A DNA stretch of 64,000 bases. Source: Synechococcales cyanobacterium bin59.metabat.ball.084 (GTDB taxonomy: Bacteria > Cyanobacteriota > Cyanobacteriia > Cyanobacteriales > Chamaesiphonaceae). This document shows, in pieces, positions 1 to 64,000 of the stretch. The notes under the pieces were generated by a model. It was not told the origin of the DNA, searched no databases, and saw only the letters and a list, made by a program, of their open reading frames with translations. How positions within the stretch are numbered: the stretch's first letter is position 1; every line of letters begins with the position of its first letter. The stretch covers positions 1-64,000 of the forward strand of contig JAAFHZ010000004.1 in the NCBI GenBank assembly GCA_013297675.1. The letters are read 5' to 3'. The translations under genes and the position numbers were made by a program.

Positions 1-234
1 CGGAAACCGGAACATTAGTTGCCAGGTGCCCCAGTTGGCCATGTACAACATGGCATCAAAATATTTAGTTAATACTGCTTCAGCACTGCCGCGAAAGTCA
101 CCATAGTTATACACAAACACTGCCTGATTCGGTGTGACTTTAGCACGGCTGGAAAGCTGATCGATTTCGGCTTGCTCATCAGTGGTTAGAGGACGATCGA
201 TCGCTTGGAATTCATAATATTGATACTCACTCAT
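1..234 (-). CDS. Conserved hypothetical protein, 3' part outside the window
   Basis: The minus strand is open from an ATG at 234 to the window edge, giving 78 residues. It begins MSEYQYYEFQAID and carries a YNYGDFRG segment and the stretch MLYMANWGTWQLMFRFP. From memory this N-terminus belongs to a widespread conserved protein of unknown function seen in cyanobacteria and other bacteria. I cannot assign a function. The C-terminal part lies to the left of the window. Confidence 0.7.
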   Translation of the reverse strand, partial: MSEYQYYEFQAIDRPLTTDEQAEIDQLSSRAKVTPNQAVFVYNYGDFRGSAEAVLTKYFDAMLYMANWGTWQLMFRFP

Positions 235-326
235 CTGCAACTCACCCGTAAAATTAGTAACAAGTCTATCACTTCATTAGAAGCGTAGAGCTATGTAATT
301 TACCAGTTTCTTAAATGTTCTTAAAA

Positions 327-1028
327 CTATTTTTTTTTACCACTAATCGTAGCACCTTGGTCAGTGAGGTCGATATTTTCGATATCGAGATTGCGGAACT
401 GTAAATAGCTAGTCACATGTTCTTCTAGAGTCGATCGAGAGATCCCTAATTGTTTGGCAACGTCATTTAATGGCAATTCGACTTTGCCAATCTGGAGTTT
501 GCCGCCGGGGGCAAGTTGCGGCTGTCCATCTTTGACGGACAGTTTACCAGCAATTCCTATATAAACTGGTTTGCCGCGCAGTTGCGGCATGATTTTGAGC
601 AGCCGACTCATCATTTCAGTGCGGGGACTAGATGGCATTTTTTCTACTGCTGCTAAATCTATGATTGCTCCTGTCCGGATTTGGTCTTGTTGAATTTGGG
701 TTTTAATGCCTTTGACCGCTGAAGGTAAAGGTTTGGTTACGCCATTATTTTTAGTAAGCCCAGCTACGATTAAATTATCTACCTCTGCGGCAGTTAACCG
801 CTCTTGCACCGCTCCAGGCTTCGCAGTTTGAAATTTCTCCTGAATCGCTGTGGCCGTGCGTGGAGATGGTGATGGGGATACCGAAGGAGTAGAGTTTGGT
901 GGTTGAGTAGTTTCTGGTTTATCGGTGTACCATACGGGCAATTCGCTGGCGCGTTGCACATAGAAATAGGCAATCCCGATGGTCAGACCGATCGAGCAAA
1001 GCGTAACAAGGGCAATAATTTTCTTCAT
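327..1028 (-). CDS. Membrane-anchored hypothetical protein, 233 aa
   Basis: Residues 4-24 form one hydrophobic helix after a lysine pair, so the protein is probably anchored in the plasma membrane with the rest outside the cytoplasm. A Pro/Ser/Thr-rich linker (about residues 37-60) follows. The last 120 residues look like a compact alpha/beta domain, with repeated short strands such as KPVYIGIAGKLSVKDG and KLQIGKVELPLNDVAKQLG. I do not recognise a family and see no catalytic motif. It stands alone, with opposite-strand genes beyond a spacer of about 335 bases. Confidence 0.7.
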   Translation of the reverse strand: MKKIIALVTLCSIGLTIGIAYFYVQRASELPVWYTDKPETTQPPNSTPSVSPSPSPRTATAIQEKFQTAKPGAVQERLTAAEVDNLIVAGLTKNNGVTKPLPSAVKGIKTQIQQDQIRTGAIIDLAAVEKMPSSPRTEMMSRLLKIMPQLRGKPVYIGIAGKLSVKDGQPQLAPGGKLQIGKVELPLNDVAKQLGISRSTLEEHVTSYLQFRNLDIENIDLTDQGATISGKKK

Positions 1029-1363
1029 GGGTTCTAAAATTTTGTTGATTTGCCTAAGGCGCAGGTAAAATCAAGCAATCCTTCTCACGATAACTGATGA
1101 CCAGCCCAATGAATTTATAGTGCTCCCCGGTTTGATTTTTGGTGAGTAACAATTTTTCTAAATATTTATCCTATTGTTACTGTTGCTTTGCCTGAGCCGC
1201 ATTATCAGCGATCGAATGTTGCTCACCATCGTATTACCGGGATTACTAAAACCAAGATTGCCCACAGATCCGATCAGGACTCTTGGTATAGAATTCAAGA
1301 CACTAAGTGCCGTTCGATCGAGAAGTAGGGTATATTGCTTCCCATTAGCTTTAGACTCAGCTT
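1029..1363. other. Spacer between divergent genes; inverted repeat at 1146-1180
   Basis: This stretch separates the minus-strand membrane protein from the plus-strand hybrid kinase and should hold both promoters. The only structure I see is GTAACAAT (1146-1153) and its reverse complement ATTGTTAC (1173-1180), spaced by 19 bases. It could be an operator or chance. An 80-codon plus-strand frame here that runs into the kinase gene has no protein-like character. Confidence 0.3.
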
Positions 1364-3472
1364 ATGACCGTTTCGCCCGCCAACCGTCGGCCACCGCTGC
1401 TACTCGTCGTAGATGATGATGAAGTCATTAGAAGAATTTTGACGCAAAATTTAGCCGAAGAAGGCTATCAGATCGTCGAAGCTAAAAATGGCGAAGCTGC
1501 TCTGGTTATGTATCAGCAAGTCCAGCCCGACATGGTGCTGCTCGACGGCATTATGCCGGTGATGGATGGCTTTGAATGCTGCGCCAAACTGCAAGAACTC
1601 CCCAACGGTCCTCAAACTCCGGTGTTGATTATTACCGGGTTAGAAGAAACCAGCTATGTCGATCGAGCATTTGAGGTGGGAGCTGCTGATTACATTACTA
1701 AACCAATTCATTGGCCAGTGATGCGCCAGCGGGTGCGTCGCCTATTGCAACAATCTCAGCTTTACTCTGACCTGGAAGCCTCCAATCTGGCACTGCGTCA
1801 AACCGCCCAGCAGTTGCAAGAACAAAACCGTCTCCTAGAACAAGCTAAACAGACGGCTGAAACTGCCAACCGTGCCAAAAGCTCCTTCTTGGCTGCCATG
1901 AGCCACGAAATCCGCACGCCAATGAATGGGGTTATTGGTATGACCGGCCTGCTGCTAGACACCGAGCTAGATACCCAGCAATACGATTTTGTGAACACCA
2001 TTCGCAGCAGTGGTGATGCCTTGTTGACTTTGATCAACGACATCTTAGATTTCTCCAAAATTGAGTCGGGGAAACTAGAGCTAGAACAGCAGCCTTTAAA
2101 TATCCGCGACTGTATCGAAGAAACTCTAGATATGCTGGCTCCCAAAGCCTCGGAGCAGGGCTTAGAACTGGCCTATTTGATCTACAAAAATACTCCTAGC
2201 AACGTGATTGGCGATGTCACCCGTATTAAGCAAATCTTAGTTAACCTGGTGGGCAACGGAGTCAAATTCACCCCCAAAGGCGAAGTCATTATTGCTGTCA
2301 CCAGTCATAAATTGGGTGATCGCAACTCAGCTTTTAGTGACCCCGACCCTACCTACGAGATTAAGTTCGCGGTCAAAGACACTGGCATTGGCATTCCTGG
2401 AGACAAGCTCGATCGGCTGTTTCAGGCTTTCAGCCAAGTAGATTCTTCTACCACCCGCAACTACGGCGGCACTGGGTTAGGATTAGCCATTAGCCGCCGC
2501 CTAGTAGAAATTATGCAGGGCAAGATGTGGGTAGAAAGCCAAGAGCACCATGGCTCTACTTTTTACTTTACAATCACCGCCAAAGCTGCTCCGGCCAGAC
2601 ATCTTACTCCCAAAGCTGAATCTCCCCAAGCTGCGCAGTTGCAAGGCAAGCGGCTGTTGATTGTAGAAGACAACAAAACTCATCGGCAGATTTTAAACTT
2701 GCAAACCCAAGCCTGGGGTATGATTCCGGTGGTGACTTGCTCAGGAGCCGAGGCTCTGCGCTATTTAGAACGCCAAGAGCCTTTCGATTTGGCGGTTTTA
2801 GATATGCAAATGCCCGAAATGGATGGCATTGAACTAGCTACCCGAATTCGCCAGATGGCTGTCTATCGACACTTACCACTGGTGGTGTTAAGTTCTTTGG
2901 GGGTCAGCAAAATCGATGCAGTTAAAGTAGACTTTGCGGCAATTTTGAGTAAGCCCATTAAGCAATTGCAGTTGCATGATGTTTTGGCCAAAGTGTTGGG
3001 TGGCCGATCGGACTTAATGGAGCAAGTGCGCAATGAACAAGAAATCGCCAGCAAAATTCCCGATCCTTCTCACTCTCTGCGGATTTTATTAGCTGAAGAT
3101 AATTTGGTGAATCAAAAAGTCGCAATTCACATGCTGAAAAAAATTGGCTATCAGGCCGATGTAGTAATGAATGGTTTAGAGGCGATCGAAACCCTCCAAA
3201 AATCTATTTATGATGTAGTGCTCATGGATCTACAAATGCCCAAAATGGATGGCATTGAAGCTACTAGACATATTATTTCGCACTTTTCACCCGAGCGTCG
3301 TCCCCAGATTGTAGCGATGACTGCTAATGCGATGGAGGGCGATCGAGAGATCTGTTTGGCAGCCGGAATGAATGACTATATTACTAAACCCATTAATATT
3401 GAGCAATTGGCTAAAGCGCTGAGCAATTGTCGCCCTATCCCCAACCTCGCCAGCCATGCCACTTTGAATTAG
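1364..3472 (+). CDS. Hybrid histidine kinase, REC-HisKA-HATPase-REC-REC
   Basis: A soluble multi-step phosphorelay protein of 702 aa. The order is an N-terminal receiver (acidic cluster near residue 18, phospho-Asp at 61 in VLLDGIMP), a coiled coil at about 130-175, HisKA with H181 in [15 protein letters not shown], an HATPase domain with the G boxes DTGIGIP and [10 protein letters not shown], a second receiver ([15 protein letters not shown]) and a third receiver ([15 protein letters not shown] with a TKPI Lys). There is no membrane segment or sensor domain, so input probably comes through the N-terminal receiver from another kinase. All phosphoacceptor motifs look intact. No cognate response regulator is adjacent. 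The thioesterase gene starts 3 bases after its stop. Confidence 0.93.
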
Positions 3473-3474
3473 TT

Positions 3475-3873
3475 ATGGAATATCGCTGGAGTTACCAAAT
3501 ACAGTTGCGCGATACTGATGCCGCCGGAGTGGTGTATTTTGCCAATTTTTTAACTATTTGCCATGCTGCCTATGAGGCTTCTTTGAGTGCGGCGGAGATT
3601 GATTTACGATGGTTGATTAGTGGATCGGAGGTGGCTTTGCCGATCGTTCATGCCAGTGGAGATTTTAAGCAGCCCCTATACTGCGGTGATCTAGTCCAGG
3701 TCTTCCTCTCACCCAGCCAGATCAATGAAAGTGAGTTTCAGATTGATTACCGGTTGTGTTTGATGGATGGCAAGGTGGCGGGGAGGGTTTTGACCAAACA
3801 TGTGGCCATTGGGGTGATCGATCGTCAACGTACCGCCCTGCCCTATCAGGTTCAAACCTGGCTGGTCGGATAG
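3475..3873 (+). CDS. 1,4-dihydroxy-2-naphthoyl-CoA thioesterase-like hotdog protein
   Basis: A 132-aa single hotdog-fold thioesterase of the 4-hydroxybenzoyl-CoA type. The N-terminal motif RDTDAAGVVYFANFL holds the catalytic Asp of this family. In cyanobacteria the closest characterised proteins (Synechocystis Slr0204 type) hydrolyse DHNA-CoA in phylloquinone synthesis, which is the likely job here. I chose the ATG at 3475 rather than an upstream in-frame start because the family begins just before the YxxxxRDTDA motif. The gene follows the hybrid kinase so closely that the two are probably co-transcribed, though no functional link is evident. Confidence 0.85.
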   Translation: MEYRWSYQIQLRDTDAAGVVYFANFLTICHAAYEASLSAAEIDLRWLISGSEVALPIVHASGDFKQPLYCGDLVQVFLSPSQINESEFQIDYRLCLMDGKVAGRVLTKHVAIGVIDRQRTALPYQVQTWLVG

Positions 3874-4031
3874 AGTGTCAGATGAAAACATAAATAACTG
3901 TTGAGTACCCTAAAGTTGCCCATATCACTTTTACAGGTGATAATGAATAAGGGGTGGATTAAATATTGAAAATATGGTATGTAACCATGAGTAAAGTTTC
4001 TGCTCTACTAGAATAGCAATGGTAAAGTCAA

Positions 4032-5048
4032 ATGTATAAATCTTTTGGGAAGACTGAAAATCGTCCCCTCAAAACTTTTAGTTTAAAGTCTGTAGCAAAA
4101 TCATCCATTTTTGCTTATGCAGTTCTAGCGTTATTCTTTTCAGCTTTTTCGACAGCGCAAACGCCTACGAGTTCTCCACCTCAAACACAACAAGAAGTTC
4201 CATCACCAGTTAAACCAGTAGAGATTCAATGGTGGACTATAGCTCTTGGATTAATAGCAGTACCTACTGCTGGGGTGACACTCGCTACTGCAATTGTTAA
4301 TTATCGAACAGCACGAATCAAGAAAGACTTAGAAGTCAGACTATTTTCATCAGAAAATACCTTTCCTAATGAAAAAAGAAATGCCATAATAGTAGTAGGG
4401 ATTGGTGGATCTGGGAAGACTACCCTGATTCATCAACTATTCAATGAAAACAACGCAAATCCAGGGATTGCGACAAACTGCTATGAATTGTTTACCATCG
4501 GTGAAGGTTCGCAGAAGATAAAATACAACTATTATGTTGCTGATTGTTCTGGTCAAAACATGGGTACGCTTGTATCTGGTTTAATGCTAGAACAAAAACG
4601 ATTGAATTCCCCAATGACTTATGGAGCAATAAATTCAGTTATTATTGTCGTTGATATAGCACAAGCGCCTGGAGTCCTTGAGTCTCCCACCCCAGAACAG
4701 ATAGCTGCTAACTTCCAATCCAGAGTGGAACAGCATTTGACGGAGTGGAGTAATATTGCACTTGATGTTGTTTTTGGGCTAACTGGCTCTAGTGAGAATG
4801 GTCTTAAGTATGTATGCCTATTCATAAATAAGGCTGACTTACTCCAAGGTTCATCAGAAGAAATTGAGAAAACGTTGACGGAAGCTTATCGCCCGTTGAT
4901 AGATAAAATCAGCAAAATCTCTAGAGGGATTGCTTTTAAATGTTTAATTGGTAGTATCAAATCGGGAACTCGTTTACGCGATTTACATAAAGATTTACAA
5001 GATCATAGTTTGTCAGGAGAAGCAGTAGTATCTAAACAAAGAAATTGA
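4032..5048 (+). CDS. Membrane-anchored small GTPase-like protein
   Basis: 338 aa. The N-terminus has two hydrophobic stretches (about residues 25-43, which ends in a signal-peptide-like AQ, and about 68-90), followed by a cytoplasmic Ras/Arf-like GTPase domain. The G boxes are readable: G1 VVGIGGSGKTT, G3 VADCSGQN, and G4 LFINKADL. Layout and size recall the signal-recognition-particle receptor beta subunit and bacterial Arf-like GTPases, but this is only resemblance. The gene is AT-rich compared with its neighbours and is followed by a second membrane protein 47 bases downstream, so the two may work together. Horizontal acquisition is likely. Confidence 0.75.
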   Translation: MYKSFGKTENRPLKTFSLKSVAKSSIFAYAVLALFFSAFSTAQTPTSSPPQTQQEVPSPVKPVEIQWWTIALGLIAVPTAGVTLATAIVNYRTARIKKDLEVRLFSSENTFPNEKRNAIIVVGIGGSGKTTLIHQLFNENNANPGIATNCYELFTIGEGSQKIKYNYYVADCSGQNMGTLVSGLMLEQKRLNSPMTYGAINSVIIVVDIAQAPGVLESPTPEQIAANFQSRVEQHLTEWSNIALDVVFGLTGSSENGLKYVCLFINKADLLQGSSEEIEKTLTEAYRPLIDKISKISRGIAFKCLIGSIKSGTRLRDLHKDLQDHSLSGEAVVSKQRN

Positions 5049-5095
5049 AATCATATGAATTAAAATAAAACAAATTATGAGATAAGGTAAGTTTT

Positions 5096-5902
5096 ATGAG
5101 TAATTGGCGAGATCGAACTGAACGAGATGCTATGGTGCGAGGTAACGCTGCTTATCAGAAGCCAACCGAAACGCCGAAATCCACAGTAATAAGCAATCTC
5201 CTCAAAGGCAATGTACTTTTCCCTTTTATATTGTTTATCATGGCATTAACAACTACGCTGAATGTTGTTGCAGATTTAATATACACAACTTTAAAAGGTG
5301 GTACTGTTGTAAGTATTACCACTGCGGGGTCAGCCAATGGAGTTAATAGAGAACCGGTTAAAATTATTTGCGAAAAAGATAGTGAAGGAGCTTTTGTAGC
5401 GTACACTACTAATGTTGATGGAGGTAACAAACGCCCATTTCTCAAATGGGATTCTGAAGATAGATGCAAAGAAACTTCCACCAGAATTAATGAACAAATT
5501 AAGGCCGATCAAGAAGATAAATCTAAAACTTCTCAAGTTTCTTCAGAGGGGAAGCAAATATCTCCTGGACAAGTGGTTTTTAATCATTACAGGCTGATTC
5601 AAGATAAACAGTTAGATGAATCTTGGGATGATTTATCAACGAGTTTCCAAGGAGCTTCTTCATCCAAAGAATCAAATAAAAAGGAATATAAAGCATGGTG
5701 GAATTCAGTGGAAAAAGTGAATATTAGCTCTATCGAAATTGTAGAAGAGTCTAAAACTCATGCAGTAGTCAAGGTTGATATAATCTACCTTTGGCGAGGT
5801 GGTGAGAAAATTCATCATAGTAAACAATACATATCCCTGATATGGAATAACAAAAGATGGCTGATCGATAATAAATCCGCATCATATGCTTCTAAATCTT
5901 AA
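5096..5902 (+). CDS. Single-pass membrane protein with NTF2-like C-terminal domain
   Basis: 268 aa. A charged cytoplasmic N-terminus of about 35 residues is followed by one membrane helix (roughly residues 38-62) and an exterior region. The last 110 residues (from SPGQVVFNHYRLIQDKQ to RWLIDNK) look like an NTF2/DUF4878-type cone fold of the kind often found outside bacterial kinases and sensors. The middle contains ICEKDSEGAF and KWDSEDRCKE, whose two cysteines could be paired. It follows the GTPase gene and shares its AT-rich composition. Function unknown. Confidence 0.7.
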   Translation: MSNWRDRTERDAMVRGNAAYQKPTETPKSTVISNLLKGNVLFPFILFIMALTTTLNVVADLIYTTLKGGTVVSITTAGSANGVNREPVKIICEKDSEGAFVAYTTNVDGGNKRPFLKWDSEDRCKETSTRINEQIKADQEDKSKTSQVSSEGKQISPGQVVFNHYRLIQDKQLDESWDDLSTSFQGASSSKESNKKEYKAWWNSVEKVNISSIEIVEESKTHAVVKVDIIYLWRGGEKIHHSKQYISLIWNNKRWLIDNKSASYASKS

Positions 5903-6016
5903 AGTGTTTATTATCCATGGCACAAGCCTCAAGATATTTCTATGTATTGTCAATGATCACAAAAATATGTCTCCAAAGCGAATTTACATTAAAAATAAAC
6001 GGCACGGGGAACACAA

Positions 6017-7522
6017 TTGATACCAACGATCGAACAAACCAGATTATTAATATCGAAGAATACTGAGTCCAAAAAGAAATCACAATTTGGACAATTTTTT
6101 ACCTCCGCAAAAACAGCGGCATTCATGGCTAACATGTTTCCACCGGCTAATGGCAACTGCCAACTACTTGATGCTGGTGCCGGAATCGGTTCACTTACCG
6201 CAGCATTCCTTGATCGAGCAACAGCCCCAAAAGAAAACCGAGCACCATCCCAAGACTTGAATTTTCAGCAAATAAAAATAGACGCTTTTGAAATAGATGA
6301 TACCCTCTGCCCATATTTAACAGCCACCTTGGCAAAATACAGCGACACCCACCAGATTACTCCCACCATCTACAGCACCGACTTCATTCATGCCGCCACC
6401 GACTGGCTTTCTGGCAATCTCTTTGCTACCCCACTGCCCCTGTACACCCACGCTATCTTGAACCCGCCATACAAAAAAATCAACAGCAACTCAGCCCACC
6501 GCCTTGCCCTCCGCCGTACCGGCATCGAAACCGTCAACTTATACTCTGCCTTTATCGCCCTAGCCGTAGCACTAGCCGCACCATCTGGTCAAATTGTCGC
6601 TATCATCCCCCGCAGCTTCTGTAACGGCCCGTATTACCGGCCCTTTCGTGAATTCATCCTAGAACGTACTGTAATCCGCCACATGCACTTATTTCAATCT
6701 CGCAGCAAAGCATTCAAAGATGATAATGTACTGCAAGAAAATATCATTATCCGGCTAGAGCGGGGTGGTCAACAGGGGCTAGTGAAAATTACTACCTCGA
6801 TCGATGACACCTTCACTGACATGACTACCCACCAACACCCTTTCGAGCAAATTGTTTCCCCTCAAGACCCCGAAAGATTCATTCATGTTCCTACCACAGC
6901 TCCCAGTAGTCAAGAAGTCTCTACAACCATTCACTATTCACTAGCTGACTTAGGGATTAAAGTATCTACTGGTCCAGTAGTTGATTTTCGGTTAAAAAAG
7001 TATCTTTGCGACATGCCCACAACTGGCACAGTTCCATTGCTTTACCCCGTTCATTTCAACAGCAGCGGCACTATCTGGCCAGCCATAGGGTCAAAGAAAC
7101 CCAACGCTATCCAGCATAATGTTAACACTGAAAAATGGTTGTATCCGATTGGTTTTTATTGTGTAGTGCGAAGATTCTCATCTAAAGAAGAAAAACGCCG
7201 AATTATAGCTAGTGTTGTTGACCCTGCAACATTCTCCGATTCACCTATGCTAGGATTTGAGAACCATCTCAACTTGTTTCACGAAAATAAGCATGGTTTA
7301 CCAGAAGCATTGGCACATGGACTAACTATGTTTCTTAATTCCACCAATATTGACGAACATTTTCGACGTTTTAGTGGTCATACCCAAGTCAATGCCACCG
7401 ATCTAAAAATGATCAAGTATCCCAGCCGTGAGACCTTAATTGAACTTGGCCTCTGGGCGATGCAGCAGCAAAAACTCACTCAGGAAATAATCGATGAAAA
7501 ACTAGGAGCCATCATTGCATGA
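6017..7522 (+). CDS. PstI/BsuBI-type adenine-N6 DNA methyltransferase
   Basis: 501 aa, the usual length of M.BsuBI/M.PstI relatives. The AdoMet-binding motif I is DAGAGIGS at residues 52-59 and the catalytic motif IV is NPPY at 149-152 (inside HAILNPPYKK). It would methylate adenine in CTGCAG and protect the host from the partner nuclease. The frame opens with a TTG at 6017 behind a GGGGA stretch; no ATG lies near. The stop overlaps the nuclease start by 4 bases, so the pair is translationally coupled. It follows the AT-rich GTPase block and is probably acquired. I infer the specificity from family resemblance and from the apparent absence of CTGCAG in the window. Confidence 0.9.
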   Translation: MIPTIEQTRLLISKNTESKKKSQFGQFFTSAKTAAFMANMFPPANGNCQLLDAGAGIGSLTAAFLDRATAPKENRAPSQDLNFQQIKIDAFEIDDTLCPYLTATLAKYSDTHQITPTIYSTDFIHAATDWLSGNLFATPLPLYTHAILNPPYKKINSNSAHRLALRRTGIETVNLYSAFIALAVALAAPSGQIVAIIPRSFCNGPYYRPFREFILERTVIRHMHLFQSRSKAFKDDNVLQENIIIRLERGGQQGLVKITTSIDDTFTDMTTHQHPFEQIVSPQDPERFIHVPTTAPSSQEVSTTIHYSLADLGIKVSTGPVVDFRLKKYLCDMPTTGTVPLLYPVHFNSSGTIWPAIGSKKPNAIQHNVNTEKWLYPIGFYCVVRRFSSKEEKRRIIASVVDPATFSDSPMLGFENHLNLFHENKHGLPEALAHGLTMFLNSTNIDEHFRRFSGHTQVNATDLKMIKYPSRETLIELGLWAMQQQKLTQEIIDEKLGAIIA

Positions 7523-8475
7523 TTAATAAAAGCAACTACATTGAGGCTGCACAACAAATCATCGTTCTTCTGGGCTTGCCACGATCTCAACAGAATGAAC
7601 GTTCTGCCCTTTGTCTATTGGCGTTGATCAACCTCACTCCAGATAGATCATGGAGCGAAGCTGAAAACCCACTGATAGGCATCACACCTATTATGAATTG
7701 GGTAAAGAAGCATTATGGCAAAGAGTATGCGCCAAATACCCGTGAAACTATCCGCCGTCAGACCATGCACCAATTTTGTGATGCTGGAATAGCAATCTAC
7801 AACCCAGATAAGCTTGACCGACCCGTAAATAGCCCCAAGGCTGTTTATCAGATTGAGCCTAGTACCTTGAGCTTGTTACGTACTTTTGGTTCGTCGATAT
7901 GGTCAGAGGAAATAGAAAAATATCTGGTAGATCGAGAAACTCTGATCGATCGCTATGCCAAAGAACGAGAGCAGAACCTCATTCCGGTTGAAATCGCGAC
8001 AGGATCTGTTATGAATCTCAGCCCCGGTGAACACAACGAATTGATTCGATCAATCATTGAAGATTTCGCTCCTCGTTTTGCACCGGGCAGTGTGCTTGTC
8101 TATGTTGGTGACACGGGTGACAAATGGGGTTACTGTAATATGCCGCTGCTAACTGAATTGGGTGTCAAAATCGATTCCCACGGTAAAATGCCAGACGTGG
8201 TGTTTCACTACACATCAAAAAATTGGCTGCTTTTAGTTGAGTCTGTCACCAGTCATGGACCAGTTGATGGTAAGCGACATGACGAACTTGCTAAACTTTT
8301 CGCGGGAGCAAAAGCTGGTTTAGTTTATATAACAGCTTTTCCAAACCGCGCCATCATGGGGCGATATCTCGGCGAAATTGCTTGGGAAACAGAAGTTTGG
8401 GTCGCCAATGCCCCCTCTCATTTAATCCATTTCAATGGAGAGCGTTTTCTTGGGCCATATAGCTCCCCCCAATAA
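7519..8475 (+). CDS. PstI/BsuBI-type restriction endonuclease
   Basis: 318 aa, close to R.BsuBI and R.PstI in length. The N-terminal third (residues 1-130) is helical and DNA-binding-like; the C-terminal half carries the nuclease core, with MPDVVFHY followed by LLLVESVTSHGPVDGKR, which fits a PD-(D/E)xK-like active site (Asp then Glu). The expected target is CTGCAG. It overlaps the methyltransferase by 4 bases, a classic type II arrangement. There is no sign of truncation or frameshift, so the system looks functional. Confidence 0.9.
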   Translation: MINKSNYIEAAQQIIVLLGLPRSQQNERSALCLLALINLTPDRSWSEAENPLIGITPIMNWVKKHYGKEYAPNTRETIRRQTMHQFCDAGIAIYNPDKLDRPVNSPKAVYQIEPSTLSLLRTFGSSIWSEEIEKYLVDRETLIDRYAKEREQNLIPVEIATGSVMNLSPGEHNELIRSIIEDFAPRFAPGSVLVYVGDTGDKWGYCNMPLLTELGVKIDSHGKMPDVVFHYTSKNWLLLVESVTSHGPVDGKRHDELAKLFAGAKAGLVYITAFPNRAIMGRYLGEIAWETEVWVANAPSHLIHFNGERFLGPYSSPQ

Positions 8476-8631
8476 AAAAGCTAAGTTTTGTGCAGAAATG
8501 CAAAGAATTGCTGGGCGGTTAGTTTTTTGTGAACTTGATTTACTATAGGATCTCTTTTTCTACCTTAAAATTGTAAGATATCGCGAAAAATCTCTATAGC
8601 TCCTGCACCTGCCTCTGGACACACAGACTAA

Positions 8632-10257
8632 ATGAATACTGCTGACTCTCTTGACGATAAGTTCTCGCCGCGAACTTTCACCATCACCACCCCTCTCTAT
8701 TATGTCAACGGCTCCCCCCATATCGGCCATGCCTATACCACAATGGCTGCCGATGCTTTGGCGCGATTCAAGCGTTTACAGGGGCAAGAAGTACTACTGA
8801 TTACTGGCACCGATGAGCATGGCCAGAAGATAGAACGTACTGCGACCGAAGCCAACCTCTCCCCTCAAGCCCACTGCGACAAAGTAGTAGCCGATTTCCA
8901 GCAGCTTTGGCAGCAATACAATATCCAGTTCGATCGATTCATTCGCACCACCGATCCCCACCACGAGCAAATCGTCAAAGAATTTTTCCAGCGGGTGTTA
9001 GATAAAGGTGATATTTACCAAGGCCAGCAAAAAGGCTGGTACTGCGTAGCCTGCGAAGAATTCAAAGACGAGCGCGATCTGTTAGCCGACAAGCATTGCC
9101 CCTTACACCCTAGCAAAGTCGCCGAATGGCGGGATGAAACCAACTACTTCTTTAAGCTATCGGCTTACCAAGAGAAACTGGAACAACTCTATGCCGATCG
9201 ACCAGATTTTATTCAGCCCACCAGCCGCCGCAACGAAGTTTTGAGCTTTGTAAAAGGTGGCTTGCAAGATTTTTCTATCTCCAGGGTAAATTTAGATTGG
9301 GGCATTCCACTTCCCAACGATCCTAGCCACACCATTTATGTGTGGTTTGATGCACTGCTGGGCTACATTAGTGCCCTGGCCGAACCAGGTCAAAATCCTG
9401 ATTTGACCTCATCTATCAGCAAATGGTGGCCAGCTAATGTCCACATTATTGGCAAAGATATTTTGCGTTTTCATGCTGTCTATTGGCCTGCGATGCTGAT
9501 ATCGGCTGAATTACCCTTGCCTAAGATGGTTTTTGGCCATGGTTTTTTTACCAAAGATAGTAAAAAAATTAGCAAAAGCGAAGGTAACATCGTAGACCCG
9601 CTCCAACTGGCTCAAACCTACGGGGAAGAATCACTGCGCTATTTCTTTTTGCGCTGCTTTGAATTTGGCCAAGATGGCGACTTTAGCGAAGCCCGCTTTG
9701 TAGAGATCGTCAACAACGACTTGGCCAACGGCTTGGGCAACTTGCTGAACCGCACCTTGGGAATGGTAAAAAAATACTCAGAGCAATTGGTAGTACCCAG
9801 TTGCAATGTGGCCGAAATTCCGGCTGATCATCCCCTGAAGTCGATCGGGCAAGACTTGGGCAGCCGCGTGAGTAATCACTACGATCAACTGGCTTTCAGT
9901 GCTGCCGCCGAGGCCGTTTTTGACTTGGTGCGTGCCAGCAACAAGTTTATTGACGATTCTGCCCCTTGGGCAATGTTCAAAGCTGGTCAACAGGCTGAAC
10001 TGCAACAGGTTTTGTATAGCTTGTTAGAATCTGCTCGGTTAGCCGGATTCCTGTTGTCACCAGCGATCCCCAAGATTTCTACGGCGATTTACCAGCAGCT
10101 AGGCTTGATGATTGACTTTGATCACCTACAATCGACAGGGGCAACAGTAGATTTCAGTGCTCATAGCGCTTGGGGTTTTTTATCAGCAGGAGGACAACTC
10201 AATTCAGCTCAGCCAGTATTTGCTAAGTTAGAATTAGCATCTGAGAACTCAACGTAG
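8632..10257 (+). CDS. metG: Methionyl-tRNA synthetase
   Basis: 541 aa class I synthetase charging tRNA-Met. The HIGH motif appears as PHIGHAY near residue 28, the KMSKS loop as KKISKSEGN, and a zinc-knuckle region as CVACEEF...HCPLH. The C-terminus is a helical anticodon-binding domain without the dimerisation (Trbp111-like) extension that some bacterial enzymes carry. The ATG at 8632 lies 156 bases after the endonuclease gene. All motifs are intact. Confidence 0.97.
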   Translation: MNTADSLDDKFSPRTFTITTPLYYVNGSPHIGHAYTTMAADALARFKRLQGQEVLLITGTDEHGQKIERTATEANLSPQAHCDKVVADFQQLWQQYNIQFDRFIRTTDPHHEQIVKEFFQRVLDKGDIYQGQQKGWYCVACEEFKDERDLLADKHCPLHPSKVAEWRDETNYFFKLSAYQEKLEQLYADRPDFIQPTSRRNEVLSFVKGGLQDFSISRVNLDWGIPLPNDPSHTIYVWFDALLGYISALAEPGQNPDLTSSISKWWPANVHIIGKDILRFHAVYWPAMLISAELPLPKMVFGHGFFTKDSKKISKSEGNIVDPLQLAQTYGEESLRYFFLRCFEFGQDGDFSEARFVEIVNNDLANGLGNLLNRTLGMVKKYSEQLVVPSCNVAEIPADHPLKSIGQDLGSRVSNHYDQLAFSAAAEAVFDLVRASNKFIDDSAPWAMFKAGQQAELQQVLYSLLESARLAGFLLSPAIPKISTAIYQQLGLMIDFDHLQSTGATVDFSAHSAWGFLSAGGQLNSAQPVFAKLELASENST

Positions 10258-10356
10258 CCTTGTTAAGGAGTTTGTAGCTTCTTCAGCACTTCAGGTGCTC
10301 CCAACCATAAAAACTTTTTTTATAACCTTTTTCTAAAACTTTTTTGAGGCATTGTT

Positions 10357-10941
10357 ATGCTCAGTACTACTCCACCTAACCAAGGCGGCGCTTTTTCGCC
10401 GGAACAAGTCCTCGAAAATCGGGGGCGGGTGGCAATTTTCATTGATGGCTCCAATCTTTTTTATGCGGCGCTGCAACTCAATATCGAAATTGACTACACC
10501 AAGCTACTCGCCCGTCTTACCGGCGGTTCTCGGCTGCTACGCTCTTTTTTCTATACCGGAGTCGATCGCACCAACGAAAAACAGCAGGGCTTTCTGCTGT
10601 GGATGCGCCGTAACGGCTATCGAGTAATCGCCAAAGACTTGGTACAGTTGCCCGATGGCTCTAAGAAGGCCAATCTGGATGTGGAAATCGCCGTAGATAT
10701 GATGTCTTTAGTCGGCTGCTATGACACTGCCGTCTTGGTGAGCGGTGATGGAGATCTGGCCTATGCCGTAGATGCCGTCAGCTACCGAGGAGTTCGGGTA
10801 GAAGTTGTCAGCTTGCGATCGATGACTAGTGATAGTCTAATTAATGTATCCGATCGATACATAGATCTGGAAAATGTCCGCGAAGATATCCAAAAAACTT
10901 CCCGCAGCAATGGGCCAGGTAGCTCTGATATCTGGATTTGA
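10357..10941 (+). CDS. LabA-like NYN-domain protein (DUF88)
   Basis: 194 aa with a NYN (PIN-like) ribonuclease fold. The acidic active-site residues are visible in AIFIDGSNLFYA, NLDVEIAVDMM and VLVSGDGDLAYAV. In Synechococcus, LabA and its paralogue act in circadian output, repressing kaiBC expression; the biochemical activity is not settled. This protein is a member of the same family, but orthology to LabA rather than to a paralogue cannot be decided from sequence alone. A short GC-rich hairpin (AGCACTTCAGGTGCT) lies in the spacer after metG. Confidence 0.85.
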   Translation: MLSTTPPNQGGAFSPEQVLENRGRVAIFIDGSNLFYAALQLNIEIDYTKLLARLTGGSRLLRSFFYTGVDRTNEKQQGFLLWMRRNGYRVIAKDLVQLPDGSKKANLDVEIAVDMMSLVGCYDTAVLVSGDGDLAYAVDAVSYRGVRVEVVSLRSMTSDSLINVSDRYIDLENVREDIQKTSRSNGPGSSDIWI

Positions 10942-11001
10942 TTTTTAGTATTACCTCTACAATGTGAAAAGAAAAATACCCGCCCTAATTATCTCAAACA
11001 T

Positions 11002-12276
11002 GTGGCTAGTTTTCAGTTCAATATTAAATTAATAAATCCACGCCGCTGGCTTAGAATTAAGATCGCGGCTATCTTGTGCTGCGGTTTGATCTTGAGCGGC
11101 TGTGGTGGTGGAAAAAAAGACACATCCGCTGATAAACCAGTTGCTGAAAACCAGCTAAGTATCGATAACTTTAGCCTGGAGCAATCCAATGATCAGGGTA
11201 AACCCTGGTGGAAAATGAAAGCCAAAAAAGCTTCTTACACCATCGATCGCAAAGTTGCCCAAGTAAAAGATTTAGCTGGGGAACTCTACCAAGATGGTCA
11301 GGTAATCATGAAGCTCAGCGCCCAAACCGCCAATGTGATTCAAGATGGCGAAAAAATCACTCTGCGGGGCGACGTAACCACCACTGAAGTCAGAAATCAA
11401 CTGGTCGTGGTGAGCCAAGAGCTAGAGTGGCAGCCCAACCAAGATTTATTGACCATCAGCAAAGGAGTGCGGGCTACTCATCCCAAAGCCCAGATGACTG
11501 CCGATCGAGGTACCTACGTCAGTCGGCAGCAGAGGCTGGAGCTATTCGATAAAATCATCGCCGTTGCCCCCGCCGAAAATGTTCGGCTGCAAACCAGCTA
11601 TTTAACCTGGGATGTAGACACTGCCAATATTAGCGGTGATAAACCAGTGAGGATCGATCGATTCAAAGAAGGTAAGCAAATCGAACAAGTCAATGCCGAC
11701 AGTATCAGCTACAACATCAATAAACAGGTGGCCAAATTGGGTGGCGCTAGCAAAGTGAAGTTTAACTCCATAGAACAGGCCATGAAAGTCGAAGCCAACA
11801 GCGCAACTTGGGAGATTCAGCCCAGCATTGTGTCACTGCAAGACAAAATTCGCTTTGATGGCACTAAACCAGTACTGCGAGTTACTTCTAACAATGCACG
11901 TTGGAATATTAAGCAGCAGCTCATCACTGCCAGCAATGCCCTAGAAATTTTTGACCAAACCGAACAAGCCACCTTTACCGCCAACAGCGGCAGCCTAGAT
12001 TTAGCCAAGAACACTGCTGTTTTAAACGGCAACGCCCGTGGCGCTTCCACCCGCAACCAGGCCAAAATCCAAGCTGAAAAAATCACCTGGGATATCACCT
12101 CCCAACAAATCACCGGCAAAGGCCAAATTCGTTACCAGCAGACCGATCCCGTCCTCAAAGTAAACGGAGCTGAAGCCCTTGGCAAACTCCAAGACCAATC
12201 GGTAGTAGTCACCGGCAACGGCAAAGATTTTGTCGAAACCCAAATAATTCCTAGCCCCGAAAGTTCCAGCAAATAA
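11002..12276 (+). CDS. lptC: LptC-like lipoprotein of the LPS export pathway
   Basis: 424 aa. The N-terminus has a basic segment, a hydrophobic stretch and the lipobox ILSGC, so it is probably a lipoprotein on the periplasmic face. The rest is beta-rich with repeated units of the LptA/LptC beta-jellyroll type, for example IDNFSLEQSND followed by WWKMKAKKASYTID. Cyanobacterial LptC proteins are long, as here. The frame starts with GTG at 11002; an ATG two bases upstream is out of frame. It precedes ftsQ by about 40 bases and is likely co-transcribed with it. Confidence 0.85.
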   Translation: MASFQFNIKLINPRRWLRIKIAAILCCGLILSGCGGGKKDTSADKPVAENQLSIDNFSLEQSNDQGKPWWKMKAKKASYTIDRKVAQVKDLAGELYQDGQVIMKLSAQTANVIQDGEKITLRGDVTTTEVRNQLVVVSQELEWQPNQDLLTISKGVRATHPKAQMTADRGTYVSRQQRLELFDKIIAVAPAENVRLQTSYLTWDVDTANISGDKPVRIDRFKEGKQIEQVNADSISYNINKQVAKLGGASKVKFNSIEQAMKVEANSATWEIQPSIVSLQDKIRFDGTKPVLRVTSNNARWNIKQQLITASNALEIFDQTEQATFTANSGSLDLAKNTAVLNGNARGASTRNQAKIQAEKITWDITSQQITGKGQIRYQQTDPVLKVNGAEALGKLQDQSVVVTGNGKDFVETQIIPSPESSSK

Positions 12277-12315
12277 AAACACTGCTAAGATGAACACGAA
12301 CTTTTTCTGCGCCCT

Positions 12316-13143
12316 ATGAATACCTCCTTCACCAACGAAGAACTGCGCGATCGACGGCGGCAGCTTCGTAAAGAGCGACAAATCCGCACCCTGAAAGTTT
12401 CCTGGCAAGTATTGCTGCTGGGCGGCATCGTCGGAGGAGTGATTTGGGGCGTAACCCGACCAGATTGGACAATTAGCAAGCCCCAACAGGTCAGCATTGC
12501 AGGCAATCAGGCTCTTACCGAAAGCGCGGTGCGCAACATGCTAGGGCTGCGCTATCCGGCTTCTTTACTGCAAATTGAACCCCAAGCTCTCAACGCCAAG
12601 CTTTTAGCCCAAGGCAGTGTTGTAAAGGCCGCTGTCCATCGCGAGCTGATGCCGCCCCGACTGTATGTGCAAATTAGAGATAGATTGCCAGTGGCCGTAG
12701 TCGATCGAACCATTAACAGCAAAGTTACCAAAGGGCTGCTAGACGAAACCGGCCAGTGGTTGCCCCTCACCAGCTATCGATTAAAAGCTGAGGAAGTACC
12801 TAAGCTCCGACTCATTGGGAGCCAATCTTGTCCCGGCTGGTCTGAGCTATACCGGGCAATTCAACAGAGTCCAGTCCAGGTCAGCGAAGTAAACTGTCAA
12901 GATTCGCTGCATTTGACCCTAGCCACTGAAATTGGGATGGTGCGAATCGGTGAGTTCGATCGCACCAAAATTTACAAACAATTACAAAAAGCACATGAAC
13001 TACGCAATTGGCAGCAGTCCACAGCGCTAAAAAATGCTATCGTCGATTTAGAAAATCCTCAGTCGCCCAAATTGCAAGAAATCGGCGGTAAGCCAGCCAT
13101 TCCCATCATCAGTGAGGCTAAAACTCCCACCCCAATCAGGTGA
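12316..13143 (+). CDS. ftsQ: Cell division protein FtsQ/DivIB with POTRA domain
   Basis: 275 aa bitopic divisome protein. A basic cytoplasmic N-terminus (ELRDRRRQLRKER) leads into one membrane helix at about residues 32-50, then a POTRA domain beginning at QQVSIAGNQALTESAVRNML, and the FtsQ beta domain. It lies directly upstream of ftsZ, the standard order in cyanobacteria. The ATG at 12316 sits about 40 bases after the lptC-like stop. Confidence 0.92.
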   Translation: MNTSFTNEELRDRRRQLRKERQIRTLKVSWQVLLLGGIVGGVIWGVTRPDWTISKPQQVSIAGNQALTESAVRNMLGLRYPASLLQIEPQALNAKLLAQGSVVKAAVHRELMPPRLYVQIRDRLPVAVVDRTINSKVTKGLLDETGQWLPLTSYRLKAEEVPKLRLIGSQSCPGWSELYRAIQQSPVQVSEVNCQDSLHLTLATEIGMVRIGEFDRTKIYKQLQKAHELRNWQQSTALKNAIVDLENPQSPKLQEIGGKPAIPIISEAKTPTPIR

Positions 13144-13325
13144 ATCAAATCAAGCAGATTGAATTAAGATTGTTAAGAACATTTACTTTTTGTGCAAAAA
13201 TCCATCGATACTTAGCTAATGCCCGGTATTTTGGGTTTAAATATTCTATTTAGATTTACTCTTTATCCACTCCATCGAACAAACGGTTTCAGTTGGCAGT
13301 CAGCGCCTATTCAGAGCAATCAATT

Positions 13326-14498
13326 ATGAGCAAACCCAACCCCATTTCATACCCAGGATTTAATAACCCCATGTCTGGCAACGACCCAATGTTCGATGAA
13401 ATTGTCCCCAGCAGCGTCGCCAGAATTAAAGTGATCGGCGTAGGCGGTGGTGGGAGCAATGCGATCAATCGCATGATCGCCAGCGATATCACTGGCATCG
13501 AGTTCTGGACGATGAACACCGATGCCCAGTCACTCTCCAACAACGGTGCCAATCGACGGTTACAACTCGGTCAAAAGCTCACCAGAGGGCTAGGCGCGGG
13601 CGGCAACCCGGCGATCGGCCAAAAAGCCGCTGAAGAATCGCGTGAAGAAATCGCTGCGGCGATCGAAGGCGCTGATTTAGTTTTTATTACCGCTGGCATG
13701 GGTGGCGGTACTGGTACCGGAGCGGCTCCGATCGTCGCTGAAATCGCCAAGGAGATGGGTATTCTCACGGTGGGGGTAGTTACCAAGCCATTTACCTTTG
13801 AAGGCCGTCGTCGCACTAACCAAGCAGATGAAGGCATCGCCGCTCTCCAGAGTCGGGTAGATACATTAATTGGTATACCTAACGACAATTTGTTGAAGGT
13901 GATTTCTGAGCAAACCCCGATGCAAGATGCCTTCCGCTTTGCTGATGATGTGCTGCGATCGGGTGTGCAGGGCATCTCCGATATCATTATGATTCCGGGA
14001 CTGGTTAACGTTGACTTTGCCGATGTGCGGGCAGTAATGGCCGATGCTGGTTCGGCTATGATGGGCACTGGTACTGGCTCGGGCAAAACCCGCGCAGAAG
14101 ATGCCGCCAAAATGGCGATCGAGTCACCGCTATTAGAATCTTCGATCGAAGGTGCTCGTGGAGTAGTCTTTAACATTACTGGTGGCGTAGATCTGAGCTT
14201 GCACGACGTAAATAAAGCCGCCGAAGTGATCTACGCTGCCGTAGACCCCAACGCCAACATTATTTTTGGTGCGGTGCTAGATGAAAGAATGCAGGGAGAA
14301 GTGCACATCACGGTAATTGCCACTGGCTTCACTGGTGAATCCCAAACTCCACCGCCAGCTCTAAATAAATCAGCTCCTATGTCCTTGCCTAAACGCTCGG
14401 TTGCTCCCACTCCTCTACCGGTGCAAGAGTCTAAGGGCAATCAAAAGGGTGGACTGGATATCCCAGAGTTCCTGCAAACTCGTCAGCCTAAAAAATAA
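13326..14498 (+). CDS. ftsZ: Cell division GTPase FtsZ
   Basis: 390 aa. It shows the nucleotide-binding [13 protein letters not shown], the tubulin signature [14 protein letters not shown], the T7 synergy loop around [11 protein letters not shown], a variable linker, and the conserved C-terminal peptide [11 protein letters not shown] that binds membrane-tethering partners. An in-frame TTG 33 bases upstream would add 11 residues; I prefer the ATG at 13326. Two hairpins follow the stop before the tRNA-Asn gene. Confidence 0.97.
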
Positions 14499-14515
14499 TC
14501 AAGAAATCCGTTTTG

Positions 14516-14551
14516 AGCACCCCAGCCCTCCCAGCAAAGGAGGGCTTTGCT
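14516..14551 (+). terminator. Hairpin downstream of ftsZ
   Basis: AGCCCTCC (14524-14531) pairs with GGAGGGCT (14539-14546), extended by GAGCA and TGCTC on the outside. It has no T-run after it, so it may act as a transcript-stabilising hairpin or weak terminator. Confidence 0.5.
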
Positions 14552-14567
14552 CATAGCCAAGACAGAA

Positions 14568-14600
14568 GGGAAGCAGTCTAAGTTAAACTGCTTCCCTTTT
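14568..14600. terminator. Bidirectional terminator between ftsZ and tRNA-Asn
   Basis: A perfect 10-bp stem GGGAAGCAGT / ACTGCTTCCC with a 9-base loop, ending in TTTT on the plus strand. It is placed to end ftsZ transcription and, read from the other strand, the tRNA-Asn transcript. Confidence 0.75.
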
Positions 14601-14616
14601 ACTAATGATTTTAATA

Positions 14617-14688
14617 CTCCCCGAGCAAGATTCGAACTTGCGACCGATCGGTTAACAGCCGATTGCTCTACCGCTGAGCTATCGAGGA
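14617..14688 (-). tRNA. tRNA-Asn (GUU anticodon)
   Basis: The 72-base minus-strand sequence folds as a full cloverleaf: acceptor TCCTCGA/TCGGGGA with one T-G pair, D arm GCTC...GAGC, anticodon stem ATCGG/CCGAT with loop CTGTTAA, and T arm GCAAG-TTCGAAT-CTTGC. The discriminator is G and CCA is not encoded, as is usual in cyanobacteria. Confidence 0.97.
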
Positions 14689-15017
14689 TTGCGGTTACTG
14701 GGTTTAGGCCAGTTTTCCCATTATAACCATGCCTGGGAGTTATTGGCAAGGGTTTAATCTATAATTTCTTTTGAAAAATGCGATTACTATTCTCAGCGCT
14801 ATAGGTAGCGTAGTAAATTGATACACACGCTAAATTCCAAATCTCACGGATCATAAAGCAAAAATTATATATTGCAACTAGTGTGCTTGATCTAATACCA
14901 GATATGGCGTTCCCTTGGTTGGTCAATCCCCACATATCGGTGATTTCTAAATGCTACCAATTCAAGAATTTCCCTTAAATTCAGAATACAATATGACTCC
15001 CTGACAAATGGCTGCAC
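14689..15017. other. Spacer upstream of the CyRepA1 gene
   Basis: This spacer of about 330 bases lies between the 5' side of tRNA-Asn and the replication-protein gene. It is AT-rich, especially at 14850-14880. I looked for iterons, a duplicated tRNA end or an integrase and saw none. It should contain the tRNA promoter on the minus strand and the promoter of the replication gene. Confidence 0.3.
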
Positions 15018-18000
15018 ATGGAACTATCTACCCTAGACCCTCTGCATTATGCTGAGCTAGTAAAAGACAGCGGAATTGCACCTGGTTTAGCCAGCTTGAA
15101 TTTTCGATCGATCACTGGTGAGACTTGTTACGAGTACTTATTCATCTCCCCGGAGTTGCCCAGAAATAATGCTGGACAGGTAACTCCGGGCTGGCTGCGA
15201 CGGTACACCAACTGCTTAGAAGGCGGCTGGTGGTGTGCAGGCTTAGATCCTTTGGCCGACTGGCAGCCGATGGAATGGGGAACTTTCAAGCCCAATAAAC
15301 CCAAACGCAGCAAAGAAAACAAGCCGATCAAATATGAGCATCCGCCCCAGATGGCTACCAAGCTGTTTTGCTTGCGGGTAGATGGGGCAACTTGGCAGCA
15401 GGTAGCCCAACGCTACAAACAGGCTTTACCAGCAGGGATTACTCCCGACATCACCGAAGCGACTGGATTTTGGCAGTGGGTGATCGAACGCAAGCTGCCG
15501 ATCGTGATTTGTGAGGGGGCTAAAAAGACTGCTGCGCTGCTATCTCAGGGATATGTGGCCATTGGGCTGCCAGGGATCAACAGCGGTTATCGAGTATCTA
15601 AAGACCTAGCTGGGAATACGATCGATCGGCAGCTCATCGCGGAGCTAGCGGTTTTTGCAGAGGTCAAGCGAGATATTTTGATCTGCTTTGATTACGAAGT
15701 TAAACCCAAAACCCTAGATGCCGTAAACCGGGCGATCGCCCATTTGGGGGAAGTCTGCCAAACTCGGCAGTGCTCGGTAAAAGTAATTCGCCTCCCCGGT
15801 CCCGAAAAAGGTGTAGATGATTTCTTGGTGGCTCAAGGCATCGCCCAATTTGAGAAACTGGCAGCAGCAGCACTAGATCTAGAGACCGATTTGGCGCGGA
15901 CTCATCCTCACCATCGCCTCACCTATCCGGTGGCGGTTACTCTGCACCAACGCTATCTACAGCGTCTAGATTTTCCAGCGACCGGGATTGCTGGGGTGAA
16001 ATCGGCCAAGGGCACCGGTAAAACCACTTCCTTGATTCCGCTGATCGAAGCCGCCCGCGCTGAAAATCGGCCAGTGTTACTGTTAACTCACCGGATTCAA
16101 CTGGGCCGATTTCTCTGTGAGCGAATTGGGGTGAACTGGATCAATTCCAGCTTAGATCCCGGCAATAATTCAGCGGCTAGTTTGGGTCTTTGTCTAGATT
16201 CTTTGTGGAAACTCAACCCTGAGCATTGGTTGGGTGGCATTGTAATTTTGGATGAAGTAGAGCAGTCTCTCTGGCATTTGCTGAATAGCTCTACTTGCAA
16301 GAGCAAGCGATTAGTGATTCTCAAAACCTTTCAACGCCTGATTTTTCAGGTGGTAGCTTCTGGTGGCCTGGTGATTGGCCAAGATGCCGACTTGTCAGAT
16401 ATTTCGATCGATTACTTAGTAAAACTAGCAGGCTGCGAAATCGAGCCTTGGCTGGCGGTAAATGAGTGGCAGCCAGAAACTGGCTGGGAAGTGAACTTTT
16501 TTGATACTCCTAACCCCACGGCGTTGATTAATCAGTTGGAACAAGATTTATTAGCTGGCCATAAGTGCTATGTGACTACCGATAGCCGATCGGGTCGCTA
16601 TGGTTCGGATACGCTAGATCAATATATTCGCAATCAGCTTCAGCACTTAGAAAATCAATATACTAAAACGTTGGTAATTTGTAGCCAAACCACTAATACC
16701 CCTGACCATCCAGCGGTAGATTTTGCTTCCCAGATCAACGATCGAGCCACGGAGTATGATGCAGTATTTGTGACTCCTACTCTGGGAACTGGGGTAAGTA
16801 TTGATGTAGAACACTTCGATCGAGTTTATGGCTTGTTTCAGGGAGTGATTCCTGACCCAGAGGTACGACAGGCGCTAGCACGGGTGCGGGCGAATGTGCC
16901 GCGCTATTTGTGGTGTACCAAACGCGGTGTGGGGATGTTGGGCAGCGGCAGCAACAATTACCGCACCTTGGCTTTTTGGTATCAGGAAAACTACAAAGAA
17001 AGCTACGCTTTAATGTGCCCCAGCCAAGCTTTTGATGTGGATGTGCCGTTGATCTATGATCCTGTCCACTTACGGGCTTGGTCGAAGTTTGCGGCTAGGA
17101 TCAATGCCTCGATTACTCTCTATCGGGAATCGATTCGAGCAGGGCTGTTGCTGGAGGGTCATCAAATTATCAATATCGATGGTGATAGTGAAAGAGAAAA
17201 GCTAGTAGAGCTACGGCAGGCATTGGTTCTGGCGGCTAAGACTGATAAAGACCAGGCTAAAAAGTTGATGGGTGAGATTTTTGCTCTTCAGCAGCAAGTG
17301 GGTGCCAAGACCAAGAAACACCAGTTGATCAAAGATCAAACCAAGAATATTCAGCAGCAGGCTAAGCAACAGGCTGCCAATGCGGTGGCCAATGCGCCAG
17401 ATATTCGATCGGATCAATATCAATTTTTGGCGGGTAAGCGCTTTTTGACCGATGCTGAGCGCCAGCAGGTCAATAAATATATGCTGACACAGCGCTATGG
17501 GGTGAAGGTGACAGCAGATCTTAAGCTGAAAGATGAGCAGGGCTATTATGGCCAGTTAATGACTCATTTTTATCTGAGCTACCATTTGCAGTTTGCTAGT
17601 AACGATAAGCTTGCCCAGGCTTTTGATAACAACAATCCTGAGCAGCAGATTTTCTTGCCAGATATTAATAACTACACTTTAAAGATTCAAGGTTTGGTAG
17701 CTTTGGGTATTCCGGAGTTGCTAGATCCCGATCGACAGTTCACTTTGCAAGATCCTGATTTGGCAGCTTTGCAGCGGATGGCTTGTCTGTGTAGTCAGCA
17801 TATTAAGCGGGCGATCGGTCTCAATTTATCTTTGGATGGCAAGGCGGCTAAACAAGATAGTTCGATCGTGATTTTTGGTAAGTTCTTGGGTCTGCTCGGA
17901 CTAAAGTTGATATCTATTAAGACTAGCGGCAAGGGCAAGAAAAACAAAATCTACCAAATCGATCCTGAGACTTGGAACGATGGTCGTAATAAAATCTTTG

Positions 18001-18104
18001 CGGTCTGGAAACGCAATGCGGTCATCGATCTCAATATCTTGCAAGGCACTCCCGAAGCTCCAATCCTCAGCGATATCAACAAAGTTCCGGCAGGAGTTAG
18101 CTGA
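15018..18104 (+). CDS. Plasmid replication protein, CyRepA1 type (DUF3854 plus helicase-like)
   Basis: 1028 aa. The N-terminal third is a DUF3854 TOPRIM-like region (VICEGAKKTAALLSQGY at about 162-178 and DILICFDYE near 225). A P-loop NTPase/helicase-like core follows, with Walker A KGTGKTTSLIPL near residue 335 and Walker B IVILDEVEQS near 411. The C-terminal 350 residues contain a Gln/Lys-rich coiled segment. From memory this is the domain order of the CyRepA1 family, replication initiators of many cyanobacterial plasmids. Finding it beside ftsZ and tRNA-Asn suggests an integrated plasmid remnant or a chromosomal homologue. No partition or integrase gene is adjacent. The frame is intact. 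Confidence 0.85.
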   Translation: MELSTLDPLHYAELVKDSGIAPGLASLNFRSITGETCYEYLFISPELPRNNAGQVTPGWLRRYTNCLEGGWWCAGLDPLADWQPMEWGTFKPNKPKRSKENKPIKYEHPPQMATKLFCLRVDGATWQQVAQRYKQALPAGITPDITEATGFWQWVIERKLPIVICEGAKKTAALLSQGYVAIGLPGINSGYRVSKDLAGNTIDRQLIAELAVFAEVKRDILICFDYEVKPKTLDAVNRAIAHLGEVCQTRQCSVKVIRLPGPEKGVDDFLVAQGIAQFEKLAAAALDLETDLARTHPHHRLTYPVAVTLHQRYLQRLDFPATGIAGVKSAKGTGKTTSLIPLIEAARAENRPVLLLTHRIQLGRFLCERIGVNWINSSLDPGNNSAASLGLCLDSLWKLNPEHWLGGIVILDEVEQSLWHLLNSSTCKSKRLVILKTFQRLIFQVVASGGLVIGQDADLSDISIDYLVKLAGCEIEPWLAVNEWQPETGWEVNFFDTPNPTALINQLEQDLLAGHKCYVTTDSRSGRYGSDTLDQYIRNQLQHLENQYTKTLVICSQTTNTPDHPAVDFASQINDRATEYDAVFVTPTLGTGVSIDVEHFDRVYGLFQGVIPDPEVRQALARVRANVPRYLWCTKRGVGMLGSGSNNYRTLAFWYQENYKESYALMCPSQAFDVDVPLIYDPVHLRAWSKFAARINASITLYRESIRAGLLLEGHQIINIDGDSEREKLVELRQALVLAAKTDKDQAKKLMGEIFALQQQVGAKTKKHQLIKDQTKNIQQQAKQQAANAVANAPDIRSDQYQFLAGKRFLTDAERQQVNKYMLTQRYGVKVTADLKLKDEQGYYGQLMTHFYLSYHLQFASNDKLAQAFDNNNPEQQIFLPDINNYTLKIQGLVALGIPELLDPDRQFTLQDPDLAALQRMACLCSQHIKRAIGLNLSLDGKAAKQDSSIVIFGKFLGLLGLKLISIKTSGKGKKNKIYQIDPETWNDGRNKIFAVWKRNAVIDLNILQGTPEAPILSDINKVPAGVS

Positions 18105-18135
18105 AACTACCTAATCAACGACATTCTATACACTC

Positions 18136-18168
18136 AAAAATCCCCTGCCTTGAAGCGAGGAGATTTTT
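18136..18168 (+). terminator. Terminator after the replication gene
   Basis: AAAAATC and GATTTTT pair around an inner CCT/AGG stem with one C-A mismatch and an 11-base loop. The A-tract before and the T-tract after make it usable in both directions. Confidence 0.6.
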
Positions 18169-18217
18169 GTAATGAGATGAATTTCCCTAACAGACTTTCG
18201 CCGACTAATGTAAATCT

Positions 18218-18436
18218 CTAATCGACTGCCTCCATCGCCTCCGTAAACGAAGCGAATCCTTCAGTCCAACAAACTTTGTCAACGGTCTTCTCTTCAATTA
18301 AAAATCTATCCAAATAGTCTCAAAATCCTGGCTGATCTTTCACACTACCAAATACGGGACTGTTACAGCGGAAAAATTGTAAGTCTGGCGGTCCATCATA
18401 GTTTCCACTCGATTTTGATTTCTTGAATACTTTGCT
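18218..18436 (-). pseudogene. Remnant of a small protein gene with an internal stop
   Basis: On the minus strand one frame stays open for 73 codons except for a single in-frame TGA at codon 39. The reading is protein-like on both sides: ...NYDGPPDLQFFRC... before the stop and DYLDRFLIEEKTVDKVCW... after it, ending in FTEAMEAVD and a TAG. There is no start codon; the frame begins straight after another TGA. A TGG-to-TGA change would explain the break (...GF[W]DYLD...). I do not know the family. It fills most of the space between the replication gene and the HTH gene. Confidence 0.45.
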
Positions 18437-18494
18437 TCAGAGCTGGCAATCTAGCCTCTGTTTTGGCGATGACTTGGGTGATGAAGGCCGATAA

Positions 18495-18911
18495 TTACTT
18501 AACAATCATCACTGGAATTGATGTTTTAAGGGTGTTCCATACCTCGATCAATCTTTGGTAGCTGATAGATTCATAAGCAGTAGATTCATATCTTTGTACC
18601 ATTTGTTCTTTGATGCCTAGTTTTTCGGCTAGTTCTCGCTGGGTCATGCCTAGGCTGATCCGTTTTTGAATAAGTACTTTGGGTAGGTCTTCGATCGCAC
18701 CCATGATGATTTCCACTTTTCCCGCTTTCAGATCATCATATTCTTGTAGCTCTTTCTGCATCTGATTAATTTGGGTTTGAAAGCCGTTACGGGTGGCTTC
18801 TACCATTAGGGGTGGAAGGGATTCTGCTTCTGTGGCTAAAGTTGTCAGAACTCTGGCTAGATCGTCGATTTTAGATTTGGTGATTTTATATTGGTATTCA
18901 TTTTGGATCAT
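18495..18911 (-). CDS. XRE-family helix-turn-helix protein, antitoxin-like
   Basis: 138 aa. The N-terminal 70 residues are helical, with a coiled-coil-like stretch (INQMQKELQEYDDLKAG). A Cro/CI-type HTH follows at about 85-125 (RISLGMTQRELAEKLGIKEQ and QRYE). Its start overlaps the stop of the upstream DUF6932-type gene by 4 bases, the tight coupling typical of toxin-antitoxin pairs. It probably binds its own promoter and counters or regulates the partner. Confidence 0.8.
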   Translation of the reverse strand: MIQNEYQYKITKSKIDDLARVLTTLATEAESLPPLMVEATRNGFQTQINQMQKELQEYDDLKAGKVEIIMGAIEDLPKVLIQKRISLGMTQRELAEKLGIKEQMVQRYESTAYESISYQRLIEVWNTLKTSIPVMIVK

Positions 18912-19333
18912 GGCAGTTCATCCGGTAGTTCTTGGGGGTTGATTTCAATGATGCTTCTGAGTCGATTTTGTCTGTCGGTTTTGAGGAAAACTTGGAATTG
19001 GAACATGGTATCGGCGACTAGACTGCCACCAAAACGTTTTTTCTGCTCTGTGGCATCGATTAGTACTGGATCTAGTTGGCTAGAGTACCAATCAATTTCT
19101 AGTCGGTCAAAGCACCCATCAAAGTCGTTGGGAAATTCTTTGTCTGTTGTTAGGCTGCCACCAATCCAGATTTGGGTACATCCGACTTGGGCAAGCAGTT
19201 TGGCTAGACTAAAGAAGCCGTTAACTAGTTGCTCTCGGCGTTTGTTGCCGCTGAAGTAATCACGGAAGGCATCGCATGAAATTTGATAGTTTCCTGGGGG
19301 GAGGTATCCATAGGAGTTATATGGTGGAAGCAT
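18908..19333 (-). CDS. DUF6932-type nucleotidyltransferase-like protein
   Basis: 141 aa. It opens with MLPPYNSYGYLPPG and has a minimal-nucleotidyltransferase-like motif IWIGGSLTTDKEFPNDFDGC, which follows the GS...DxD pattern of MNT folds. From memory this corresponds to DUF6932. Such proteins occur beside HTH or HEPN partners in toxin-antitoxin-like operons. It is first in a two-gene minus-strand operon with the XRE protein. Whether it is toxin or antitoxin cannot be read from the sequence. Confidence 0.7.
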   Translation of the reverse strand: MLPPYNSYGYLPPGNYQISCDAFRDYFSGNKRREQLVNGFFSLAKLLAQVGCTQIWIGGSLTTDKEFPNDFDGCFDRLEIDWYSSQLDPVLIDATEQKKRFGGSLVADTMFQFQVFLKTDRQNRLRSIIEINPQELPDELP

Positions 19334-19564
19334 TTAGGAAATTTCGGTGCAATTCCAACTAAAATGATGTCTCGATAGTAACACAACTTTTATTTGGTTA
19401 TTCTTTTTGGCGATCGATACCAATACGGCTTTTAGGTGGTTGTGTTTTTGGTGATCGGGGAAGTTGCGGCCTAAGTCGGGAGCAGAAATTATGAGATTTG
19501 GATATTTTTCATCAGTCTTATCTATCTGCTAGAATGGGAAAAATTTTATTTCTTTGATGGTGCT

Positions 19565-20098
19565 ATGTATCGCTCCTCTCTGTTTTTGAATGCGGCTTTG
19601 ATTGGAACTACTGTGGCATTAGTACAGCCATTGGCACAGGCCAAAACATCAGTAGAGGTTGGTCGTATTGCTAAGGCGATTACCGTACAAATTAAGCAAG
19701 TCGGGTCTGATAATGCAGGTTCGGGGATTCTTTTACAGAAACAGGGTGCAGTTTATACGGTGCTTACTGCTGGACATGTGGTAAATAGTGGATCAAACTT
19801 TACTCTCAAAACCTCTGATGGACAAATGCATCGGATGATCGCTGGTTCAATTCTTCCTTCTGGCAACAATATTGACTTGGCGGTACTGAAGTTTACCAGC
19901 GGCAATAACTACTCCTTAGCAAAAATCGGAACTTCCAATTCTCTTGAGGAACTCTCGCCGATTTATGTCGCTGGCTTTCCCAAGGCTTCTTATGCAATAC
20001 CTGATCCCACTATTCATATTATTGATGGCAAAGTTATTGGTAAGGCCACTAATATTGACCATAAAGTCGCAGCCACTCTGCCAAATCATTGTCGTTAG
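19565..20098 (+). pseudogene. Truncated trypsin-like serine protease
   Basis: The first 160 or so residues are a secreted S1-type protease: a signal peptide (to about AQAKT), the catalytic His in VLTAGHVV and the Asp in NNIDLAVLKF. The domain then stops before any GNSGGP-type serine motif. The frame runs out through sequence that, on the opposite strand, is a DUF4351-like gene tail (20049-20165), and ends at 177 aa. The gene appears to have been cut by a recombination with this repeat. Without the catalytic Ser it cannot be an active protease. Confidence 0.75.
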
Positions 20099-20165
20099 TA
20101 AAATCCAGTAGGTCTATGGCGAGTTGTTCAAGTTGATCGATCGGCAGCACGCTTTCAGATCCTGA
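20049..20165 (-). pseudogene. DUF4351-like C-terminal tail, copy 1
   Basis: The minus strand reads VLPIDQLEQLAIDLLDFTN then DNDLAEWLRLYGQY and a stop. This pattern (LP.EQLE.L...LLDF....DL..WL) matches the C-terminal DUF4351 segment of Rpn/PD-(D/E)XK transposase-like proteins. Nothing of the N-terminal domain remains; a stop codon lies just upstream. The scrap underlies the 3' end of the truncated protease gene and lies 40 bases from the parE stop. Confidence 0.65.
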
Positions 20166-20204
20166 TTAAGATCCTATCAAGAAAGCAAAAGCCAACAAGA
20201 CCGA

Positions 20205-20510
20205 CTAATTGACATCATCATCGAAGTAAGCCTCTATATCCATTCGATCGTGCAGAATCCGCACAATTTCTAAACCGCCAGAGGTCAGATGATAAAAAAT
20301 TAAGTGTCTTCCAACATGATACTTCCGATACCCTGGGCGAATGTCATCACAAGCCTTGCCAAGCTGAGGCTCCTGCGCCAAAAGATGAAAAACAGCATCA
20401 AGTTTGGCCAAGTAAAGATTCCTCTGTTCCTTTCCCCAAGTCACTTGGGTATATCGACCAATAGAGCGCAAATCTTGTTTAGCTAACTCAGTAAGACGAA
20501 AAATCATCAT
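20205..20510 (-). CDS. parE: ParE/RelE-family toxin
   Basis: 101 aa RelE/ParE-superfamily toxin: LTELAKQDLRSIGRYTQVTWG at the N-terminus, then YRKYHVGRHLIFYHL and the IVRILHDRMD strand near the end. ParE-type members poison DNA gyrase, while RelE-type members cleave mRNA; with a ParD partner the former is more likely. Its ATG overlaps the antitoxin stop (TGATG). Confidence 0.88.
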   Translation of the reverse strand: MMIFRLTELAKQDLRSIGRYTQVTWGKEQRNLYLAKLDAVFHLLAQEPQLGKACDDIRPGYRKYHVGRHLIFYHLTSGGLEIVRILHDRMDIEAYFDDDVN

Positions 20511-20752
20511 CAGACAGCTTCATCCCGATCCAACTCTTCTATTAAGCCTTGTAAAGAATATTCAGCAGCCCCGCTTTTCTCCCCTTCCACCAGTGACTGC
20601 CTCAAAGCCATCAACTTCAGCTCTCGCTCTTCCAACAAGCGCAGCCCAGCACGAATAGCCTCACTAGCAGAAGAAAAGCGCCCATTATCAACCTGACTAG
20701 CAATAAACGACTCGAAATGCTCACCTAAAGTCACACTGGTGTTTTTCTGCAT
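20510..20752 (-). CDS. parD: ParD-family antitoxin
   Basis: 80 aa ribbon-helix-helix antitoxin. The N-terminal RHH region reads NTSVTLGEHFESFIASQV with the SSASEAIRAGLRLLEERE helix, followed by a disordered tail that would wrap the toxin. I chose the ATG at 20752 over an in-frame GTG 12 bases upstream. The 7-bp inverted repeat upstream is a probable self-binding operator. Confidence 0.88.
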   Translation of the reverse strand: MQKNTSVTLGEHFESFIASQVDNGRFSSASEAIRAGLRLLEERELKLMALRQSLVEGEKSGAAEYSLQGLIEELDRDEAV

Positions 20753-20774
20753 ATTGTTACCCACACAAACTTTA

Positions 20775-20801
20775 ATACCAACAGATATTATATATTGGTA
20801 T
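20775..20801. promoter_or_regulatory. Likely ParD operator
   Basis: ATACCAA (20775-20781) and TTGGTAT (20795-20801) form an inverted repeat around an AT-only core with TATA-like elements, 23 bases upstream of the parD start. The position fits autoregulation by the antitoxin. Confidence 0.5.
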
Positions 20802-20828
20802 CAACTTCATGTCTATTGGCTACTAAGG

Positions 20829-20987
20829 CTAACCATAACGCCGTAGCCACTCTGCCAAATCGCTGCTGTTGGTAAAATCCAGTAGATCTATGGCGAGTTG
20901 TTCTAATTGATCGATCGGCAGCGCCCCAATCTTTGCCAAAATTTCTTCAGAGATCTGTTCTCGGTGATCGATCGAATGATGTGTTTG
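20829..20987 (-). pseudogene. DUF4351-like C-terminal tail, copy 2
   Basis: The minus strand reads EQISEEILAKIGALPIDQ then LEQLAIDLLDFTNSSDLAEW and LRRYG before a stop. The N-terminal catalytic domain is absent, and a TGA lies just upstream of the open stretch. It is nearly the same as copies 1 and 3 and sits between the parDE promoter and the next broken gene pair. Confidence 0.65.
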
Positions 20988-21015
20988 TCACTTGTAAACG
21001 ATGGCGAAGTTGATA

Positions 21016-21135
21016 TTAGTTTGAGCTTATGTATTTTAAGGCTTCTGGAGTAGGATATCGATCAATTTCCTGCAAAGCTTGTCTTTCTAGTAGTCTTTCG
21101 ACGTTATTGAATCCCAAAATTCTTGCTGTTATCAC
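21016..21135 (-). pseudogene. Scrap resembling an HNH-endonuclease C-terminus
   Basis: A 39-codon minus-strand frame starts with GTG overlapping the stop of the small gene upstream (GTGA). It reads VITARILGFNNVERLLERQA then LQEIDRYPTPEALKYISSN. The N.xxLLxxR...I.RYP pattern recalls the end of small HNH endonucleases, which I remember as common partners of the upstream small protein in cyanobacteria. The bulk of such a protein is missing. The assignment is tentative. Confidence 0.35.
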
Positions 21136-21370
21136 TTAGCAATGTTTTTTCGGGCACGGGCTTTGGCTAGACGCATGAGATGCTCTAGCTCCATGTAATG
21201 ATTTAGCTCTGAGGTTTCATCTGAAGTCAATCCAGTAGTTTTTCTCGTCGGATCAAATCAGCAACGTGTTGTTTTGCTGCTTCTGACGGTTGGAATGCAA
21301 TAATGCTGTCTGGAGTGGTGCCTTCTGCAATAAAGTCAATGACTTCTTCGTAAGCTTTTGATATCGCCAT
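21132..21370 (-). pseudogene. Small conserved cyanobacterial protein, frameshifted
   Basis: The gene starts MAISKAYEEVIDFIAEGTTP at 21370 and runs in frame to ADLIRREK, then stops early. Restoring one base in the A-run (T-run on the plus strand at 21239-21243) continues the product as TTGLTSDETSELNHYMELEH then LMRLAKARARKNIAK and a TGA at 21132. The continuation is exactly what I remember for this 70-80-residue cyanobacterial family, often paired with an HNH or toxin gene. So a single-base deletion has broken it, unless it is a sequencing error. Confidence 0.75.
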
Positions 21371-21523
21371 GTTTAATCCTTTTAAAAAAAATAGTTTGAT
21401 GTGATGATAGCTTTTGGCTAGATCCAGATAGGGTTTATTTTTGCTAAGGGCGGCCATTCTATTTCTAGATCTTACAAATTCATAATAGCAATCTTGTTCA
21501 AGAATTTCGTGAGATACAGAAAG

Positions 21524-21682
21524 CTAACCATAACGCCGCAGCGACTCTGCCAAATCATTGCCGTCGGTAAAATCCAGTAGATCTATGGCAAGTTGTTCAA
21601 GTTGATCGATCGGCAAAACCTCAATCTTTGCCAGAATCTCTTCAGAAAGCGGCTTTTGACGACTTAGTTGTTTAATGACCAT
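21524..21682 (-). pseudogene. DUF4351-like C-terminal tail, copy 3
   Basis: A 52-codon frame with an ATG at 21682: MVIKQLSRQKPLSEEILAKI then EVLPIDQLEQLAIDLLDFT and DGNDLAESLRRYG. It is the longest of the three copies and reaches furthest into the linker before the tail. No catalytic domain is present, so it is a remnant even though it could in principle be translated. Confidence 0.6.
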
Positions 21683-21716
21683 TTTAGCTGGATTAGCTTA
21701 CGTGGGCGAACTTCCA

Positions 21717-21899
21717 ATGAAAGTTGATAAAACAGCAAAAATTCGTGGGCTTGAATTCTTAACTGAGGTGCCATCCGATTCAGGTACAAGGCCGGGGCTA
21801 GCTTACTGGTCTGGAAAAAGAGACGGTGTTCACAATGAAGATGGGTACGCTAAAATCAAAGTAGACATAACGTTCTGCAACCAGCTAGATGAGCTTTGA
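21717..21899 (+). CDS. Short hypothetical ORF, 60 aa
   Basis: A plus-strand frame from the ATG at 21717 (an earlier in-frame ATG at 21675 overlaps the DUF4351 scrap). It reads MKVDKTAKIRGLEFLTEV... with no recognised domain. It ends 8 bases before the start of the next gene, which has a better ribosome binding site. It may be a fragment of an older gene. Confidence 0.3.
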   Translation: MKVDKTAKIRGLEFLTEVPSDSGTRPGLAYWSGKRDGVHNEDGYAKIKVDITFCNQLDEL

Positions 21900-21907
21900 G
21901 GCAGGTA

Positions 21908-22570
21908 ATGAGTGTTCAAGAACTGCCAGAAGAACAACTTATTCGATTTGAAGATGTAACTCCAGCGCGGGATATCGTCGCTTTTTTTGCTGGCTCTCTA
22001 AAACCGTTGGTTAATCATCTAAACCTGCCTGTTTACTTGGGCTATGACGATTTGGATGAAATATTATTTACCTTTTTAACTTTGCCCTCAGGAAAAACTG
22101 TGACATTAGGGCAGTATCGAGGTTCACCACAGCTTGGGGTGGATTTATATGTAGACCCCAGCATTCAGGATGTGCCAGCAGTTATTTATGAAAGCTGTCA
22201 GCAATTGGAAATTTCGCACTCAGAAGTTACTTGGTTACATGCTGACGTTCAGAAGCAGGTCGATCGGCTATATGCAGAGAACGGAGATTTCCCTGGTGGG
22301 AGAGCGGGGGTTTTATTGATCGAGCCATGGCCAAAAAGCAGCGAACACAAGCCTTTAAAATGTTTCCTACATTCTCTTCGCATTTACGATCAACAAGTAT
22401 TGTCTCCTGCTAATATCTTTGAAGATCATTCTGAGGTGTCGCAATTTTATTATCGACTGTTGAGAATGGCTAGTACTTCATCAGGGGTGAGCAATGAAAA
22501 TAATGTGATTTCCATGAATGATTACATCGCTGCCGTTGAACCCGCTCAGCCAAATAAACCTTTAAAATAA
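21908..22570 (+). CDS. Hypothetical protein, 220 aa
   Basis: I chose the ATG at 21908 (MSVQELPEEQLIRFEDV) because it follows a GAGGCAGG ribosome-binding stretch; an in-frame TTG lies 12 bases upstream. The protein is soluble, without signal peptide or membrane helix. It contains LPSGKTVTLGQYRGSPQLGV and a C-terminal helical part. I recognise no family. Its stop overlaps a small antisense frame (22562-22732). It sits alone on the plus strand within the toxin-antitoxin zone. Confidence 0.55.
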   Translation: MSVQELPEEQLIRFEDVTPARDIVAFFAGSLKPLVNHLNLPVYLGYDDLDEILFTFLTLPSGKTVTLGQYRGSPQLGVDLYVDPSIQDVPAVIYESCQQLEISHSEVTWLHADVQKQVDRLYAENGDFPGGRAGVLLIEPWPKSSEHKPLKCFLHSLRIYDQQVLSPANIFEDHSEVSQFYYRLLRMASTSSGVSNENNVISMNDYIAAVEPAQPNKPLK

Positions 22571-22732
22571 TCGGTATTTTGTTTGAGATAAATTATCTAA
22601 ATCCACTACTGAACCAAAGCGAATAACTGGGAGTTGGGTGCTATTAACGATGATCATTCGTGAATTCATATCTCTGATCACTCTAGGCAGTTGAGAATTG
22701 AAGAATTCGATCATAGAAACAATTTCAATCAT
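22562..22732 (-). CDS. Small hypothetical ORF, 56 aa
   Basis: A minus-strand frame from an ATG that overlaps the stop of the preceding fragment by 8 bases. It reads MIEIVSMIEFFNSQLPRVIR and ends ...LSQTKYRLF. The tight overlap and the protein-like composition suggest a former two-gene unit. No family recognised. It may be dead, since its partner has lost its start. Confidence 0.3.
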   Translation of the reverse strand: MIEIVSMIEFFNSQLPRVIRDMNSRMIIVNSTQLPVIRFGSVVDLDNLSQTKYRLF

Positions 22733-22871
22733 CAATGCCATTTGCTTGCCAACGCGATCGAAGTTCTTTGACAGTTAGTTTTTCCTTTTGCTTTGCGGTG
22801 GCCAGAAATTCAGAGAGCCACTCTTTGGGAACTTGTGTAAAAGTAGGGCTGCGATCGATAATCCAAAAATA
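22725..22871 (-). pseudogene. Start-less gene fragment fused behind the DUF5615 gene
   Basis: Directly after the TAG of the DUF5615 gene, and in the same frame, the minus strand reads YFWIIDRSPTFTQVPKEWLS then EFLATAKQKEKLTVKELRSR and WQANGIDD before a TGA. It has no start codon. It looks like the C-terminal half of a small protein whose N-terminus was replaced when the DUF433/DUF5615 pair arrived. Confidence 0.35.
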
Positions 22872-23249
22872 CTATTTTTCAGATGATTTTGCATCTCGGG
22901 TAATTCTAAGCAGTTGACCATTTAAGGATTCGGTAGCTCCGCTTGCGCCAAAGGCGATCGCAGAGACAGCTTCATCAATCTTGGCAGCAAGTCGCCGATA
23001 GTCTCTATTTTCGGTGCAGGCAATAATACCACTGTGCTCTATTTGTTCTCGATGTAAGCGAATAAAGTCTTGGCGATTAATGGTTAACACGGCTCGATTG
23101 TTAGCAGTAGCATAGGCCAAAACCTGATCATCAGGAATCCTTTGGTTAGCATTTCCTGCTTCTTGTACAGTCAAAACATCGTGACCAAGCAGTCGTAAAT
23201 GATCAGTGGCGGCTCGGGGAAACTGTTCATCAGCATAGAATCTGGCCAT
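22872..23249 (-). CDS. DUF5615 PIN-like toxin candidate
   Basis: 125 aa. The start ARFYADEQFPRAATDHLRLL carries the DE...P pattern of DUF5615, a PIN-like family, and further acidic or polar active-site positions are seen in VLTINRQDF. Family members are thought to be RNases paired with DUF433 proteins. The DUF433 gene lies 3 bases upstream, forming a standard pair. The C-terminus (RITRDAKSSEK) runs straight into a foreign fragment after the stop. Confidence 0.82.
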   Translation of the reverse strand: MARFYADEQFPRAATDHLRLLGHDVLTVQEAGNANQRIPDDQVLAYATANNRAVLTINRQDFIRLHREQIEHSGIIACTENRDYRRLAAKIDEAVSAIAFGASGATESLNGQLLRITRDAKSSEK

Positions 23250-23252
23250 ACA

Positions 23253-23585
23253 CTAGTCTTCTTCCTGTCTAGCGATCGCCCGATCGATTTCCCCAGCATA
23301 TTGTTCAGCATAACGCCAAGCATTCACCAAGTCTTGAGCCGTAAGTGTGGGGTAGTTTTCTAAAATCTCTGCTTCACTACTCCCCATCCGTCGATAGCTA
23401 ACTATGAGCCATACTGGAATACGACTTTCACAAATACAGGCTTCACCACCCATCACACCAGGCGTTTTGCTAATCCCTGGCCAAGTGCCCTCAAGGTTAA
23501 GACTATGCACCAACATCTGAATAATTTCAGTTTTTTGACTGTTAGGCAAAGAAAGAAGCTGCTCTTGTAATTCAGGAGTGACCAT
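23253..23585 (-). CDS. DUF433 antitoxin candidate
   Basis: 110 aa. The core PGVMGGEACICESRIPVWLIV followed by SEAEILENYPTLTAQDLVNA is the DUF433 winged-helix-like signature. The N-terminal 35 residues (LQEQLLSLPNSQKTEIIQML) form a helical extension seen in several cyanobacterial members. It is first in the operon with the DUF5615 gene and probably represses it and neutralises the partner. Confidence 0.82.
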   Translation of the reverse strand: MVTPELQEQLLSLPNSQKTEIIQMLVHSLNLEGTWPGISKTPGVMGGEACICESRIPVWLIVSYRRMGSSEAEILENYPTLTAQDLVNAWRYAEQYAGEIDRAIARQEED

Positions 23586-23646
23586 AGCCGTTAAGAATGT
23601 TTGATTCCATTTTAGCTGGATTAAGATGAATTATTAGATATCCTCA

Positions 23647-23685
23647 ATCAAGAAACCCATACCAAAATGGCATGGGTTTCTTGAT
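23647..23685 (-). terminator. Terminator after rpmE
   Basis: A 14-bp perfect stem ATCAAGAAACCCAT / ATGGGTTTCTTGAT with an extra CC/GG pair inside. It sits just downstream of rpmE and should close the long ribosomal transcript. It also separates this from the toxin-antitoxin zone. Confidence 0.75.
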
Positions 23686-23703
23686 ATTCAGAGAAAATAA
23701 AAC

Positions 23704-23940
23704 TTACTCAGCTTTGGGGGCTTCAGCAGCCGGTTCTTCTAAACCGTACTTACTGCGGAACCGCTCTACCCGACCTTCAGTATCAATAATCTTTTGATTA
23801 CCAGTATAGAAAGGGTGATTGCCCGACCACACATCAACGTGTAATTCTGGCTGGGTTGCGCCCACAGTCATAACTTCTTTCCCGTTACAGAAAACCTTGG
23901 CATCGGGGTACCAAGTAGGATGGATATCTGGTTTAGCCAT
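23704..23940 (-). CDS. rpmE: 50S ribosomal protein L31
   Basis: 78 aa, beginning MAKPDIHPTWYPDAKVFCNG, with the WSGNHPFYTGNQKIIDTEGR segment typical of bacterial L31. Only one cysteine is present, so this is the zinc-free (C-) type. It is the last gene of the minus-strand ribosomal cluster. Confidence 0.95.
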   Translation of the reverse strand: MAKPDIHPTWYPDAKVFCNGKEVMTVGATQPELHVDVWSGNHPFYTGNQKIIDTEGRVERFRSKYGLEEPAAEAPKAE

Positions 23941-23967
23941 GATCTTAAAAAAAATTGGTGAATGGAA

Positions 23968-24381
23968 TTAACGCTTGGAGTACTGAGGAGCTTTCCGGGC
24001 TTTGTGCAGACCGTACTTTTTCCGCTCTTTACAACGAGGGTCACGAGTCAAATAACCTTCAACCTTCAAAGGCTTGCGGTTTTCGGGGCTGAGTTCGCAT
24101 AGCGCACGAGCCACACCAAGTTTCACCGCATCCGATTGACCAGTCAAACCACCACCATGGGCGTTGACCAAAATATCGTAAGACCCTTCTAAGCCCAAAG
24201 TTTCCAAAGGAGCTTTAGCAGCCGATAGGTAGGAAGTATTGAACTGGAAGTACAATTCTCCTTCTTTACCATTAACAATCAGCTTACCTTCGCCCGGCAC
24301 CAACCGGACTCTAGCTACCGCAGCCTTCCGCCGACCGGTGCCCCAGTAAATAGCCTTGCCGCTTTTATCAGTGGTTTGCAT
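23968..24381 (-). CDS. rpsI: 30S ribosomal protein S9
   Basis: 137 aa with the S9 landmarks [19 protein letters not shown] and the basic C-terminal tail [17 protein letters not shown] that reaches the P site. The start lies 1 base into the rplM stop region, so the two are coupled. Confidence 0.97.
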
Positions 24382-24836
24382 TATTTGTTACCTCCAGGGA
24401 TAGTGTTGATAGTCAAAACTTCAGGCTGCTGAGCAGCATGGGGATGTTCAGTTCCAGCGTACACCTTCATTTTAGTGAACAGGTGTCTGCCCATAGAGTT
24501 CTTAGGCAACATGCCCTTAACGGCCTGTTCAATGATTCTTTCAGGGATGCGTACTTGCAGCTTCGCGAAAGTCTCGGTCTTCATTCCGCCGGGACGACCG
24601 GAGTGACGACGGTAGAGCTTTTGAGTGCTCTTTTTGCCAGTTACCTGAATTTTTTCGGCATTAATGACTACCACAAAATCCCCAGTATCAATATGGGGAG
24701 TAAAAGTAGGCTTGTTCTTACCGCGTAGCACCATCGCAATGGCAGTAGCTAAACGACCGAGGCGTTGGTCGGCGGCATCGACGATATACCATTTGGCATC
24801 GATCGTCTCTGGGGTGGGCAGGATAGTTTTTTCCAT
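24381..24836 (-). CDS. rplM: 50S ribosomal protein L13
   Basis: 151 aa, with [20 protein letters not shown] at the N-terminus and the [10 protein letters not shown] end of cyanobacterial L13. An in-frame upstream start would add 36 hydrophobic residues that overlap truA; the ATG at 24836 gives the normal length and is preferred. Confidence 0.96.
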
Positions 24837-24846
24837 GGAATTAACT

Positions 24847-25719
24847 CTAAAAATCAGAAGTGTGATCAGCAGTAGGTTGAAGAAACCAATGCGGCTGAGT
24901 ATCGAACCAAACTTTCTCGGGGAAAGGTGTGTAGGGGTAGCCAACTCGGAGCAGGCATAAACCCTTGGCGGGGGCAGAGTGTTTCACCGCTGGGCGGTCT
25001 TCCTGCTGCCAGATGTGAGTGAATGACTCAGCATCTAATTCGCTAGCACCGACTTTAACCAACAGTCCGACCAGTAAGCGCACCATTCCATACAAAAAGC
25101 CATTGGCTTGGATTTCGATTTGGATTAGTGACCCAGAACGCCGACAGCTCACCGCTTGCACATCTACCCACGAATGGGGACGGCTCGAATTCGATCGATG
25201 AAAAGCACTGAGGTGATGACGACCGAGTAGGGGCTGAAGCGCTTTGTCCATTAAAACCTCGTCCAAAGGAGCGTGGTAATAATGCCAACTATAGGGAGCC
25301 AAGAACAAATTGGGCAAGGCATCGGTATAGATGGTGTAGCGATAGCGCCGCCACTGGGCAGAAAAGCGGGCATGCCAGTCATCTGGCACAGGGGCAGAGC
25401 CGCGAATCATGATGTCATCTGGGAGGCGAGCGTTTAAAACCGCTTTCCAGTTTTCGGTGGGCACCGGGCTACAGACATCAAAGTGGGCGATCTGGGCAGC
25501 GGCATGAACTCCACTGTCGGTACGGCCAGCCCCGTGAACTCGAATCTGCTGATTCGGCACGACGCTGTTTAAGATGCCCTCGATTTCGGTTTGGACAGTG
25601 CGCTGATTGGGCTGACGTTGCCAGCCGTGCAAATGGGTGCCGATGTATTGAATAGCCAAAGCCACTCGCTGTCGCTCACCCTTAGGCAATACCAACCGTT
25701 CTCTCAAACCCTCAGGCAA
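24847..25719 (-). CDS. truA: tRNA pseudouridine(38-40) synthase TruA
   Basis: 290 aa. The catalytic Asp lies in [14 protein letters not shown], and [14 protein letters not shown] is the family N-terminal motif. The frame opens with TTG at 25719, one base after the rplQ stop, so translation is probably coupled to rplQ. The gene order rplQ-truA-rplM-rpsI is the usual cyanobacterial one. Confidence 0.94.
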
Positions 25720-25720
25720 G

Positions 25721-26071
25721 TTACATCAGCTCCAAAATAGCCATTTCGGAGTTGTCACCGCGTCGGCGCATGGTGGTTGTAACTTTGGTGTAACCGCCTT
25801 TGCGATCGGCGTAGCGAGTAGGCGCTTCGTTGAACAGGTTAGCAACAACCCCTTCATCGTAAACATAACCCATCGCTCTCCGGCGATCGGCCAAAGTGCC
25901 AGACTTGGCCAAAGTGATCATCCGATCGACTTCGCCACGAACAGCTTTAGCTCTAATTTTGGTGGTAGTAATCCGACCGTGGCGCAATACTTCAGTAGTA
26001 AGGCTGCGCAGTAGCGCTTTGCGCTGGTCGGCTGGTTTGCCCAGCTTGGGCACGCGGCAAGCGTGACGCAT
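25721..26071 (-). CDS. rplQ: 50S ribosomal protein L17
   Basis: 116 aa. The starting motif [20 protein letters not shown] and [20 protein letters not shown] are typical of L17 at the peptide exit. It sits between rpoA and truA. A REP-like hairpin lies in the spacer to rpoA. Confidence 0.97.
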
Positions 26072-26106
26072 GGTGTTCTCCTGTTAGTTGGTTTATGAGG
26101 ATTACA

Positions 26107-26165
26107 GTTGGGTGGGTGAGCGGAGCCGTTCGCGAAGCGTCTGCCCAAGCAGAATCCCACCCGAC
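26107..26165. repeat. REP-like hairpin between rpoA and rplQ
   Basis: A 10-bp outer stem (GTTGGGTGGG at 26107-26116 with CCCACCCGAC at 26156-26165, one T-G pair) encloses a GC-rich core containing TTCGCGAAGCGTCT. This core recalls a short palindromic repeat scattered in many cyanobacterial genomes. Lying inside an operon, it would be transcribed and could stabilise or split the mRNA. Confidence 0.55.
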
Positions 26166-26173
26166 GGCAATAT

Positions 26174-27166
26174 TTACTTAGGGTTTTTGTCGTGAGGAAG
26201 CATGATGCCCAAACGACGCTGTAGAGCTTCAATGACTTCTTCTGCCGATTTCTGGCCGAAGTTCTTGATTTCTAGCAGATCTTCTTGGGAATAGCCCATC
26301 AAATCGGAAACCGAGTTGATCTGCGCCCGCTTCAGACAGTTGTAAGCGCGTACCGACAGGTTGAGTTCCTCGATCGGCACTTGGCTGGCCGGATCTTCTT
26401 CGGAAGTAAACTCCGGCTCGAAGGGTTCCAGGCTGATATCTTTGAGCGGATTCAACAAATCCACCAAGATCTTCGCCGATTCGCTCAGGGCTTCTTGAGG
26501 AGTGACGCTGCCATTAGTCCAGACTTCTAAGATCAGGCGGTCTCTTTCGGGACAACCATCAACTCGCACATCTTCAACTAGGTAGTTCACCTTATTGACC
26601 GGCATAAACACTGCGTCAATTTGCAGTAAATCCATCGCCAAGCCTTGCTCCCGGAATTTATCCACCGATCGATAGCCCTTGCCCCGTTCGATGCGGAATT
26701 CCATTTCTAGCTTGCCGCCTTCAGCAACCGTGGCCACATACTGGTTTTGGTCTACTACTTCCACTTCGGAAGGTAGCTCAAACATTCCAGCAGTTACTCG
26801 GGCTGGACCAGTCACATTTAAGCGACCAATCTGGGGCTGAGCAGTATAGCTTTTCAGCACTACATCTTTCATATTCAGCAGCAGCTCCAGTACGTCCTGC
26901 CGCACGCCCACCAGAGTTGCAAACTCGTGGTTGACAGTGGTAAAACGGGTTTCGCCCTTTTCGCCGCGAATATTTTCTGACCGTACCAAACCAGCAATGC
27001 GGACTGCGGTAATTGCGGTGCCTTCTAGGTTAGACAACAATACCCGCCGCAGAGCATTACCAATAGTGGTACCCTGACCCCGATCTAATGGCTCCAGTAC
27101 AAACTTGCTGTACTGAGTTTGGTTCGGTTCACTTTTTGATTCAATACATTCAATCTGGAACTGCAC
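26174..27166 (-). CDS. rpoA: RNA polymerase alpha subunit
   Basis: 330 aa. The N-terminal domain shows FVLEPLDRGQGTTIGNALRR and LLSNLEGTAITAVRI for dimerisation, and the C-terminal domain LSVRAYNCLKRAQINSV with YSQEDLLEIKNFGQKSAEEV binds promoter UP elements. It lies in the alpha-operon order rpmJ-rpsM-rpsK-rpoA-rplQ. Confidence 0.98.
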   Translation of the reverse strand: MQFQIECIESKSEPNQTQYSKFVLEPLDRGQGTTIGNALRRVLLSNLEGTAITAVRIAGLVRSENIRGEKGETRFTTVNHEFATLVGVRQDVLELLLNMKDVVLKSYTAQPQIGRLNVTGPARVTAGMFELPSEVEVVDQNQYVATVAEGGKLEMEFRIERGKGYRSVDKFREQGLAMDLLQIDAVFMPVNKVNYLVEDVRVDGCPERDRLILEVWTNGSVTPQEALSESAKILVDLLNPLKDISLEPFEPEFTSEEDPASQVPIEELNLSVRAYNCLKRAQINSVSDLMGYSQEDLLEIKNFGQKSAEEVIEALQRRLGIMLPHDKNPK

Positions 27167-27208
27167 TACCAGTGACCTCCGTATAAGTAGTCTATTTGAG
27201 TTTGCAAC

Positions 27209-27604
27209 TTATACCCGCCGACGTTTGGGCGACCGACAACCATTGTGGGGCACCGGCGTAACATCGCGGATCAACGTAATTTCTAAGCCAGCTCCTTGCA
27301 GAGCGCGGATGGCAGTTTCTCGACCGGAACCGGGGCCGCTAACCATTACTTCTACCTGACGCATACCCTGATCCATTGCCCGTTTGGCTGCACTTTCGGC
27401 AGCGGTTTGAGCGGCAAAGGGGGTGCCTTTCTTTGCGCCTTTAAAGCCACTAGCACCGCTAGATGACCAAGAAATTACGTCGCCATTATTATCGGCGATC
27501 GTTACGATGGTGTTGTTGAAGGTAGAGCTAATAAAGGCAATGCCACTGGGCACATTGCGTTTCGCCTTTTTACTACCTGATTTTTTCGCTGGTTGTCGAG
27601 CCAT
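27209..27604 (-). CDS. rpsK: 30S ribosomal protein S11
   Basis: 131 aa with [32 protein letters not shown] and the C-terminal [18 protein letters not shown]. It lies 42 bases before rpoA. Confidence 0.97.
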
Positions 27605-27800
27605 ATTGTTGGTACTAAATATTGTTTAGTTAGGTGATCGATTTTGAATTTCAACTGATGAAAAACATTTTCTAGACTTGAATTTTTTTCCAAACCCAAT
27701 CTAGAGTGAAAGAGCCTAGCCCTGAAATATCCCCATTCACAGCCAAAGGTCAATAGTCTCCTGGGAGTACTATCGACCAACAGCACGGATAGGGCGCTAC

Positions 27801-28184
27801 TTATTTCTTGCCTGGAGCTTTCTTCTTGCCCGCTACCGTTGCGCGACGACCGCGTCTGGTACGAGCATTGGTGCGAGTGCGCTGACCGCGTACCGGCAGA
27901 CCCATCCGATGACGACGACCGCGATAGCTGCCGATGTCTACCAAACGTTTGATGTTCATTTGCTCCCAACGGCGCAAATCACCTTCGATTTGATAATCTT
28001 TCTCCACGGTTTCCCGTAGAGAAGCAATATCGGCATCACTCAGGTCTTTAACGCGGGTATCGGGGTTAACGCCAGTTTTGGCCAAAACCTGTTTAGCTCT
28101 GGTCAAACCAATACCATAAATGTATGTGAGACCAATCTCGACTCGCTTGTCGCGAGGGATGTCTACACCTGCTATCCGTGCCAC
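27801..28184 (-). CDS. rpsM: 30S ribosomal protein S13
   Basis: 127 aa, beginning [20 protein letters not shown] and ending in the basic tail [19 protein letters not shown] spacer of about 195 bases separates it from rpsK, longer than usual for this operon; I see no gene in it. Confidence 0.97.
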
Positions 28185-28319
28185 ACTTCAATGCTCCTAA
28201 GAATTAACTTTAAATGTCCTAGGCAGACCGTAGAATAATTGATTCAGAAGATTTCAATATCTCTTTCACAACCGCCCGATCGACCGAGGAAAATACCACC
28301 ATTAAACGAGTAACTCGGT

Positions 28320-28433
28320 TTAACCTTGGCGTTGTTTATGTTTGGGGTTGGTACAGATGACCATTACCCGACCACGACGTTTGATGACGCGGCACTTTTC
28401 ACAGATCTTTTTAACAGACGCTCTAACTTTCAT
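28320..28433 (-). CDS. rpmJ: 50S ribosomal protein L36
   Basis: A 37-codon minus-strand frame: [20 protein letters not shown] then [17 protein letters not shown]. The two cysteine pairs for zinc and the KHKQRQG end identify L36 without doubt. infA, adk and secY, which normally lie upstream in cyanobacteria, are absent; tRNA-Val and an acyltransferase gene stand there instead. Confidence 0.97.
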
Positions 28434-28580
28434 GCCAAATGGGGGGCAATACTGCAAGTTTTACATTATAGCCAAAGGGGAGACTGCTGTAAAGAATTGA
28501 AACTCTTCAGCATGAGCCGATTTGACGCTTACCAGCAAAAACAGCCCCTTCTGCATTAACAGAAGAGGCGGCTTAGGTAA

Positions 28581-28653
28581 TGGGCAATACAAGATTCGAA
28601 CTTGTGACCTCTTGCTTGTAAGGCAAGCACTCTAACCGCTGAGTTAATCGCCC
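28581..28653 (-). tRNA. tRNA-Val (UAC anticodon)
   Basis: The 73-base minus-strand sequence folds fully: acceptor GGGCGAT/ATTGCCC with one G-T pair, D stem ACTC/GAGT, anticodon stem CTTGC/GCAAG with loop CTTACAA, and T arm ACAAG-TTCGAAT-CTTGT. The discriminator is A and CCA is not encoded. It is immediately upstream of rpmJ on the same strand. Confidence 0.96.
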
Positions 28654-28815
28654 GCTGATTGATTACCGAATATCAACAATAAGAGGTTTATGCCCAACTG
28701 TCAACCCCCATGCTCATGTTTTTCTGGCTAGAGTTGTTTTTATTCTAATTAGCGGTTGACGAGAAGGAGCGATCGCCCAATCATGAGGTAATACAGTCTG
28801 CGTTTCATCACTATT

Positions 28816-29649
28816 TTGGATTCTCATCTTCACTCCGATCTAAATCATCGTAACCCCAGCACGATCGAGTCTCTGATGCCGATTTGGGGCTGGCTATATC
28901 AACATTATTTTCGGGTTACGAGTGATGGCTGGCAGCATATTCCTGCAAATCGACCGTTCTTGGCGGTGGCCAGTCACAACGGCGGCTTGGCAGCTCCAGA
29001 TATGTACATGCTGATGTACGAATGGTTTTACCGCTATGGTACCGATCAACCAATCTATGGACTAATGCACCCAGAAGTGTGGAATGTCTCTCAGCCGATC
29101 GCCAAAATGGCCATGGAATGTGGAGCCTTAGCCGCCAAACCCCAATCTGCCATGCGGGTCTTACGTCAAGGTGCGCCAGTGTTGGTCTATCCCGGCGGCA
29201 TCGAAGATGTTTTTCGTCCTCACCGCTGGCGCTATCGGATCAATTTTGCTGGTCGCACGGGCTTCATTAAATTAGCCCTGCGGGAAAACGTGCCGATCGT
29301 TCCTACCGTGTCAGTGGGTGCCCACGATAGTCTGCTGATATTGGGCAATGTCTATCCGGTAGTCAGCGAAATAGTCCATAAATGGGGGCTGCCCTGGCTT
29401 GGAGGGCTAGATCCTCTGACACTGCCAATCTATTTAGGCTTTCCCTGGGGGATAGCCTGTGGCCCACTGCCCAATATTCCTGCCCCGGTACAAGTGCATA
29501 ACCGAATCTGTGCGCCGATTGTGTTCGATCGATCGGGTCGAGATGCCGCCAACGATAAAGACTATGTGTGGTCTTGCTATCGACAAGTCAAACGGCTGAT
29601 GCAGCAAGAATTAATTGCTCTGGCCAGAGAACGCCACCCCAGAAACTAG
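28816..29649 (+). CDS. Lysophospholipid acyltransferase-family protein
   Basis: 277 aa from a TTG at 28816; an ATG at 28876 (MPIWGWLYQHYFRV) is a credible alternative. The acyltransferase block I motif is VASHNGGLAAPD, an HX5D-like form, and the glycine-rich block PVLVYPGGIEDVFR is the block III signature. This branch resembles diacylglycerol- or wax-type acyltransferases of the PlsC superfamily. It probably acylates a glycerolipid at the membrane; the substrate is unknown. Confidence 0.85.
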   Translation: MDSHLHSDLNHRNPSTIESLMPIWGWLYQHYFRVTSDGWQHIPANRPFLAVASHNGGLAAPDMYMLMYEWFYRYGTDQPIYGLMHPEVWNVSQPIAKMAMECGALAAKPQSAMRVLRQGAPVLVYPGGIEDVFRPHRWRYRINFAGRTGFIKLALRENVPIVPTVSVGAHDSLLILGNVYPVVSEIVHKWGLPWLGGLDPLTLPIYLGFPWGIACGPLPNIPAPVQVHNRICAPIVFDRSGRDAANDKDYVWSCYRQVKRLMQQELIALARERHPRN

Positions 29650-29725
29650 TAGATTTTCAAAATACCCACTAGGCTGATATCATTAGCTCCTAACCTGGAT
29701 AGAGTGAACAGCGTTCCATAGGTAT

Positions 29726-30862
29726 TTGATTGTGACCAACGTAGCAGCAGAACTAGCAGCAAGATGGCAACAGCGGCTGAGTGTGGAATGTGCTCAGCAC
29801 AATTCTGCTACCCATCATGGAGTTGTGCAGTGGCTAATCGGGGTCAACCAAGATCGATACACCGAAATGAACCCCGAGCAGTTATTGATCGCCACTCAGG
29901 CCATGGACTACCGCTATCGGATCTTGCTCCAACGCTATTTGGGTGTACCTTCGGAAAAAGCTTATAAAAATTTGATGCAGCGGTTGGGCAGTCTGGCGAT
30001 CGTCCGGGAAAAAATTCGCTCTTGGCTTTCGGTTAGCCGCGATCGGCAGCGTACCGTAGTAGATGTGCTGCAAGAAGTTGTTCAAGAAATGCTCCAAGGC
30101 GATAAATACATTCGTCAGCAGGTGGAGTGGATCGCCCAATGCACCAAAAATCCTCGTTTGCGCGATGCTCTAATGCTGGCGACTTTAGAGGAATACTGCC
30201 TCCGCCCCATTCGCAATCAGCCTTTGTTAGCCTACCGGTTTGTCAATTATCTGCGCCGCAGTCAGCGAGGCGGAGTTACCAATGTTCCTCGCGATGATCT
30301 AATCAAGGTGGTCTCTGATTCCGTCACCGATGAATCTGGTGAATCCTCTTTTAATTTTTTAGACCAACAGGTCTTAGAGGCGCACCAAGAACAGCAAGAA
30401 TGGGAAGAAACCCAGCTTTTGCGTGCCAGAGTCAGGGATGAGATGCTGGTCTATCTGGAAGACAATTTAGGTGTAGATGCTAAAGAATGGCTGCGTCTAT
30501 ATTTAATCGGCAAAACTCCCGAAGAGATTGCCCAGCAGCTCAATATGGATATCAAACAGGTCTATCGCTTGCGCGAAAAGATTTCTTATCATGCGGTCAA
30601 AGTGTTCGCAGTTAAGAGCCAGCCCGAGATGGTGGCCGAGTGGCTGAAAACATCTCTGCAAGATAACAGCATGGGTCTGACCGTCAGCCAGTGGCAAGAT
30701 TTTAATGCGGGCTTAGACTCTAAGCAGCAGCGGATTATGGCCGGGATGAAAGCAGGGGAACCGGTGGAATCGATCGCTAAAGATTTAGGACTCAAGACCA
30801 ATCAAGTAATCAGCGAATGGAGCCAGATCTATTTAGCTGCTCAAGAAATCCGCAGTAGCTAA
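29726..30862 (+). CDS. HetZ-related-type regulator with C-terminal HTH
   Basis: 378 aa. The N-terminal 200 residues are helical (MDYRYRILLQRYLGVPSEKA and ...IREKIRSWLSVSRDRQRTVV...). The C-terminal part holds two sigma-region-4-like helix-turn-helix stretches, GKTPEEIAQQLNMDIKQVYR at about 257-276 and AGEPVESIAKDLGLKTNQV at about 344-362. From memory this architecture matches the cyanobacterial HetZ-related proteins, also found in organisms that make no heterocysts. It may begin at TTG 29726 or GTG 29732. DNA binding is an inference from the HTH units. Confidence 0.6.
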   Translation: MIVTNVAAELAARWQQRLSVECAQHNSATHHGVVQWLIGVNQDRYTEMNPEQLLIATQAMDYRYRILLQRYLGVPSEKAYKNLMQRLGSLAIVREKIRSWLSVSRDRQRTVVDVLQEVVQEMLQGDKYIRQQVEWIAQCTKNPRLRDALMLATLEEYCLRPIRNQPLLAYRFVNYLRRSQRGGVTNVPRDDLIKVVSDSVTDESGESSFNFLDQQVLEAHQEQQEWEETQLLRARVRDEMLVYLEDNLGVDAKEWLRLYLIGKTPEEIAQQLNMDIKQVYRLREKISYHAVKVFAVKSQPEMVAEWLKTSLQDNSMGLTVSQWQDFNAGLDSKQQRIMAGMKAGEPVESIAKDLGLKTNQVISEWSQIYLAAQEIRSS

Positions 30863-31065
30863 AGACAAACAGCTACGAAGATAAAATTTGTTCTCGTAGA
30901 TACTTTTATGGGAAATGAGTCTTATGGATAGATAACGTGGGTACTATAGAAGCAACTGACTAAAGAGCAACTCTGCGGGGGAACTCAATCATGCTAGGCC
31001 GTTCAACAACTTGATAACCTAGCAAGATGCCAGTACCGAGGTCTATATTATTCACATCTTCGAAC

Positions 31066-32088
31066 ATGACGTTGACTGCCCGAATAGCTCACATCAGTTC
31101 TTACTTACCAGCCAAAATTCTTCATAATGATGAACTGGCAGAAATTTATGATGGTTGGTCAGCAGATAAGATTTATCAAAAAACAGGCATCGTCCAAAGA
31201 CATATTGCCGCAGAAGATGAGACGGCCGGAGACTTAGCCCAGAAGGCAGCTCAAAAGCTTTTTACTACCCATCTCATTTCGCCAAAAGATATTGACTTTA
31301 TTATTTTTTGCACCCAAACCCCAGATTATTTTTTACCAACAACAGCTTGTTTACTACAAACTCGCCTTGGTATTTCGACTAATGCTGGAGCCTTTGATCT
31401 AAATCTTGGTTGTTCAGGCTTTGTTTATGGATTATCAGTAGCTAAGGGATTAATTGAAACTGGAGCTGCTCATAAGATTCTATTTTTAACTGGAGATACT
31501 TACTCCAAAATAATTCATCCTTTAGATAAAAGCGTCCGTACTTTATTTGGAGATGGGGCAACAGCAACATTAATTGAAGATAGTGGTCAACCAGAAAAAG
31601 AATTTATTGGCTCATTTCTATTCGGGACAGATGGTGCAGGCGCTCATAACTTAATAGTTGAAGCAGGAGGATTTCGTTTGTCAAATTCATTAGTTACAGC
31701 TCAGGAAATACAAGATCAATCAGGCAATGTACATTCACAAAATCATCTTTTAATGAATGGTTCAGAAGTCATGACTTTTACTCTTTCTTCTATCAGTAAA
31801 GCTTTGAAAAAATTCTTAAGTAAAGTTGATTCTGATATTAGCGATTTTGATTATGTAGTAATGCACCAAGCTAATCGCTTTATATTAGAAGCACTACGAA
31901 AGAAGTTGAACATACCAGAGCCAAAATTTCCTATCTTTCTAGAGAACTGTGGAAATATTACATCGTCAAGCATTCCTCTGACATTAGAGTCGATGTTTGA
32001 TAAAAATTTTATCAAACCTGGCGATCGGTTACTATTAGTTGGATTTGGGGTAGGTTATTCTTGGGCAGTAACCGAAATTAGATTTTAA
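31066..32088 (+). CDS. 3-oxoacyl-ACP synthase III-like enzyme (first of two)
   Basis: 340 aa KASIII/FabH-family condensing enzyme. The Cys-His-Asn triad is complete: C116 in NLGCSGFVYG, His in MHQANRFI, and Asn in NCGNITSSSIPL. It would condense an acyl-CoA starter with malonyl-ACP or transfer an acyl group. The ATG at 31066 gives the usual FabH N-terminus (ARIAHISSYLPAKILHNDEL). It opens the glycosylation-like island and is followed 18 bases later by a dedicated ACP. It is AT-rich compared with the core genes. Confidence 0.9.
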   Translation: MTLTARIAHISSYLPAKILHNDELAEIYDGWSADKIYQKTGIVQRHIAAEDETAGDLAQKAAQKLFTTHLISPKDIDFIIFCTQTPDYFLPTTACLLQTRLGISTNAGAFDLNLGCSGFVYGLSVAKGLIETGAAHKILFLTGDTYSKIIHPLDKSVRTLFGDGATATLIEDSGQPEKEFIGSFLFGTDGAGAHNLIVEAGGFRLSNSLVTAQEIQDQSGNVHSQNHLLMNGSEVMTFTLSSISKALKKFLSKVDSDISDFDYVVMHQANRFILEALRKKLNIPEPKFPIFLENCGNITSSSIPLTLESMFDKNFIKPGDRLLLVGFGVGYSWAVTEIRF

Positions 32089-32106
32089 TTATTCCAGGAG
32101 TTTATA

Positions 32107-32334
32107 ATGCAATCATTTTATGAAGGGTTAGCTGATATTTTAGAAATCGAAATCAGCGAAGTATCTGGGGAGTTGAATTTATCTGAAATAAATTGGGATT
32201 CCTTAGCTTTTATTTCTACCATAGCACTTATTGATGAATGTCATGGTATTGTTATCGGCGGACAATCTCTAGAAAATTGTAAAACAGTTGGGGATATCGA
32301 AAAATTGATTGAAGATAAGCAGAAAGGCAAGTGA
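32107..32334 (+). CDS. Dedicated acyl carrier protein
   Basis: 75 aa. The phosphopantetheine site is S32 in EINWDSLAFIS, a variant of the usual DSL motif, within an acidic four-helix protein. It lies between two KASIII genes and ends 1 base before the second one starts, so it almost certainly carries their product rather than serving general fatty-acid synthesis. A GGAG ribosome-binding stretch precedes the ATG. Confidence 0.9.
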   Translation: MQSFYEGLADILEIEISEVSGELNLSEINWDSLAFISTIALIDECHGIVIGGQSLENCKTVGDIEKLIEDKQKGK

Positions 32335-32335
32335 A

Positions 32336-33415
32336 ATGAGTAAAGTCGATTCGCTAGCAGGTAAAAGGTTAAAGACACAGGGCAGCAAGATTGCTGGAAT
32401 AGTCGCTTGTTTACCAACTAATTTAATTGCAAATGATTACTTTGAGCAAAAGTTTGGAGCAGATGTTGTTCAGAATGTAGTCAAAATAATTGGTGTTGAG
32501 CAGCGATATTGGGCAACAGAATCAATTTCAACAGCAGATCTTTGCTGTCAGGCCGCGATACATTTAATGAGTAAATTAGATTGGAGTCCAGAGTCAATTG
32601 ATGCTCTAATATTTGTATCTCAAACACCAGATTATCGATTACCAGCCAGCGCGTGCGTTTTACATGGCCAACTTCATCTAGCGTCATCTTGTTTAGCATT
32701 TGATATTAATCTTGGCTGTTCAGCCTATCCCTACGCATTGTGGTTGGGCATGAATATGATCCAATCTGGTGCTGCCGAAAGAGTATTACTAGCCGTCGGC
32801 GACACTGGCAGCCGGTTTGTAGATCCAACAGATCGTGCTACTAGTATGCTATTTGGTGATGCAGGAACAGTAACGGCTCTAGAACGCTGTCATAACTCTA
32901 CTGGAGATACTTTTTTCATTCTTGGTACAGATGGAAAGGGCGCACATAATCTAATCATCCCCTGTGGTGCTTACAAAGATTATTCTTTAGTAAACGATTC
33001 TAGATTGACCGATCGCAATCCAAACTGCTTGTTCATGGACGGTAGTGAAATTTTTAATTTCACCTTACAAGTAATACCATCATTAGTAACCTCAACAATT
33101 GATTTCTCTAACTATCAACTAGATGAATTTGACTCTTTCTTATTTCATCAAGCTAATTCTTTTATGTTGAAACATATAGTTAAAAAAGTGAAGTTGCCAG
33201 CAGACAAAGTTCCAATCAATATCCATAAATTTGGAAATACTAGTAGTGCATCAATTCCATTATTAATGATTGATAAGATGTCTGATTCACTACGAGAAAA
33301 ATCTATGAAGCTAGCGATGTTCGGTTTTGGAGTCGGGTACTCTTGGGGTTCAGCCACCATGAATATTGGGCCAATAGAAGTAATTGACATAATTGATTAT
33401 GAGGAGGAAAGTTAG
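32336..33415 (+). CDS. 3-oxoacyl-ACP synthase III-like enzyme (second of two)
   Basis: 359 aa, a clear but divergent paralogue of the first KASIII. The triad is again complete: C128 in NLGCSAYPYA, His in FHQANSFML, and Asn in KFGNTSSASIPL. I chose the ATG at 32336 (MSKVDSLAGKRLKTQG), which gives TGAAATG spacing from the ACP stop. Two intact KASIII enzymes around one ACP suggest two successive condensations, or a heteromeric pair, making a short special acyl chain. Confidence 0.9.
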   Translation: MSKVDSLAGKRLKTQGSKIAGIVACLPTNLIANDYFEQKFGADVVQNVVKIIGVEQRYWATESISTADLCCQAAIHLMSKLDWSPESIDALIFVSQTPDYRLPASACVLHGQLHLASSCLAFDINLGCSAYPYALWLGMNMIQSGAAERVLLAVGDTGSRFVDPTDRATSMLFGDAGTVTALERCHNSTGDTFFILGTDGKGAHNLIIPCGAYKDYSLVNDSRLTDRNPNCLFMDGSEIFNFTLQVIPSLVTSTIDFSNYQLDEFDSFLFHQANSFMLKHIVKKVKLPADKVPINIHKFGNTSSASIPLLMIDKMSDSLREKSMKLAMFGFGVGYSWGSATMNIGPIEVIDIIDYEEES

Positions 33416-33417
33416 TA

Positions 33418-34542
33418 ATGAATAACCTAATACTACCTTCAGGATACATATCAGAATCGATCTTTGCCAAAGAACAAAAGTTGATTTTTCAAGACACATG
33501 GCAATTTGTAGGTTTTGTAAATGACCTGGCAAATCATAATGATTTTGTCACTCGATTAATAGGTGGGAAGCCAATAGTTATTCAAAACTTCAAAGGTGAG
33601 CTGAGAGCCTTTGTTAATATATGTCGTCATCGACATAGTGCTATTCAGTGTTCTGCCAAAGGAAATAGACACTTAAGCTGCCCCTATCACGGGTGGACTT
33701 ATGATAGTTGTGGTGTAGCTCGTGGAATTCCCAATAAAGATGATTTTGATATCAATGATTTTGATAACCTATCAAGCATTACCCTGCTGAGCTATCGGGT
33801 TGACACCTGTGGTAGCTTTGTATTCATTGCATCTAAAAACCAAACAAAGTCATTAGAAGAACATCTCGGAGAATCTCGGTTTTTCCTGGCCGAAATTAGT
33901 AACAGTTTTGGTGAAAAGGTAGATGAATTCAAACTGCTCAAAAAATCGAACTGGAAAATTTGTATTGAAAACACATTAGATTCTTATCATGTTGACGTTG
34001 TTCACAAAACTTCTTTGGCAAATATAATAGCGCAAGAACAAGTCAAAATTATTCAACAACCACATTCACATACTATTATTAATCTCTCAGAGAACAGCGA
34101 TCGCCGTCGCTGTAAAATCAACAGCCTGTTAGCCGATCGACCATGTAAATTTAATGGTTATATTCACCACTTAATTTTCCCAAATTTAACTATTGCTACC
34201 ACTCAAGGCACGAGCTTCAGCGTCCAATCTTTTGAACCAATTGCTGCTGGCTTAACGCAATTTACCACTTCCGTCTTTGAAGTAGACTATAATAGCTGCC
34301 CTAAAGCAATTTCCACAGCATTAGCCAAACAGGTTGCTAAATATAATCGGCAAGTATTTCTAGAAGATCAAATAGTCTGTGAGTCTGTCCAACAAGGACT
34401 AGAAAAGTCGGAAGATAGTCACCCAGGATTAATGAATATTAAGGAAAGTCGTATTTTAAGTTTTCAGAGTGCATACAATGAAATAATGTTTAACCATGAA
34501 TTTATAAAAAACAGAGTGAATAATGAAAATATTTGCATCTGA
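33418..34542 (+). CDS. Rieske non-heme iron oxygenase, alpha-subunit type
   Basis: 374 aa. The Rieske [2Fe-2S] ligands are C69-x-H71 (CRHRH) and C88-x2-H91 (CPYHGW). The mononuclear iron site is readable in ENTLDSYHVDVVH. Such enzymes hydroxylate or demethylate small substrates with electrons from a ferredoxin/reductase, which is not encoded here. In this cluster it may hydroxylate the acyl chain or the sugar. Its 3' end overlaps the following SDR gene by 20 bases. Confidence 0.9.
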   Translation: MNNLILPSGYISESIFAKEQKLIFQDTWQFVGFVNDLANHNDFVTRLIGGKPIVIQNFKGELRAFVNICRHRHSAIQCSAKGNRHLSCPYHGWTYDSCGVARGIPNKDDFDINDFDNLSSITLLSYRVDTCGSFVFIASKNQTKSLEEHLGESRFFLAEISNSFGEKVDEFKLLKKSNWKICIENTLDSYHVDVVHKTSLANIIAQEQVKIIQQPHSHTIINLSENSDRRRCKINSLLADRPCKFNGYIHHLIFPNLTIATTQGTSFSVQSFEPIAAGLTQFTTSVFEVDYNSCPKAISTALAKQVAKYNRQVFLEDQIVCESVQQGLEKSEDSHPGLMNIKESRILSFQSAYNEIMFNHEFIKNRVNNENICI

Positions 34543-35287
34543 TGCTTTATTAGGCAAAACTTTTCTTGTTACTGGAGCCTCATCCGGATTAGGTAGAGCT
34601 ACATCTATTTTAATTGCCGCCTGCGGAGGTCAAGTTTTGGCTTCGGGAAGAGATTCTTCTCAATTAGCAGCATCAATCAATCTAATGCAGGGCGACAAAC
34701 ATATTGCCTTACCGTTTACTTTATCTACTGCCGATTCCTTAGCTGATTGGATCAAATCAGTCACCTTAGAATATGGCGCTCTATCTGGTATCTTTCATAG
34801 TGCAGGTACAGCATTAATTAGACCAGCCAGAATGACTCAACAATATCATTTAGAAGAGCTAATGCAAAGCAGTTTATATTCAGCCTTCGGCATTGCGCGA
34901 GCCGCTGCATCGAAGGGTATAATTATAGATGGTGGATCTATTGTAATGATGTCTTCGGTAGCCGGAGCGCGAGGTCAATCAGGAATGACCGCATATTCAG
35001 CAGTAAAGGCCGGAATTGATGGTTTGGTAAGATCATTAGCCTGTGAGTTAGCACCTCGTAAAATTAGGGTGAACTCGATTGCTGCTGGTGCAGTAGAAAC
35101 TGAAATGCACACTAAATTAACTACAAATATTGCTGGTACCCCCATGTTAGACAAATATGAGCAGGATCATCTGCTAGGATTCGGTCAACCAGAAGATATT
35201 GCTAATGCTGCTTTATTTTTGCTTTCTGATGCTGCAAAATGGGTGACAGGAACTAACCTAATAATTGATGGAGGATATATGGCATGA
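34523..35287 (+). CDS. Short-chain dehydrogenase/reductase, FabG-like
   Basis: 254 aa classical SDR: the NAD(P) motif VTGASSGLGRATS near residue 16, catalytic Ser in MMSSVAG and the YxxxK site in TAYSAVKAG, ending with the VTGTNLIIDGGYMA strand of 3-oxoacyl-ACP reductases. Next to the KASIII/ACP genes it most likely reduces a 3-oxoacyl-ACP to a 3-hydroxyacyl-ACP. It overlaps the genes on both sides by 4 to 20 bases, strong evidence for one operon. Confidence 0.9.
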   Translation: MKIFASDALLGKTFLVTGASSGLGRATSILIAACGGQVLASGRDSSQLAASINLMQGDKHIALPFTLSTADSLADWIKSVTLEYGALSGIFHSAGTALIRPARMTQQYHLEELMQSSLYSAFGIARAAASKGIIIDGGSIVMMSSVAGARGQSGMTAYSAVKAGIDGLVRSLACELAPRKIRVNSIAAGAVETEMHTKLTTNIAGTPMLDKYEQDHLLGFGQPEDIANAALFLLSDAAKWVTGTNLIIDGGYMA

Positions 35288-35934
35288 CAGATAAGTTAAG
35301 ATGTATTTTAGCTGGTGCAGGTGCTTTTGGTAGAGAGCTGATCAATTGGGCCCGTGATGCAGAAATAACAGGTTCCTTTCCCACATTAGCTGGTTTTATC
35401 GACGACACCCATCATAAATTGCAAAATTCTTCATACAATCTCTCTTCATTAGGTAGTATTCAAGCTTATCAGCCAGGAACGAATGATGTTTTTTTACTAG
35501 GAGTATCAGATCCACAAGGGAAAGAAAGTATAGTGAACTTATTAAAAAGTAAAGGAGCAAAATTCATTAATCTCATCCATCCTACAGCAATTTTGGCCAA
35601 AACTGCGACGATCGGCGAAGGAACGATCTTATGTCCTTTGTCGATCGTGTCTGCCGATGCAATAGTGGGCAGTTTTGTCACAGTTAATAGCTTTTCAGGC
35701 GTGGGTCATGATGTTTTAGTTGGGGACTACACCACCATGAGCAGTCATGTCGATTTAACTGGGAGGGTGCACTGTGGTCGCTCTGTATTTTTTGGTACTG
35801 GAGCAAAAGTTATACCTGATGTCTCGATCGGTGATCAAGCTATCATTGGAGCTGGAGCATTAGTAGTGAGAACTGTGCAATCTGGTTCTACTATGTATAC
35901 AATGCCAGCACAAAAATTAAAATTGATAAGGTAA
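35284..35934 (+). CDS. NeuD/PglD-family sugar N- or O-acyltransferase
   Basis: 216 aa. The N-terminal Rossmann-like part begins LRCILAGAGAFGRELINWAR. The C-terminal left-handed beta-helix has hexapeptide repeats (AKTATIGEGTILCP, ADAIVGSFVTVN and VSIGDQAIIGAGAL) and the catalytic His in GVGHDVLVGDY. PglD-type members acetylate the 4-amino group of UDP-sugars. Here it may transfer the special acyl group made by the KASIII/ACP genes to the amino sugar made by the downstream DegT enzyme. It overlaps the SDR gene by 4 bases. Confidence 0.88.
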   Translation: MTDKLRCILAGAGAFGRELINWARDAEITGSFPTLAGFIDDTHHKLQNSSYNLSSLGSIQAYQPGTNDVFLLGVSDPQGKESIVNLLKSKGAKFINLIHPTAILAKTATIGEGTILCPLSIVSADAIVGSFVTVNSFSGVGHDVLVGDYTTMSSHVDLTGRVHCGRSVFFGTGAKVIPDVSIGDQAIIGAGALVVRTVQSGSTMYTMPAQKLKLIR

Positions 35935-35965
35935 ACCTACTCTCACAAGTTATTACTGGTCTGTT

Positions 35966-37285
35966 GTGCTTACCAATAAAATCTTGGGTATTCTCTGTAA
36001 AGTGAGAACATTAGAGGATAGGCAAATGGCTAGTCTTGGACAAGAACTGGTTAGTGGTACTGCGCAAAAAACACCCAGTTTGCCAGATTTAAATATTTTA
36101 CAAGGTGCGCCTGTTTTTCAAGATAAGCTACATGTTGGCCGTCCCAATATTGGTAATAGAGATCGTCTGATAGAAAGAATCAATGATATTCTTGATAGAA
36201 AATGGCTAACTAACAATGGTCCTTACGTACAAGAGTTTGAACAGCAAATTGCCAATTTTATAGGTGTCAAACATTGTATTGCCACTTGTAATGCCACGAT
36301 TGGCTTAGAAATTGCTATTCGTGCAGCAGGATTGAAGGGAGAAGTGATTATCCCTTCTTTTACATTTATTGCTACAGCTCATGCCCTTCAATGGCAAGAA
36401 ATCACTCCTGTATTCTGTGATATAGATCCTTTAACTCATACAATCGATCCTCAAAAAATAGAGTCAATGATTACCCCGCGTACTACTGGGATTATTGGGG
36501 TACATTTATGGGGGCAAGCCTGTAATATCGAGATTTTAAGTAAAATTGCGAGTAAACACAATCTCAAGCTTATCTTTGATGCTGCTCATGCTTTTGGCTG
36601 TTCTTACCAAGGACAGATGATTGGTAATTTTGGAGAGCTTGAAGTATTTAGTTTTCATGCTACTAAATTCTTAAATTCTTTTGAAGGTGGCGCTGTTGTT
36701 ACTAACAATGATGAATTAGCAGCTAAAATTCGCTTAATGGAGAATTTTGGTTTTGCAGGTCTAGATAACGCTGTATATGTCGGAACTAATGGTAAAATGA
36801 GTGAAGTTTCTGCTGCAATGGGGATAACTTCATTAGAAAGTATTCATGAATTTATTGAAGTTAATTACCAGAATTACAAAAGCTATGAACATGAACTATT
36901 TGGGCTTCCTGGTGTTTCACTGTTTAAATACAATAGAGCAGAAAAAAATACTTATCAATATATTGTCTTAGAAGTAAATGAATCAATAACTCATATTACC
37001 AGAGATCAGATAATTGATATTTTACACACTAATAACATTATTGCTCGTAAATACTTTTATCCCGGCTGTCATAGAATGAAACCATATAATTCTTACTTTC
37101 CTCACGCCGGATTATTGCTACCAGAAACTGAAAGATTGTCTGACCGAGTTTTAATTCTGCCAACAGGAACATCTATTGATAAATTTCAAATTCAATCTAT
37201 TACTAAAATCATTAAAGATGTTATTGCAGAAGCAATGAAAAATTTGCCAGCAGGAAACAATACAGTTGATATATCCCTCAATTAA
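35966..37285 (+). CDS. DegT/DnrJ/EryC1 sugar aminotransferase (VioA-like)
   Basis: 439 aa from a GTG at 35966, or 419 aa from the ATG at 36026 (MASLGQELVSG), the likelier start. The PLP Lys lies in FHATKFLNSFEGG, and the family motif LHVGRPNIG...KWLTNNGPYVQEFE is present. Close relatives convert dTDP-4-keto-6-deoxyglucose to dTDP-4-amino-4,6-dideoxyglucose (viosamine). It supplies the amino sugar of the island; the dTDP-glucose synthase and dehydratase are not encoded here. Confidence 0.9.
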   Translation: MLTNKILGILCKVRTLEDRQMASLGQELVSGTAQKTPSLPDLNILQGAPVFQDKLHVGRPNIGNRDRLIERINDILDRKWLTNNGPYVQEFEQQIANFIGVKHCIATCNATIGLEIAIRAAGLKGEVIIPSFTFIATAHALQWQEITPVFCDIDPLTHTIDPQKIESMITPRTTGIIGVHLWGQACNIEILSKIASKHNLKLIFDAAHAFGCSYQGQMIGNFGELEVFSFHATKFLNSFEGGAVVTNNDELAAKIRLMENFGFAGLDNAVYVGTNGKMSEVSAAMGITSLESIHEFIEVNYQNYKSYEHELFGLPGVSLFKYNRAEKNTYQYIVLEVNESITHITRDQIIDILHTNNIIARKYFYPGCHRMKPYNSYFPHAGLLLPETERLSDRVLILPTGTSIDKFQIQSITKIIKDVIAEAMKNLPAGNNTVDISLN

Positions 37286-37335
37286 GATATTTTAGAAGTC
37301 TCAGAGAAATTGATAATAGGTTAAAGAAAGATAAT

Positions 37336-40300
37336 ATGTGTACAAAAGAAAGATTGAATTTCATTGTTGTGACACCAGGATTTGTTCCTAATGTTGGTGG
37401 AGTGGTTGCTCTTCATTGTTTAGCCAAAACCATTCATGAATTTAATATTTCTTGCAAAATATATGATTTTTCTGGCTGCAAAACTCCAAATGATATTTTC
37501 GATCTTTATGCATCAGAATCTGATATCAATAGTTCTACAATTGTTGTTTATCCAGAAGTGGTTCCTGGTAATCCATTAAATGCAAAACATGTGGTTAGAT
37601 GGATTCTTTGTGAGGTAGGAATTCATTGCCCTGCTGATATATATTCGACTTGGGGTGAAAATGATTTTGTTTATCATTATAATACTTTTAATGTCACTAA
37701 AAACGTAAATTCATACAATTTGCTTTCACCAATTTGGATTAATCCCAAACTTCAAAATCAACAGAAATCAAGAGATGGATATTGCCATATTATTCGCAAA
37801 GGTCATAAGTTTCACCAGCCACTAGAATATATTCATCCTCATGATTCTCTGTTACTTGAAGATGAGATATCACAAGAAGTGTTGATTCATATATTCAACA
37901 CAAAAAAATATTTGATTTCTTATGATCCATATTCTTATATCAGTATTATGGCTGCTTTGTGCGGTTGTGTTTCGATTATAGCTCCATTAAAAAATACGAC
38001 TAAAAAGCAATGGCTTGCAAGCTTGTCTATATCGGCATTTTTAGAGTGCTATGAAGAAGAAGATCTCAAAGGGATTGCTTATGGATTAGCAGAGATAGAT
38101 TATGCCCAGAATACATTATTGGATGTTTCAAGGCAACAAGATATTTCTGTGCAATATGGAAAAAGAACAGTAAAAAAATTCATAAATGATCTAATCGATG
38201 CCATTGATACCTCATCAGCACCATTAGATGATTTTAAAAATCAAAAGATTTTAAATGTGTCAGATGTATTCTTTTCTGATTTTGTTGCATTGCATAAGCT
38301 AAAAACCTTAGATACATTCAATGGTTTACAGCTATCACGCAGACAGTTAGCAGAACAATGCTTAAACCTTGAAGCTCATCAGATAGCAAGCTGGTATCAA
38401 GGGTTATCTGGAAAAATCCAGCCGATGTTGCTGCATGAGAATAATGAAAATAGAAATACATCATTAGAAGATCAACAATTTATTAATTCGCTATTAACAC
38501 TTATAGCACAAGAAGCTGACCAACCAGAAAATATTAGAATACTTTTAGCAGCAATGCTTTATTATCGTGCAGATGAGATGCCCTTATCATGCGATTTATC
38601 TAAGATTCCAGATTGGTTATTATCAGATTACTTGAAGTATTTATTTCCAAGGTCTGTTGTCTTCTATCAGATAGAAGAGTCAGAAAAATACTATGTCTAC
38701 ATGTGCAAATGGATCGATTACTTGCATAGTGCTATAATTAACCATTCTGACCACTCTTATTGGCATCAAATTGTTGATATCTTTGTTCAAGTTGCTAACT
38801 TTATTCCTATTAACATTAATAACCATAACCTCAAAGATGTTTATGTAAAGCGGGCAGAAATAATTGAATTCTTTTTAAAAATCAACGGTCATGAATTAGA
38901 ATATGAGTTTAATCACCTGCCATTGGCTAAGAAAAAAATCAAGTTAGGTATTATTGTTTATCAAAATATTCCATCTGCTGAAACCTTTGCAACTTTACCT
39001 TTCTATGAATATCTCAGCAGAGATTTTGAAGTATTTTTATATACTATTCGCAAATCAGAAGGAGCGTTAGCAGAATACTGTCGAAGCTGTGTCAATCATG
39101 CCAAATTATTACCCAATGATTTTGAAGGCCAAATAAACTCTATTAGAGAAGATAATTTGGATATTTTATTCTTTGGGGGAAATGTGACGGCTATTACTAA
39201 TCAGATGTGTCTATTAGCTAGTCATCGTTTAGCCAGAATTCAAGTCACTAGCGGTGGATCGATCGCCACTACCGGGCTTAAAAATATGGATTACTTTATC
39301 TCTGGAACCCTAACCGATCCAGATCAAAATGCCCAATTACAATACCAAGAAAAGTTATTACAAATACCTGGCACTGCACATTGCTTTAGCTATGGTAATG
39401 ATGAGGTTATTGCCCAGATTGAAGTAGATCGATCGAGCCTAAATATTTCACCAGAAGTAGTTGTTTTCACCTCTGGTGCCAATCTATTCAAAATAGTCCC
39501 TGAGTTATTTCATGCTTGGGCAAAAATTATTGCCCAAGTGCCTGATGCCGTATTGATGCTTTTACCCTATGGTCCTAACTGGTCAAAAAGCTACATTAAA
39601 CAACCATTTGAGGAAAATTTGATTCACATATTTGCAGAATATGGGTTGTCTGTAGACCAGTTAATTATTTTAGATCCACAACCGGTACCAAATAGAGCTG
39701 ATGTCAAGTCCTATTACCAAATCGCAGATATTTATTTAGATTCCTTTCCCTTTGCGGGCACAACTTCTTTAATTGAACCATTACAAGTTGGTCTACCAGT
39801 AATTGCCAGACAAGGAAATTGCTTCCGATCGGCAATGGGTGCGGCAATGATCCAGTCTTTGGGTATTGCAGACTTAGTGGCCACCAGTGAAGAATCATAT
39901 ATTCAATTGGCTGTTAATCTGGGCAATAATATAGCACTGCGTCAACAAAAAAGTATTGAAGTTCAAACAAAAATGCAGAATAATCCTAGCTTTTTGGATA
40001 GTCGAGCTTACGCTGCAAAAATTGGTGCATTGTTTATTGATCTGTTCGATCAATATACTAAAAATGCCCAAAATGAAAGCTTACAACTAAGAGATACAAA
40101 TCTGATGGTTTTTCCTGATTGGAACCAATCTGAAGAATCAGTAGGTAATGAGTTACAACAGGTCATCCAAACATTAGCAACTCAACCCAATGCCCAAAAT
40201 ACAACCCTCTTAATTGATACCACCAATATTGCAACAGAAGATGCTCAAATGTTTTTGTCGAGCATTGCAATGAATATTATGATGGAGGAAGATTTAGATA

Positions 40301-41094
40301 TCTCCGAAGAGCTAGGCATTTCTTTGATTGAAGATTTAAACAATATTCAATGGGAAAATTTGTTACCTAGAATTAATTCCAGAATTGTGATGGATTGTGA
40401 TGATCGGGCAACAATAGACAATCTTTTGCCAATACAACTAACCACTAGCAGCTTATCAAATCTTTCAGTCACAGCCTTGGCAGAAGACAAGGGTAATATT
40501 GCAGTGCAAGAAAGACCTCCAGCTCTAAAGCACTCCCAGGATCAAATATCATCGCCCCAAACATCAAAAGCTCCTATTCGACTACATATTGGTGGTCAAG
40601 AGTATCATCAAGACTGGAAGATTTTTGATGCTTTGCCACGAGAGGAAGTAGATTTTATTGGTAATGCTAAAGACCTCAGTCAATTTGCCGATAATTCAAT
40701 AGCTGCTATTTACACTAGTCATGTACTAGAACATTTTCATTACCTACTTGATGATGAGTTATCATCAACTCTTAAAGAGTGGCATCGAGTGCTAGAGCCT
40801 GGTGGAGAACTAATGGTTAGTGTCCCAAACCTAAAAGTGATTTGTTCTTTATATGTAGATCCTCATACCCCAGCAAATGATCGATACCATCTAATGAGAA
40901 TGATCTTTGGTGGCCAATTAGATGAGTATGATGTTCATAAGGTCGGCTTTGATCAAGATATTTTAGGCATGTATTTACAAAATGCTGGTTTTCGTGATTT
41001 ACAAGTAGTATCAGAATTTGGTTTGTTTAACGACTGTAGCTCATTATTATTTGGAGGTGTACCAATTAGTTTAAATATGATTGCCAAAAAATGA
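37336..41094 (+). CDS. Multidomain glycosyltransferase with C-terminal methyltransferase
   Basis: 1252 aa. Residues 1-290 look like a GT-B glycosyltransferase (FVVTPGFVPNVGGVVALHC-like start), the middle (300-530) is helical, residues about 540-880 match the SPINDLY/OGT-like GT41 catalytic region (IYLDSFPFAGTTSLIEPLQV and GLPVIARQGNCFRS), and residues 1070-1252 are a class I AdoMet methyltransferase (IGNAKDLSQFADNSI, SHVLEHFHYL and VLEPGGELMVSVPN). Large OGT-like enzymes of this kind glycosylate flagellin in Pseudomonas. This one probably attaches the island's sugar to protein and may methylate it. It is very AT-rich and full-length. Confidence 0.82.
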   Translation: MCTKERLNFIVVTPGFVPNVGGVVALHCLAKTIHEFNISCKIYDFSGCKTPNDIFDLYASESDINSSTIVVYPEVVPGNPLNAKHVVRWILCEVGIHCPADIYSTWGENDFVYHYNTFNVTKNVNSYNLLSPIWINPKLQNQQKSRDGYCHIIRKGHKFHQPLEYIHPHDSLLLEDEISQEVLIHIFNTKKYLISYDPYSYISIMAALCGCVSIIAPLKNTTKKQWLASLSISAFLECYEEEDLKGIAYGLAEIDYAQNTLLDVSRQQDISVQYGKRTVKKFINDLIDAIDTSSAPLDDFKNQKILNVSDVFFSDFVALHKLKTLDTFNGLQLSRRQLAEQCLNLEAHQIASWYQGLSGKIQPMLLHENNENRNTSLEDQQFINSLLTLIAQEADQPENIRILLAAMLYYRADEMPLSCDLSKIPDWLLSDYLKYLFPRSVVFYQIEESEKYYVYMCKWIDYLHSAIINHSDHSYWHQIVDIFVQVANFIPININNHNLKDVYVKRAEIIEFFLKINGHELEYEFNHLPLAKKKIKLGIIVYQNIPSAETFATLPFYEYLSRDFEVFLYTIRKSEGALAEYCRSCVNHAKLLPNDFEGQINSIREDNLDILFFGGNVTAITNQMCLLASHRLARIQVTSGGSIATTGLKNMDYFISGTLTDPDQNAQLQYQEKLLQIPGTAHCFSYGNDEVIAQIEVDRSSLNISPEVVVFTSGANLFKIVPELFHAWAKIIAQVPDAVLMLLPYGPNWSKSYIKQPFEENLIHIFAEYGLSVDQLIILDPQPVPNRADVKSYYQIADIYLDSFPFAGTTSLIEPLQVGLPVIARQGNCFRSAMGAAMIQSLGIADLVATSEESYIQLAVNLGNNIALRQQKSIEVQTKMQNNPSFLDSRAYAAKIGALFIDLFDQYTKNAQNESLQLRDTNLMVFPDWNQSEESVGNELQQVIQTLATQPNAQNTTLLIDTTNIATEDAQMFLSSIAMNIMMEEDLDISEELGISLIEDLNNIQWENLLPRINSRIVMDCDDRATIDNLLPIQLTTSSLSNLSVTALAEDKGNIAVQERPPALKHSQDQISSPQTSKAPIRLHIGGQEYHQDWKIFDALPREEVDFIGNAKDLSQFADNSIAAIYTSHVLEHFHYLLDDELSSTLKEWHRVLEPGGELMVSVPNLKVICSLYVDPHTPANDRYHLMRMIFGGQLDEYDVHKVGFDQDILGMYLQNAGFRDLQVVSEFGLFNDCSSLLFGGVPISLNMIAKK

Positions 41095-41115
41095 TTTTGG
41101 TAAGGGATAGTAAGA

Positions 41116-41964
41116 TTATTCCTCATCCATTGATAGGATTGGTGAGGTTGATTGGGAAAGTAAGCGACTAGAGCCGCAGTGTGGACAAGGAATCTTATCG
41201 GCGCTAAGACTGGGAATAGGTAAACCGCAGTCATAGCACATGCGATAGTTTCCTGGTTCCAAGTTATGGGTGACAGCCACCCGTTCATCGAAGACAAAGC
41301 AGTCACCTTGCCATTGACTTTCGGCTGCGGGGATTTGTTCGAGATAGTTTAAGATGCCGCCTTCTAGGTGATAGACCTCAGAAAATCCTTCAGCGAGTAA
41401 TAACGAAGTCGCTTTTTCGCAGCGAATACCGCCGGTACAAAACATTGCTACTTTACGGTGTTTAGTCGGGTTGAGATTTTGACGCACGTATTCAGGAAAA
41501 TCGGTGAAGGCATCGGTATGAGGATCGATCGATCCCTTAAACGTGCCAATCTCTACTTCATAAGCATTGCGAGTATCGATGACTAAAACCTCAGGATCTT
41601 GAATAAGAGCATTCCAATCTTGTGGTGCTACATAGGTGCCTACTTGTTTGCTGGGATTGGCTAAGGGTTGTCGGAGCGTGACAATCTCGGCTTTGATTTT
41701 AATTTTTAGCTTAGAAAAAGGCGGTTTGCCAGTGCAGATAGCAGATTTATGGCTGAGATCGGCAAAGCGCGGGTCTTGGCGCAAAAAAGACAACGCAGCA
41801 TTGACAGTTTCGGTACTGCCACAGATCGAGCCATTGATACCTTCGGTGGCAATTAAGATGGTGCCCTTAATTTCGTGGGCTTCGCAGTAGCTCTGTAACT
41901 GCGCTTGTAATTCTGGGCAGTTGTCGATCGCAATAAATTTATAAAAGCTGGCAATGGCAATCAT
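41116..41964 (-). CDS. trhO: tRNA uridine-34 hydroxylase TrhO (rhodanese family)
   Basis: 282 aa from the ATG at 41964 (MIAIASFYKFIAI); an upstream in-frame start would add 6 residues. The N-terminal ferredoxin-like domain has ATEGINGSICGS, and the rhodanese domain has the loop CTGGIRCEK with the catalytic Cys. A C-terminal zinc-ribbon-like pair is seen in CYDCGLP and CPHCGSS. TrhO hydroxylates U34 of wobble tRNAs. It is convergent with the glycosyltransferase gene, 21 bases away, so the island ends sharply here. Confidence 0.93.
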   Translation of the reverse strand: MIAIASFYKFIAIDNCPELQAQLQSYCEAHEIKGTILIATEGINGSICGSTETVNAALSFLRQDPRFADLSHKSAICTGKPPFSKLKIKIKAEIVTLRQPLANPSKQVGTYVAPQDWNALIQDPEVLVIDTRNAYEVEIGTFKGSIDPHTDAFTDFPEYVRQNLNPTKHRKVAMFCTGGIRCEKATSLLLAEGFSEVYHLEGGILNYLEQIPAAESQWQGDCFVFDERVAVTHNLEPGNYRMCYDCGLPIPSLSADKIPCPHCGSSRLLSQSTSPILSMDEE

Positions 41965-42019
41965 CCCAAGACTCCCGAACATCGACCTGCCATTATAGCA
42001 CCGCGCTCATTGCGTGAGT

Positions 42020-42457
42020 CTATTTGGGCGGCTGCTGCTGGGCTTTTTTGATCGCTGCTTTTTTCTTGCGCACTTTGACGGCTAAGGCTGCCCGATCGAC
42101 CAAAAATCCGGCCACCGGGATTTCTTGAAATTCGCGCTCGGCTTCTAGTTTTTTTAGCTCGGTATAATCCACCCACTGGATGCAGTTGACTGGACAGGTA
42201 TCGATCGCCTCTTGCACGGTGTCTGCGGAGTCACCATCTTGGCGAACTACTCTCGATCGACCGTTTTCTGGCTCTATGTAAAAAGTGTTGCGGGCGACAT
42301 GGGCGCAGAACTTACAGCCAATGCAGGTTAATTCGTCTACATATACTCCCCGCTGGCGCACGATGCCGCCCAGCTCTGGCTCAAAACCAGAGCGATCGCT
42401 GATATCTCGCAGTACACCGCCCAACTCTGGCGAGTTATTTGGGGCGTTACCGCTCAC
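42020..42457 (-). CDS. 4Fe-4S ferredoxin with N- and C-terminal extensions
   Basis: 145 aa. The cluster ligands are C-x2-C-x2-C in TCIGCKFCAHVA and the distal Cys in DTCPVNCIQW. The C-terminus is Lys-rich. This is the conserved cyanobacterial gene found with ycf35 and a DUF2997 gene, as here; the start overlaps the ycf35 stop. Its redox partner is unknown. Confidence 0.9.
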   Translation of the reverse strand: MSGNAPNNSPELGGVLRDISDRSGFEPELGGIVRQRGVYVDELTCIGCKFCAHVARNTFYIEPENGRSRVVRQDGDSADTVQEAIDTCPVNCIQWVDYTELKKLEAEREFQEIPVAGFLVDRAALAVKVRKKKAAIKKAQQQPPK

Positions 42458-42843
42458 TATGCGGACCAGCGCTGTACGACTAACCGCACAGAGCCGTCTT
42501 GCTGATTGTGTTCTTCGGCCACTTGGAAGCCTTGCTGGGCTGCGGATTCTTTGACTGCATGGTAGGCATAGCGCTGTGTAATTTGACTCAAGAATCTATC
42601 TACCGACCAATTTTGCTGCCAGAACTGGAGGTCAGCAACTAGCTCATATTCTTGGCCATTGTGGCTAAAACCTACGTCATAGCCATTTTCTTGGGCAATC
42701 ACCACATCTGCCGTGAGGCTTTGTCCCTGATACCCGCGTACTTGCTGCGGACCACTTTTCCATTCAACGCCTAGGTCGCTGAGGGCTGCGGCTAAGAATT
42801 CCACTTTGCGAATTTGAGTTTTGATGTTGCTAAAGTGAGACAT
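42457..42843 (-). CDS. ycf35: Ycf35 (DUF1257) protein
   Basis: 128 aa. MSHFSNIKTQIRKVEFLAAA and the central YDVGFSHNGQEYELVADLQF are the Ycf35/DUF1257 signature, a family found in cyanobacteria and red-algal plastids with no established function. It lies between the DUF2997 and ferredoxin genes. Confidence 0.92.
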   Translation of the reverse strand: MSHFSNIKTQIRKVEFLAAALSDLGVEWKSGPQQVRGYQGQSLTADVVIAQENGYDVGFSHNGQEYELVADLQFWQQNWSVDRFLSQITQRYAYHAVKESAAQQGFQVAEEHNQQDGSVRLVVQRWSA

Positions 42844-42877
42844 AAGATTTTGGGGGAAAGAAGATAGTGGTGATGGG

Positions 42878-43084
42878 TTACCAAGTAGTAAAGTTGGTGT
42901 CTATAACAGCCTGAGTATTTTCTTGTTCAAAGAACTCTGCTGTAGGCTGGTGGGCAACTACCCGACCGAGGACTGCTTCAATTTCGGCTGTTACCTTGGC
43001 ACAAGAGCTGCCGACGATGCCCGTGACTGTTTCTTGCACTCGTCCATCTGGGTAGATTACGAATTCCAAGGTTTCCATGGTCAT
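42878..43084 (-). CDS. DUF2997 small protein
   Basis: 68 aa (or 66 from the second ATG at 43078). The core ETLEFVIYPDGRVQETVTGI then VGSSCAKVTAEIEAVLG defines DUF2997. It is the first gene of the DUF2997-ycf35-ferredoxin unit. Function unknown. Confidence 0.88.
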   Translation of the reverse strand: MTMETLEFVIYPDGRVQETVTGIVGSSCAKVTAEIEAVLGRVVAHQPTAEFFEQENTQAVIDTNFTTW

Positions 43085-43401
43085 GAGCGATACCGGTTGC
43101 GGTTAAAGTTTGGGAATAATCTGGCTCAAGAGTTGAGTCTTAAAATCTGACGAGATAAATCGCCACAAAAGTCTTTGCTTGTAGATGTAAGTACTCCCCT
43201 GTAAGTTTCGCGCAAGTTCCTTGAAGAGTCAAGAACATTGTTAAGTTTTGCAAACCAATTGTGAGATTGACCACTATCAGGGTTGAAGCTGCTGAAATTC
43301 CTACGTTCTGCAATGCGAAAGCTCACTTTCCAGTTGCAAAGATTAAGAAGTAATTTTTTGAAAAAGATGTGCTCGCTTGAATGAACTAGCTGCCGTCTAT
43401 A
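43085..43401. other. Spacer upstream of the DUF2997 gene
   Basis: About 320 bases that should hold the promoter of the DUF2997-ycf35-ferredoxin unit on the minus strand. A 66-codon minus-strand frame (43126-43326) has no convincing protein character. No other structure seen. Confidence 0.3.
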
Positions 43402-43436
43402 TAAAAAACCAAAGCCAGTACAAAAATGGCTTTGGT
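43402..43436 (-). terminator. Terminator after the small secreted protein gene
   Basis: ACCAAAGCCA and TGGCTTTGGT form a perfect 10-bp stem with a 9-base loop. Read on the minus strand the stem is followed by a run of six T, so it is a strong rho-independent terminator for the gene at 43469-43765. Confidence 0.85.
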
Positions 43437-43468
43437 CATTGTGGGCTGTTCAGAGTGAGCCTTGCAAC

Positions 43469-43765
43469 TTACCTTTGGTAATAGTCACTGCGATCGCAGT
43501 CGTTGTCGGCGTATTGTCTTTCTAACCATTTAACCTTGCGGTATTCTTCGTCTTCCCGAGCATCTTGGATCTTGATGCGCAGCTCTTTACAAATGCGAGG
43601 CTCACGGTATTCTCGACTGCGGTAATCTCGATCTTTTTGAGCATGAGATTCGCCGCCGTGGTCATATCCTGCGTTAGCCGCAGGCAAGTTGATGGCTCCA
43701 ACTAAAGCCATGGCCGAAAAGCAGCCCATAGCAGTCATTTGCAGCTTAGACAAAGTAATAGACAT
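43469..43765 (-). CDS. Small secreted hypothetical protein
   Basis: 98 aa. A signal peptide ends near residue 32 (AANA-GYDHGG). The mature part is highly charged (HAQKDRDYRSREYREPRI) and has two cysteines, C58 and C90, that could pair. No family recognised. The gene is divergent from rpsL and has its own terminator. Confidence 0.75.
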   Translation of the reverse strand: MSITLSKLQMTAMGCFSAMALVGAINLPAANAGYDHGGESHAQKDRDYRSREYREPRICKELRIKIQDAREDEEYRKVKWLERQYADNDCDRSDYYQR

Positions 43766-43911
43766 ATATCTATCGTCCCCTGGAGTAAGTTATTTGGAGA
43801 GGAATCTCCTAAACATGGGTAGACATGTTTGTGGTGGTGACTGTTACAGGCGGTAATATGTTCCTTGGGCGATTCCTGGGGTTGTGTGAAAAATAAAACA
43901 TCGATCGAAGT

Positions 43912-43941
43912 TTGACATGATCGCACACAGTCTGCTACTTT
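43912..43941 (+). promoter_or_regulatory. Candidate promoter of the str operon
   Basis: TTGACA at 43912-43917, an 18-base spacer and TACTTT at 43936-43941 make a credible sigma-70 promoter, 52 bases ahead of the rpsL start. Confidence 0.5.
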
Positions 43942-43993
43942 GGTAATTTGTCCACTGTTGGAAACTCCTTTGGAGCTGTCAATTTTGTAACTT

Positions 43994-44377
43994 ATGCCAA
44001 CCATTCAACAGCTCATTCGCAAAGCCCGCGAAGACTATGTAATTAAAACCAAGTCTCCGGCATTAAAGCAGTGTCCACAACGCCGTGGAGTCTGTACTCG
44101 GGTGTATACCACCACCCCCAAGAAGCCCAACTCTGCTCTACGCAAAGTGGCTCGGGTGCGTCTTACCTCTGGTTTTGAGGTGACAGCTTATATTCCCGGA
44201 ATCGGTCACAACCTGCAAGAGCACTCGGTGGTGATGATTCGCGGCGGACGGGTCAAAGATTTACCCGGTGTGAGATATCACATTATTCGTGGCACCTTAG
44301 ATACTTCTGGAGTGAAGGATCGTAAGCAAGGTCGCTCTAAGTATGGAGCCAAGAGACCTAAAGTTGCTGCCAAGTAA
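43994..44377 (+). CDS. rpsL: 30S ribosomal protein S12
   Basis: 127 aa with [20 protein letters not shown], and [20 protein letters not shown] near the end. The Lys of the PKKPNS motif is the usual site of streptomycin-resistance changes and is wild type. It starts the rpsL-rpsG-fusA-tufA-rpsJ operon. Confidence 0.98.
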
Positions 44378-44510
44378 GATGTGATTGCCCATGCTGAGGG
44401 TATTTTTACTTTTTTACTGTTTCACTACTCCAATATTTCCAGCGGATTGCCCCCAACCTGTTCGCTAGGGAGCCATTTAACCTTCTTCAGCCCTATCGAT
44501 CGTAATTTTT

Positions 44511-44981
44511 ATGTCTCGTCGTACCACAGTCCCCAAAAGACCCGTTCCCCCAGACTCCGTATACAACAGCCGCCTAGTTAGCATGATGGTTAGAAGAATC
44601 ATGTACAGCGGCAAGAAGTCGATCGCCTTGAATATTGTGTATGACGCAATGAAGCTGATCGAAGAGCGCACCGGCACCGAGCCACTAGAGACTTTTGAAA
44701 AAGCCGTGCGTAACACCACTCCCTTAGTAGAAGTCAAAGGTCGGCGGGTCGGTGGGGCTACTTATCAAGTGCCTATGGAAGTACGACCCGATCGGGGCAC
44801 TGCTTTAGCCATGCGCTGGTTAATTAATTATTCTCGCTCTAGAGCAGGTAAAAGCATGGCGATTAAATTGGCTAATGAGCTGATGGATGCAGCCAATGAA
44901 ACCGGCAGTGCGATTCGCAAGCGAGAAGAAGTGCACCGGATGGCCGATGCCAACAAGGCATTTGCTCATTACCGCTATTAG
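44511..44981 (+). CDS. rpsG: 30S ribosomal protein S7
   Basis: 156 aa. It has [39 protein letters not shown] and the helical C-terminus [19 protein letters not shown]. Normal length. Confidence 0.98.
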
Positions 44982-45153
44982 GTTCTTGTGGAGTCCAAGC
45001 TTGCTCTAGATTGCCTAAATCCACATCGCTTTGCATTGAGCGATATTAGAATGTAGGAGTTTAGAGCATGGCGGGCGATCGAGATTTTCTAAAAAGTATA
45101 CAATCGTAACAATATCAATTTATTTAAGGACACAAACACCTCAGGAGGTAATC

Positions 45154-47241
45154 GTGCCACGTACCGTCCCGTTTGAAAGAGTACGCAACATCGGGATTGC
45201 AGCCCACATCGACGCGGGCAAGACCACCACTACCGAGCGAATTCTTTATTACTCTGGTGTAGTTCACAAAATTGGTGAAGTACACGACGGAAATGCTACC
45301 ACCGACTGGATGGAGCAAGAGAAAGAGCGCGGCATTACCATTACCGCCGCTGCTATCAGTACTAGCTGGAAAGATCATAAGATCAACATTATTGACACCC
45401 CTGGACACGTAGACTTTACCATTGAGGTAGAGCGCTCCATGCGGGTACTAGATGGGGTAATTGCAGTTTTCTGTTCGGTGGGTGGCGTGCAGCCTCAGTC
45501 GGAGACGGTATGGCGGCAAGCCAATCGGTACAGCGTGCCTCGGATCGTGTTTGTGAACAAAATGGATCGCACTGGTGCGAACTTCTATAAAGTCTACGAG
45601 CAAGTTTGCGATCGACTCAAATCTAACGCCGTGCCTGTGCAGATTCCGATCGGTGCTGAAGCTGGCTTTCAGGGCGTGGTAGATCTAGTGACGATGCGGG
45701 CGTTCATCCATAAAGATGATATTGGCAAAGACATCGAAGAAGTCGATATCCCGGCTGATCTAGCTGAGAAAGCCGCTGAATTTCGGTTGAAGTTGGTGGA
45801 GGCAGCCGCTGAAACCACTGACGAGTTGATGGAGAAGTACCTCGAAGGTGGCGACCTCTCCCAAGACGAAATCAAATTGGCTTTGCGCAAAGGCACCGTT
45901 ACCGGGGCGATCGTGCCAATGTTCTGTGGTTCAGCCTTTAAGAACAAAGGCGTACAACAGTTGCTGGATGGGGTCATTGACTATCTGCCAGCTCCTACTG
46001 AAGTGCCACCAATTAAGGGCATCGTTCCCGATGCTCCAGAAGGCGGAAACGAAGTAGAGCGTCATGCCGACGACAACGAGCCTTTTGCTGCTTTAGCATT
46101 TAAGATCATGTCCGACAAGTTCGGTCGTTTGACTTTCATCCGGGTATACTCGGGCGTAGTCAAAACCGGAACCTACGTACTAAACTCTGCCAAGAATAAG
46201 CGAGAGCGGGTATCCCGCCTGATTATTCTCAAAGCAGATGATCGGCAAGAAGTTGACGAGCTGCGGGCTGGGGACTTAGGAGCGGTACTGGGTCTAAAGG
46301 ATACCTTTACTGGTGATACTCTCTGTGATGAAAACAGCCCAGTAATTCTGGAATCGCTGTTTATTCCAGAACCGGTGATTTCATTGGCCGTAGAGCCTAA
46401 GACCAAAGGAGACATGGAGAAGCTTGGCAAAGCGCTCCAATCTCTATCCGAAGAAGATCCCACTTTCCGGGTACATACTGACCCGGAAACCAACCAGACC
46501 GTAATTGCTGGGATGGGTGAACTGCACCTAGAAATCTTGGTAGACCGGATGCTGCGGGAGTTTAAGGTAGAAGCGAATATTGGTGCCCCTCAGGTGGCCT
46601 ATCGTGAAACCATCCGCAAGTCAGTCAAGATGGAAGGCAAGTACATTAAGCAGAGTGGTGGTAACGGCAACTACGGTCACGTAGTAATTGAAGTCGCCCC
46701 TGGAGAACCCGGCAGCGGTCTGGAGTTTGTCTCCAAGATCGTCGGTGGTTCGGTACCGAAGCAGTACATCAACCCGATCGAGCAAGGGATTCGCGAAAGA
46801 TGCGAATCTGGCATTTTGGCTGGCTACCCAGTAATCGACTTAAAAGTTACCCTGATTGATGGTTCCTACCACGAGGTAGACTCCAACGAAATGGCTTTTA
46901 AGTTTGCCAGCTCGATCGCCATCAAAGATGCTGTACTAAAGGCTACCCCCGTCTTGCTGGAACCCAGCATGAAAGTGGAAGTAGAAGTACCCGAAGACTA
47001 CATCGGTAACGTCATCGGCGATCTCAACTCCCGGCGCGGTCAGGTAGAAGGCCAAGACTCCAGTCAAGGCATTGCCAAAGTAATGGCCAAGGTGCCCCTA
47101 GCAGAAATGTTTGGCTATGCCACAACAATCCGCTCCAACACCCAAGGTCGCGGTGTTTTCTCGATGGAGTTTAGTCACTACGAGGAAGTCCCGCGCAACG
47201 TTGCTGAAACTATCGTCGCCAAAAATAAAGGCGTCAGGTAA
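45154..47241 (+). CDS. fusA: Elongation factor G
   Basis: 695 aa translational GTPase. G1 is [16 protein letters not shown]3 DTPGHVDFT and G4 VNKMDRTG. The GTG at 45154 is the start: an AGGAGGT ribosome-binding site stands at 45143-45149. Domains II to V are complete, ending [18 protein letters not shown]. It follows rpsG after a spacer of 172 bases. Confidence 0.98.
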
Positions 47242-47253
47242 ACAGCCAAATTC

Positions 47254-47284
47254 AGTCAAAGAGTCTGCATAAGACCCTTTGACT
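47254..47284 (+). other. Hairpin between fusA and tufA
   Basis: AGTCAAAG and CTTTGACT, with a further GTC/GAC inside, form an interrupted stem. There is no T-run, so it looks like a processing or partial-attenuation site that would let tufA be expressed at a different level from fusA. Confidence 0.5.
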
Positions 47285-47321
47285 GCTAATATCAACCAGA
47301 GGAATATAAGGAATTAGTTAC

Positions 47322-48551
47322 ATGGCACGCGCTAAATTTGAACGGACTAAACCCCACGTCAACATTGGTACCATCGGTCACGTAGATCATGGCAAAACCA
47401 CTTTGACTGCTGCAATCACGATGTCTCTGGCCGCAAATGGTCAGGCCATGGGTCGCAAGTATGATGAAATCGACGCGGCTCCAGAAGAAAAGGCGCGTGG
47501 TATTACCATCAACACCGCCCACGTAGAGTACGAAACTAACGATCGGCACTATGCCCACGTAGACTGTCCAGGACACGCTGATTATGTGAAAAACATGATC
47601 ACTGGCGCAGCCCAAATGGATGGCGGTATTTTGGTCGTATCGGCTGCTGATGGCCCAATGCCCCAAACTCGTGAGCACATTTTGCTGGCGAAGCAAGTAG
47701 GCGTACCCAACCTGGTAATCTTTTTGAACAAAAAAGACATGGTAGATGATGATGAATTGTTAGAACTCGTTGAAATGGAAGTGCGCGAACTGCTGACTTC
47801 TTATGACTTCGACGGTGACAATATTCCGATCATCGCTGGTTCAGCCCTAAAAGCTCTAGAGCAAATGGCTGCTAACCCCAAGACCCAAAAAGGCGAAAAC
47901 GAGTGGGTAGACAAAATCTACGACTTGATGGCCGCTGTAGATAGCTTCATCCCTACCCCTGAGCGGGAAGTTGATAAGCCTTTCTTGATGGCAATTGAGG
48001 ACGTGTTCTCGATTACTGGTCGTGGTACGGTAGCCACCGGCAGAATCGAGCGCGGTATCGTGAAGGTTCAGGATGAAGTGGAAATTATCGGTCTGAAAGA
48101 TGTCCGTAAAACCACCATCACCGGGATCGAAATGTTCAAGAAATCCCTGGAGCAAGGGATGGCTGGAGATAACGCTGGTGTGCTGATGCGCGGTATTCAA
48201 AAAACCGACATTGAGCGCGGCATGGTAATTGCTAAACCAGGTACCATTAAGCCACACACACAGTTTGAAGGTGAAGTATATGTTCTCACCGACAAAGAAG
48301 GTGGTCGCAAGACTCCTTTCTTCCCCGGCTATCGCCCCCAGTTCTATGTGCGCACCACTGACGTAACTGGCGACATCAAAGCATTTACTGCTGATGATGG
48401 CTCCGCTGCCGAAATGGTAATGCCTGGAGACCGGGTGAAAATGACCGTAGAACTAATTTGTCCAGTAGCGATCGAGCAAGGTATGCGCTTTGCGATTCGT
48501 GAAGGTGGTAGAACCATCGGCTCTGGTGTAGTTTCTAAAATTATCAAGTAG
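47322..48551 (+). CDS. tufA: Elongation factor Tu
   Basis: 409 aa with [15 protein letters not shown] (G1), [20 protein letters not shown] (G3), NKKDMVDD (G4) and the [13 protein letters not shown] effector region. All three domains are complete. The length is normal for cyanobacteria. Confidence 0.98.
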
Positions 48552-48568
48552 ATCAACCGATCAACCCA

Positions 48569-48596
48569 GACAGGGGTGAGGACACTCACCCCTGTC
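48569..48596 (+). terminator. Hairpin between tufA and rpsJ
   Basis: GACAGGGGTGAG and CTCACCCCTGTC form a perfect 12-bp stem with a 4-base loop, followed by a pyrimidine-rich run. It could terminate part of the transcription or protect the tufA message, reducing rpsJ expression. Confidence 0.65.
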
Positions 48597-48662
48597 TTGT
48601 CATCTCTTTTTCGCTTTTTCTCTCTTTTTTTATTTTCCCGTACCTCAACAACCAAAAATATT

Positions 48663-48980
48663 ATGGCTACTGTCACCCAGCAAAAAATCCGCATCCGTCT
48701 CAAAGCTTTCGATCGTCGCCTTTTAGATACCTCCTGTGACAAGATTGTGGAGACTGCTGGCCGCACCGATGCTACTGCGGTGGGTCCAATTCCTTTACCT
48801 ACTAAGCGCAAAATTTTCTGCGTCTTGCGATCGCCTCACGTAGACAAAGATTCGCGCGAACACTTTGAAACCCGCACCCATCGGCGGATTATCGATATAT
48901 ATCAGCCTTCTTCTAAGACGATCGATGCCTTGATGAAACTAGATTTACCGGCTGGGGTAGACATTGAAGTGAAGCTGTAA
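48663..48980 (+). CDS. rpsJ: 30S ribosomal protein S10
   Basis: 105 aa from the ATG at 48663 ([20 protein letters not shown]); the frame is open further upstream but that part is the tufA hairpin region. It contains [20 protein letters not shown] and [18 protein letters not shown]10 doubles as NusE in antitermination. It closes the str cluster. Confidence 0.97.
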
Positions 48981-48990
48981 CTTACGCTGA

Positions 48991-49016
48991 AGCGCCCCAT
49001 GTTGGGCGCTTTTTTT
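48991..49016 (+). terminator. Terminator of the str operon
   Basis: AGCGCCC and GGGCGCT form a 7-bp GC-rich stem with a 6-base loop, followed by TTTTTT. Confidence 0.88.
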
Positions 49017-49168
49017 ATATGCTTCATTGGTGATTCTGGAACTCAGCCAGCCTCGGCACACCCTGGGTCGAGATCAGCAGATAGCGGATTTAGCAGTGCC
49101 CTTTGCTAACGCCCCAGATCAGTAAGGTATACTTGTCGTGGCGGTGTGGTAGTGGTGTTCAAGAACTC

Positions 49169-51094
49169 ATGCAAATTAGTCTTACCTGGGAAGATCCAGT
49201 TACCGGAGAGCGTCGCAGCCCGGTACTCAATACTCCGATCGCCATCGGGCGGGAGTTTTCACAGTTGCCCAGCACCATTGCCGATCGACGAGTATCGCGG
49301 ATTCAGCTTAACGATGGGCAAGCTTCGCGCTTTCATGTGCTGTTAGATGAAGCAAACGGCCTATTGCTGGCTACCGATCAGCAGAGCAGTAATGGGATCG
49401 AAATTAATGGTGTTAAGCAGCTCCAGGGATATTTAAAAGCTGGCGACAGGCTGGGGATTGGCAGCCATGTTTTGACAATTTTAGAAGTGGGTAAAGCTTC
49501 TAATAGCTCCAAAATTCTGTTTAACCCGGTCACAAATGTTCCTGATCCTTATATCACCAGACCAGGTAATGATAATCAGCGAAATACTTTTTTACCCCAA
49601 ATTTTTCAGCAACAGCAGGTCAGCATTGACGATATCCACGCCACTGGTCTCAAGGTTGAAACAGCAGATTATGGTACAGTAGGCGGCGGCTTTGGCAGCT
49701 TTGCTTGGGTAGATCTACTGCGGATTGCCGGGGTAAAAGCGATGAATATCGCTGTGCTTAGCCCAGAAAAATCAGTTCATGGTCGCTATCGCCAGCTTTG
49801 CTTAAATGCCCATGTCTCTGACCGCGAGCGTTTGCGCTCTCAGTCCGATGCTTGTCCTGATAACATTTGGGGTTTCCCCAGCTATGGCCTGCGAGAAGCG
49901 CTGCGTAAGTTGGGGCGTGGTCAGTTTGGGTCGGGGCTGCAAATTTTGTGGCAGCTCTTGGCAGAGCCATTGCTAGAAAACTCTTATGGTCCGGTAGATG
50001 AACAGGTGTTGCAGGCCGTCGATCGAGAGGCTGCGCGGATTGGTTGGCAAAAAATGCTGCGCTATGCCATGGTACAAACTATTCGCCAAACTACTGATGG
50101 CCGCTATGCTTTGCTGTATAGCCAGGGTGATAGCTATGCTATTTTGGTGACTAGTTATTTGCATTTAGCTACGGGCTATCCTGCTGTGGAGTTTTTGCCC
50201 GATTTGCAAGACTATCGCCAGCGCACCAAAGATTTCCAGTTAGTAGTCAATGCCTACGAACCCCATGATCATATTTATGAGCAGTTGGGGAGTAGAGGTG
50301 GCACGGTGCTATTACGAGGATCTGGGACTATTGCCTGTCGGGTATTACAGCGCATTTATCGCGTCCGGCGAAATCATCCTCAGCAGCAAATTAAAGTAGT
50401 CCATCTTTGGCCCCAGGCAGTAGATGGCGATCGAAGTACTGGGGTGGCGCAGCGATCGGTGAATTTGAATTATCAAATTCAGGCTTTTGAGTGGCCAAAA
50501 GCTTGTTGGGGTGGCTCATATAAGATGCGACTAGCAGCGGCTACCACCGAGCAGCAGCAGCAGTTTTACCTGGGCTGGGAAGGAGCGACTATTCCCCAGC
50601 GCCGCGATTGGCAAAAGATGTTAGTGGGCGGTATTAGTAAAGGTTGGTATCAGCAAGTTATTGGTCAGGTGCAATTGGTAACTCCTAAACCACCAGGATT
50701 GGCGGTGGTGCTCCAGGGAGAACAGACTCCCGTTACTGCCGACTATATTATTGATGCGACTGGCTTAGCTGGTTCGGTGATGGATAGTCAGCTTTTGGCT
50801 GATTTGGTGCAGCAATATCAGGTGGCGCTGAATCTGCGTGGTCAGTTTAACGTGGGTGAAGATTTTGCAGTCGAGCAACTCAATAATGGCAGCAATGGCC
50901 GAGTCTATGGTTCTGGCATCACCACTGCGGGGAATGGCTATGCTCCGGTGGATAGTTTTTTGGGATTGCAATATGCAGCTTTGGCCTCGGTGTGTGATCT
51001 GACCGATCGGGGTGCCCCAGGACTTAAAAAATTAACTGGATTGCAGTCGGCAGCGCAGTGGTGGCGGTGGATGACCAATAGGCCGCCTGATTAA
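49169..51094 (+). CDS. FHA domain fused to a Rossmann-type oxidoreductase-like protein
   Basis: 641 aa from the ATG at 49169; an in-frame start 66 bases upstream is less convincing. Residues 1-110 are a forkhead-associated phosphothreonine-binding domain (IAIGREFSQLP, ASRFHVLL and SSNGIEING). The rest resembles flavin/NAD(P)-dependent oxidoreductases: GTVGGGFGSFAWVDLLRIAG, RGGTVLLRGSGTIACRVLQR and a C-terminal ITTAGNGYAPVDSFLGLQYA. It probably docks on a Ser/Thr-kinase target. Substrate unknown. It is convergent with pcyA with no gap. Confidence 0.78.
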   Translation: MQISLTWEDPVTGERRSPVLNTPIAIGREFSQLPSTIADRRVSRIQLNDGQASRFHVLLDEANGLLLATDQQSSNGIEINGVKQLQGYLKAGDRLGIGSHVLTILEVGKASNSSKILFNPVTNVPDPYITRPGNDNQRNTFLPQIFQQQQVSIDDIHATGLKVETADYGTVGGGFGSFAWVDLLRIAGVKAMNIAVLSPEKSVHGRYRQLCLNAHVSDRERLRSQSDACPDNIWGFPSYGLREALRKLGRGQFGSGLQILWQLLAEPLLENSYGPVDEQVLQAVDREAARIGWQKMLRYAMVQTIRQTTDGRYALLYSQGDSYAILVTSYLHLATGYPAVEFLPDLQDYRQRTKDFQLVVNAYEPHDHIYEQLGSRGGTVLLRGSGTIACRVLQRIYRVRRNHPQQQIKVVHLWPQAVDGDRSTGVAQRSVNLNYQIQAFEWPKACWGGSYKMRLAAATTEQQQQFYLGWEGATIPQRRDWQKMLVGGISKGWYQQVIGQVQLVTPKPPGLAVVLQGEQTPVTADYIIDATGLAGSVMDSQLLADLVQQYQVALNLRGQFNVGEDFAVEQLNNGSNGRVYGSGITTAGNGYAPVDSFLGLQYAALASVCDLTDRGAPGLKKLTGLQSAAQWWRWMTNRPPD

Positions 51095-51859
51095 TTAGCT
51101 CAAGCTTGCTGGCTCAATATTTGCTTCTGGCGAATCAAACAATACGGTGGTCATATATCTTTCTGCCCACTCGTTGCCAAAAGCCTTCTCTAATACCCGG
51201 CGGGTCTTATCGTTTTGCTGCTGTTTGTCACAGTAATAATCTTGGGCTGCCACAATCTCGGCTTTTTCTTGGGCAGTTACCGGTTGAGCTTGTACTGCCA
51301 ACTGACAATGTACTGTTAAGAAACCGGTAACTCTTTCTAGGAACCAGGCTTCTTCTTGGGGGGTGCCGGGGCGGACAAAAAAGCAAAAATCTGAGAAAAT
51401 ATCCGCCCAGTCGGGTAAATCGCGGGGCTGACTGAATTCGCGCTGGGGCAATGCGGCTAAAGCCTGACTGTAAGTATCTGGGAGTACTCGCTGTTCGTTG
51501 AGTGGTGAGAGATCGGCGATCGCCGCACTAATGCCATTTTTACCCCCCACAATGTCTGCTCCAAACATGGGCAGAGCATATTCTGGTCGGGGAAACATCA
51601 CGCAGTGCAAAATATCTAAGTTGCTGCCGACTTGGGCTAATTCCAGATGCAGCTTACGAAACTGGGGGGTCTGGTAACAGCGATTTTCGATAATTAATTT
51701 CTCACCTTCTAGCTTGCCCTCCACGTAGCCCAAATCTGCCGGTAGATAATATGGAGAAAGCTCTAAATACTTAGCCCACACCTGTTCGATCTCGTCAGCT
51801 AGCTGGCGAATCAGGAGTTGTTGACGATGACGGATAGATTCTGGGTTTTGGTCAGACAT
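51095..51859 (-). CDS. pcyA: Phycocyanobilin:ferredoxin oxidoreductase
   Basis: 254 aa. PcyA reduces biliverdin IXalpha by four electrons to phycocyanobilin, the phycobiliprotein and phytochrome chromophore. The family core is clear: [20 protein letters not shown] with the active-site His, then [20 protein letters not shown] with the conserved Asp. petF, the ferredoxin it draws electrons from, lies just upstream on the same strand. Confidence 0.96.
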
Positions 51860-51989
51860 TGGCGGCCTAGACGGTGATTAGACAGTGAGTGGGCAGGCTT
51901 TTCTGGGAGCCAACGATACACAAGTATACAAAAAGTTGTGTGGAATCAGTATCTAGACTCCACACAACTTTACCATTCGGCGTTGAAAA

Positions 51990-52289
51990 TTAATACAACT
52001 GTTCTTCTTGGTGCGTTTCGATTGTACAGTCAGACTTAGGATAAGCCACACAGGTCAATACGAAACCAGCTTCAATTTGATCGTCGTCTAAGAAAGACTG
52101 ATCAGATTGGTCAATATCACCGCTGGTGATTTTGCCTGCGCAAGTGGAGCAAGCTCCAGCCCGACAAGAGTAAGGTAGGTCAAGACCCTGCTCTTCGGCT
52201 GCGTCTAAAATATAGGTGTCATCAGCCACTTCAATAGTTTGATTTAGCCCTTCAGCTTCACTGATTAATGTGACCTTATAGGTTGCCAT
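51990..52289 (-). CDS. petF: Plant-type [2Fe-2S] ferredoxin
   Basis: 99 aa photosynthetic ferredoxin. The cluster ligands are in [13 protein letters not shown] and VLTCVAYP, and the C-terminus ends EEQLY as in PetF of cyanobacteria. It takes electrons from photosystem I and passes them to FNR, PcyA and others. A spacer of 130 bases separates it from pcyA. Confidence 0.97.
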
Positions 52290-52647
52290 GTTTCAATCCC
52301 TCTCTAAAAAAATTGCGAAAATTTATTCTCCAAAATCCCACCATTTCAAAATGCAGTAATGCATTGATAATGAAGTATGGTGGTGGCACTGCTATATCAA
52401 GCAATCTGCTGTGCGCAGTAGGCGCTGCTTCAAGCAAGATAAGCTGGGGTCGTGCCAACCCTATTTGAATACTAAGGGAAAAACTCACATTTGCAACTGT
52501 TATCTTGCATTATGTTGAACGGTATTCATAATCAGATTAGCCAAATCTATCCTGATTACTTATAGATGCCGGGGAATTTTACTGCATACCATCTCTTTTT
52601 AGATCACTGCTGCACTCTTTATTGACTAACATCCAGACTAAAGTTCC
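52290..52647. other. Spacer between petF and the GT4 gene
   Basis: These divergent genes share about 360 bases of upstream DNA. A long petF leader is plausible. Several short self-complementary stretches lie around 52380-52450 (GCTGTGCGCAG), but I see no riboswitch or clear operator. Confidence 0.3.
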
Positions 52648-53847
52648 ATGAAAATTCTAGTACTAACTTGGGAGTTTCCCCCGCGCTTGGTGGGTGGCAT
52701 TGCACGACACTGTGCGGAGCTGTATCCCGAGATTGTGCGCATGGGGCACGAAGTACATGTGGTGACGGTAGCGTTTGGGACGGAGCCACAGTATAAAGTA
52801 GTCGGCGGTATTCATGTGCATCGAGTGGATGATCCGGGGGTGCCTGATCCATTTTTGTCTTGGGTCAAGGATCTCAATTGCAACTTATTGGAATATTGCC
52901 ATCAGCTATTAGCCCAGAATTCTATTGAGGCTTCTTTTGATTTGATTCATGCCCATGATTGGCTGGTGGCCGCAGCAGCGATCGCCCTGCAAACCAAAAC
53001 CGGTTTACCATTGGTATCTACTATTCATGCTACCGAATTTGGTCGCCATAATGGAATTCGGGGTGATGAAAGTACCGAAATTTTTCACCAAGAGCGTCAG
53101 TTGACCGATCGATCAACGGAGGTAATTGTGTGCAGCAACTATATGCAGCAAGAAGTACGTGAGGTGCTAGGGCGAGCCTGTAGCCATATTATTTACAATG
53201 GCATCAATCCCGAAAAAAAGCAGCGTCCCCAAAACTTTGATTTTTGGCAGCTCCGTCGCACTTATGCTGCCGATCACGAAAAAATTATTTACTATGTGGG
53301 GCGGATGACTCCCGAGAAAGGCATTTTCTTGTTATTAGATGCGGCCTCGATCGTCCTGTGGGAAATGGAAGGAGCAGTGAAGCTGGTGTTTATTGGTAAG
53401 GGTGATGGCAATATTGACGCGCTAAAACGCAAGGCCGCAGAGCTGGGGATTGGTGAAAAGTGCTATTTTACGGGCTTTATGTCTGACCAAGATCTGGATA
53501 AGTTTCAAACCGTGGCCGATTGTGCGGTGTTCCCTAGTTTGTATGAGCCTTTTGGCATTGTGGCGCTAGAGAGCTTTGCTTCTCATGTGCCGGTAGTGGT
53601 TTCCGATGCGGGTGGTTTGCCGGAAGTGGTGCGTCATTCGCAAACTGGGATTGTAACCTGGAAGAATAACCCCGATTCTTTGGCTTGGGGGATTTTAGAG
53701 GTGCTGCGCAATCCCAGCTATTCTAAATGGCTCACTGATAATGCTTATTCCGAACTCAGTCAGCGTTTCTATTGGCCACATTTGGCCACCCAGACTTTGG
53801 CTGTCTATGAGATGGCTGTTGCCAGTGATCAGAAAGTCCGATCGTGA
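52648..53847 (+). CDS. GT4-family glycosyltransferase
   Basis: 399 aa GT-B enzyme. The N-terminal domain begins MKILVLTWEFPPRLVGGIAR and holds HAHDWLVAAAAIAL; the C-terminal domain has YVGRMTPEKGIFLLLDA and the E-x7-E motif in PSLYEPFGIVALESFASHV. The start resembles glycogen-synthase-like and sucrose-related GT4 proteins of cyanobacteria. Substrate cannot be told from sequence alone. Confidence 0.9.
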   Translation: MKILVLTWEFPPRLVGGIARHCAELYPEIVRMGHEVHVVTVAFGTEPQYKVVGGIHVHRVDDPGVPDPFLSWVKDLNCNLLEYCHQLLAQNSIEASFDLIHAHDWLVAAAAIALQTKTGLPLVSTIHATEFGRHNGIRGDESTEIFHQERQLTDRSTEVIVCSNYMQQEVREVLGRACSHIIYNGINPEKKQRPQNFDFWQLRRTYAADHEKIIYYVGRMTPEKGIFLLLDAASIVLWEMEGAVKLVFIGKGDGNIDALKRKAAELGIGEKCYFTGFMSDQDLDKFQTVADCAVFPSLYEPFGIVALESFASHVPVVVSDAGGLPEVVRHSQTGIVTWKNNPDSLAWGILEVLRNPSYSKWLTDNAYSELSQRFYWPHLATQTLAVYEMAVASDQKVRS

Positions 53848-53871
53848 TACGGTCTTGTCGAATGGCTATCA

Positions 53872-54045
53872 TTGAATTATGCTGTCCAGGCTATCTGGGA
53901 TGGTATAGCTGCCGAACAAGCCTATCCTGATCTCACCATAAAACAAAAACAGGAACTTGATAGACGAATTGATGATTTTGATGCTAGTCCAGACAATGTA
54001 ATGACCTGGGAAGAAGTTAAATCTTCGATCGAGAGCCAACCCTAA
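53872..54045 (+). pseudogene. Remnant of an addiction-module antitoxin (TIGR02574 type)
   Basis: In frame after the GT4 stop the plus strand reads LNYAVQAIWDGIAAEQAYPD then LTIKQKQELDRRIDDFDASP and DNVMTWEEVKSSIESQP, ending in TAA. The AIWD-(G/S)-IA, ELDRR and WEEVK motifs are those of the short putative addiction-module component. The N-terminal 15 residues and any ATG are missing (TTG at 53872), and no RelE-type toxin follows. It overlaps the end of the convergent gene by 4 bases. Confidence 0.6.
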
Positions 54046-54740
54046 AACTTTTGCCACTGCTGAGGTGGCGGTGTTAAAAATTCATAGGCACCAGCAGGCG
54101 CTCCGGCAGCGGCAGTGATCACAATATCAAAAGAAAGCGATACTCGTAGTTCCTCAGTCTCATTTGTAGTTACTTCATGCCGTTGCATTGCTGGGAACAG
54201 CATTAACCTTCCTTCTGCTGGGGGGTAAGACACTTGTAGTTGATTTAAATAGTTGTCTTCGTCAATAATTGCGGTGTTTTCGCTGCCTAAGCCGGGGCAA
54301 ACTTCGTTGACGCGGGCGGTGTCGATAAATACTAGGCTGCCTGGATCGATCGATTCAGATTCAGGTGTAGCAATGTAGTAAACGGCGCTAATGTGGGCGG
54401 TGTTGTGACTATGGGCACCGACAGATTGACCGGGACGAGAGACGATCGGCCAGCCCCGCTGAATGTATAAATCTACTTGACTTCGATCGATCCCCAATTC
54501 TTGTAAGTAAATATTGGTGTGCATTTGCACTTCGCTCACAACCCAAGCAAAGCGCGGATCTTGATGGATTTGCTGGACTCCATGCAAATCGCCTGTCCAG
54601 GCCATCTCGGGATAAGCCCGCCGCTCTGCACCGTTTTTTTCTAGTGTTAAGACTGTGGCTAACAAGTCTTCCCGGTGGTCTGGGGCAGCGGCGAGGTCTT
54701 CGTAGTAAATAGCAAGGGGAAACCAGGTTTCGATCGGCAT
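54042..54740 (-). CDS. Putative 2OG-Fe(II) oxygenase (TIGR02466 type)
   Basis: 232 aa. The double-stranded beta-helix core shows GAHSHNTAHISAVYYI with iron-binding His, LMLFPAMQRHEVTTNETEE with the second His, and LRVSLSFD whose Arg would bind 2-oxoglutarate. This matches the putative 2OG-Fe(II) oxygenase family common in cyanobacteria and phages. Substrate unknown. Confidence 0.82.
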   Translation of the reverse strand: MPIETWFPLAIYYEDLAAAPDHREDLLATVLTLEKNGAERRAYPEMAWTGDLHGVQQIHQDPRFAWVVSEVQMHTNIYLQELGIDRSQVDLYIQRGWPIVSRPGQSVGAHSHNTAHISAVYYIATPESESIDPGSLVFIDTARVNEVCPGLGSENTAIIDEDNYLNQLQVSYPPAEGRLMLFPAMQRHEVTTNETEELRVSLSFDIVITAAAGAPAGAYEFLTPPPQQWQKF

Positions 54741-54801
54741 TTTAAACTTTACAGAAAATCTGCAAAATCATTTTAGGTGATTCTTGGCACCCTTGCTGAG
54801 T

Positions 54802-55755
54802 TTATGCTACGTATTCCCGGATGTCTTCTTTCCGCTTGCGCAGTTTGGCGATCGCTTCTCGTTCAATTTGGCGTACCCGTTCCCGGCTGATGTTGAGCAT
54901 TTCGCCAATTTTGGCTAGGGTAAGGGGCTGACTATCTTTGAGTCCAAAGCGCATGGTAAGTACCTGCTGCTGTTGGCTGGTCAATTCACCAATCATCCGC
55001 TCTAGATCCATCTTCAGAGAAGCTTGTACCACAAAATCTTCAGGAGAAGCGCCAGTATCTTCGAGCAAATCACCAAGTTCGGTATCTTGGTTATCGCCTA
55101 CTCGTAAATCTAATGAGAGAGGCTGACGTGCTCTTTCTAGGTACTCTCGCACTTGCTTAGGAGTGAGTTCTAATTCTCCAGATAGCTCAGCAACAGTGGC
55201 TGCACGGCCAAGCTGTTGAGACAAATTACGCTGGGCTTTTTTGATTTTATTGAGCTTTTCAGTGATGTGAATGGGCAACCGAATCGCCCGGGCTTTTTCG
55301 GCAATGGCGCGAGTAATTGCTTGGCGAATCCACCAATAGGCATATGTAGAAAAGCGATAGCCTTTGCTGGGATCAAATTTCTCCACGCCTCGCTGCATTC
55401 CGATTGTGCCTTCTTGAATCAGGTCTAATAAGTCAATGTTGCGTTTAATATACTTCTTGGCTACCGATACCACTAGTCGAAGATTGGCTTCCACCATCCG
55501 GCGCTTGGCCAGCTCACCTGCGGCCAAAGTGCGCTGCATGGTCTCGACACTGGTTTCTGCTGCTGCTGCCCATTCTTCTAGGCTGGGTTCACAGCCATTG
55601 GTCTCAATCATTTGATTTTTGATCGCAGTCAATGCAACCATTTGCTGTACTTGTTTACCAAACAAAATCTCTTGCTCATGGGTAAGCAAAGGTACGCGGC
55701 CGATTTCGCGCAGATAGGTACGGACGGTGTCAGTGGAAGTTAGGGCAGTTCTCAT
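54802..55755 (-). CDS. Group 2 RpoD-like sigma factor
   Basis: 317 aa. Region 1.2 is [20 protein letters not shown], region 2 [20 protein letters not shown] with the promoter-melting [19 protein letters not shown], and region 4 [20 protein letters not shown]. It lacks the long N-terminal region 1.1 of the housekeeping SigA, so it is one of the dispensable group 2 factors (SigB/C/D/E type). Which one cannot be decided here. Confidence 0.92.
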
Positions 55756-56080
55756 GGCTTTAGAAGGGAGTAGGTTTAATTAAGATGTGAAGGTCTGTCT
55801 TAAACGGTTAGTCGCCACAGATAGGTGGTATTCACTGCTTTCTGAGGAAAGAGCTGAAGTGGAAATGTGACCTTCCAAACCGCTCCTGGTATATTTTGTA
55901 GCTGTGATGCTCAGAAATATGAGAGTGAGTACATTAACTATCGTAACATTTCTCAATGTTTGGGTCTAGAGGTTAGCCAAAAATTTTATCTTTCTGGAGA
56001 AATTAAGTAACATTACCCTACCTGACAGTGGCTACTTTAGTCTGTCTAACACAGAACATATTCTGGAGAATTCTGACTTT
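55756..56080. other. Spacer between divergent sigma factor and phosphatase genes
   Basis: About 325 bases holding two divergent promoters. The part near 55930-56000 is AT-rich. I see no clear hairpin or repeated operator. Confidence 0.25.
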
Positions 56081-56704
56081 ATGCCGACTCTTTTGTTGAT
56101 CAGACATGCTCACCGCCTAGATTTCATTCAGCCCGAGTGGTTTGAGACGGCAGCTTATCCTTACGATCCGCCTTTGTCAGCTTTGGGCTGGCAGCAGGCT
56201 TTAGAGCTTGCTCCTAAGTTGTTACATTTGCCCATTGATCGCATATTTACCTCTCCTTACTTACGAACGTTACAAACGGCTTACCCGATCGCCTCTGGCT
56301 TAAACAAAGTTCGGAGCGGGCTAGGGATAAAACTATGTATTGAAAATGGCTTGCGGGAGTGGTTGCACCCAGATTGGTCTCCCACTTTGCCCGCAACCTT
56401 ACCCCGAGCAGAAAAAATACTTCAGGTGCCGCTGATAGATTTGGAATACGTTGGAATTTTTGAGCCGCAGTATCCAGAAACTTTGGAGGCAGTAAACATC
56501 AGAAGTCAACAGGTTGCAGAGAAATTAGCCAAACTTTCTGATAGATGTATTGCAATCGTAGCACACAAACATACGTTATCGGGTATCTTAACAGCACTGC
56601 TGCCAGCAAATTCTGTCATTCCAGAGTTTTTGCCAGCAATGGCGTTGGTTTTGACTTCTGGCGATCGATCTATGGGCAGTTGGCAAATTACAGAAATCTT
56701 ATAA
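56081..56704 (+). CDS. Histidine phosphatase family protein
   Basis: 207 aa. The catalytic motif is RHA (residues 8-10, LLIRHAHRLDF) instead of the usual RHG, with H9 as phospho-acceptor; the second His is in AIVAHKHTLSGIL, and the conserved Arg in TSPYLRTLQTA. Family members include phosphoglycerate mutases and SixA-like phosphatases. Substrate unknown. glmU follows after 85 bases. Confidence 0.88.
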   Translation: MPTLLLIRHAHRLDFIQPEWFETAAYPYDPPLSALGWQQALELAPKLLHLPIDRIFTSPYLRTLQTAYPIASGLNKVRSGLGIKLCIENGLREWLHPDWSPTLPATLPRAEKILQVPLIDLEYVGIFEPQYPETLEAVNIRSQQVAEKLAKLSDRCIAIVAHKHTLSGILTALLPANSVIPEFLPAMALVLTSGDRSMGSWQITEIL

Positions 56705-56789
56705 GTGTTTTTACTATCTTCCCTGTTCAAGACTTTGGTACTCTAAACCTTGGTGCAGGTCACTTCAATAAATTCTCATTCAGCTTGAT

Positions 56790-58142
56790 ATGGTAGCAAT
56801 CGCAATTTTGGCAGCAGGTAAAGGAACCAGAATGAAGTCAGCCCTTCCAAAGGTGCTGCATTCATTGGGCGGTCGGACATTAGTCGAGCAAGTACTGCGC
56901 GGCTGTGTGGAGCTTCAGCCCGAAAGACAGTTAGCGATTATTGGTTATCAAGGCGATCGAGTGCGCAATGCTCTAGAGCATTGGCCAAACATCGAGTTTG
57001 TAGAACAGACACAGCAGCTTGGTACAGGTCATGCCGTACAGCAGCTCTTGCCCCATTTGGCCGATTTTAGCGGGGATTTGTTGGTGCTTAATGGCGATGT
57101 GCCGCTGTTGCGACCTAGCACCTTACAAAAATTGTTACATACTCATCAGCAAAACAAAAATGCGGCGACGATCCTTACCGCTAGGATTCCAGACCCCTTA
57201 GGTTATGGTCGGGTATTTTGCGATGATAAAATGCTGTTGAAAGAAATTATTGAACATCGGGACTGTACCGACGCTCAACGCCAGAATAATCGGGTGAATG
57301 CCGGAATTTATTGTTTTAGCTGGCCAAAGCTGCAAGAGGTTTTGCCGAAGCTTCAGAGCAATAATGACCAGCAAGAATATTACATCACCGATGCGGTGAA
57401 CTTCTTATCGCCAGTAATGGTGGTGGATGCAGAAGATTATCAAGAGATTTTGGGGATCAACGATCGGTTGCAGCTTGCCGAAGCCTACGATATTTTGCAA
57501 ACACGCATTAAAAATCAGTGGATGACAGCAGGAGTCACTTTGATCGATCCGGCTAGCATCACGATCGATGACTCGGTAGAAATTGGCAGCAATGCAATTA
57601 TTGAACCCCAAACTCATTTGCGTGGCAATACTACAATCGGCTCGGGAGCGAGAATTGGGCCAGGCAGCTTGATCGAGAATAGCTCGATCGGGGAGAACTC
57701 CACGGTGCTGTATTCGGTGGTTTCGGATACTCAGGTGGGTACCGATGTAAAAGTGGGGCCTTATGCTCACCTGCGTCAGCAGGCAGTAGTCGGCGATAAC
57801 TGTCGGGTGGGTAACTTTGTGGAACTGAAGAAAACTACTTTGGGCAAAGATACCAATGTGGCTCATCTATCTTATTTAGGTGATGCGACCACTGGTGAAC
57901 AGGTGAATATTGGTGCTGGAACGATCACAGCCAATTATGATGGGGCGCGTAAGCATCAGACTGTGATTGGGAATAAGACTAAGACTGGCTCTAATACGGT
58001 ATTAGTTGCACCTTTGACTTTGGGTGACAATGTGACGGTGGCGGCAGGTTCTACTCTGACTGAAGATGTAGAAAGTGATGCTCTGGCGATCGCCCGCGCC
58101 CGCCAGGTGGTGAAGCCCGGTTGGAAACTTGGCGCTAGCTAG
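56790..58142 (+). CDS. glmU: Bifunctional N-acetylglucosamine-1-P uridyltransferase / glucosamine-1-P acetyltransferase
   Basis: 450 aa. The N-terminal pyrophosphorylase has [20 protein letters not shown] and [10 protein letters not shown]; the C-terminal left-handed beta-helix (about 250-450) has the acetyltransferase residues in [13 protein letters not shown] and the [19 protein letters not shown] segment. It makes UDP-GlcNAc for peptidoglycan and outer-membrane glycans. Complete. Confidence 0.97.
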
Positions 58143-58177
58143 GGATCAACTTCCAAGCTAAGATGTTGATGAATATT

Positions 58178-58213
58178 GGAGGTGATATAAATATTGCCTC
58201 CTTTGATTTTTTG
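58178..58213 (+). terminator. Terminator after glmU
   Basis: GGAGGTGATA and TATTGCCTCC form a 10-bp stem (two G-T pairs) with a TAAA loop, followed by TTTGATTTTTTG. Confidence 0.8.
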
Positions 58214-58278
58214 TTTGGGCTGCGATTCAGACTATATTTCTAACTTTTTTCAAAACTTCCTTTTATCAAGATTTCTTT

Positions 58279-58641
58279 ATGGCTCGCTATACCTGTCGAT
58301 TTTCTATTCCTGCCGATCACGGTAAAATCAGAAAGCCTCTCTGTGACTTGATGAAGGCGTGCAACATGGAAATTATTTACGAAATTGAAGATTACATCAT
58401 GGGGCGGGAGAATCCTGGTGGAGTGCCTTTTGCTAAGTTGGTGACAACTGAGATTTTGATTGATATTACGATCGCCACAGTGAATTCGGTAGGCATTAAG
58501 TTAGTGGTGAAGAATGAAGAGCTGCCTTTGAAGGTGAATAATCATTGTCAGCAAGTATTTCAGGAAGTGCAAGATGAAGTGGTGAAACGTCATCCTGACT
58601 GGGTGTTGATGCCTGATGAAGAGGAAAATACTGGTGCTTAG
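58279..58641 (+). CDS. Conserved cyanobacterial hypothetical protein, 120 aa
   Basis: A small soluble protein beginning MARYTCRFSIPADHGKIRKP, with a central DITIATVNSVGIKLVV strand pair and an amphipathic C-terminal helix (CQQVFQEVQDEVVKRHPDW). I recognise it only as the sort of short protein conserved in cyanobacteria. No motif suggests an activity. It is convergent with pyk. Confidence 0.75.
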   Translation: MARYTCRFSIPADHGKIRKPLCDLMKACNMEIIYEIEDYIMGRENPGGVPFAKLVTTEILIDITIATVNSVGIKLVVKNEELPLKVNNHCQQVFQEVQDEVVKRHPDWVLMPDEEENTGA

Positions 58642-58727
58642 TTTTCTCTTGGTCTGTGGGGCTTATTGCTTCACTGGAAGTACATTCTATGGTTATTTTT
58701 TATCAAAACAATACCAATCCATTTTCA

Positions 58728-60479
58728 CTAAATGTCAATTTTACCGGAATAGACTAGGCCACGCTGAATATCTAGAGTAATTACTGCCTCGTCTCGGATA
58801 CTAGTAGTGGCATCTTTGACACCTACAATTACCGGCTTGCCCAGACGTAGACCTAAAGCCGCTGCATGACAAGTAAGACTATCTTCTTCCACAATAATGC
58901 CACCCGCCTTGCGAATTGCATCTAAATGACTAGCATCAGTGGATTTGGCTACCAAGATATCACCAGTCCGAAAAGCACTAAGATCTTTCATAGAATGAGC
59001 CATGCGGGCTACACCGGTGACAGATTCTTGACCGATGCCCTTACCCTTGCCTAAAACAGCAGTAACGATTTCGACCTTAATTAAATCAGTAGAACCAGCC
59101 ACCCCTTGAGTACCAGAACTAAAAACCACCAAATCGCCTTCTTTTAAAAGGTTCTTCGATCGAGCCATCTTCACTGCCGATTGAAAAGTTTCACCAGTAG
59201 TCGGCAGATCTAATACCAGTAAAGGCTTAACACCCCAAACCATCTGTAATCGCCGTGCCACATCCGTGTGTGGAGTGACCGCTAAAATGGGTTGATGAGG
59301 CCGGAACTTAGAAATACTCCGCGCCGTAGAACCAGTTTTAGTCAAAGTCATAATTGCTGCCGCTTCGAGCTGGGCCGCAATACTCGCTGCCGCCGAGCTA
59401 ATGGCATTGGGCACCGATTTTTTATTGTCTTGGGGCGGACGGCCGAGACGTTCGCGCTCTGTGCGCACTGCAATCTTAGCCATCATTTTCACCGCTTCTA
59501 CCGGAAACTCTCCTACAGCCGTTTCATTGGAAAGCATCACCGCATCGGTGCCGTCAATGATGGCATTGGCCACATCAGAGATTTCTGCTCTGGTCGCCCG
59601 AGGGTTATTCACCATGCTGTCCAGCATCTGAGTAGCCGTGATAATCGGAATCCCCAGACGGTTCGCCGTAGTAATTAGGCGTTTTTGCAAAATCGGCACA
59701 TCTTCTGCCGGTAATTCCACACCCAAATCACCCCGCGCCACCATTACTCCATCGCACAGAGAAAGCACGGCTTCCATTTGTTCGATCGCCTCATGCTTCT
59801 CAATCTTGGCAATCACCGGCACTTCTTTGCCAGCGTTGCTAATCAATTCCTTAATTTCCAACACATCTTCGGGGTTGCGCACAAAGCTCAGCGCCACCCA
59901 ATCTACGCCCTGATCCAAACCAAACATCAAATCTCGCCGATCTTTATCGGTCATGGCTTTGATGGATAGATAAACCCCGGGGAAATTTACGCCTTTATTG
60001 TTAGAGAGTTTGCCCCCCACTACGACTGTGCAGTGTAAGGACTCCGTAGCTTGATCAACCTTGTCTACAATCATTTCGACCTTGCCATCATCCAGCAAAA
60101 TCGTTGCCCCAGCAGGCACTTCGGCAGCTAATTTGTCATAGGTGACAGAGCTTTCAGTTTGAGTACCAGGAATATCACGGCTGGTCAACAGATAAGGATC
60201 ACCATTCTTCAGGACGATCGGGCCATCGGCAAACTTGCCCAGGCGAATTTTTGGTCCTTGTAAATCTTGCAGAATGCCTACCGGGCGCTCTAGCTCATGA
60301 GAAACCTGGCGGATTGTCCGAATACTGGCCAAATGATCATCATGGGTGCCATGGGAGAAATTGAGGCGTAAAGTGGTAGCACCGGCTAAAATCAGCTCCT
60401 TCAGTACCTCAGGACTGCTGGTGGCTGGTCCAATGGTTGCCACAATTTTGGTACGGCGTTGAAAGTCTGAAGATGGCAT
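58728..60479 (-). CDS. pyk: Pyruvate kinase with C-terminal PEP-utiliser-type domain
   Basis: 583 aa from the ATG at 60479 (MPSSDFQRRTKIVATIG); upstream in-frame starts would add a non-conserved 24-residue leader. The barrel has TKIVATIGPATSS and the catalytic VIAKIEKHEAIEQMEAVL; the ADP-binding ITATQMLDSMVNNPRATRAE is present. The extra C-terminal 100 residues carry the phosphohistidine-domain signature VEEDSLTCHAAALGLRLGKP, as in Geobacillus and many cyanobacterial pyruvate kinases. Confidence 0.96.
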   Translation of the reverse strand: MPSSDFQRRTKIVATIGPATSSPEVLKELILAGATTLRLNFSHGTHDDHLASIRTIRQVSHELERPVGILQDLQGPKIRLGKFADGPIVLKNGDPYLLTSRDIPGTQTESSVTYDKLAAEVPAGATILLDDGKVEMIVDKVDQATESLHCTVVVGGKLSNNKGVNFPGVYLSIKAMTDKDRRDLMFGLDQGVDWVALSFVRNPEDVLEIKELISNAGKEVPVIAKIEKHEAIEQMEAVLSLCDGVMVARGDLGVELPAEDVPILQKRLITTANRLGIPIITATQMLDSMVNNPRATRAEISDVANAIIDGTDAVMLSNETAVGEFPVEAVKMMAKIAVRTERERLGRPPQDNKKSVPNAISSAAASIAAQLEAAAIMTLTKTGSTARSISKFRPHQPILAVTPHTDVARRLQMVWGVKPLLVLDLPTTGETFQSAVKMARSKNLLKEGDLVVFSSGTQGVAGSTDLIKVEIVTAVLGKGKGIGQESVTGVARMAHSMKDLSAFRTGDILVAKSTDASHLDAIRKAGGIIVEEDSLTCHAAALGLRLGKPVIVGVKDATTSIRDEAVITLDIQRGLVYSGKIDI

Positions 60480-60646
60480 AAAGAAAGGGGGCGAGGAAAA
60501 CTTTTGCTCTGGCAGCTTGGATATTAGCATAGAATGCAGCCCCCTCCTCAAAGATGTGCTAGGATGTTCGATCTGGCAAGCCCATCAAGGGTTTGATACT
60601 GTATAAATAGATTCAAAATACAATTCCGTTTTAGGGAGAATGACCG

Positions 60647-61954
60647 GTGGTTAGAGTTCTGCGGCTGGCAAACTTAACGGCAACTGAATTGAGCAAGCTC
60701 AAACGCCGATCGGAGGCTGATATTGGTGATGCTCTATCGGTGGCGCAAGAGGTCATTGGCCATATTCAACAGCGTGGTGATGAGGCGTTACTAGAGTATG
60801 TGCGTAAATTTGACTGTCCGACGGCTACCTTGGAGACTCTGAAGGTTACAGAGGCCGAATTTGCTGAGGCGCATAAGTCGATCGATCCCGCCATTCAAGC
60901 TGCGATTCACCAAGCCCACCAAAATATTCGCGCTGTTCACGAGCGCCAAATGCCCGAGCAAGTCACCATGGCCGAAGTAGAGCCAGGAGTGTTTGCTGGT
61001 GAAAAAGTTACCGCGATCGAAAGCGCTGGCCTATATGTACCCAGAGGTAAAGGTGCCTTCCCTTCTGTCATGCTGATGCTAGCCGTGCCCGCTACGGTTG
61101 CTGGGGTCAAACGTATTTTGGTCTGTACACCTCCAGACAAAGCAGGCCACGTAGAACCAGCCTCGCTGGTAGCTGCCCAGCTAGCAGGAGTCAAAGATAT
61201 CTACAAATTAGGCGGCATCCAAGCGATTACGGCCATGGCCTTGGGTACTCCCACAGTGCCGAAAGTCAGCAAAATCACTGGTCCTTGTAATACCTATGGT
61301 TCAGCGGCAAAACGCCTGCTGTTTGGCAAAGTAGATGTGGGTTTGCCCGCAGGCCCCAGTGAATCGGTAATTTTGGCTGACCAGCATACCAACCCCCATA
61401 TTGCCGCAATGGATTTGCTGATCGAAGCAGAACACGGCCCTGATTCGGCGGCGGTGCTGGTAACTCATAGTGCTGAGCTAGCCGAGAAAGTAGTGGCATT
61501 AATTCCTGAATACCTGAAAGATTTGCCTCAATGGCGACGAGACTTTTGTGAAACTGGTTTGGCTAACTATGGCGGCATCGTGTTGACCGATAGTTTGGAG
61601 CAGTCGATCGAGTTTGTTAATGAATATGCCCCAGAACACTTAGAGGTATTAGTTAAAGATCCTTGGAGTGTGCTAGGTGCCCTCGAACATGTGGGTGAAA
61701 TTCTGTTGGGTGAGAATACTCCAATTACTTTGGGTAACTATTGTTTGGGTGTAAATGCGATTTTACCTACCGGTGGTTTTGCCAAGTCGTTCTCGGCGGT
61801 ATCTGTGCATGACTTCTTGAAGCGGACGGGAATTGGTTATGTTACTCGCAGCGGGTTCGATCGGCTGAAACATACGGCTCAAACTTTGGCGGAGTACGAG
61901 GGCTTCCCCGCTCATGCGCAGGCGGTCAAAAAGCGTGAGGCTTTCTTGGATTAG
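60647..61954 (+). CDS. hisD: Histidinol dehydrogenase
   Basis: 435 aa, catalysing the last two steps of histidine synthesis. The GTG at 60647 fits the length; a nearby ATG (60640) is out of frame. Family motifs: YVPRGKGAFPSVMLMLAVPA, KITGPCNTYGSAAKRLLFGK, GLPAGPSESVILAD and the zinc-binding NEYAPEHLEVLV and GNYCLGVNAILPTGG. Complete. Confidence 0.97.
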   Translation: MVRVLRLANLTATELSKLKRRSEADIGDALSVAQEVIGHIQQRGDEALLEYVRKFDCPTATLETLKVTEAEFAEAHKSIDPAIQAAIHQAHQNIRAVHERQMPEQVTMAEVEPGVFAGEKVTAIESAGLYVPRGKGAFPSVMLMLAVPATVAGVKRILVCTPPDKAGHVEPASLVAAQLAGVKDIYKLGGIQAITAMALGTPTVPKVSKITGPCNTYGSAAKRLLFGKVDVGLPAGPSESVILADQHTNPHIAAMDLLIEAEHGPDSAAVLVTHSAELAEKVVALIPEYLKDLPQWRRDFCETGLANYGGIVLTDSLEQSIEFVNEYAPEHLEVLVKDPWSVLGALEHVGEILLGENTPITLGNYCLGVNAILPTGGFAKSFSAVSVHDFLKRTGIGYVTRSGFDRLKHTAQTLAEYEGFPAHAQAVKKREAFLD

Positions 61955-61970
61955 GTTAAAATCTACTGAG

Positions 61971-61999
61971 AGCATCCATAATTCTATTGGATGCTTGGT
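61971..61999 (+). terminator. Hairpin after hisD
   Basis: AGCATCCA and TGGATGCT form an 8-bp stem with a 9-base loop, followed by TGGTTT. It lies between the core hisD gene and the AT-rich operon that starts at 62036. Confidence 0.5.
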
Positions 62000-62035
62000 T
62001 TCCCAACATAAATCAACAATTGCTGTAGGGGTAAA

Positions 62036-63328
62036 ATGAAGAATCGGCTAGATTTTTTCAGGCAACAAATGTCAGCCTTTGAAGGATCTGCAAATCCTTT
62101 TAAGGCAATTGAGAATGGTTACTATGTCCCTGTACCTGGTAAATCTGTTTCAGATTTAATAGCTGATAGAATTGCACTACGACCAGCTTCAACTCATTTA
62201 CTTTTGGGTGGAATTGGCTCTGGGAAAACCACTCAGCTTTTAAAAATACTTGATCGAATTGATAGCTTCCCAGAAAAAACTTATGTCAGATATATTGACG
62301 TTAGTTTATCCACAGATATCGCCAAAATTACACCGGGAGTGTTAGTTGCTATTGTAGGAGTCACCCTTGCCAATTTGGTTGCAGACAATGAGGGAAATAA
62401 TGTCAAAAATGATGTCGAAACTGTTCGAAAACTTGCTTATGGATATTCAGAAATAAAAGAATCAAATCAAATAAAAGATTCAAATCAAATTGTGGATTCA
62501 ATATTGAAAAGGCAACGGTATGATTATGAATCAATTGCCTCTTCTATTGGCGTTAGTGCATTAGATGTTGCATTAGGACGTTCACAAATAAAAAAAGTTG
62601 AGCATCATTATCCGGGAATTCTTTCTCCAGTATCAACTCAAAAAAGTAATGAGCTTACAAAGGCAGTTCAAAATCTTTGTTCTGAAACAAAGAAGAAACA
62701 TGAGCGTATTGTATTTCTTCTTGATGGTTTAGATAGATTAGATAACAGTAAAGCCTTCTCAGATATGATATTGAATGATATGAGAGAGATATCTGATATT
62801 GGTATTAGCTGTGTCGTAGTTGGGTCTGTTAAGATATTGCATGAAGAGTATAGAGACGTATTAGCGCGAGCTGTGGGTTATCTTGAATATCAATCTTGCT
62901 GGGATGTTGTTAATGATAAGGATGCGCACACTTTTTTCGAGTTGGTTTTAAGTAATCGTGCTGCACAAGGCTTTATAACTTCAGATGCAAGGGAAAGTAT
63001 TATAAGGTACTCCGGGGGCATTTTACGAGATTTGATAAACATTACACAATCATCGATTGAGGAGTCATATTTATTAGGTGATGATAATATTACGTTGATT
63101 CATGTAGATAAAGCTGTTCAAACTTTTGGTAGAGCAAAATTATTAGGATTAACAAAATCAGATATTGATATTCTGCAAGAATTCGCTAACGGAAGATCGT
63201 TACCGCCATCAAGTGATGATGAAATCAAGCTGCTGATTACTAGAAGGATAATTGAATATATGTATCCAGAGAGAAGATGTACTATTCACCCAGCTCTACT
63301 ACCAATATTATCTCTTGCGAGCGCTTAA
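62036..63328 (+). CDS. P-loop ATPase of unknown role
   Basis: 430 aa. Walker A is GGIGSGKTTQ at residues 58-67 and Walker B is RIVFLLDGLDRLD at about 222-234; a sensor-like SCVVVGSVKILHEEYRD follows, and a winged-helix-like tail ends the protein. The arrangement is that of STAND or AAA-type switch ATPases seen in defence and signalling proteins, but no effector or sensor repeats are attached. The gene is AT-rich, its stop is 3 bases from the next gene, and it starts an operon of at least three genes. Function unknown. Confidence 0.75.
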   Translation: MKNRLDFFRQQMSAFEGSANPFKAIENGYYVPVPGKSVSDLIADRIALRPASTHLLLGGIGSGKTTQLLKILDRIDSFPEKTYVRYIDVSLSTDIAKITPGVLVAIVGVTLANLVADNEGNNVKNDVETVRKLAYGYSEIKESNQIKDSNQIVDSILKRQRYDYESIASSIGVSALDVALGRSQIKKVEHHYPGILSPVSTQKSNELTKAVQNLCSETKKKHERIVFLLDGLDRLDNSKAFSDMILNDMREISDIGISCVVVGSVKILHEEYRDVLARAVGYLEYQSCWDVVNDKDAHTFFELVLSNRAAQGFITSDARESIIRYSGGILRDLINITQSSIEESYLLGDDNITLIHVDKAVQTFGRAKLLGLTKSDIDILQEFANGRSLPPSSDDEIKLLITRRIIEYMYPERRCTIHPALLPILSLASA

Positions 63329-63331
63329 CTT

Positions 63332-63937
63332 ATGGAATCTGAAGTCACAGTACAGGAAATACTATCAAATATTCGAGTACAGCCAAATAGAAATATTTGG
63401 TCTGTGTTAGTTGTTAATAATAATAATGATATTACCGAGGTTCTAGAGGAGTTAGCAGATGGAATAGAAATATTTGTCGAAAGCAGTGTAGAGATTATCA
63501 ATGTAGAAGAGAAGGCAAATAGTTTTAATGTAAAAAGTATAGATAACATATTTAATCCCGATATCAACTATTTTCTTCTTTGGGGTTTCGATAAATGGGA
63601 TGATGACCAGTGGCGACAGTTAGATTATTTAAGAAGCAGTCTAGATTATGAAAACCGTCGTGGACTGCTAATTGTATCTCAGGAATCAGTATCGAAAATG
63701 ATTACTAATGCTCCTAATTTCTCCAGTTGGGTAGATGGCAAAATATTTCATCTCGTTCTTGGTGCTGAAATACTTACTCCTGAAGAGTGTGAATCAAGAT
63801 TAGTAGCATTGCGTGAATGGACTGGATTATCTGATAACGAAGTTATAAAAAAAGCAGAGACTCATCAACTTCCATATGATCCAGAGTATGGTGAATGGCT
63901 AATTTTGTTAGGGAGAGGTGACTTGATTGCAAGATAG
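63332..63937 (+). CDS. Hypothetical protein, degenerate NTPase-like
   Basis: 201 aa. The N-terminal part WSVLVVNNNNDITEVLEELA occupies the place of a P-loop strand but has no GKT. INYFLLWGFDKWDDDQWRQL then resembles a Walker B strand, and GLLIVSQESVSKM a sensor strand. So it may be an inactive partner of the upstream ATPase; this is inference only. The C-terminus is helical with WTGLSDNEVIKKAETHQLPY. It overlaps the next gene by 11 bases. Confidence 0.65.
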   Translation: MESEVTVQEILSNIRVQPNRNIWSVLVVNNNNDITEVLEELADGIEIFVESSVEIINVEEKANSFNVKSIDNIFNPDINYFLLWGFDKWDDDQWRQLDYLRSSLDYENRRGLLIVSQESVSKMITNAPNFSSWVDGKIFHLVLGAEILTPEECESRLVALREWTGLSDNEVIKKAETHQLPYDPEYGEWLILLGRGDLIAR

Positions 63938-64000
63938 AGAAAGCTGGCTAAACATGTGTCTGGAGATCGAAAATCGAACATTCCAGCCATCTTTACTGAA
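63927..64000 (+). CDS. Third gene of the operon, cut by the window edge
   Basis: A frame opens with TTG at 63927, 9 bases after a GGGAGAGG ribosome-binding stretch, and runs to the window end: MQDRESWLNMCLEIENRTFQ then PSLL. An ATG at 63954 is the alternative start. It overlaps the previous gene. Too short to assign. Confidence 0.5.
   Translation, partial: MQDRESWLNMCLEIENRTFQPSLL

Follow-up and report, generated by a model that had tools for sequence, protein, structure and literature searches.

Why does a replication gene of plasmid type lie next to ftsZ in a cyanobacterial chromosome? The stretch of DNA analysed here (64,000 nt; hereafter the window) corresponds to the initial 64 kb of the 93,693-base contig C155 from a 4.64 Mb genome assembly of 220 contigs with 99.59% completeness. 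It carries a gene of the CyRepA1 family, whose member Slr7037 is required for autonomous replication of the Synechocystis plasmid pSYSA, according to the available part of PMC9978351. A first-pass annotation of the window had proposed three explanations for its presence: an integrated plasmid, a fallback origin for a chromosome that does not strictly depend on DnaA, or a domesticated gene. We followed these proposals through protein architecture, genomic context, phylogeny and the distribution of dnaA.

An intact CyRepA1-family gene in a chromosomal setting

The gene spans positions 15018–18104 on the plus strand and encodes 1028 aa from an ATG start with zero internal stops. Its protein is assigned to the CyRepA1 family by NCBIfam NF042913 (E = 1.3e-109; 367.7 bits against a cut-off of 200), so that the intact CyRepA1-type frame described in the first-pass annotation is confirmed. 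In a control, Synechococcus elongatus gave zero CyRepA1 matches above the cut-off. The two parts on which membership rests, an N-terminal DUF3854 domain and a helicase with Walker motifs, are both present. DUF3854 (PF12965, E = 6.2e-47), a TOPRIM-related domain (PMC10079941), covers aa 151–275 (15468–15842, plus strand). The region matched by the CyRepA1 model (15984–17909, plus strand) holds an SF2 helicase core, as indicated by a UL9-like fold and by profile matches. Walker A lies at aa 326–337 (15993–16028), Walker B at aa 406–416 (16233–16265) and a motif VI-like Q/R/R set (Q618/R622/R624) at 16842–16889, all on the plus strand. At the level of sequence, the family of this gene is already known.

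A structure model of the protein (pLDDT 80, pTM 0.70) shows a TOPRIM-like N-terminal domain followed by the SF2 core. The C-terminal part (approximately aa 676–1010; 17043–18047, plus strand) is mostly helical in the model and is possibly DNA-binding; used alone as a fold query, it gave zero convincing matches.

Upstream of the gene, the sequence reads metG, a NYN protein gene, an lptC-like gene, ftsQ and ftsZ (13293–14498, plus strand), followed by tRNA-Asn(gtt) on the minus strand (14617–14688), which turns its 5′ end towards the CyRepA1 gene, as previously annotated. On the 3′ side lies a zone rich in toxin-antitoxin (TA) genes (18495–23585, minus strand) with HTH_3 and DUF6932 ORFs, a ParE/ParD pair, and DUF5615 and DUF433 ORFs, and beyond it ribosomal-protein genes on the minus strand. 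A domain scan of 10 ORFs in this zone revealed neither ParA nor integrase domains, in line with the absence of such genes noted earlier. The zone itself, first taken as possible plasmid cargo, exists; however, it is not tied to the CyRepA1 gene, since other genes occupy the 3′ side of the same gene in a sister species (G001).

The product name implies plasmid carriage, whereas the gene adjoins ftsZ on a 93.7 kb contig. Its chromosomal location counts against the label "plasmid gene" and leaves its membership in the CyRepA1 sequence family untouched.

Retention and purifying selection in the Chamaesiphonaceae

A close orthologue is present in all 11 Chamaesiphonaceae genomes (59–96% identical); in G004 and G008, it is divided by a contig end. 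The G003 copy lies on a contig of 6,284,095 bases, which is clearly chromosome. The position next to ftsZ is genus-specific. In both genomes of genus g1, the gene follows ftsZ and tRNA-Asn and the 3′ neighbours differ between the two. Genus g2 shows two 3′ contexts, one common to G003, G004, G007, G009 and G010 and the other to G002, G005, G006 and G008. In seven g2 genomes, the stretches analysed around the ftsZ cluster contain neither the CyRepA1 gene nor the tRNA-Asn, and the gene sits elsewhere. A search for conserved neighbours across families found none.

Between the window and sister species G001, the gene has a dN/dS of 0.033 (dN 0.020, dS 0.61), compared with 0.015 for ftsZ, 0.046 for metG, 0.063 for the lptC-like gene and 0.081 for ftsQ. 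The dS of these neighbours (0.44–0.74) brackets that of the CyRepA1 gene. The gene is thus under strong purifying selection, and it diverged together with its neighbours. Because of this low dN/dS and the NF042913 and DUF3854 scores, a chance artefact can be ruled out. An ftsZ tree recovers genus g1 as one clade and the second g2 group as another, in agreement with the Rep tree, but the first g2 group is not a clade in it; this tree is compatible with vertical descent of the CyRepA1 gene within the family.

Two chromosomal clades apart from plasmid sequences

In a tree of 73 rows, the window protein falls into a clade of 30 rows (clade X; SH-aLRT 100; families f1, f12, f21, f22, f31 and f32). 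A second clade of 24 rows (clade Y; SH-aLRT 100) comprises genus g52 of f2 together with f5, f7, f8, f10, f15, f20, f24, f26, f29 and f30. All 16 plasmid rows lie outside both. Constraining X and Y to a single clade was rejected by an AU test (p-AU 0.0003; grouping picked after the tree was seen), and two separate captures of X and Y are therefore likely, subject to the long branches of the tree.

Residue conservation was compared across X, Y and the plasmid rows, which make up 70 of the 73 rows (three ungrouped rows were left out). E166, D225, K335, D412, E413, Q618, R622 and R624 are invariant in all three groups; the third acidic residue of the TOPRIM-like domain is E227 in clade X and D in most other rows. 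The TOPRIM-like, Walker A and Walker B motifs recognized in the first-pass annotation are hence borne out, with key residues 100% conserved in these groups. Judged by sequence, these residues and domains are what an initiator would need to melt and prime its own origin.

To estimate prevalence, we scored 389 genomes of the order with at least 90% completeness, counting a match to P0001 of at least 51% identity as X and a match to L246 of at least 54% as Y; G134 (54% to L246) was left out of Y as probably plasmid-type. Among the matches listed, X occurs in 138 genomes, Y in 131, both in 0 and neither in 120. With two candidates scored per genome, gene copies that are broken or fragmented could have escaped detection, so that "neither" is perhaps too high and "both" too low. 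The X gene lies on a megabase contig in at least 44 of the 138 genomes: in 39, its place is beyond base 1,000,000, and five more have it on contigs of at least 5 Mb (G003, G300, G335, G376 and G383). The remaining X genes lie on smaller contigs, which may or may not be chromosomal.

Plasmid relatives are distant. A plasmid search with the window protein returned 452 records, many of them from Klebsiella and Escherichia, all below 60% identity; among the matches listed, the best plasmid relative of the window protein and clade X reaches 37.4%, and the best plasmid match to clade Y 54.1%. The pSYSA protein Slr7037 shares the NCBIfam family and the domain order with the window protein, whereas the window gene is chromosomal, approximately 32% identical over 87% and placed in a separate clade. 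The first-pass annotation had weighed its proposals against the picture of one gene at one place throughout the order without plasmid homologues. Of this picture, the wide retention of the gene holds, but its place differs and distant plasmid homologues exist.

Similarity to herpesvirus origin-binding proteins

A Foldseek search against the PDB placed four chains of the HSV-1 origin-binding protein in complex with origin DNA at the top (E = 1.8e-15 to 3e-13), followed by ordinary SF2 helicases (E = 2e-7). By Z score, the lead is smaller (21.7 for UL9 and 18.6 for a generic SF2 helicase). When the PDB was searched at E 0.01 with a profile built from 28 relatives, just four sequences matched. 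Each is an origin-binding protein of a herpesvirus, with E values from 9e-8 to 5e-7, and the match at 9e-8 spans aa 319–475. The likeness to UL9 of herpes simplex comprises the helicase core and the overall order of the fold (aa 287–994; 525 residues, rmsd 13.6). In contrast to UL9, the window protein has an additional TOPRIM-like N-terminal domain, and its C-terminal part alone has no match, so that the UL9-specific DNA-binding part is not recovered; generic SF2 helicases also fit the protein.

The Pfam family PF02399 (Herpes_ori_bp) gave zero rows for the window protein up to E 1, while a clade Y relative (from G248) clears its cut-off (31 vs 20 bits). The window protein is therefore not filed as a member of the UL9-like family. 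A PF02399 search of its own genome likewise returned zero matches, but the positive control was equally silent.

Among phage proteins, the "replication" proteins of phrog_4913 match aa 322–624 (E = 2e-36), a similarity limited to the helicase part. We take N15-type RepA to be a primase-helicase initiator of this kind. Phage relatives showed helicase-part matches only, with at most 28.4% identity among the matches listed, and a search of viral contigs for relatives of the window protein found none.

Conserved upstream DNA and origin signals

An alignment of the 11 Chamaesiphonaceae loci revealed conserved blocks within approximately 200 bp 5′ of the CyRepA1 start, in the intergenic stretch 14790–15017 (plus strand). 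This stretch contains the palindrome CGCTATAGGTAGCG (14797–14810), which we consider a candidate operator or initiator-binding site. Some form of the pattern CGCTAT-NN-RTAGCG occurs upstream of the gene in all 11 genomes, and the exact form CGCTATNNRTAGCG in 8 of them. Genome-wide, the palindrome is no more frequent than a reversed control pattern, and only its position is therefore notable. Upstream of the f32 and Y genes analysed, it was not found, and a multiple alignment spanning the upstream DNA of several families yielded zero blocks common with f1.

Searches for other origin features were negative. Within and around the gene, a search for iterons found just chance-like short repeats. 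Predicted folding of the 288 nt upstream was not better than that of shuffled sequences (z 0.26), and an Rfam scan matched the tRNA alone; a structured-RNA signal like that of the pSYSA copy-control RNAs was not found upstream of the window gene. In three of seven pairs, the first 40 codons show little synonymous change (z about −2.5, the lowest of some 50 windows each), a signal too weak to claim an origin within the coding sequence itself.

GC skew was irregular in both chromosomes analysed, with a cumulative range no larger than that of shuffles (G003:C1, the single megabase chromosome available for the family, 60 stretches of 20 kb, p 0.38; G248:C1, 20 stretches of 20 kb, p 0.67). The skew minimum of G003 lies at about 0.97 Mb, some 0.14 Mb from the CyRepA1 gene at 0.825 Mb; we do not count this proximity as support, since the skew is not significant. 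Uninformative skew is to be expected for this group according to the available part of PMC7198777. Both the ftsZ cluster and the ribosomal-protein genes, which lie on opposite sides of the CyRepA1 locus in the window, are oriented towards it. They would thus meet forks leaving the locus head-on, an arrangement that disfavours an origin at this site if gene orientation follows fork movement.

Absence of dnaA and its relation to X and Y

A full DnaA model scored above its cut-off in none of the 11 Chamaesiphonaceae genomes, compared with 21 of 29 genomes from elsewhere in the order. Likewise, Bac_DnaA_C was found in none of the 8 Chamaesiphonaceae genomes with at least 90% completeness; in the sample of the order, 336 of 389 genomes have it. 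Weak partial matches in G001, G003 and G010 (41–53 bits, positions ~99–245) look like other AAA+ proteins. From these profile searches, the Chamaesiphonaceae seem to have lost dnaA. The fallback origin of the first-pass annotation gains weight from the missing gene, although "fallback" is perhaps too weak a word, because dnaA is below cut-off throughout the family.

Clade Y provides a parallel. Six reduced, single-contig genomes of 1.44–3.07 Mb without dnaA (G248 with 1,443,806 bases, G257, G175, G185, G212 and G230) each retain a single Y copy. In genus g87, two larger genomes have both dnaA and Y, while four reduced ones lack dnaA and keep Y. The endosymbiont UCYN-A and spheroid bodies are also without dnaA, according to the available part of PMC6315102.

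Across the order, X and Y are not enriched where dnaA is missing: among the matches listed, 34 of 53 dnaA-less and 235 of 336 dnaA-bearing genomes have one of them (Fisher p 0.42). This lack of enrichment speaks against a simple one-to-one replacement of DnaA by X or Y. The 19 of 53 dnaA-less genomes without X and Y (among the matches listed) comprise all 13 of f14, which from its dnaA loss we take to be the Cyanobacterium/Geminocystis group, two of f13, and G026, G032, G141 and G299. Loss of dnaA is therefore possible in the absence of X and Y. Some of these genomes carry other CyRepA1-type genes. Two dnaA-less genomes of 2.8–2.9 Mb (G102 and G195) have zero CyRepA1 genes at E 1e-20 and a third of 2.2 Mb (G117) has one outside X and Y, so that reduced size alone gives no guarantee of X/Y retention. 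X and Y are neither sufficient nor necessary for the loss of dnaA, and they may represent one permissive route to it.

The Chamaesiphonaceae resemble Cyanobacterium and Geminocystis as free-living cyanobacteria without dnaA, but belong to a separate lineage, and X and Y were not found in the sampled genomes of the family apparently corresponding to that group. As far as the available part of PMC7198777 goes, free-living dnaA-less cyanobacteria are reported only from the Cyanobacterium/Geminocystis group, without a named initiator. In Picosynechococcus PCC 7002, according to this paper, DnaA-independent replication begins at a single site near dnaA; in G039, a genome of apparently comparable kind, Y lies 0.23 Mb from dnaA.

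Discussion

Taken as a domesticated gene, the CyRepA1 locus is well supported. Its function is a matter of graded probability. We give an even chance to the reading that it is a domesticated plasmid initiator that serves chromosome replication and is a candidate stand-in for DnaA. This role would equal that of DnaA, to which the window protein is unrelated, in a family in which no full dnaA was found. According to this proposal, a plasmid-type theta-replication initiator settled in the chromosome in the distant past and has since been inherited vertically. The protein would bind DNA close to or inside the gene that encodes it, with the conserved upstream palindrome as the predicted binding site or operator. 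Its UL9-like helicase would melt the bound site and its TOPRIM-like domain would prime or recruit a primase, thereby starting chromosome replication alone or together with other origins, as DnaA does elsewhere. We propose that the gene and its adjacent DNA move together, which would account for its different places in different genera. In favour of a DnaA-like role are the NF042913 score, the family-wide presence of the gene, the missing dnaA, the conserved residues, purifying selection with a dS like that of the neighbours, a clade X free of plasmid rows, the compatible ftsZ tree, the UL9-like helicase core, the retention of Y in reduced genomes, the requirement for the homologue on pSYSA and the conserved upstream DNA. 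It is weakened by the lack of enrichment, the 19 dnaA-less genomes with neither X nor Y among the matches listed, the co-occurrence of X or Y with dnaA in 235 genomes, the null result for skew, the head-on genes, the negative search for upstream RNA of pSYSA type and the unrecovered DNA-binding part of UL9.

More tentatively, and with a probability somewhat below even, we suggest a wider scenario. Plasmid primase-helicase initiators may have been captured at least twice (X and Y) and have shared or taken over initiation, whereby dnaA became dispensable and was lost several times, across the free-living Chamaesiphonaceae and in genomes of endosymbiont size, with the captured Rep as the surviving initiator.

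The gene could instead have been domesticated to assist in repair, in replication restart or in the priming of lagging strands on a polyploid chromosome, with initiation by recombination or from other origins. We consider this rather unlikely. It would fit the many genomes in which X or Y co-occurs with dnaA, the f14 genomes that manage with neither, and the irregular GC skew. Marker frequency is flat in two dnaA-less species, which the available part of PMC7198777 reads as many origins, and this too would suit it. However, the nearest relatives with a studied function initiate replication, the initiator-type motifs are fully conserved, and conserved upstream DNA travels with the gene.

A conserved, autonomous selfish origin, whose extra local replication keeps the gene without its being the main chromosome initiator, appears improbable. 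Differing places between genera and TA genes nearby in several genomes would agree with it; universal presence in the Chamaesiphonaceae, a dN/dS as low as that of housekeeping genes and the single copy kept in strongly reduced genomes argue against it. A regulatory or relic function unrelated to replication, such as that of a DNA-binding repressor, is quite improbable: the role of clade X is read from its sequence, which leaves room for such a function, but all 30 rows of clade X retain the catalytic residues of the ATPase and the TOPRIM-like domain. Finally, a recently integrated plasmid or its remnant, to which the plasmid-borne relatives in many records and the adjoining 3′ TA zone might point, is very improbable given the retention in all 11 Chamaesiphonaceae, the site and neighbours common to the sister species with equal dS, the plasmid relatives of at most 37.4% identity among the matches listed, the TA-zone ORFs scanned without ParA or integrase, and the chromosomal location in relatives across the order, including at least 44 of 138 X genes on megabase contigs.

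The literature searched contained zero papers that link CyRepA1 to chromosome replication or report dnaA loss in the Chamaesiphonaceae; as far as this search shows, a chromosomal, vertically inherited form of CyRepA1 in a dnaA-less family has not been described. The available part of PMC7198777 leaves open which mechanism starts chromosome replication in cyanobacteria for which DnaA is dispensable or missing. A conserved chromosomal gene of initiator type in a dnaA-less family, together with a parallel clade in genomes of endosymbiont size, provides a named candidate. If the proposed role is true, the chromosome of a cellular organism would be run by a captured plasmid replicon, which would help to explain the frequent loss of dnaA in the order.

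Sequence features at the gene's 5′ end and in the neighboring TA zone

In genome G008 (locus L064), the DNA 132–171 bases upstream of the CyRepA1 gene forms a perfect inverted repeat (arms of 22 bases, loop of 1 base). It adjoins the conserved palindrome, whose counterpart in the window is at 14797–14810, and a shorter version of this repeat occurs in G006. Synonymous change was low over the first 40 codons of the gene (window 15018 to about 15140) in three of seven gene pairs; signals that act in translation may account for this, or a DNA element concealed in the coding sequence. Separately, window 18498–23585 is rich in TA genes and includes an intact-looking ParDE pair (20208–20764) and an intact-looking DUF433/DUF5615 pair (22875–23585).

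Additional CyRepA1-type copies within and beyond the order

The window's own genome carries three additional CyRepA1-like frames of 986–1178 aa (contigs C186, C144, and C107), which score below the family cut-off (200 bits) and are perhaps plasmid-borne. G003 encodes, besides its chromosomal copy, a plasmid-type CyRepA1 on a 31-kb contig (C2:4511–7315) that is distant from the chromosomal copy in the tree. A class-level scan with the profile built from both chromosomal clades, X and Y, revealed full-length copies (about 1010–1063 bits) in family f47, which lies outside the order. Several are located at megabase positions on their contigs (examples: G563:C1:3912795, G574:C1:3223209, and G493:C1:4649968), and the f47 copies perhaps constitute a third chromosomal CyRepA1 lineage.

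Loss of dnaA

Within genus g52 of family f2 (n = 9: G078, G126, G139, G183, G220, G225, G236, G246, and G287), clade Y was present in every genome and the dnaA domain was absent from six, a pattern of recent or repeated dnaA loss. In G028, matches to the DnaA model are fragmentary and contain stop codons (C86:29758–30246; also contigs C97 and C176), apparently representing dnaA in decay, and a CyRepA1 search at E 1e-20 found none in this genome. Neither dnaA nor X/Y was found in any of the 13 sampled f14 genomes; replication in this family must start by a different route.
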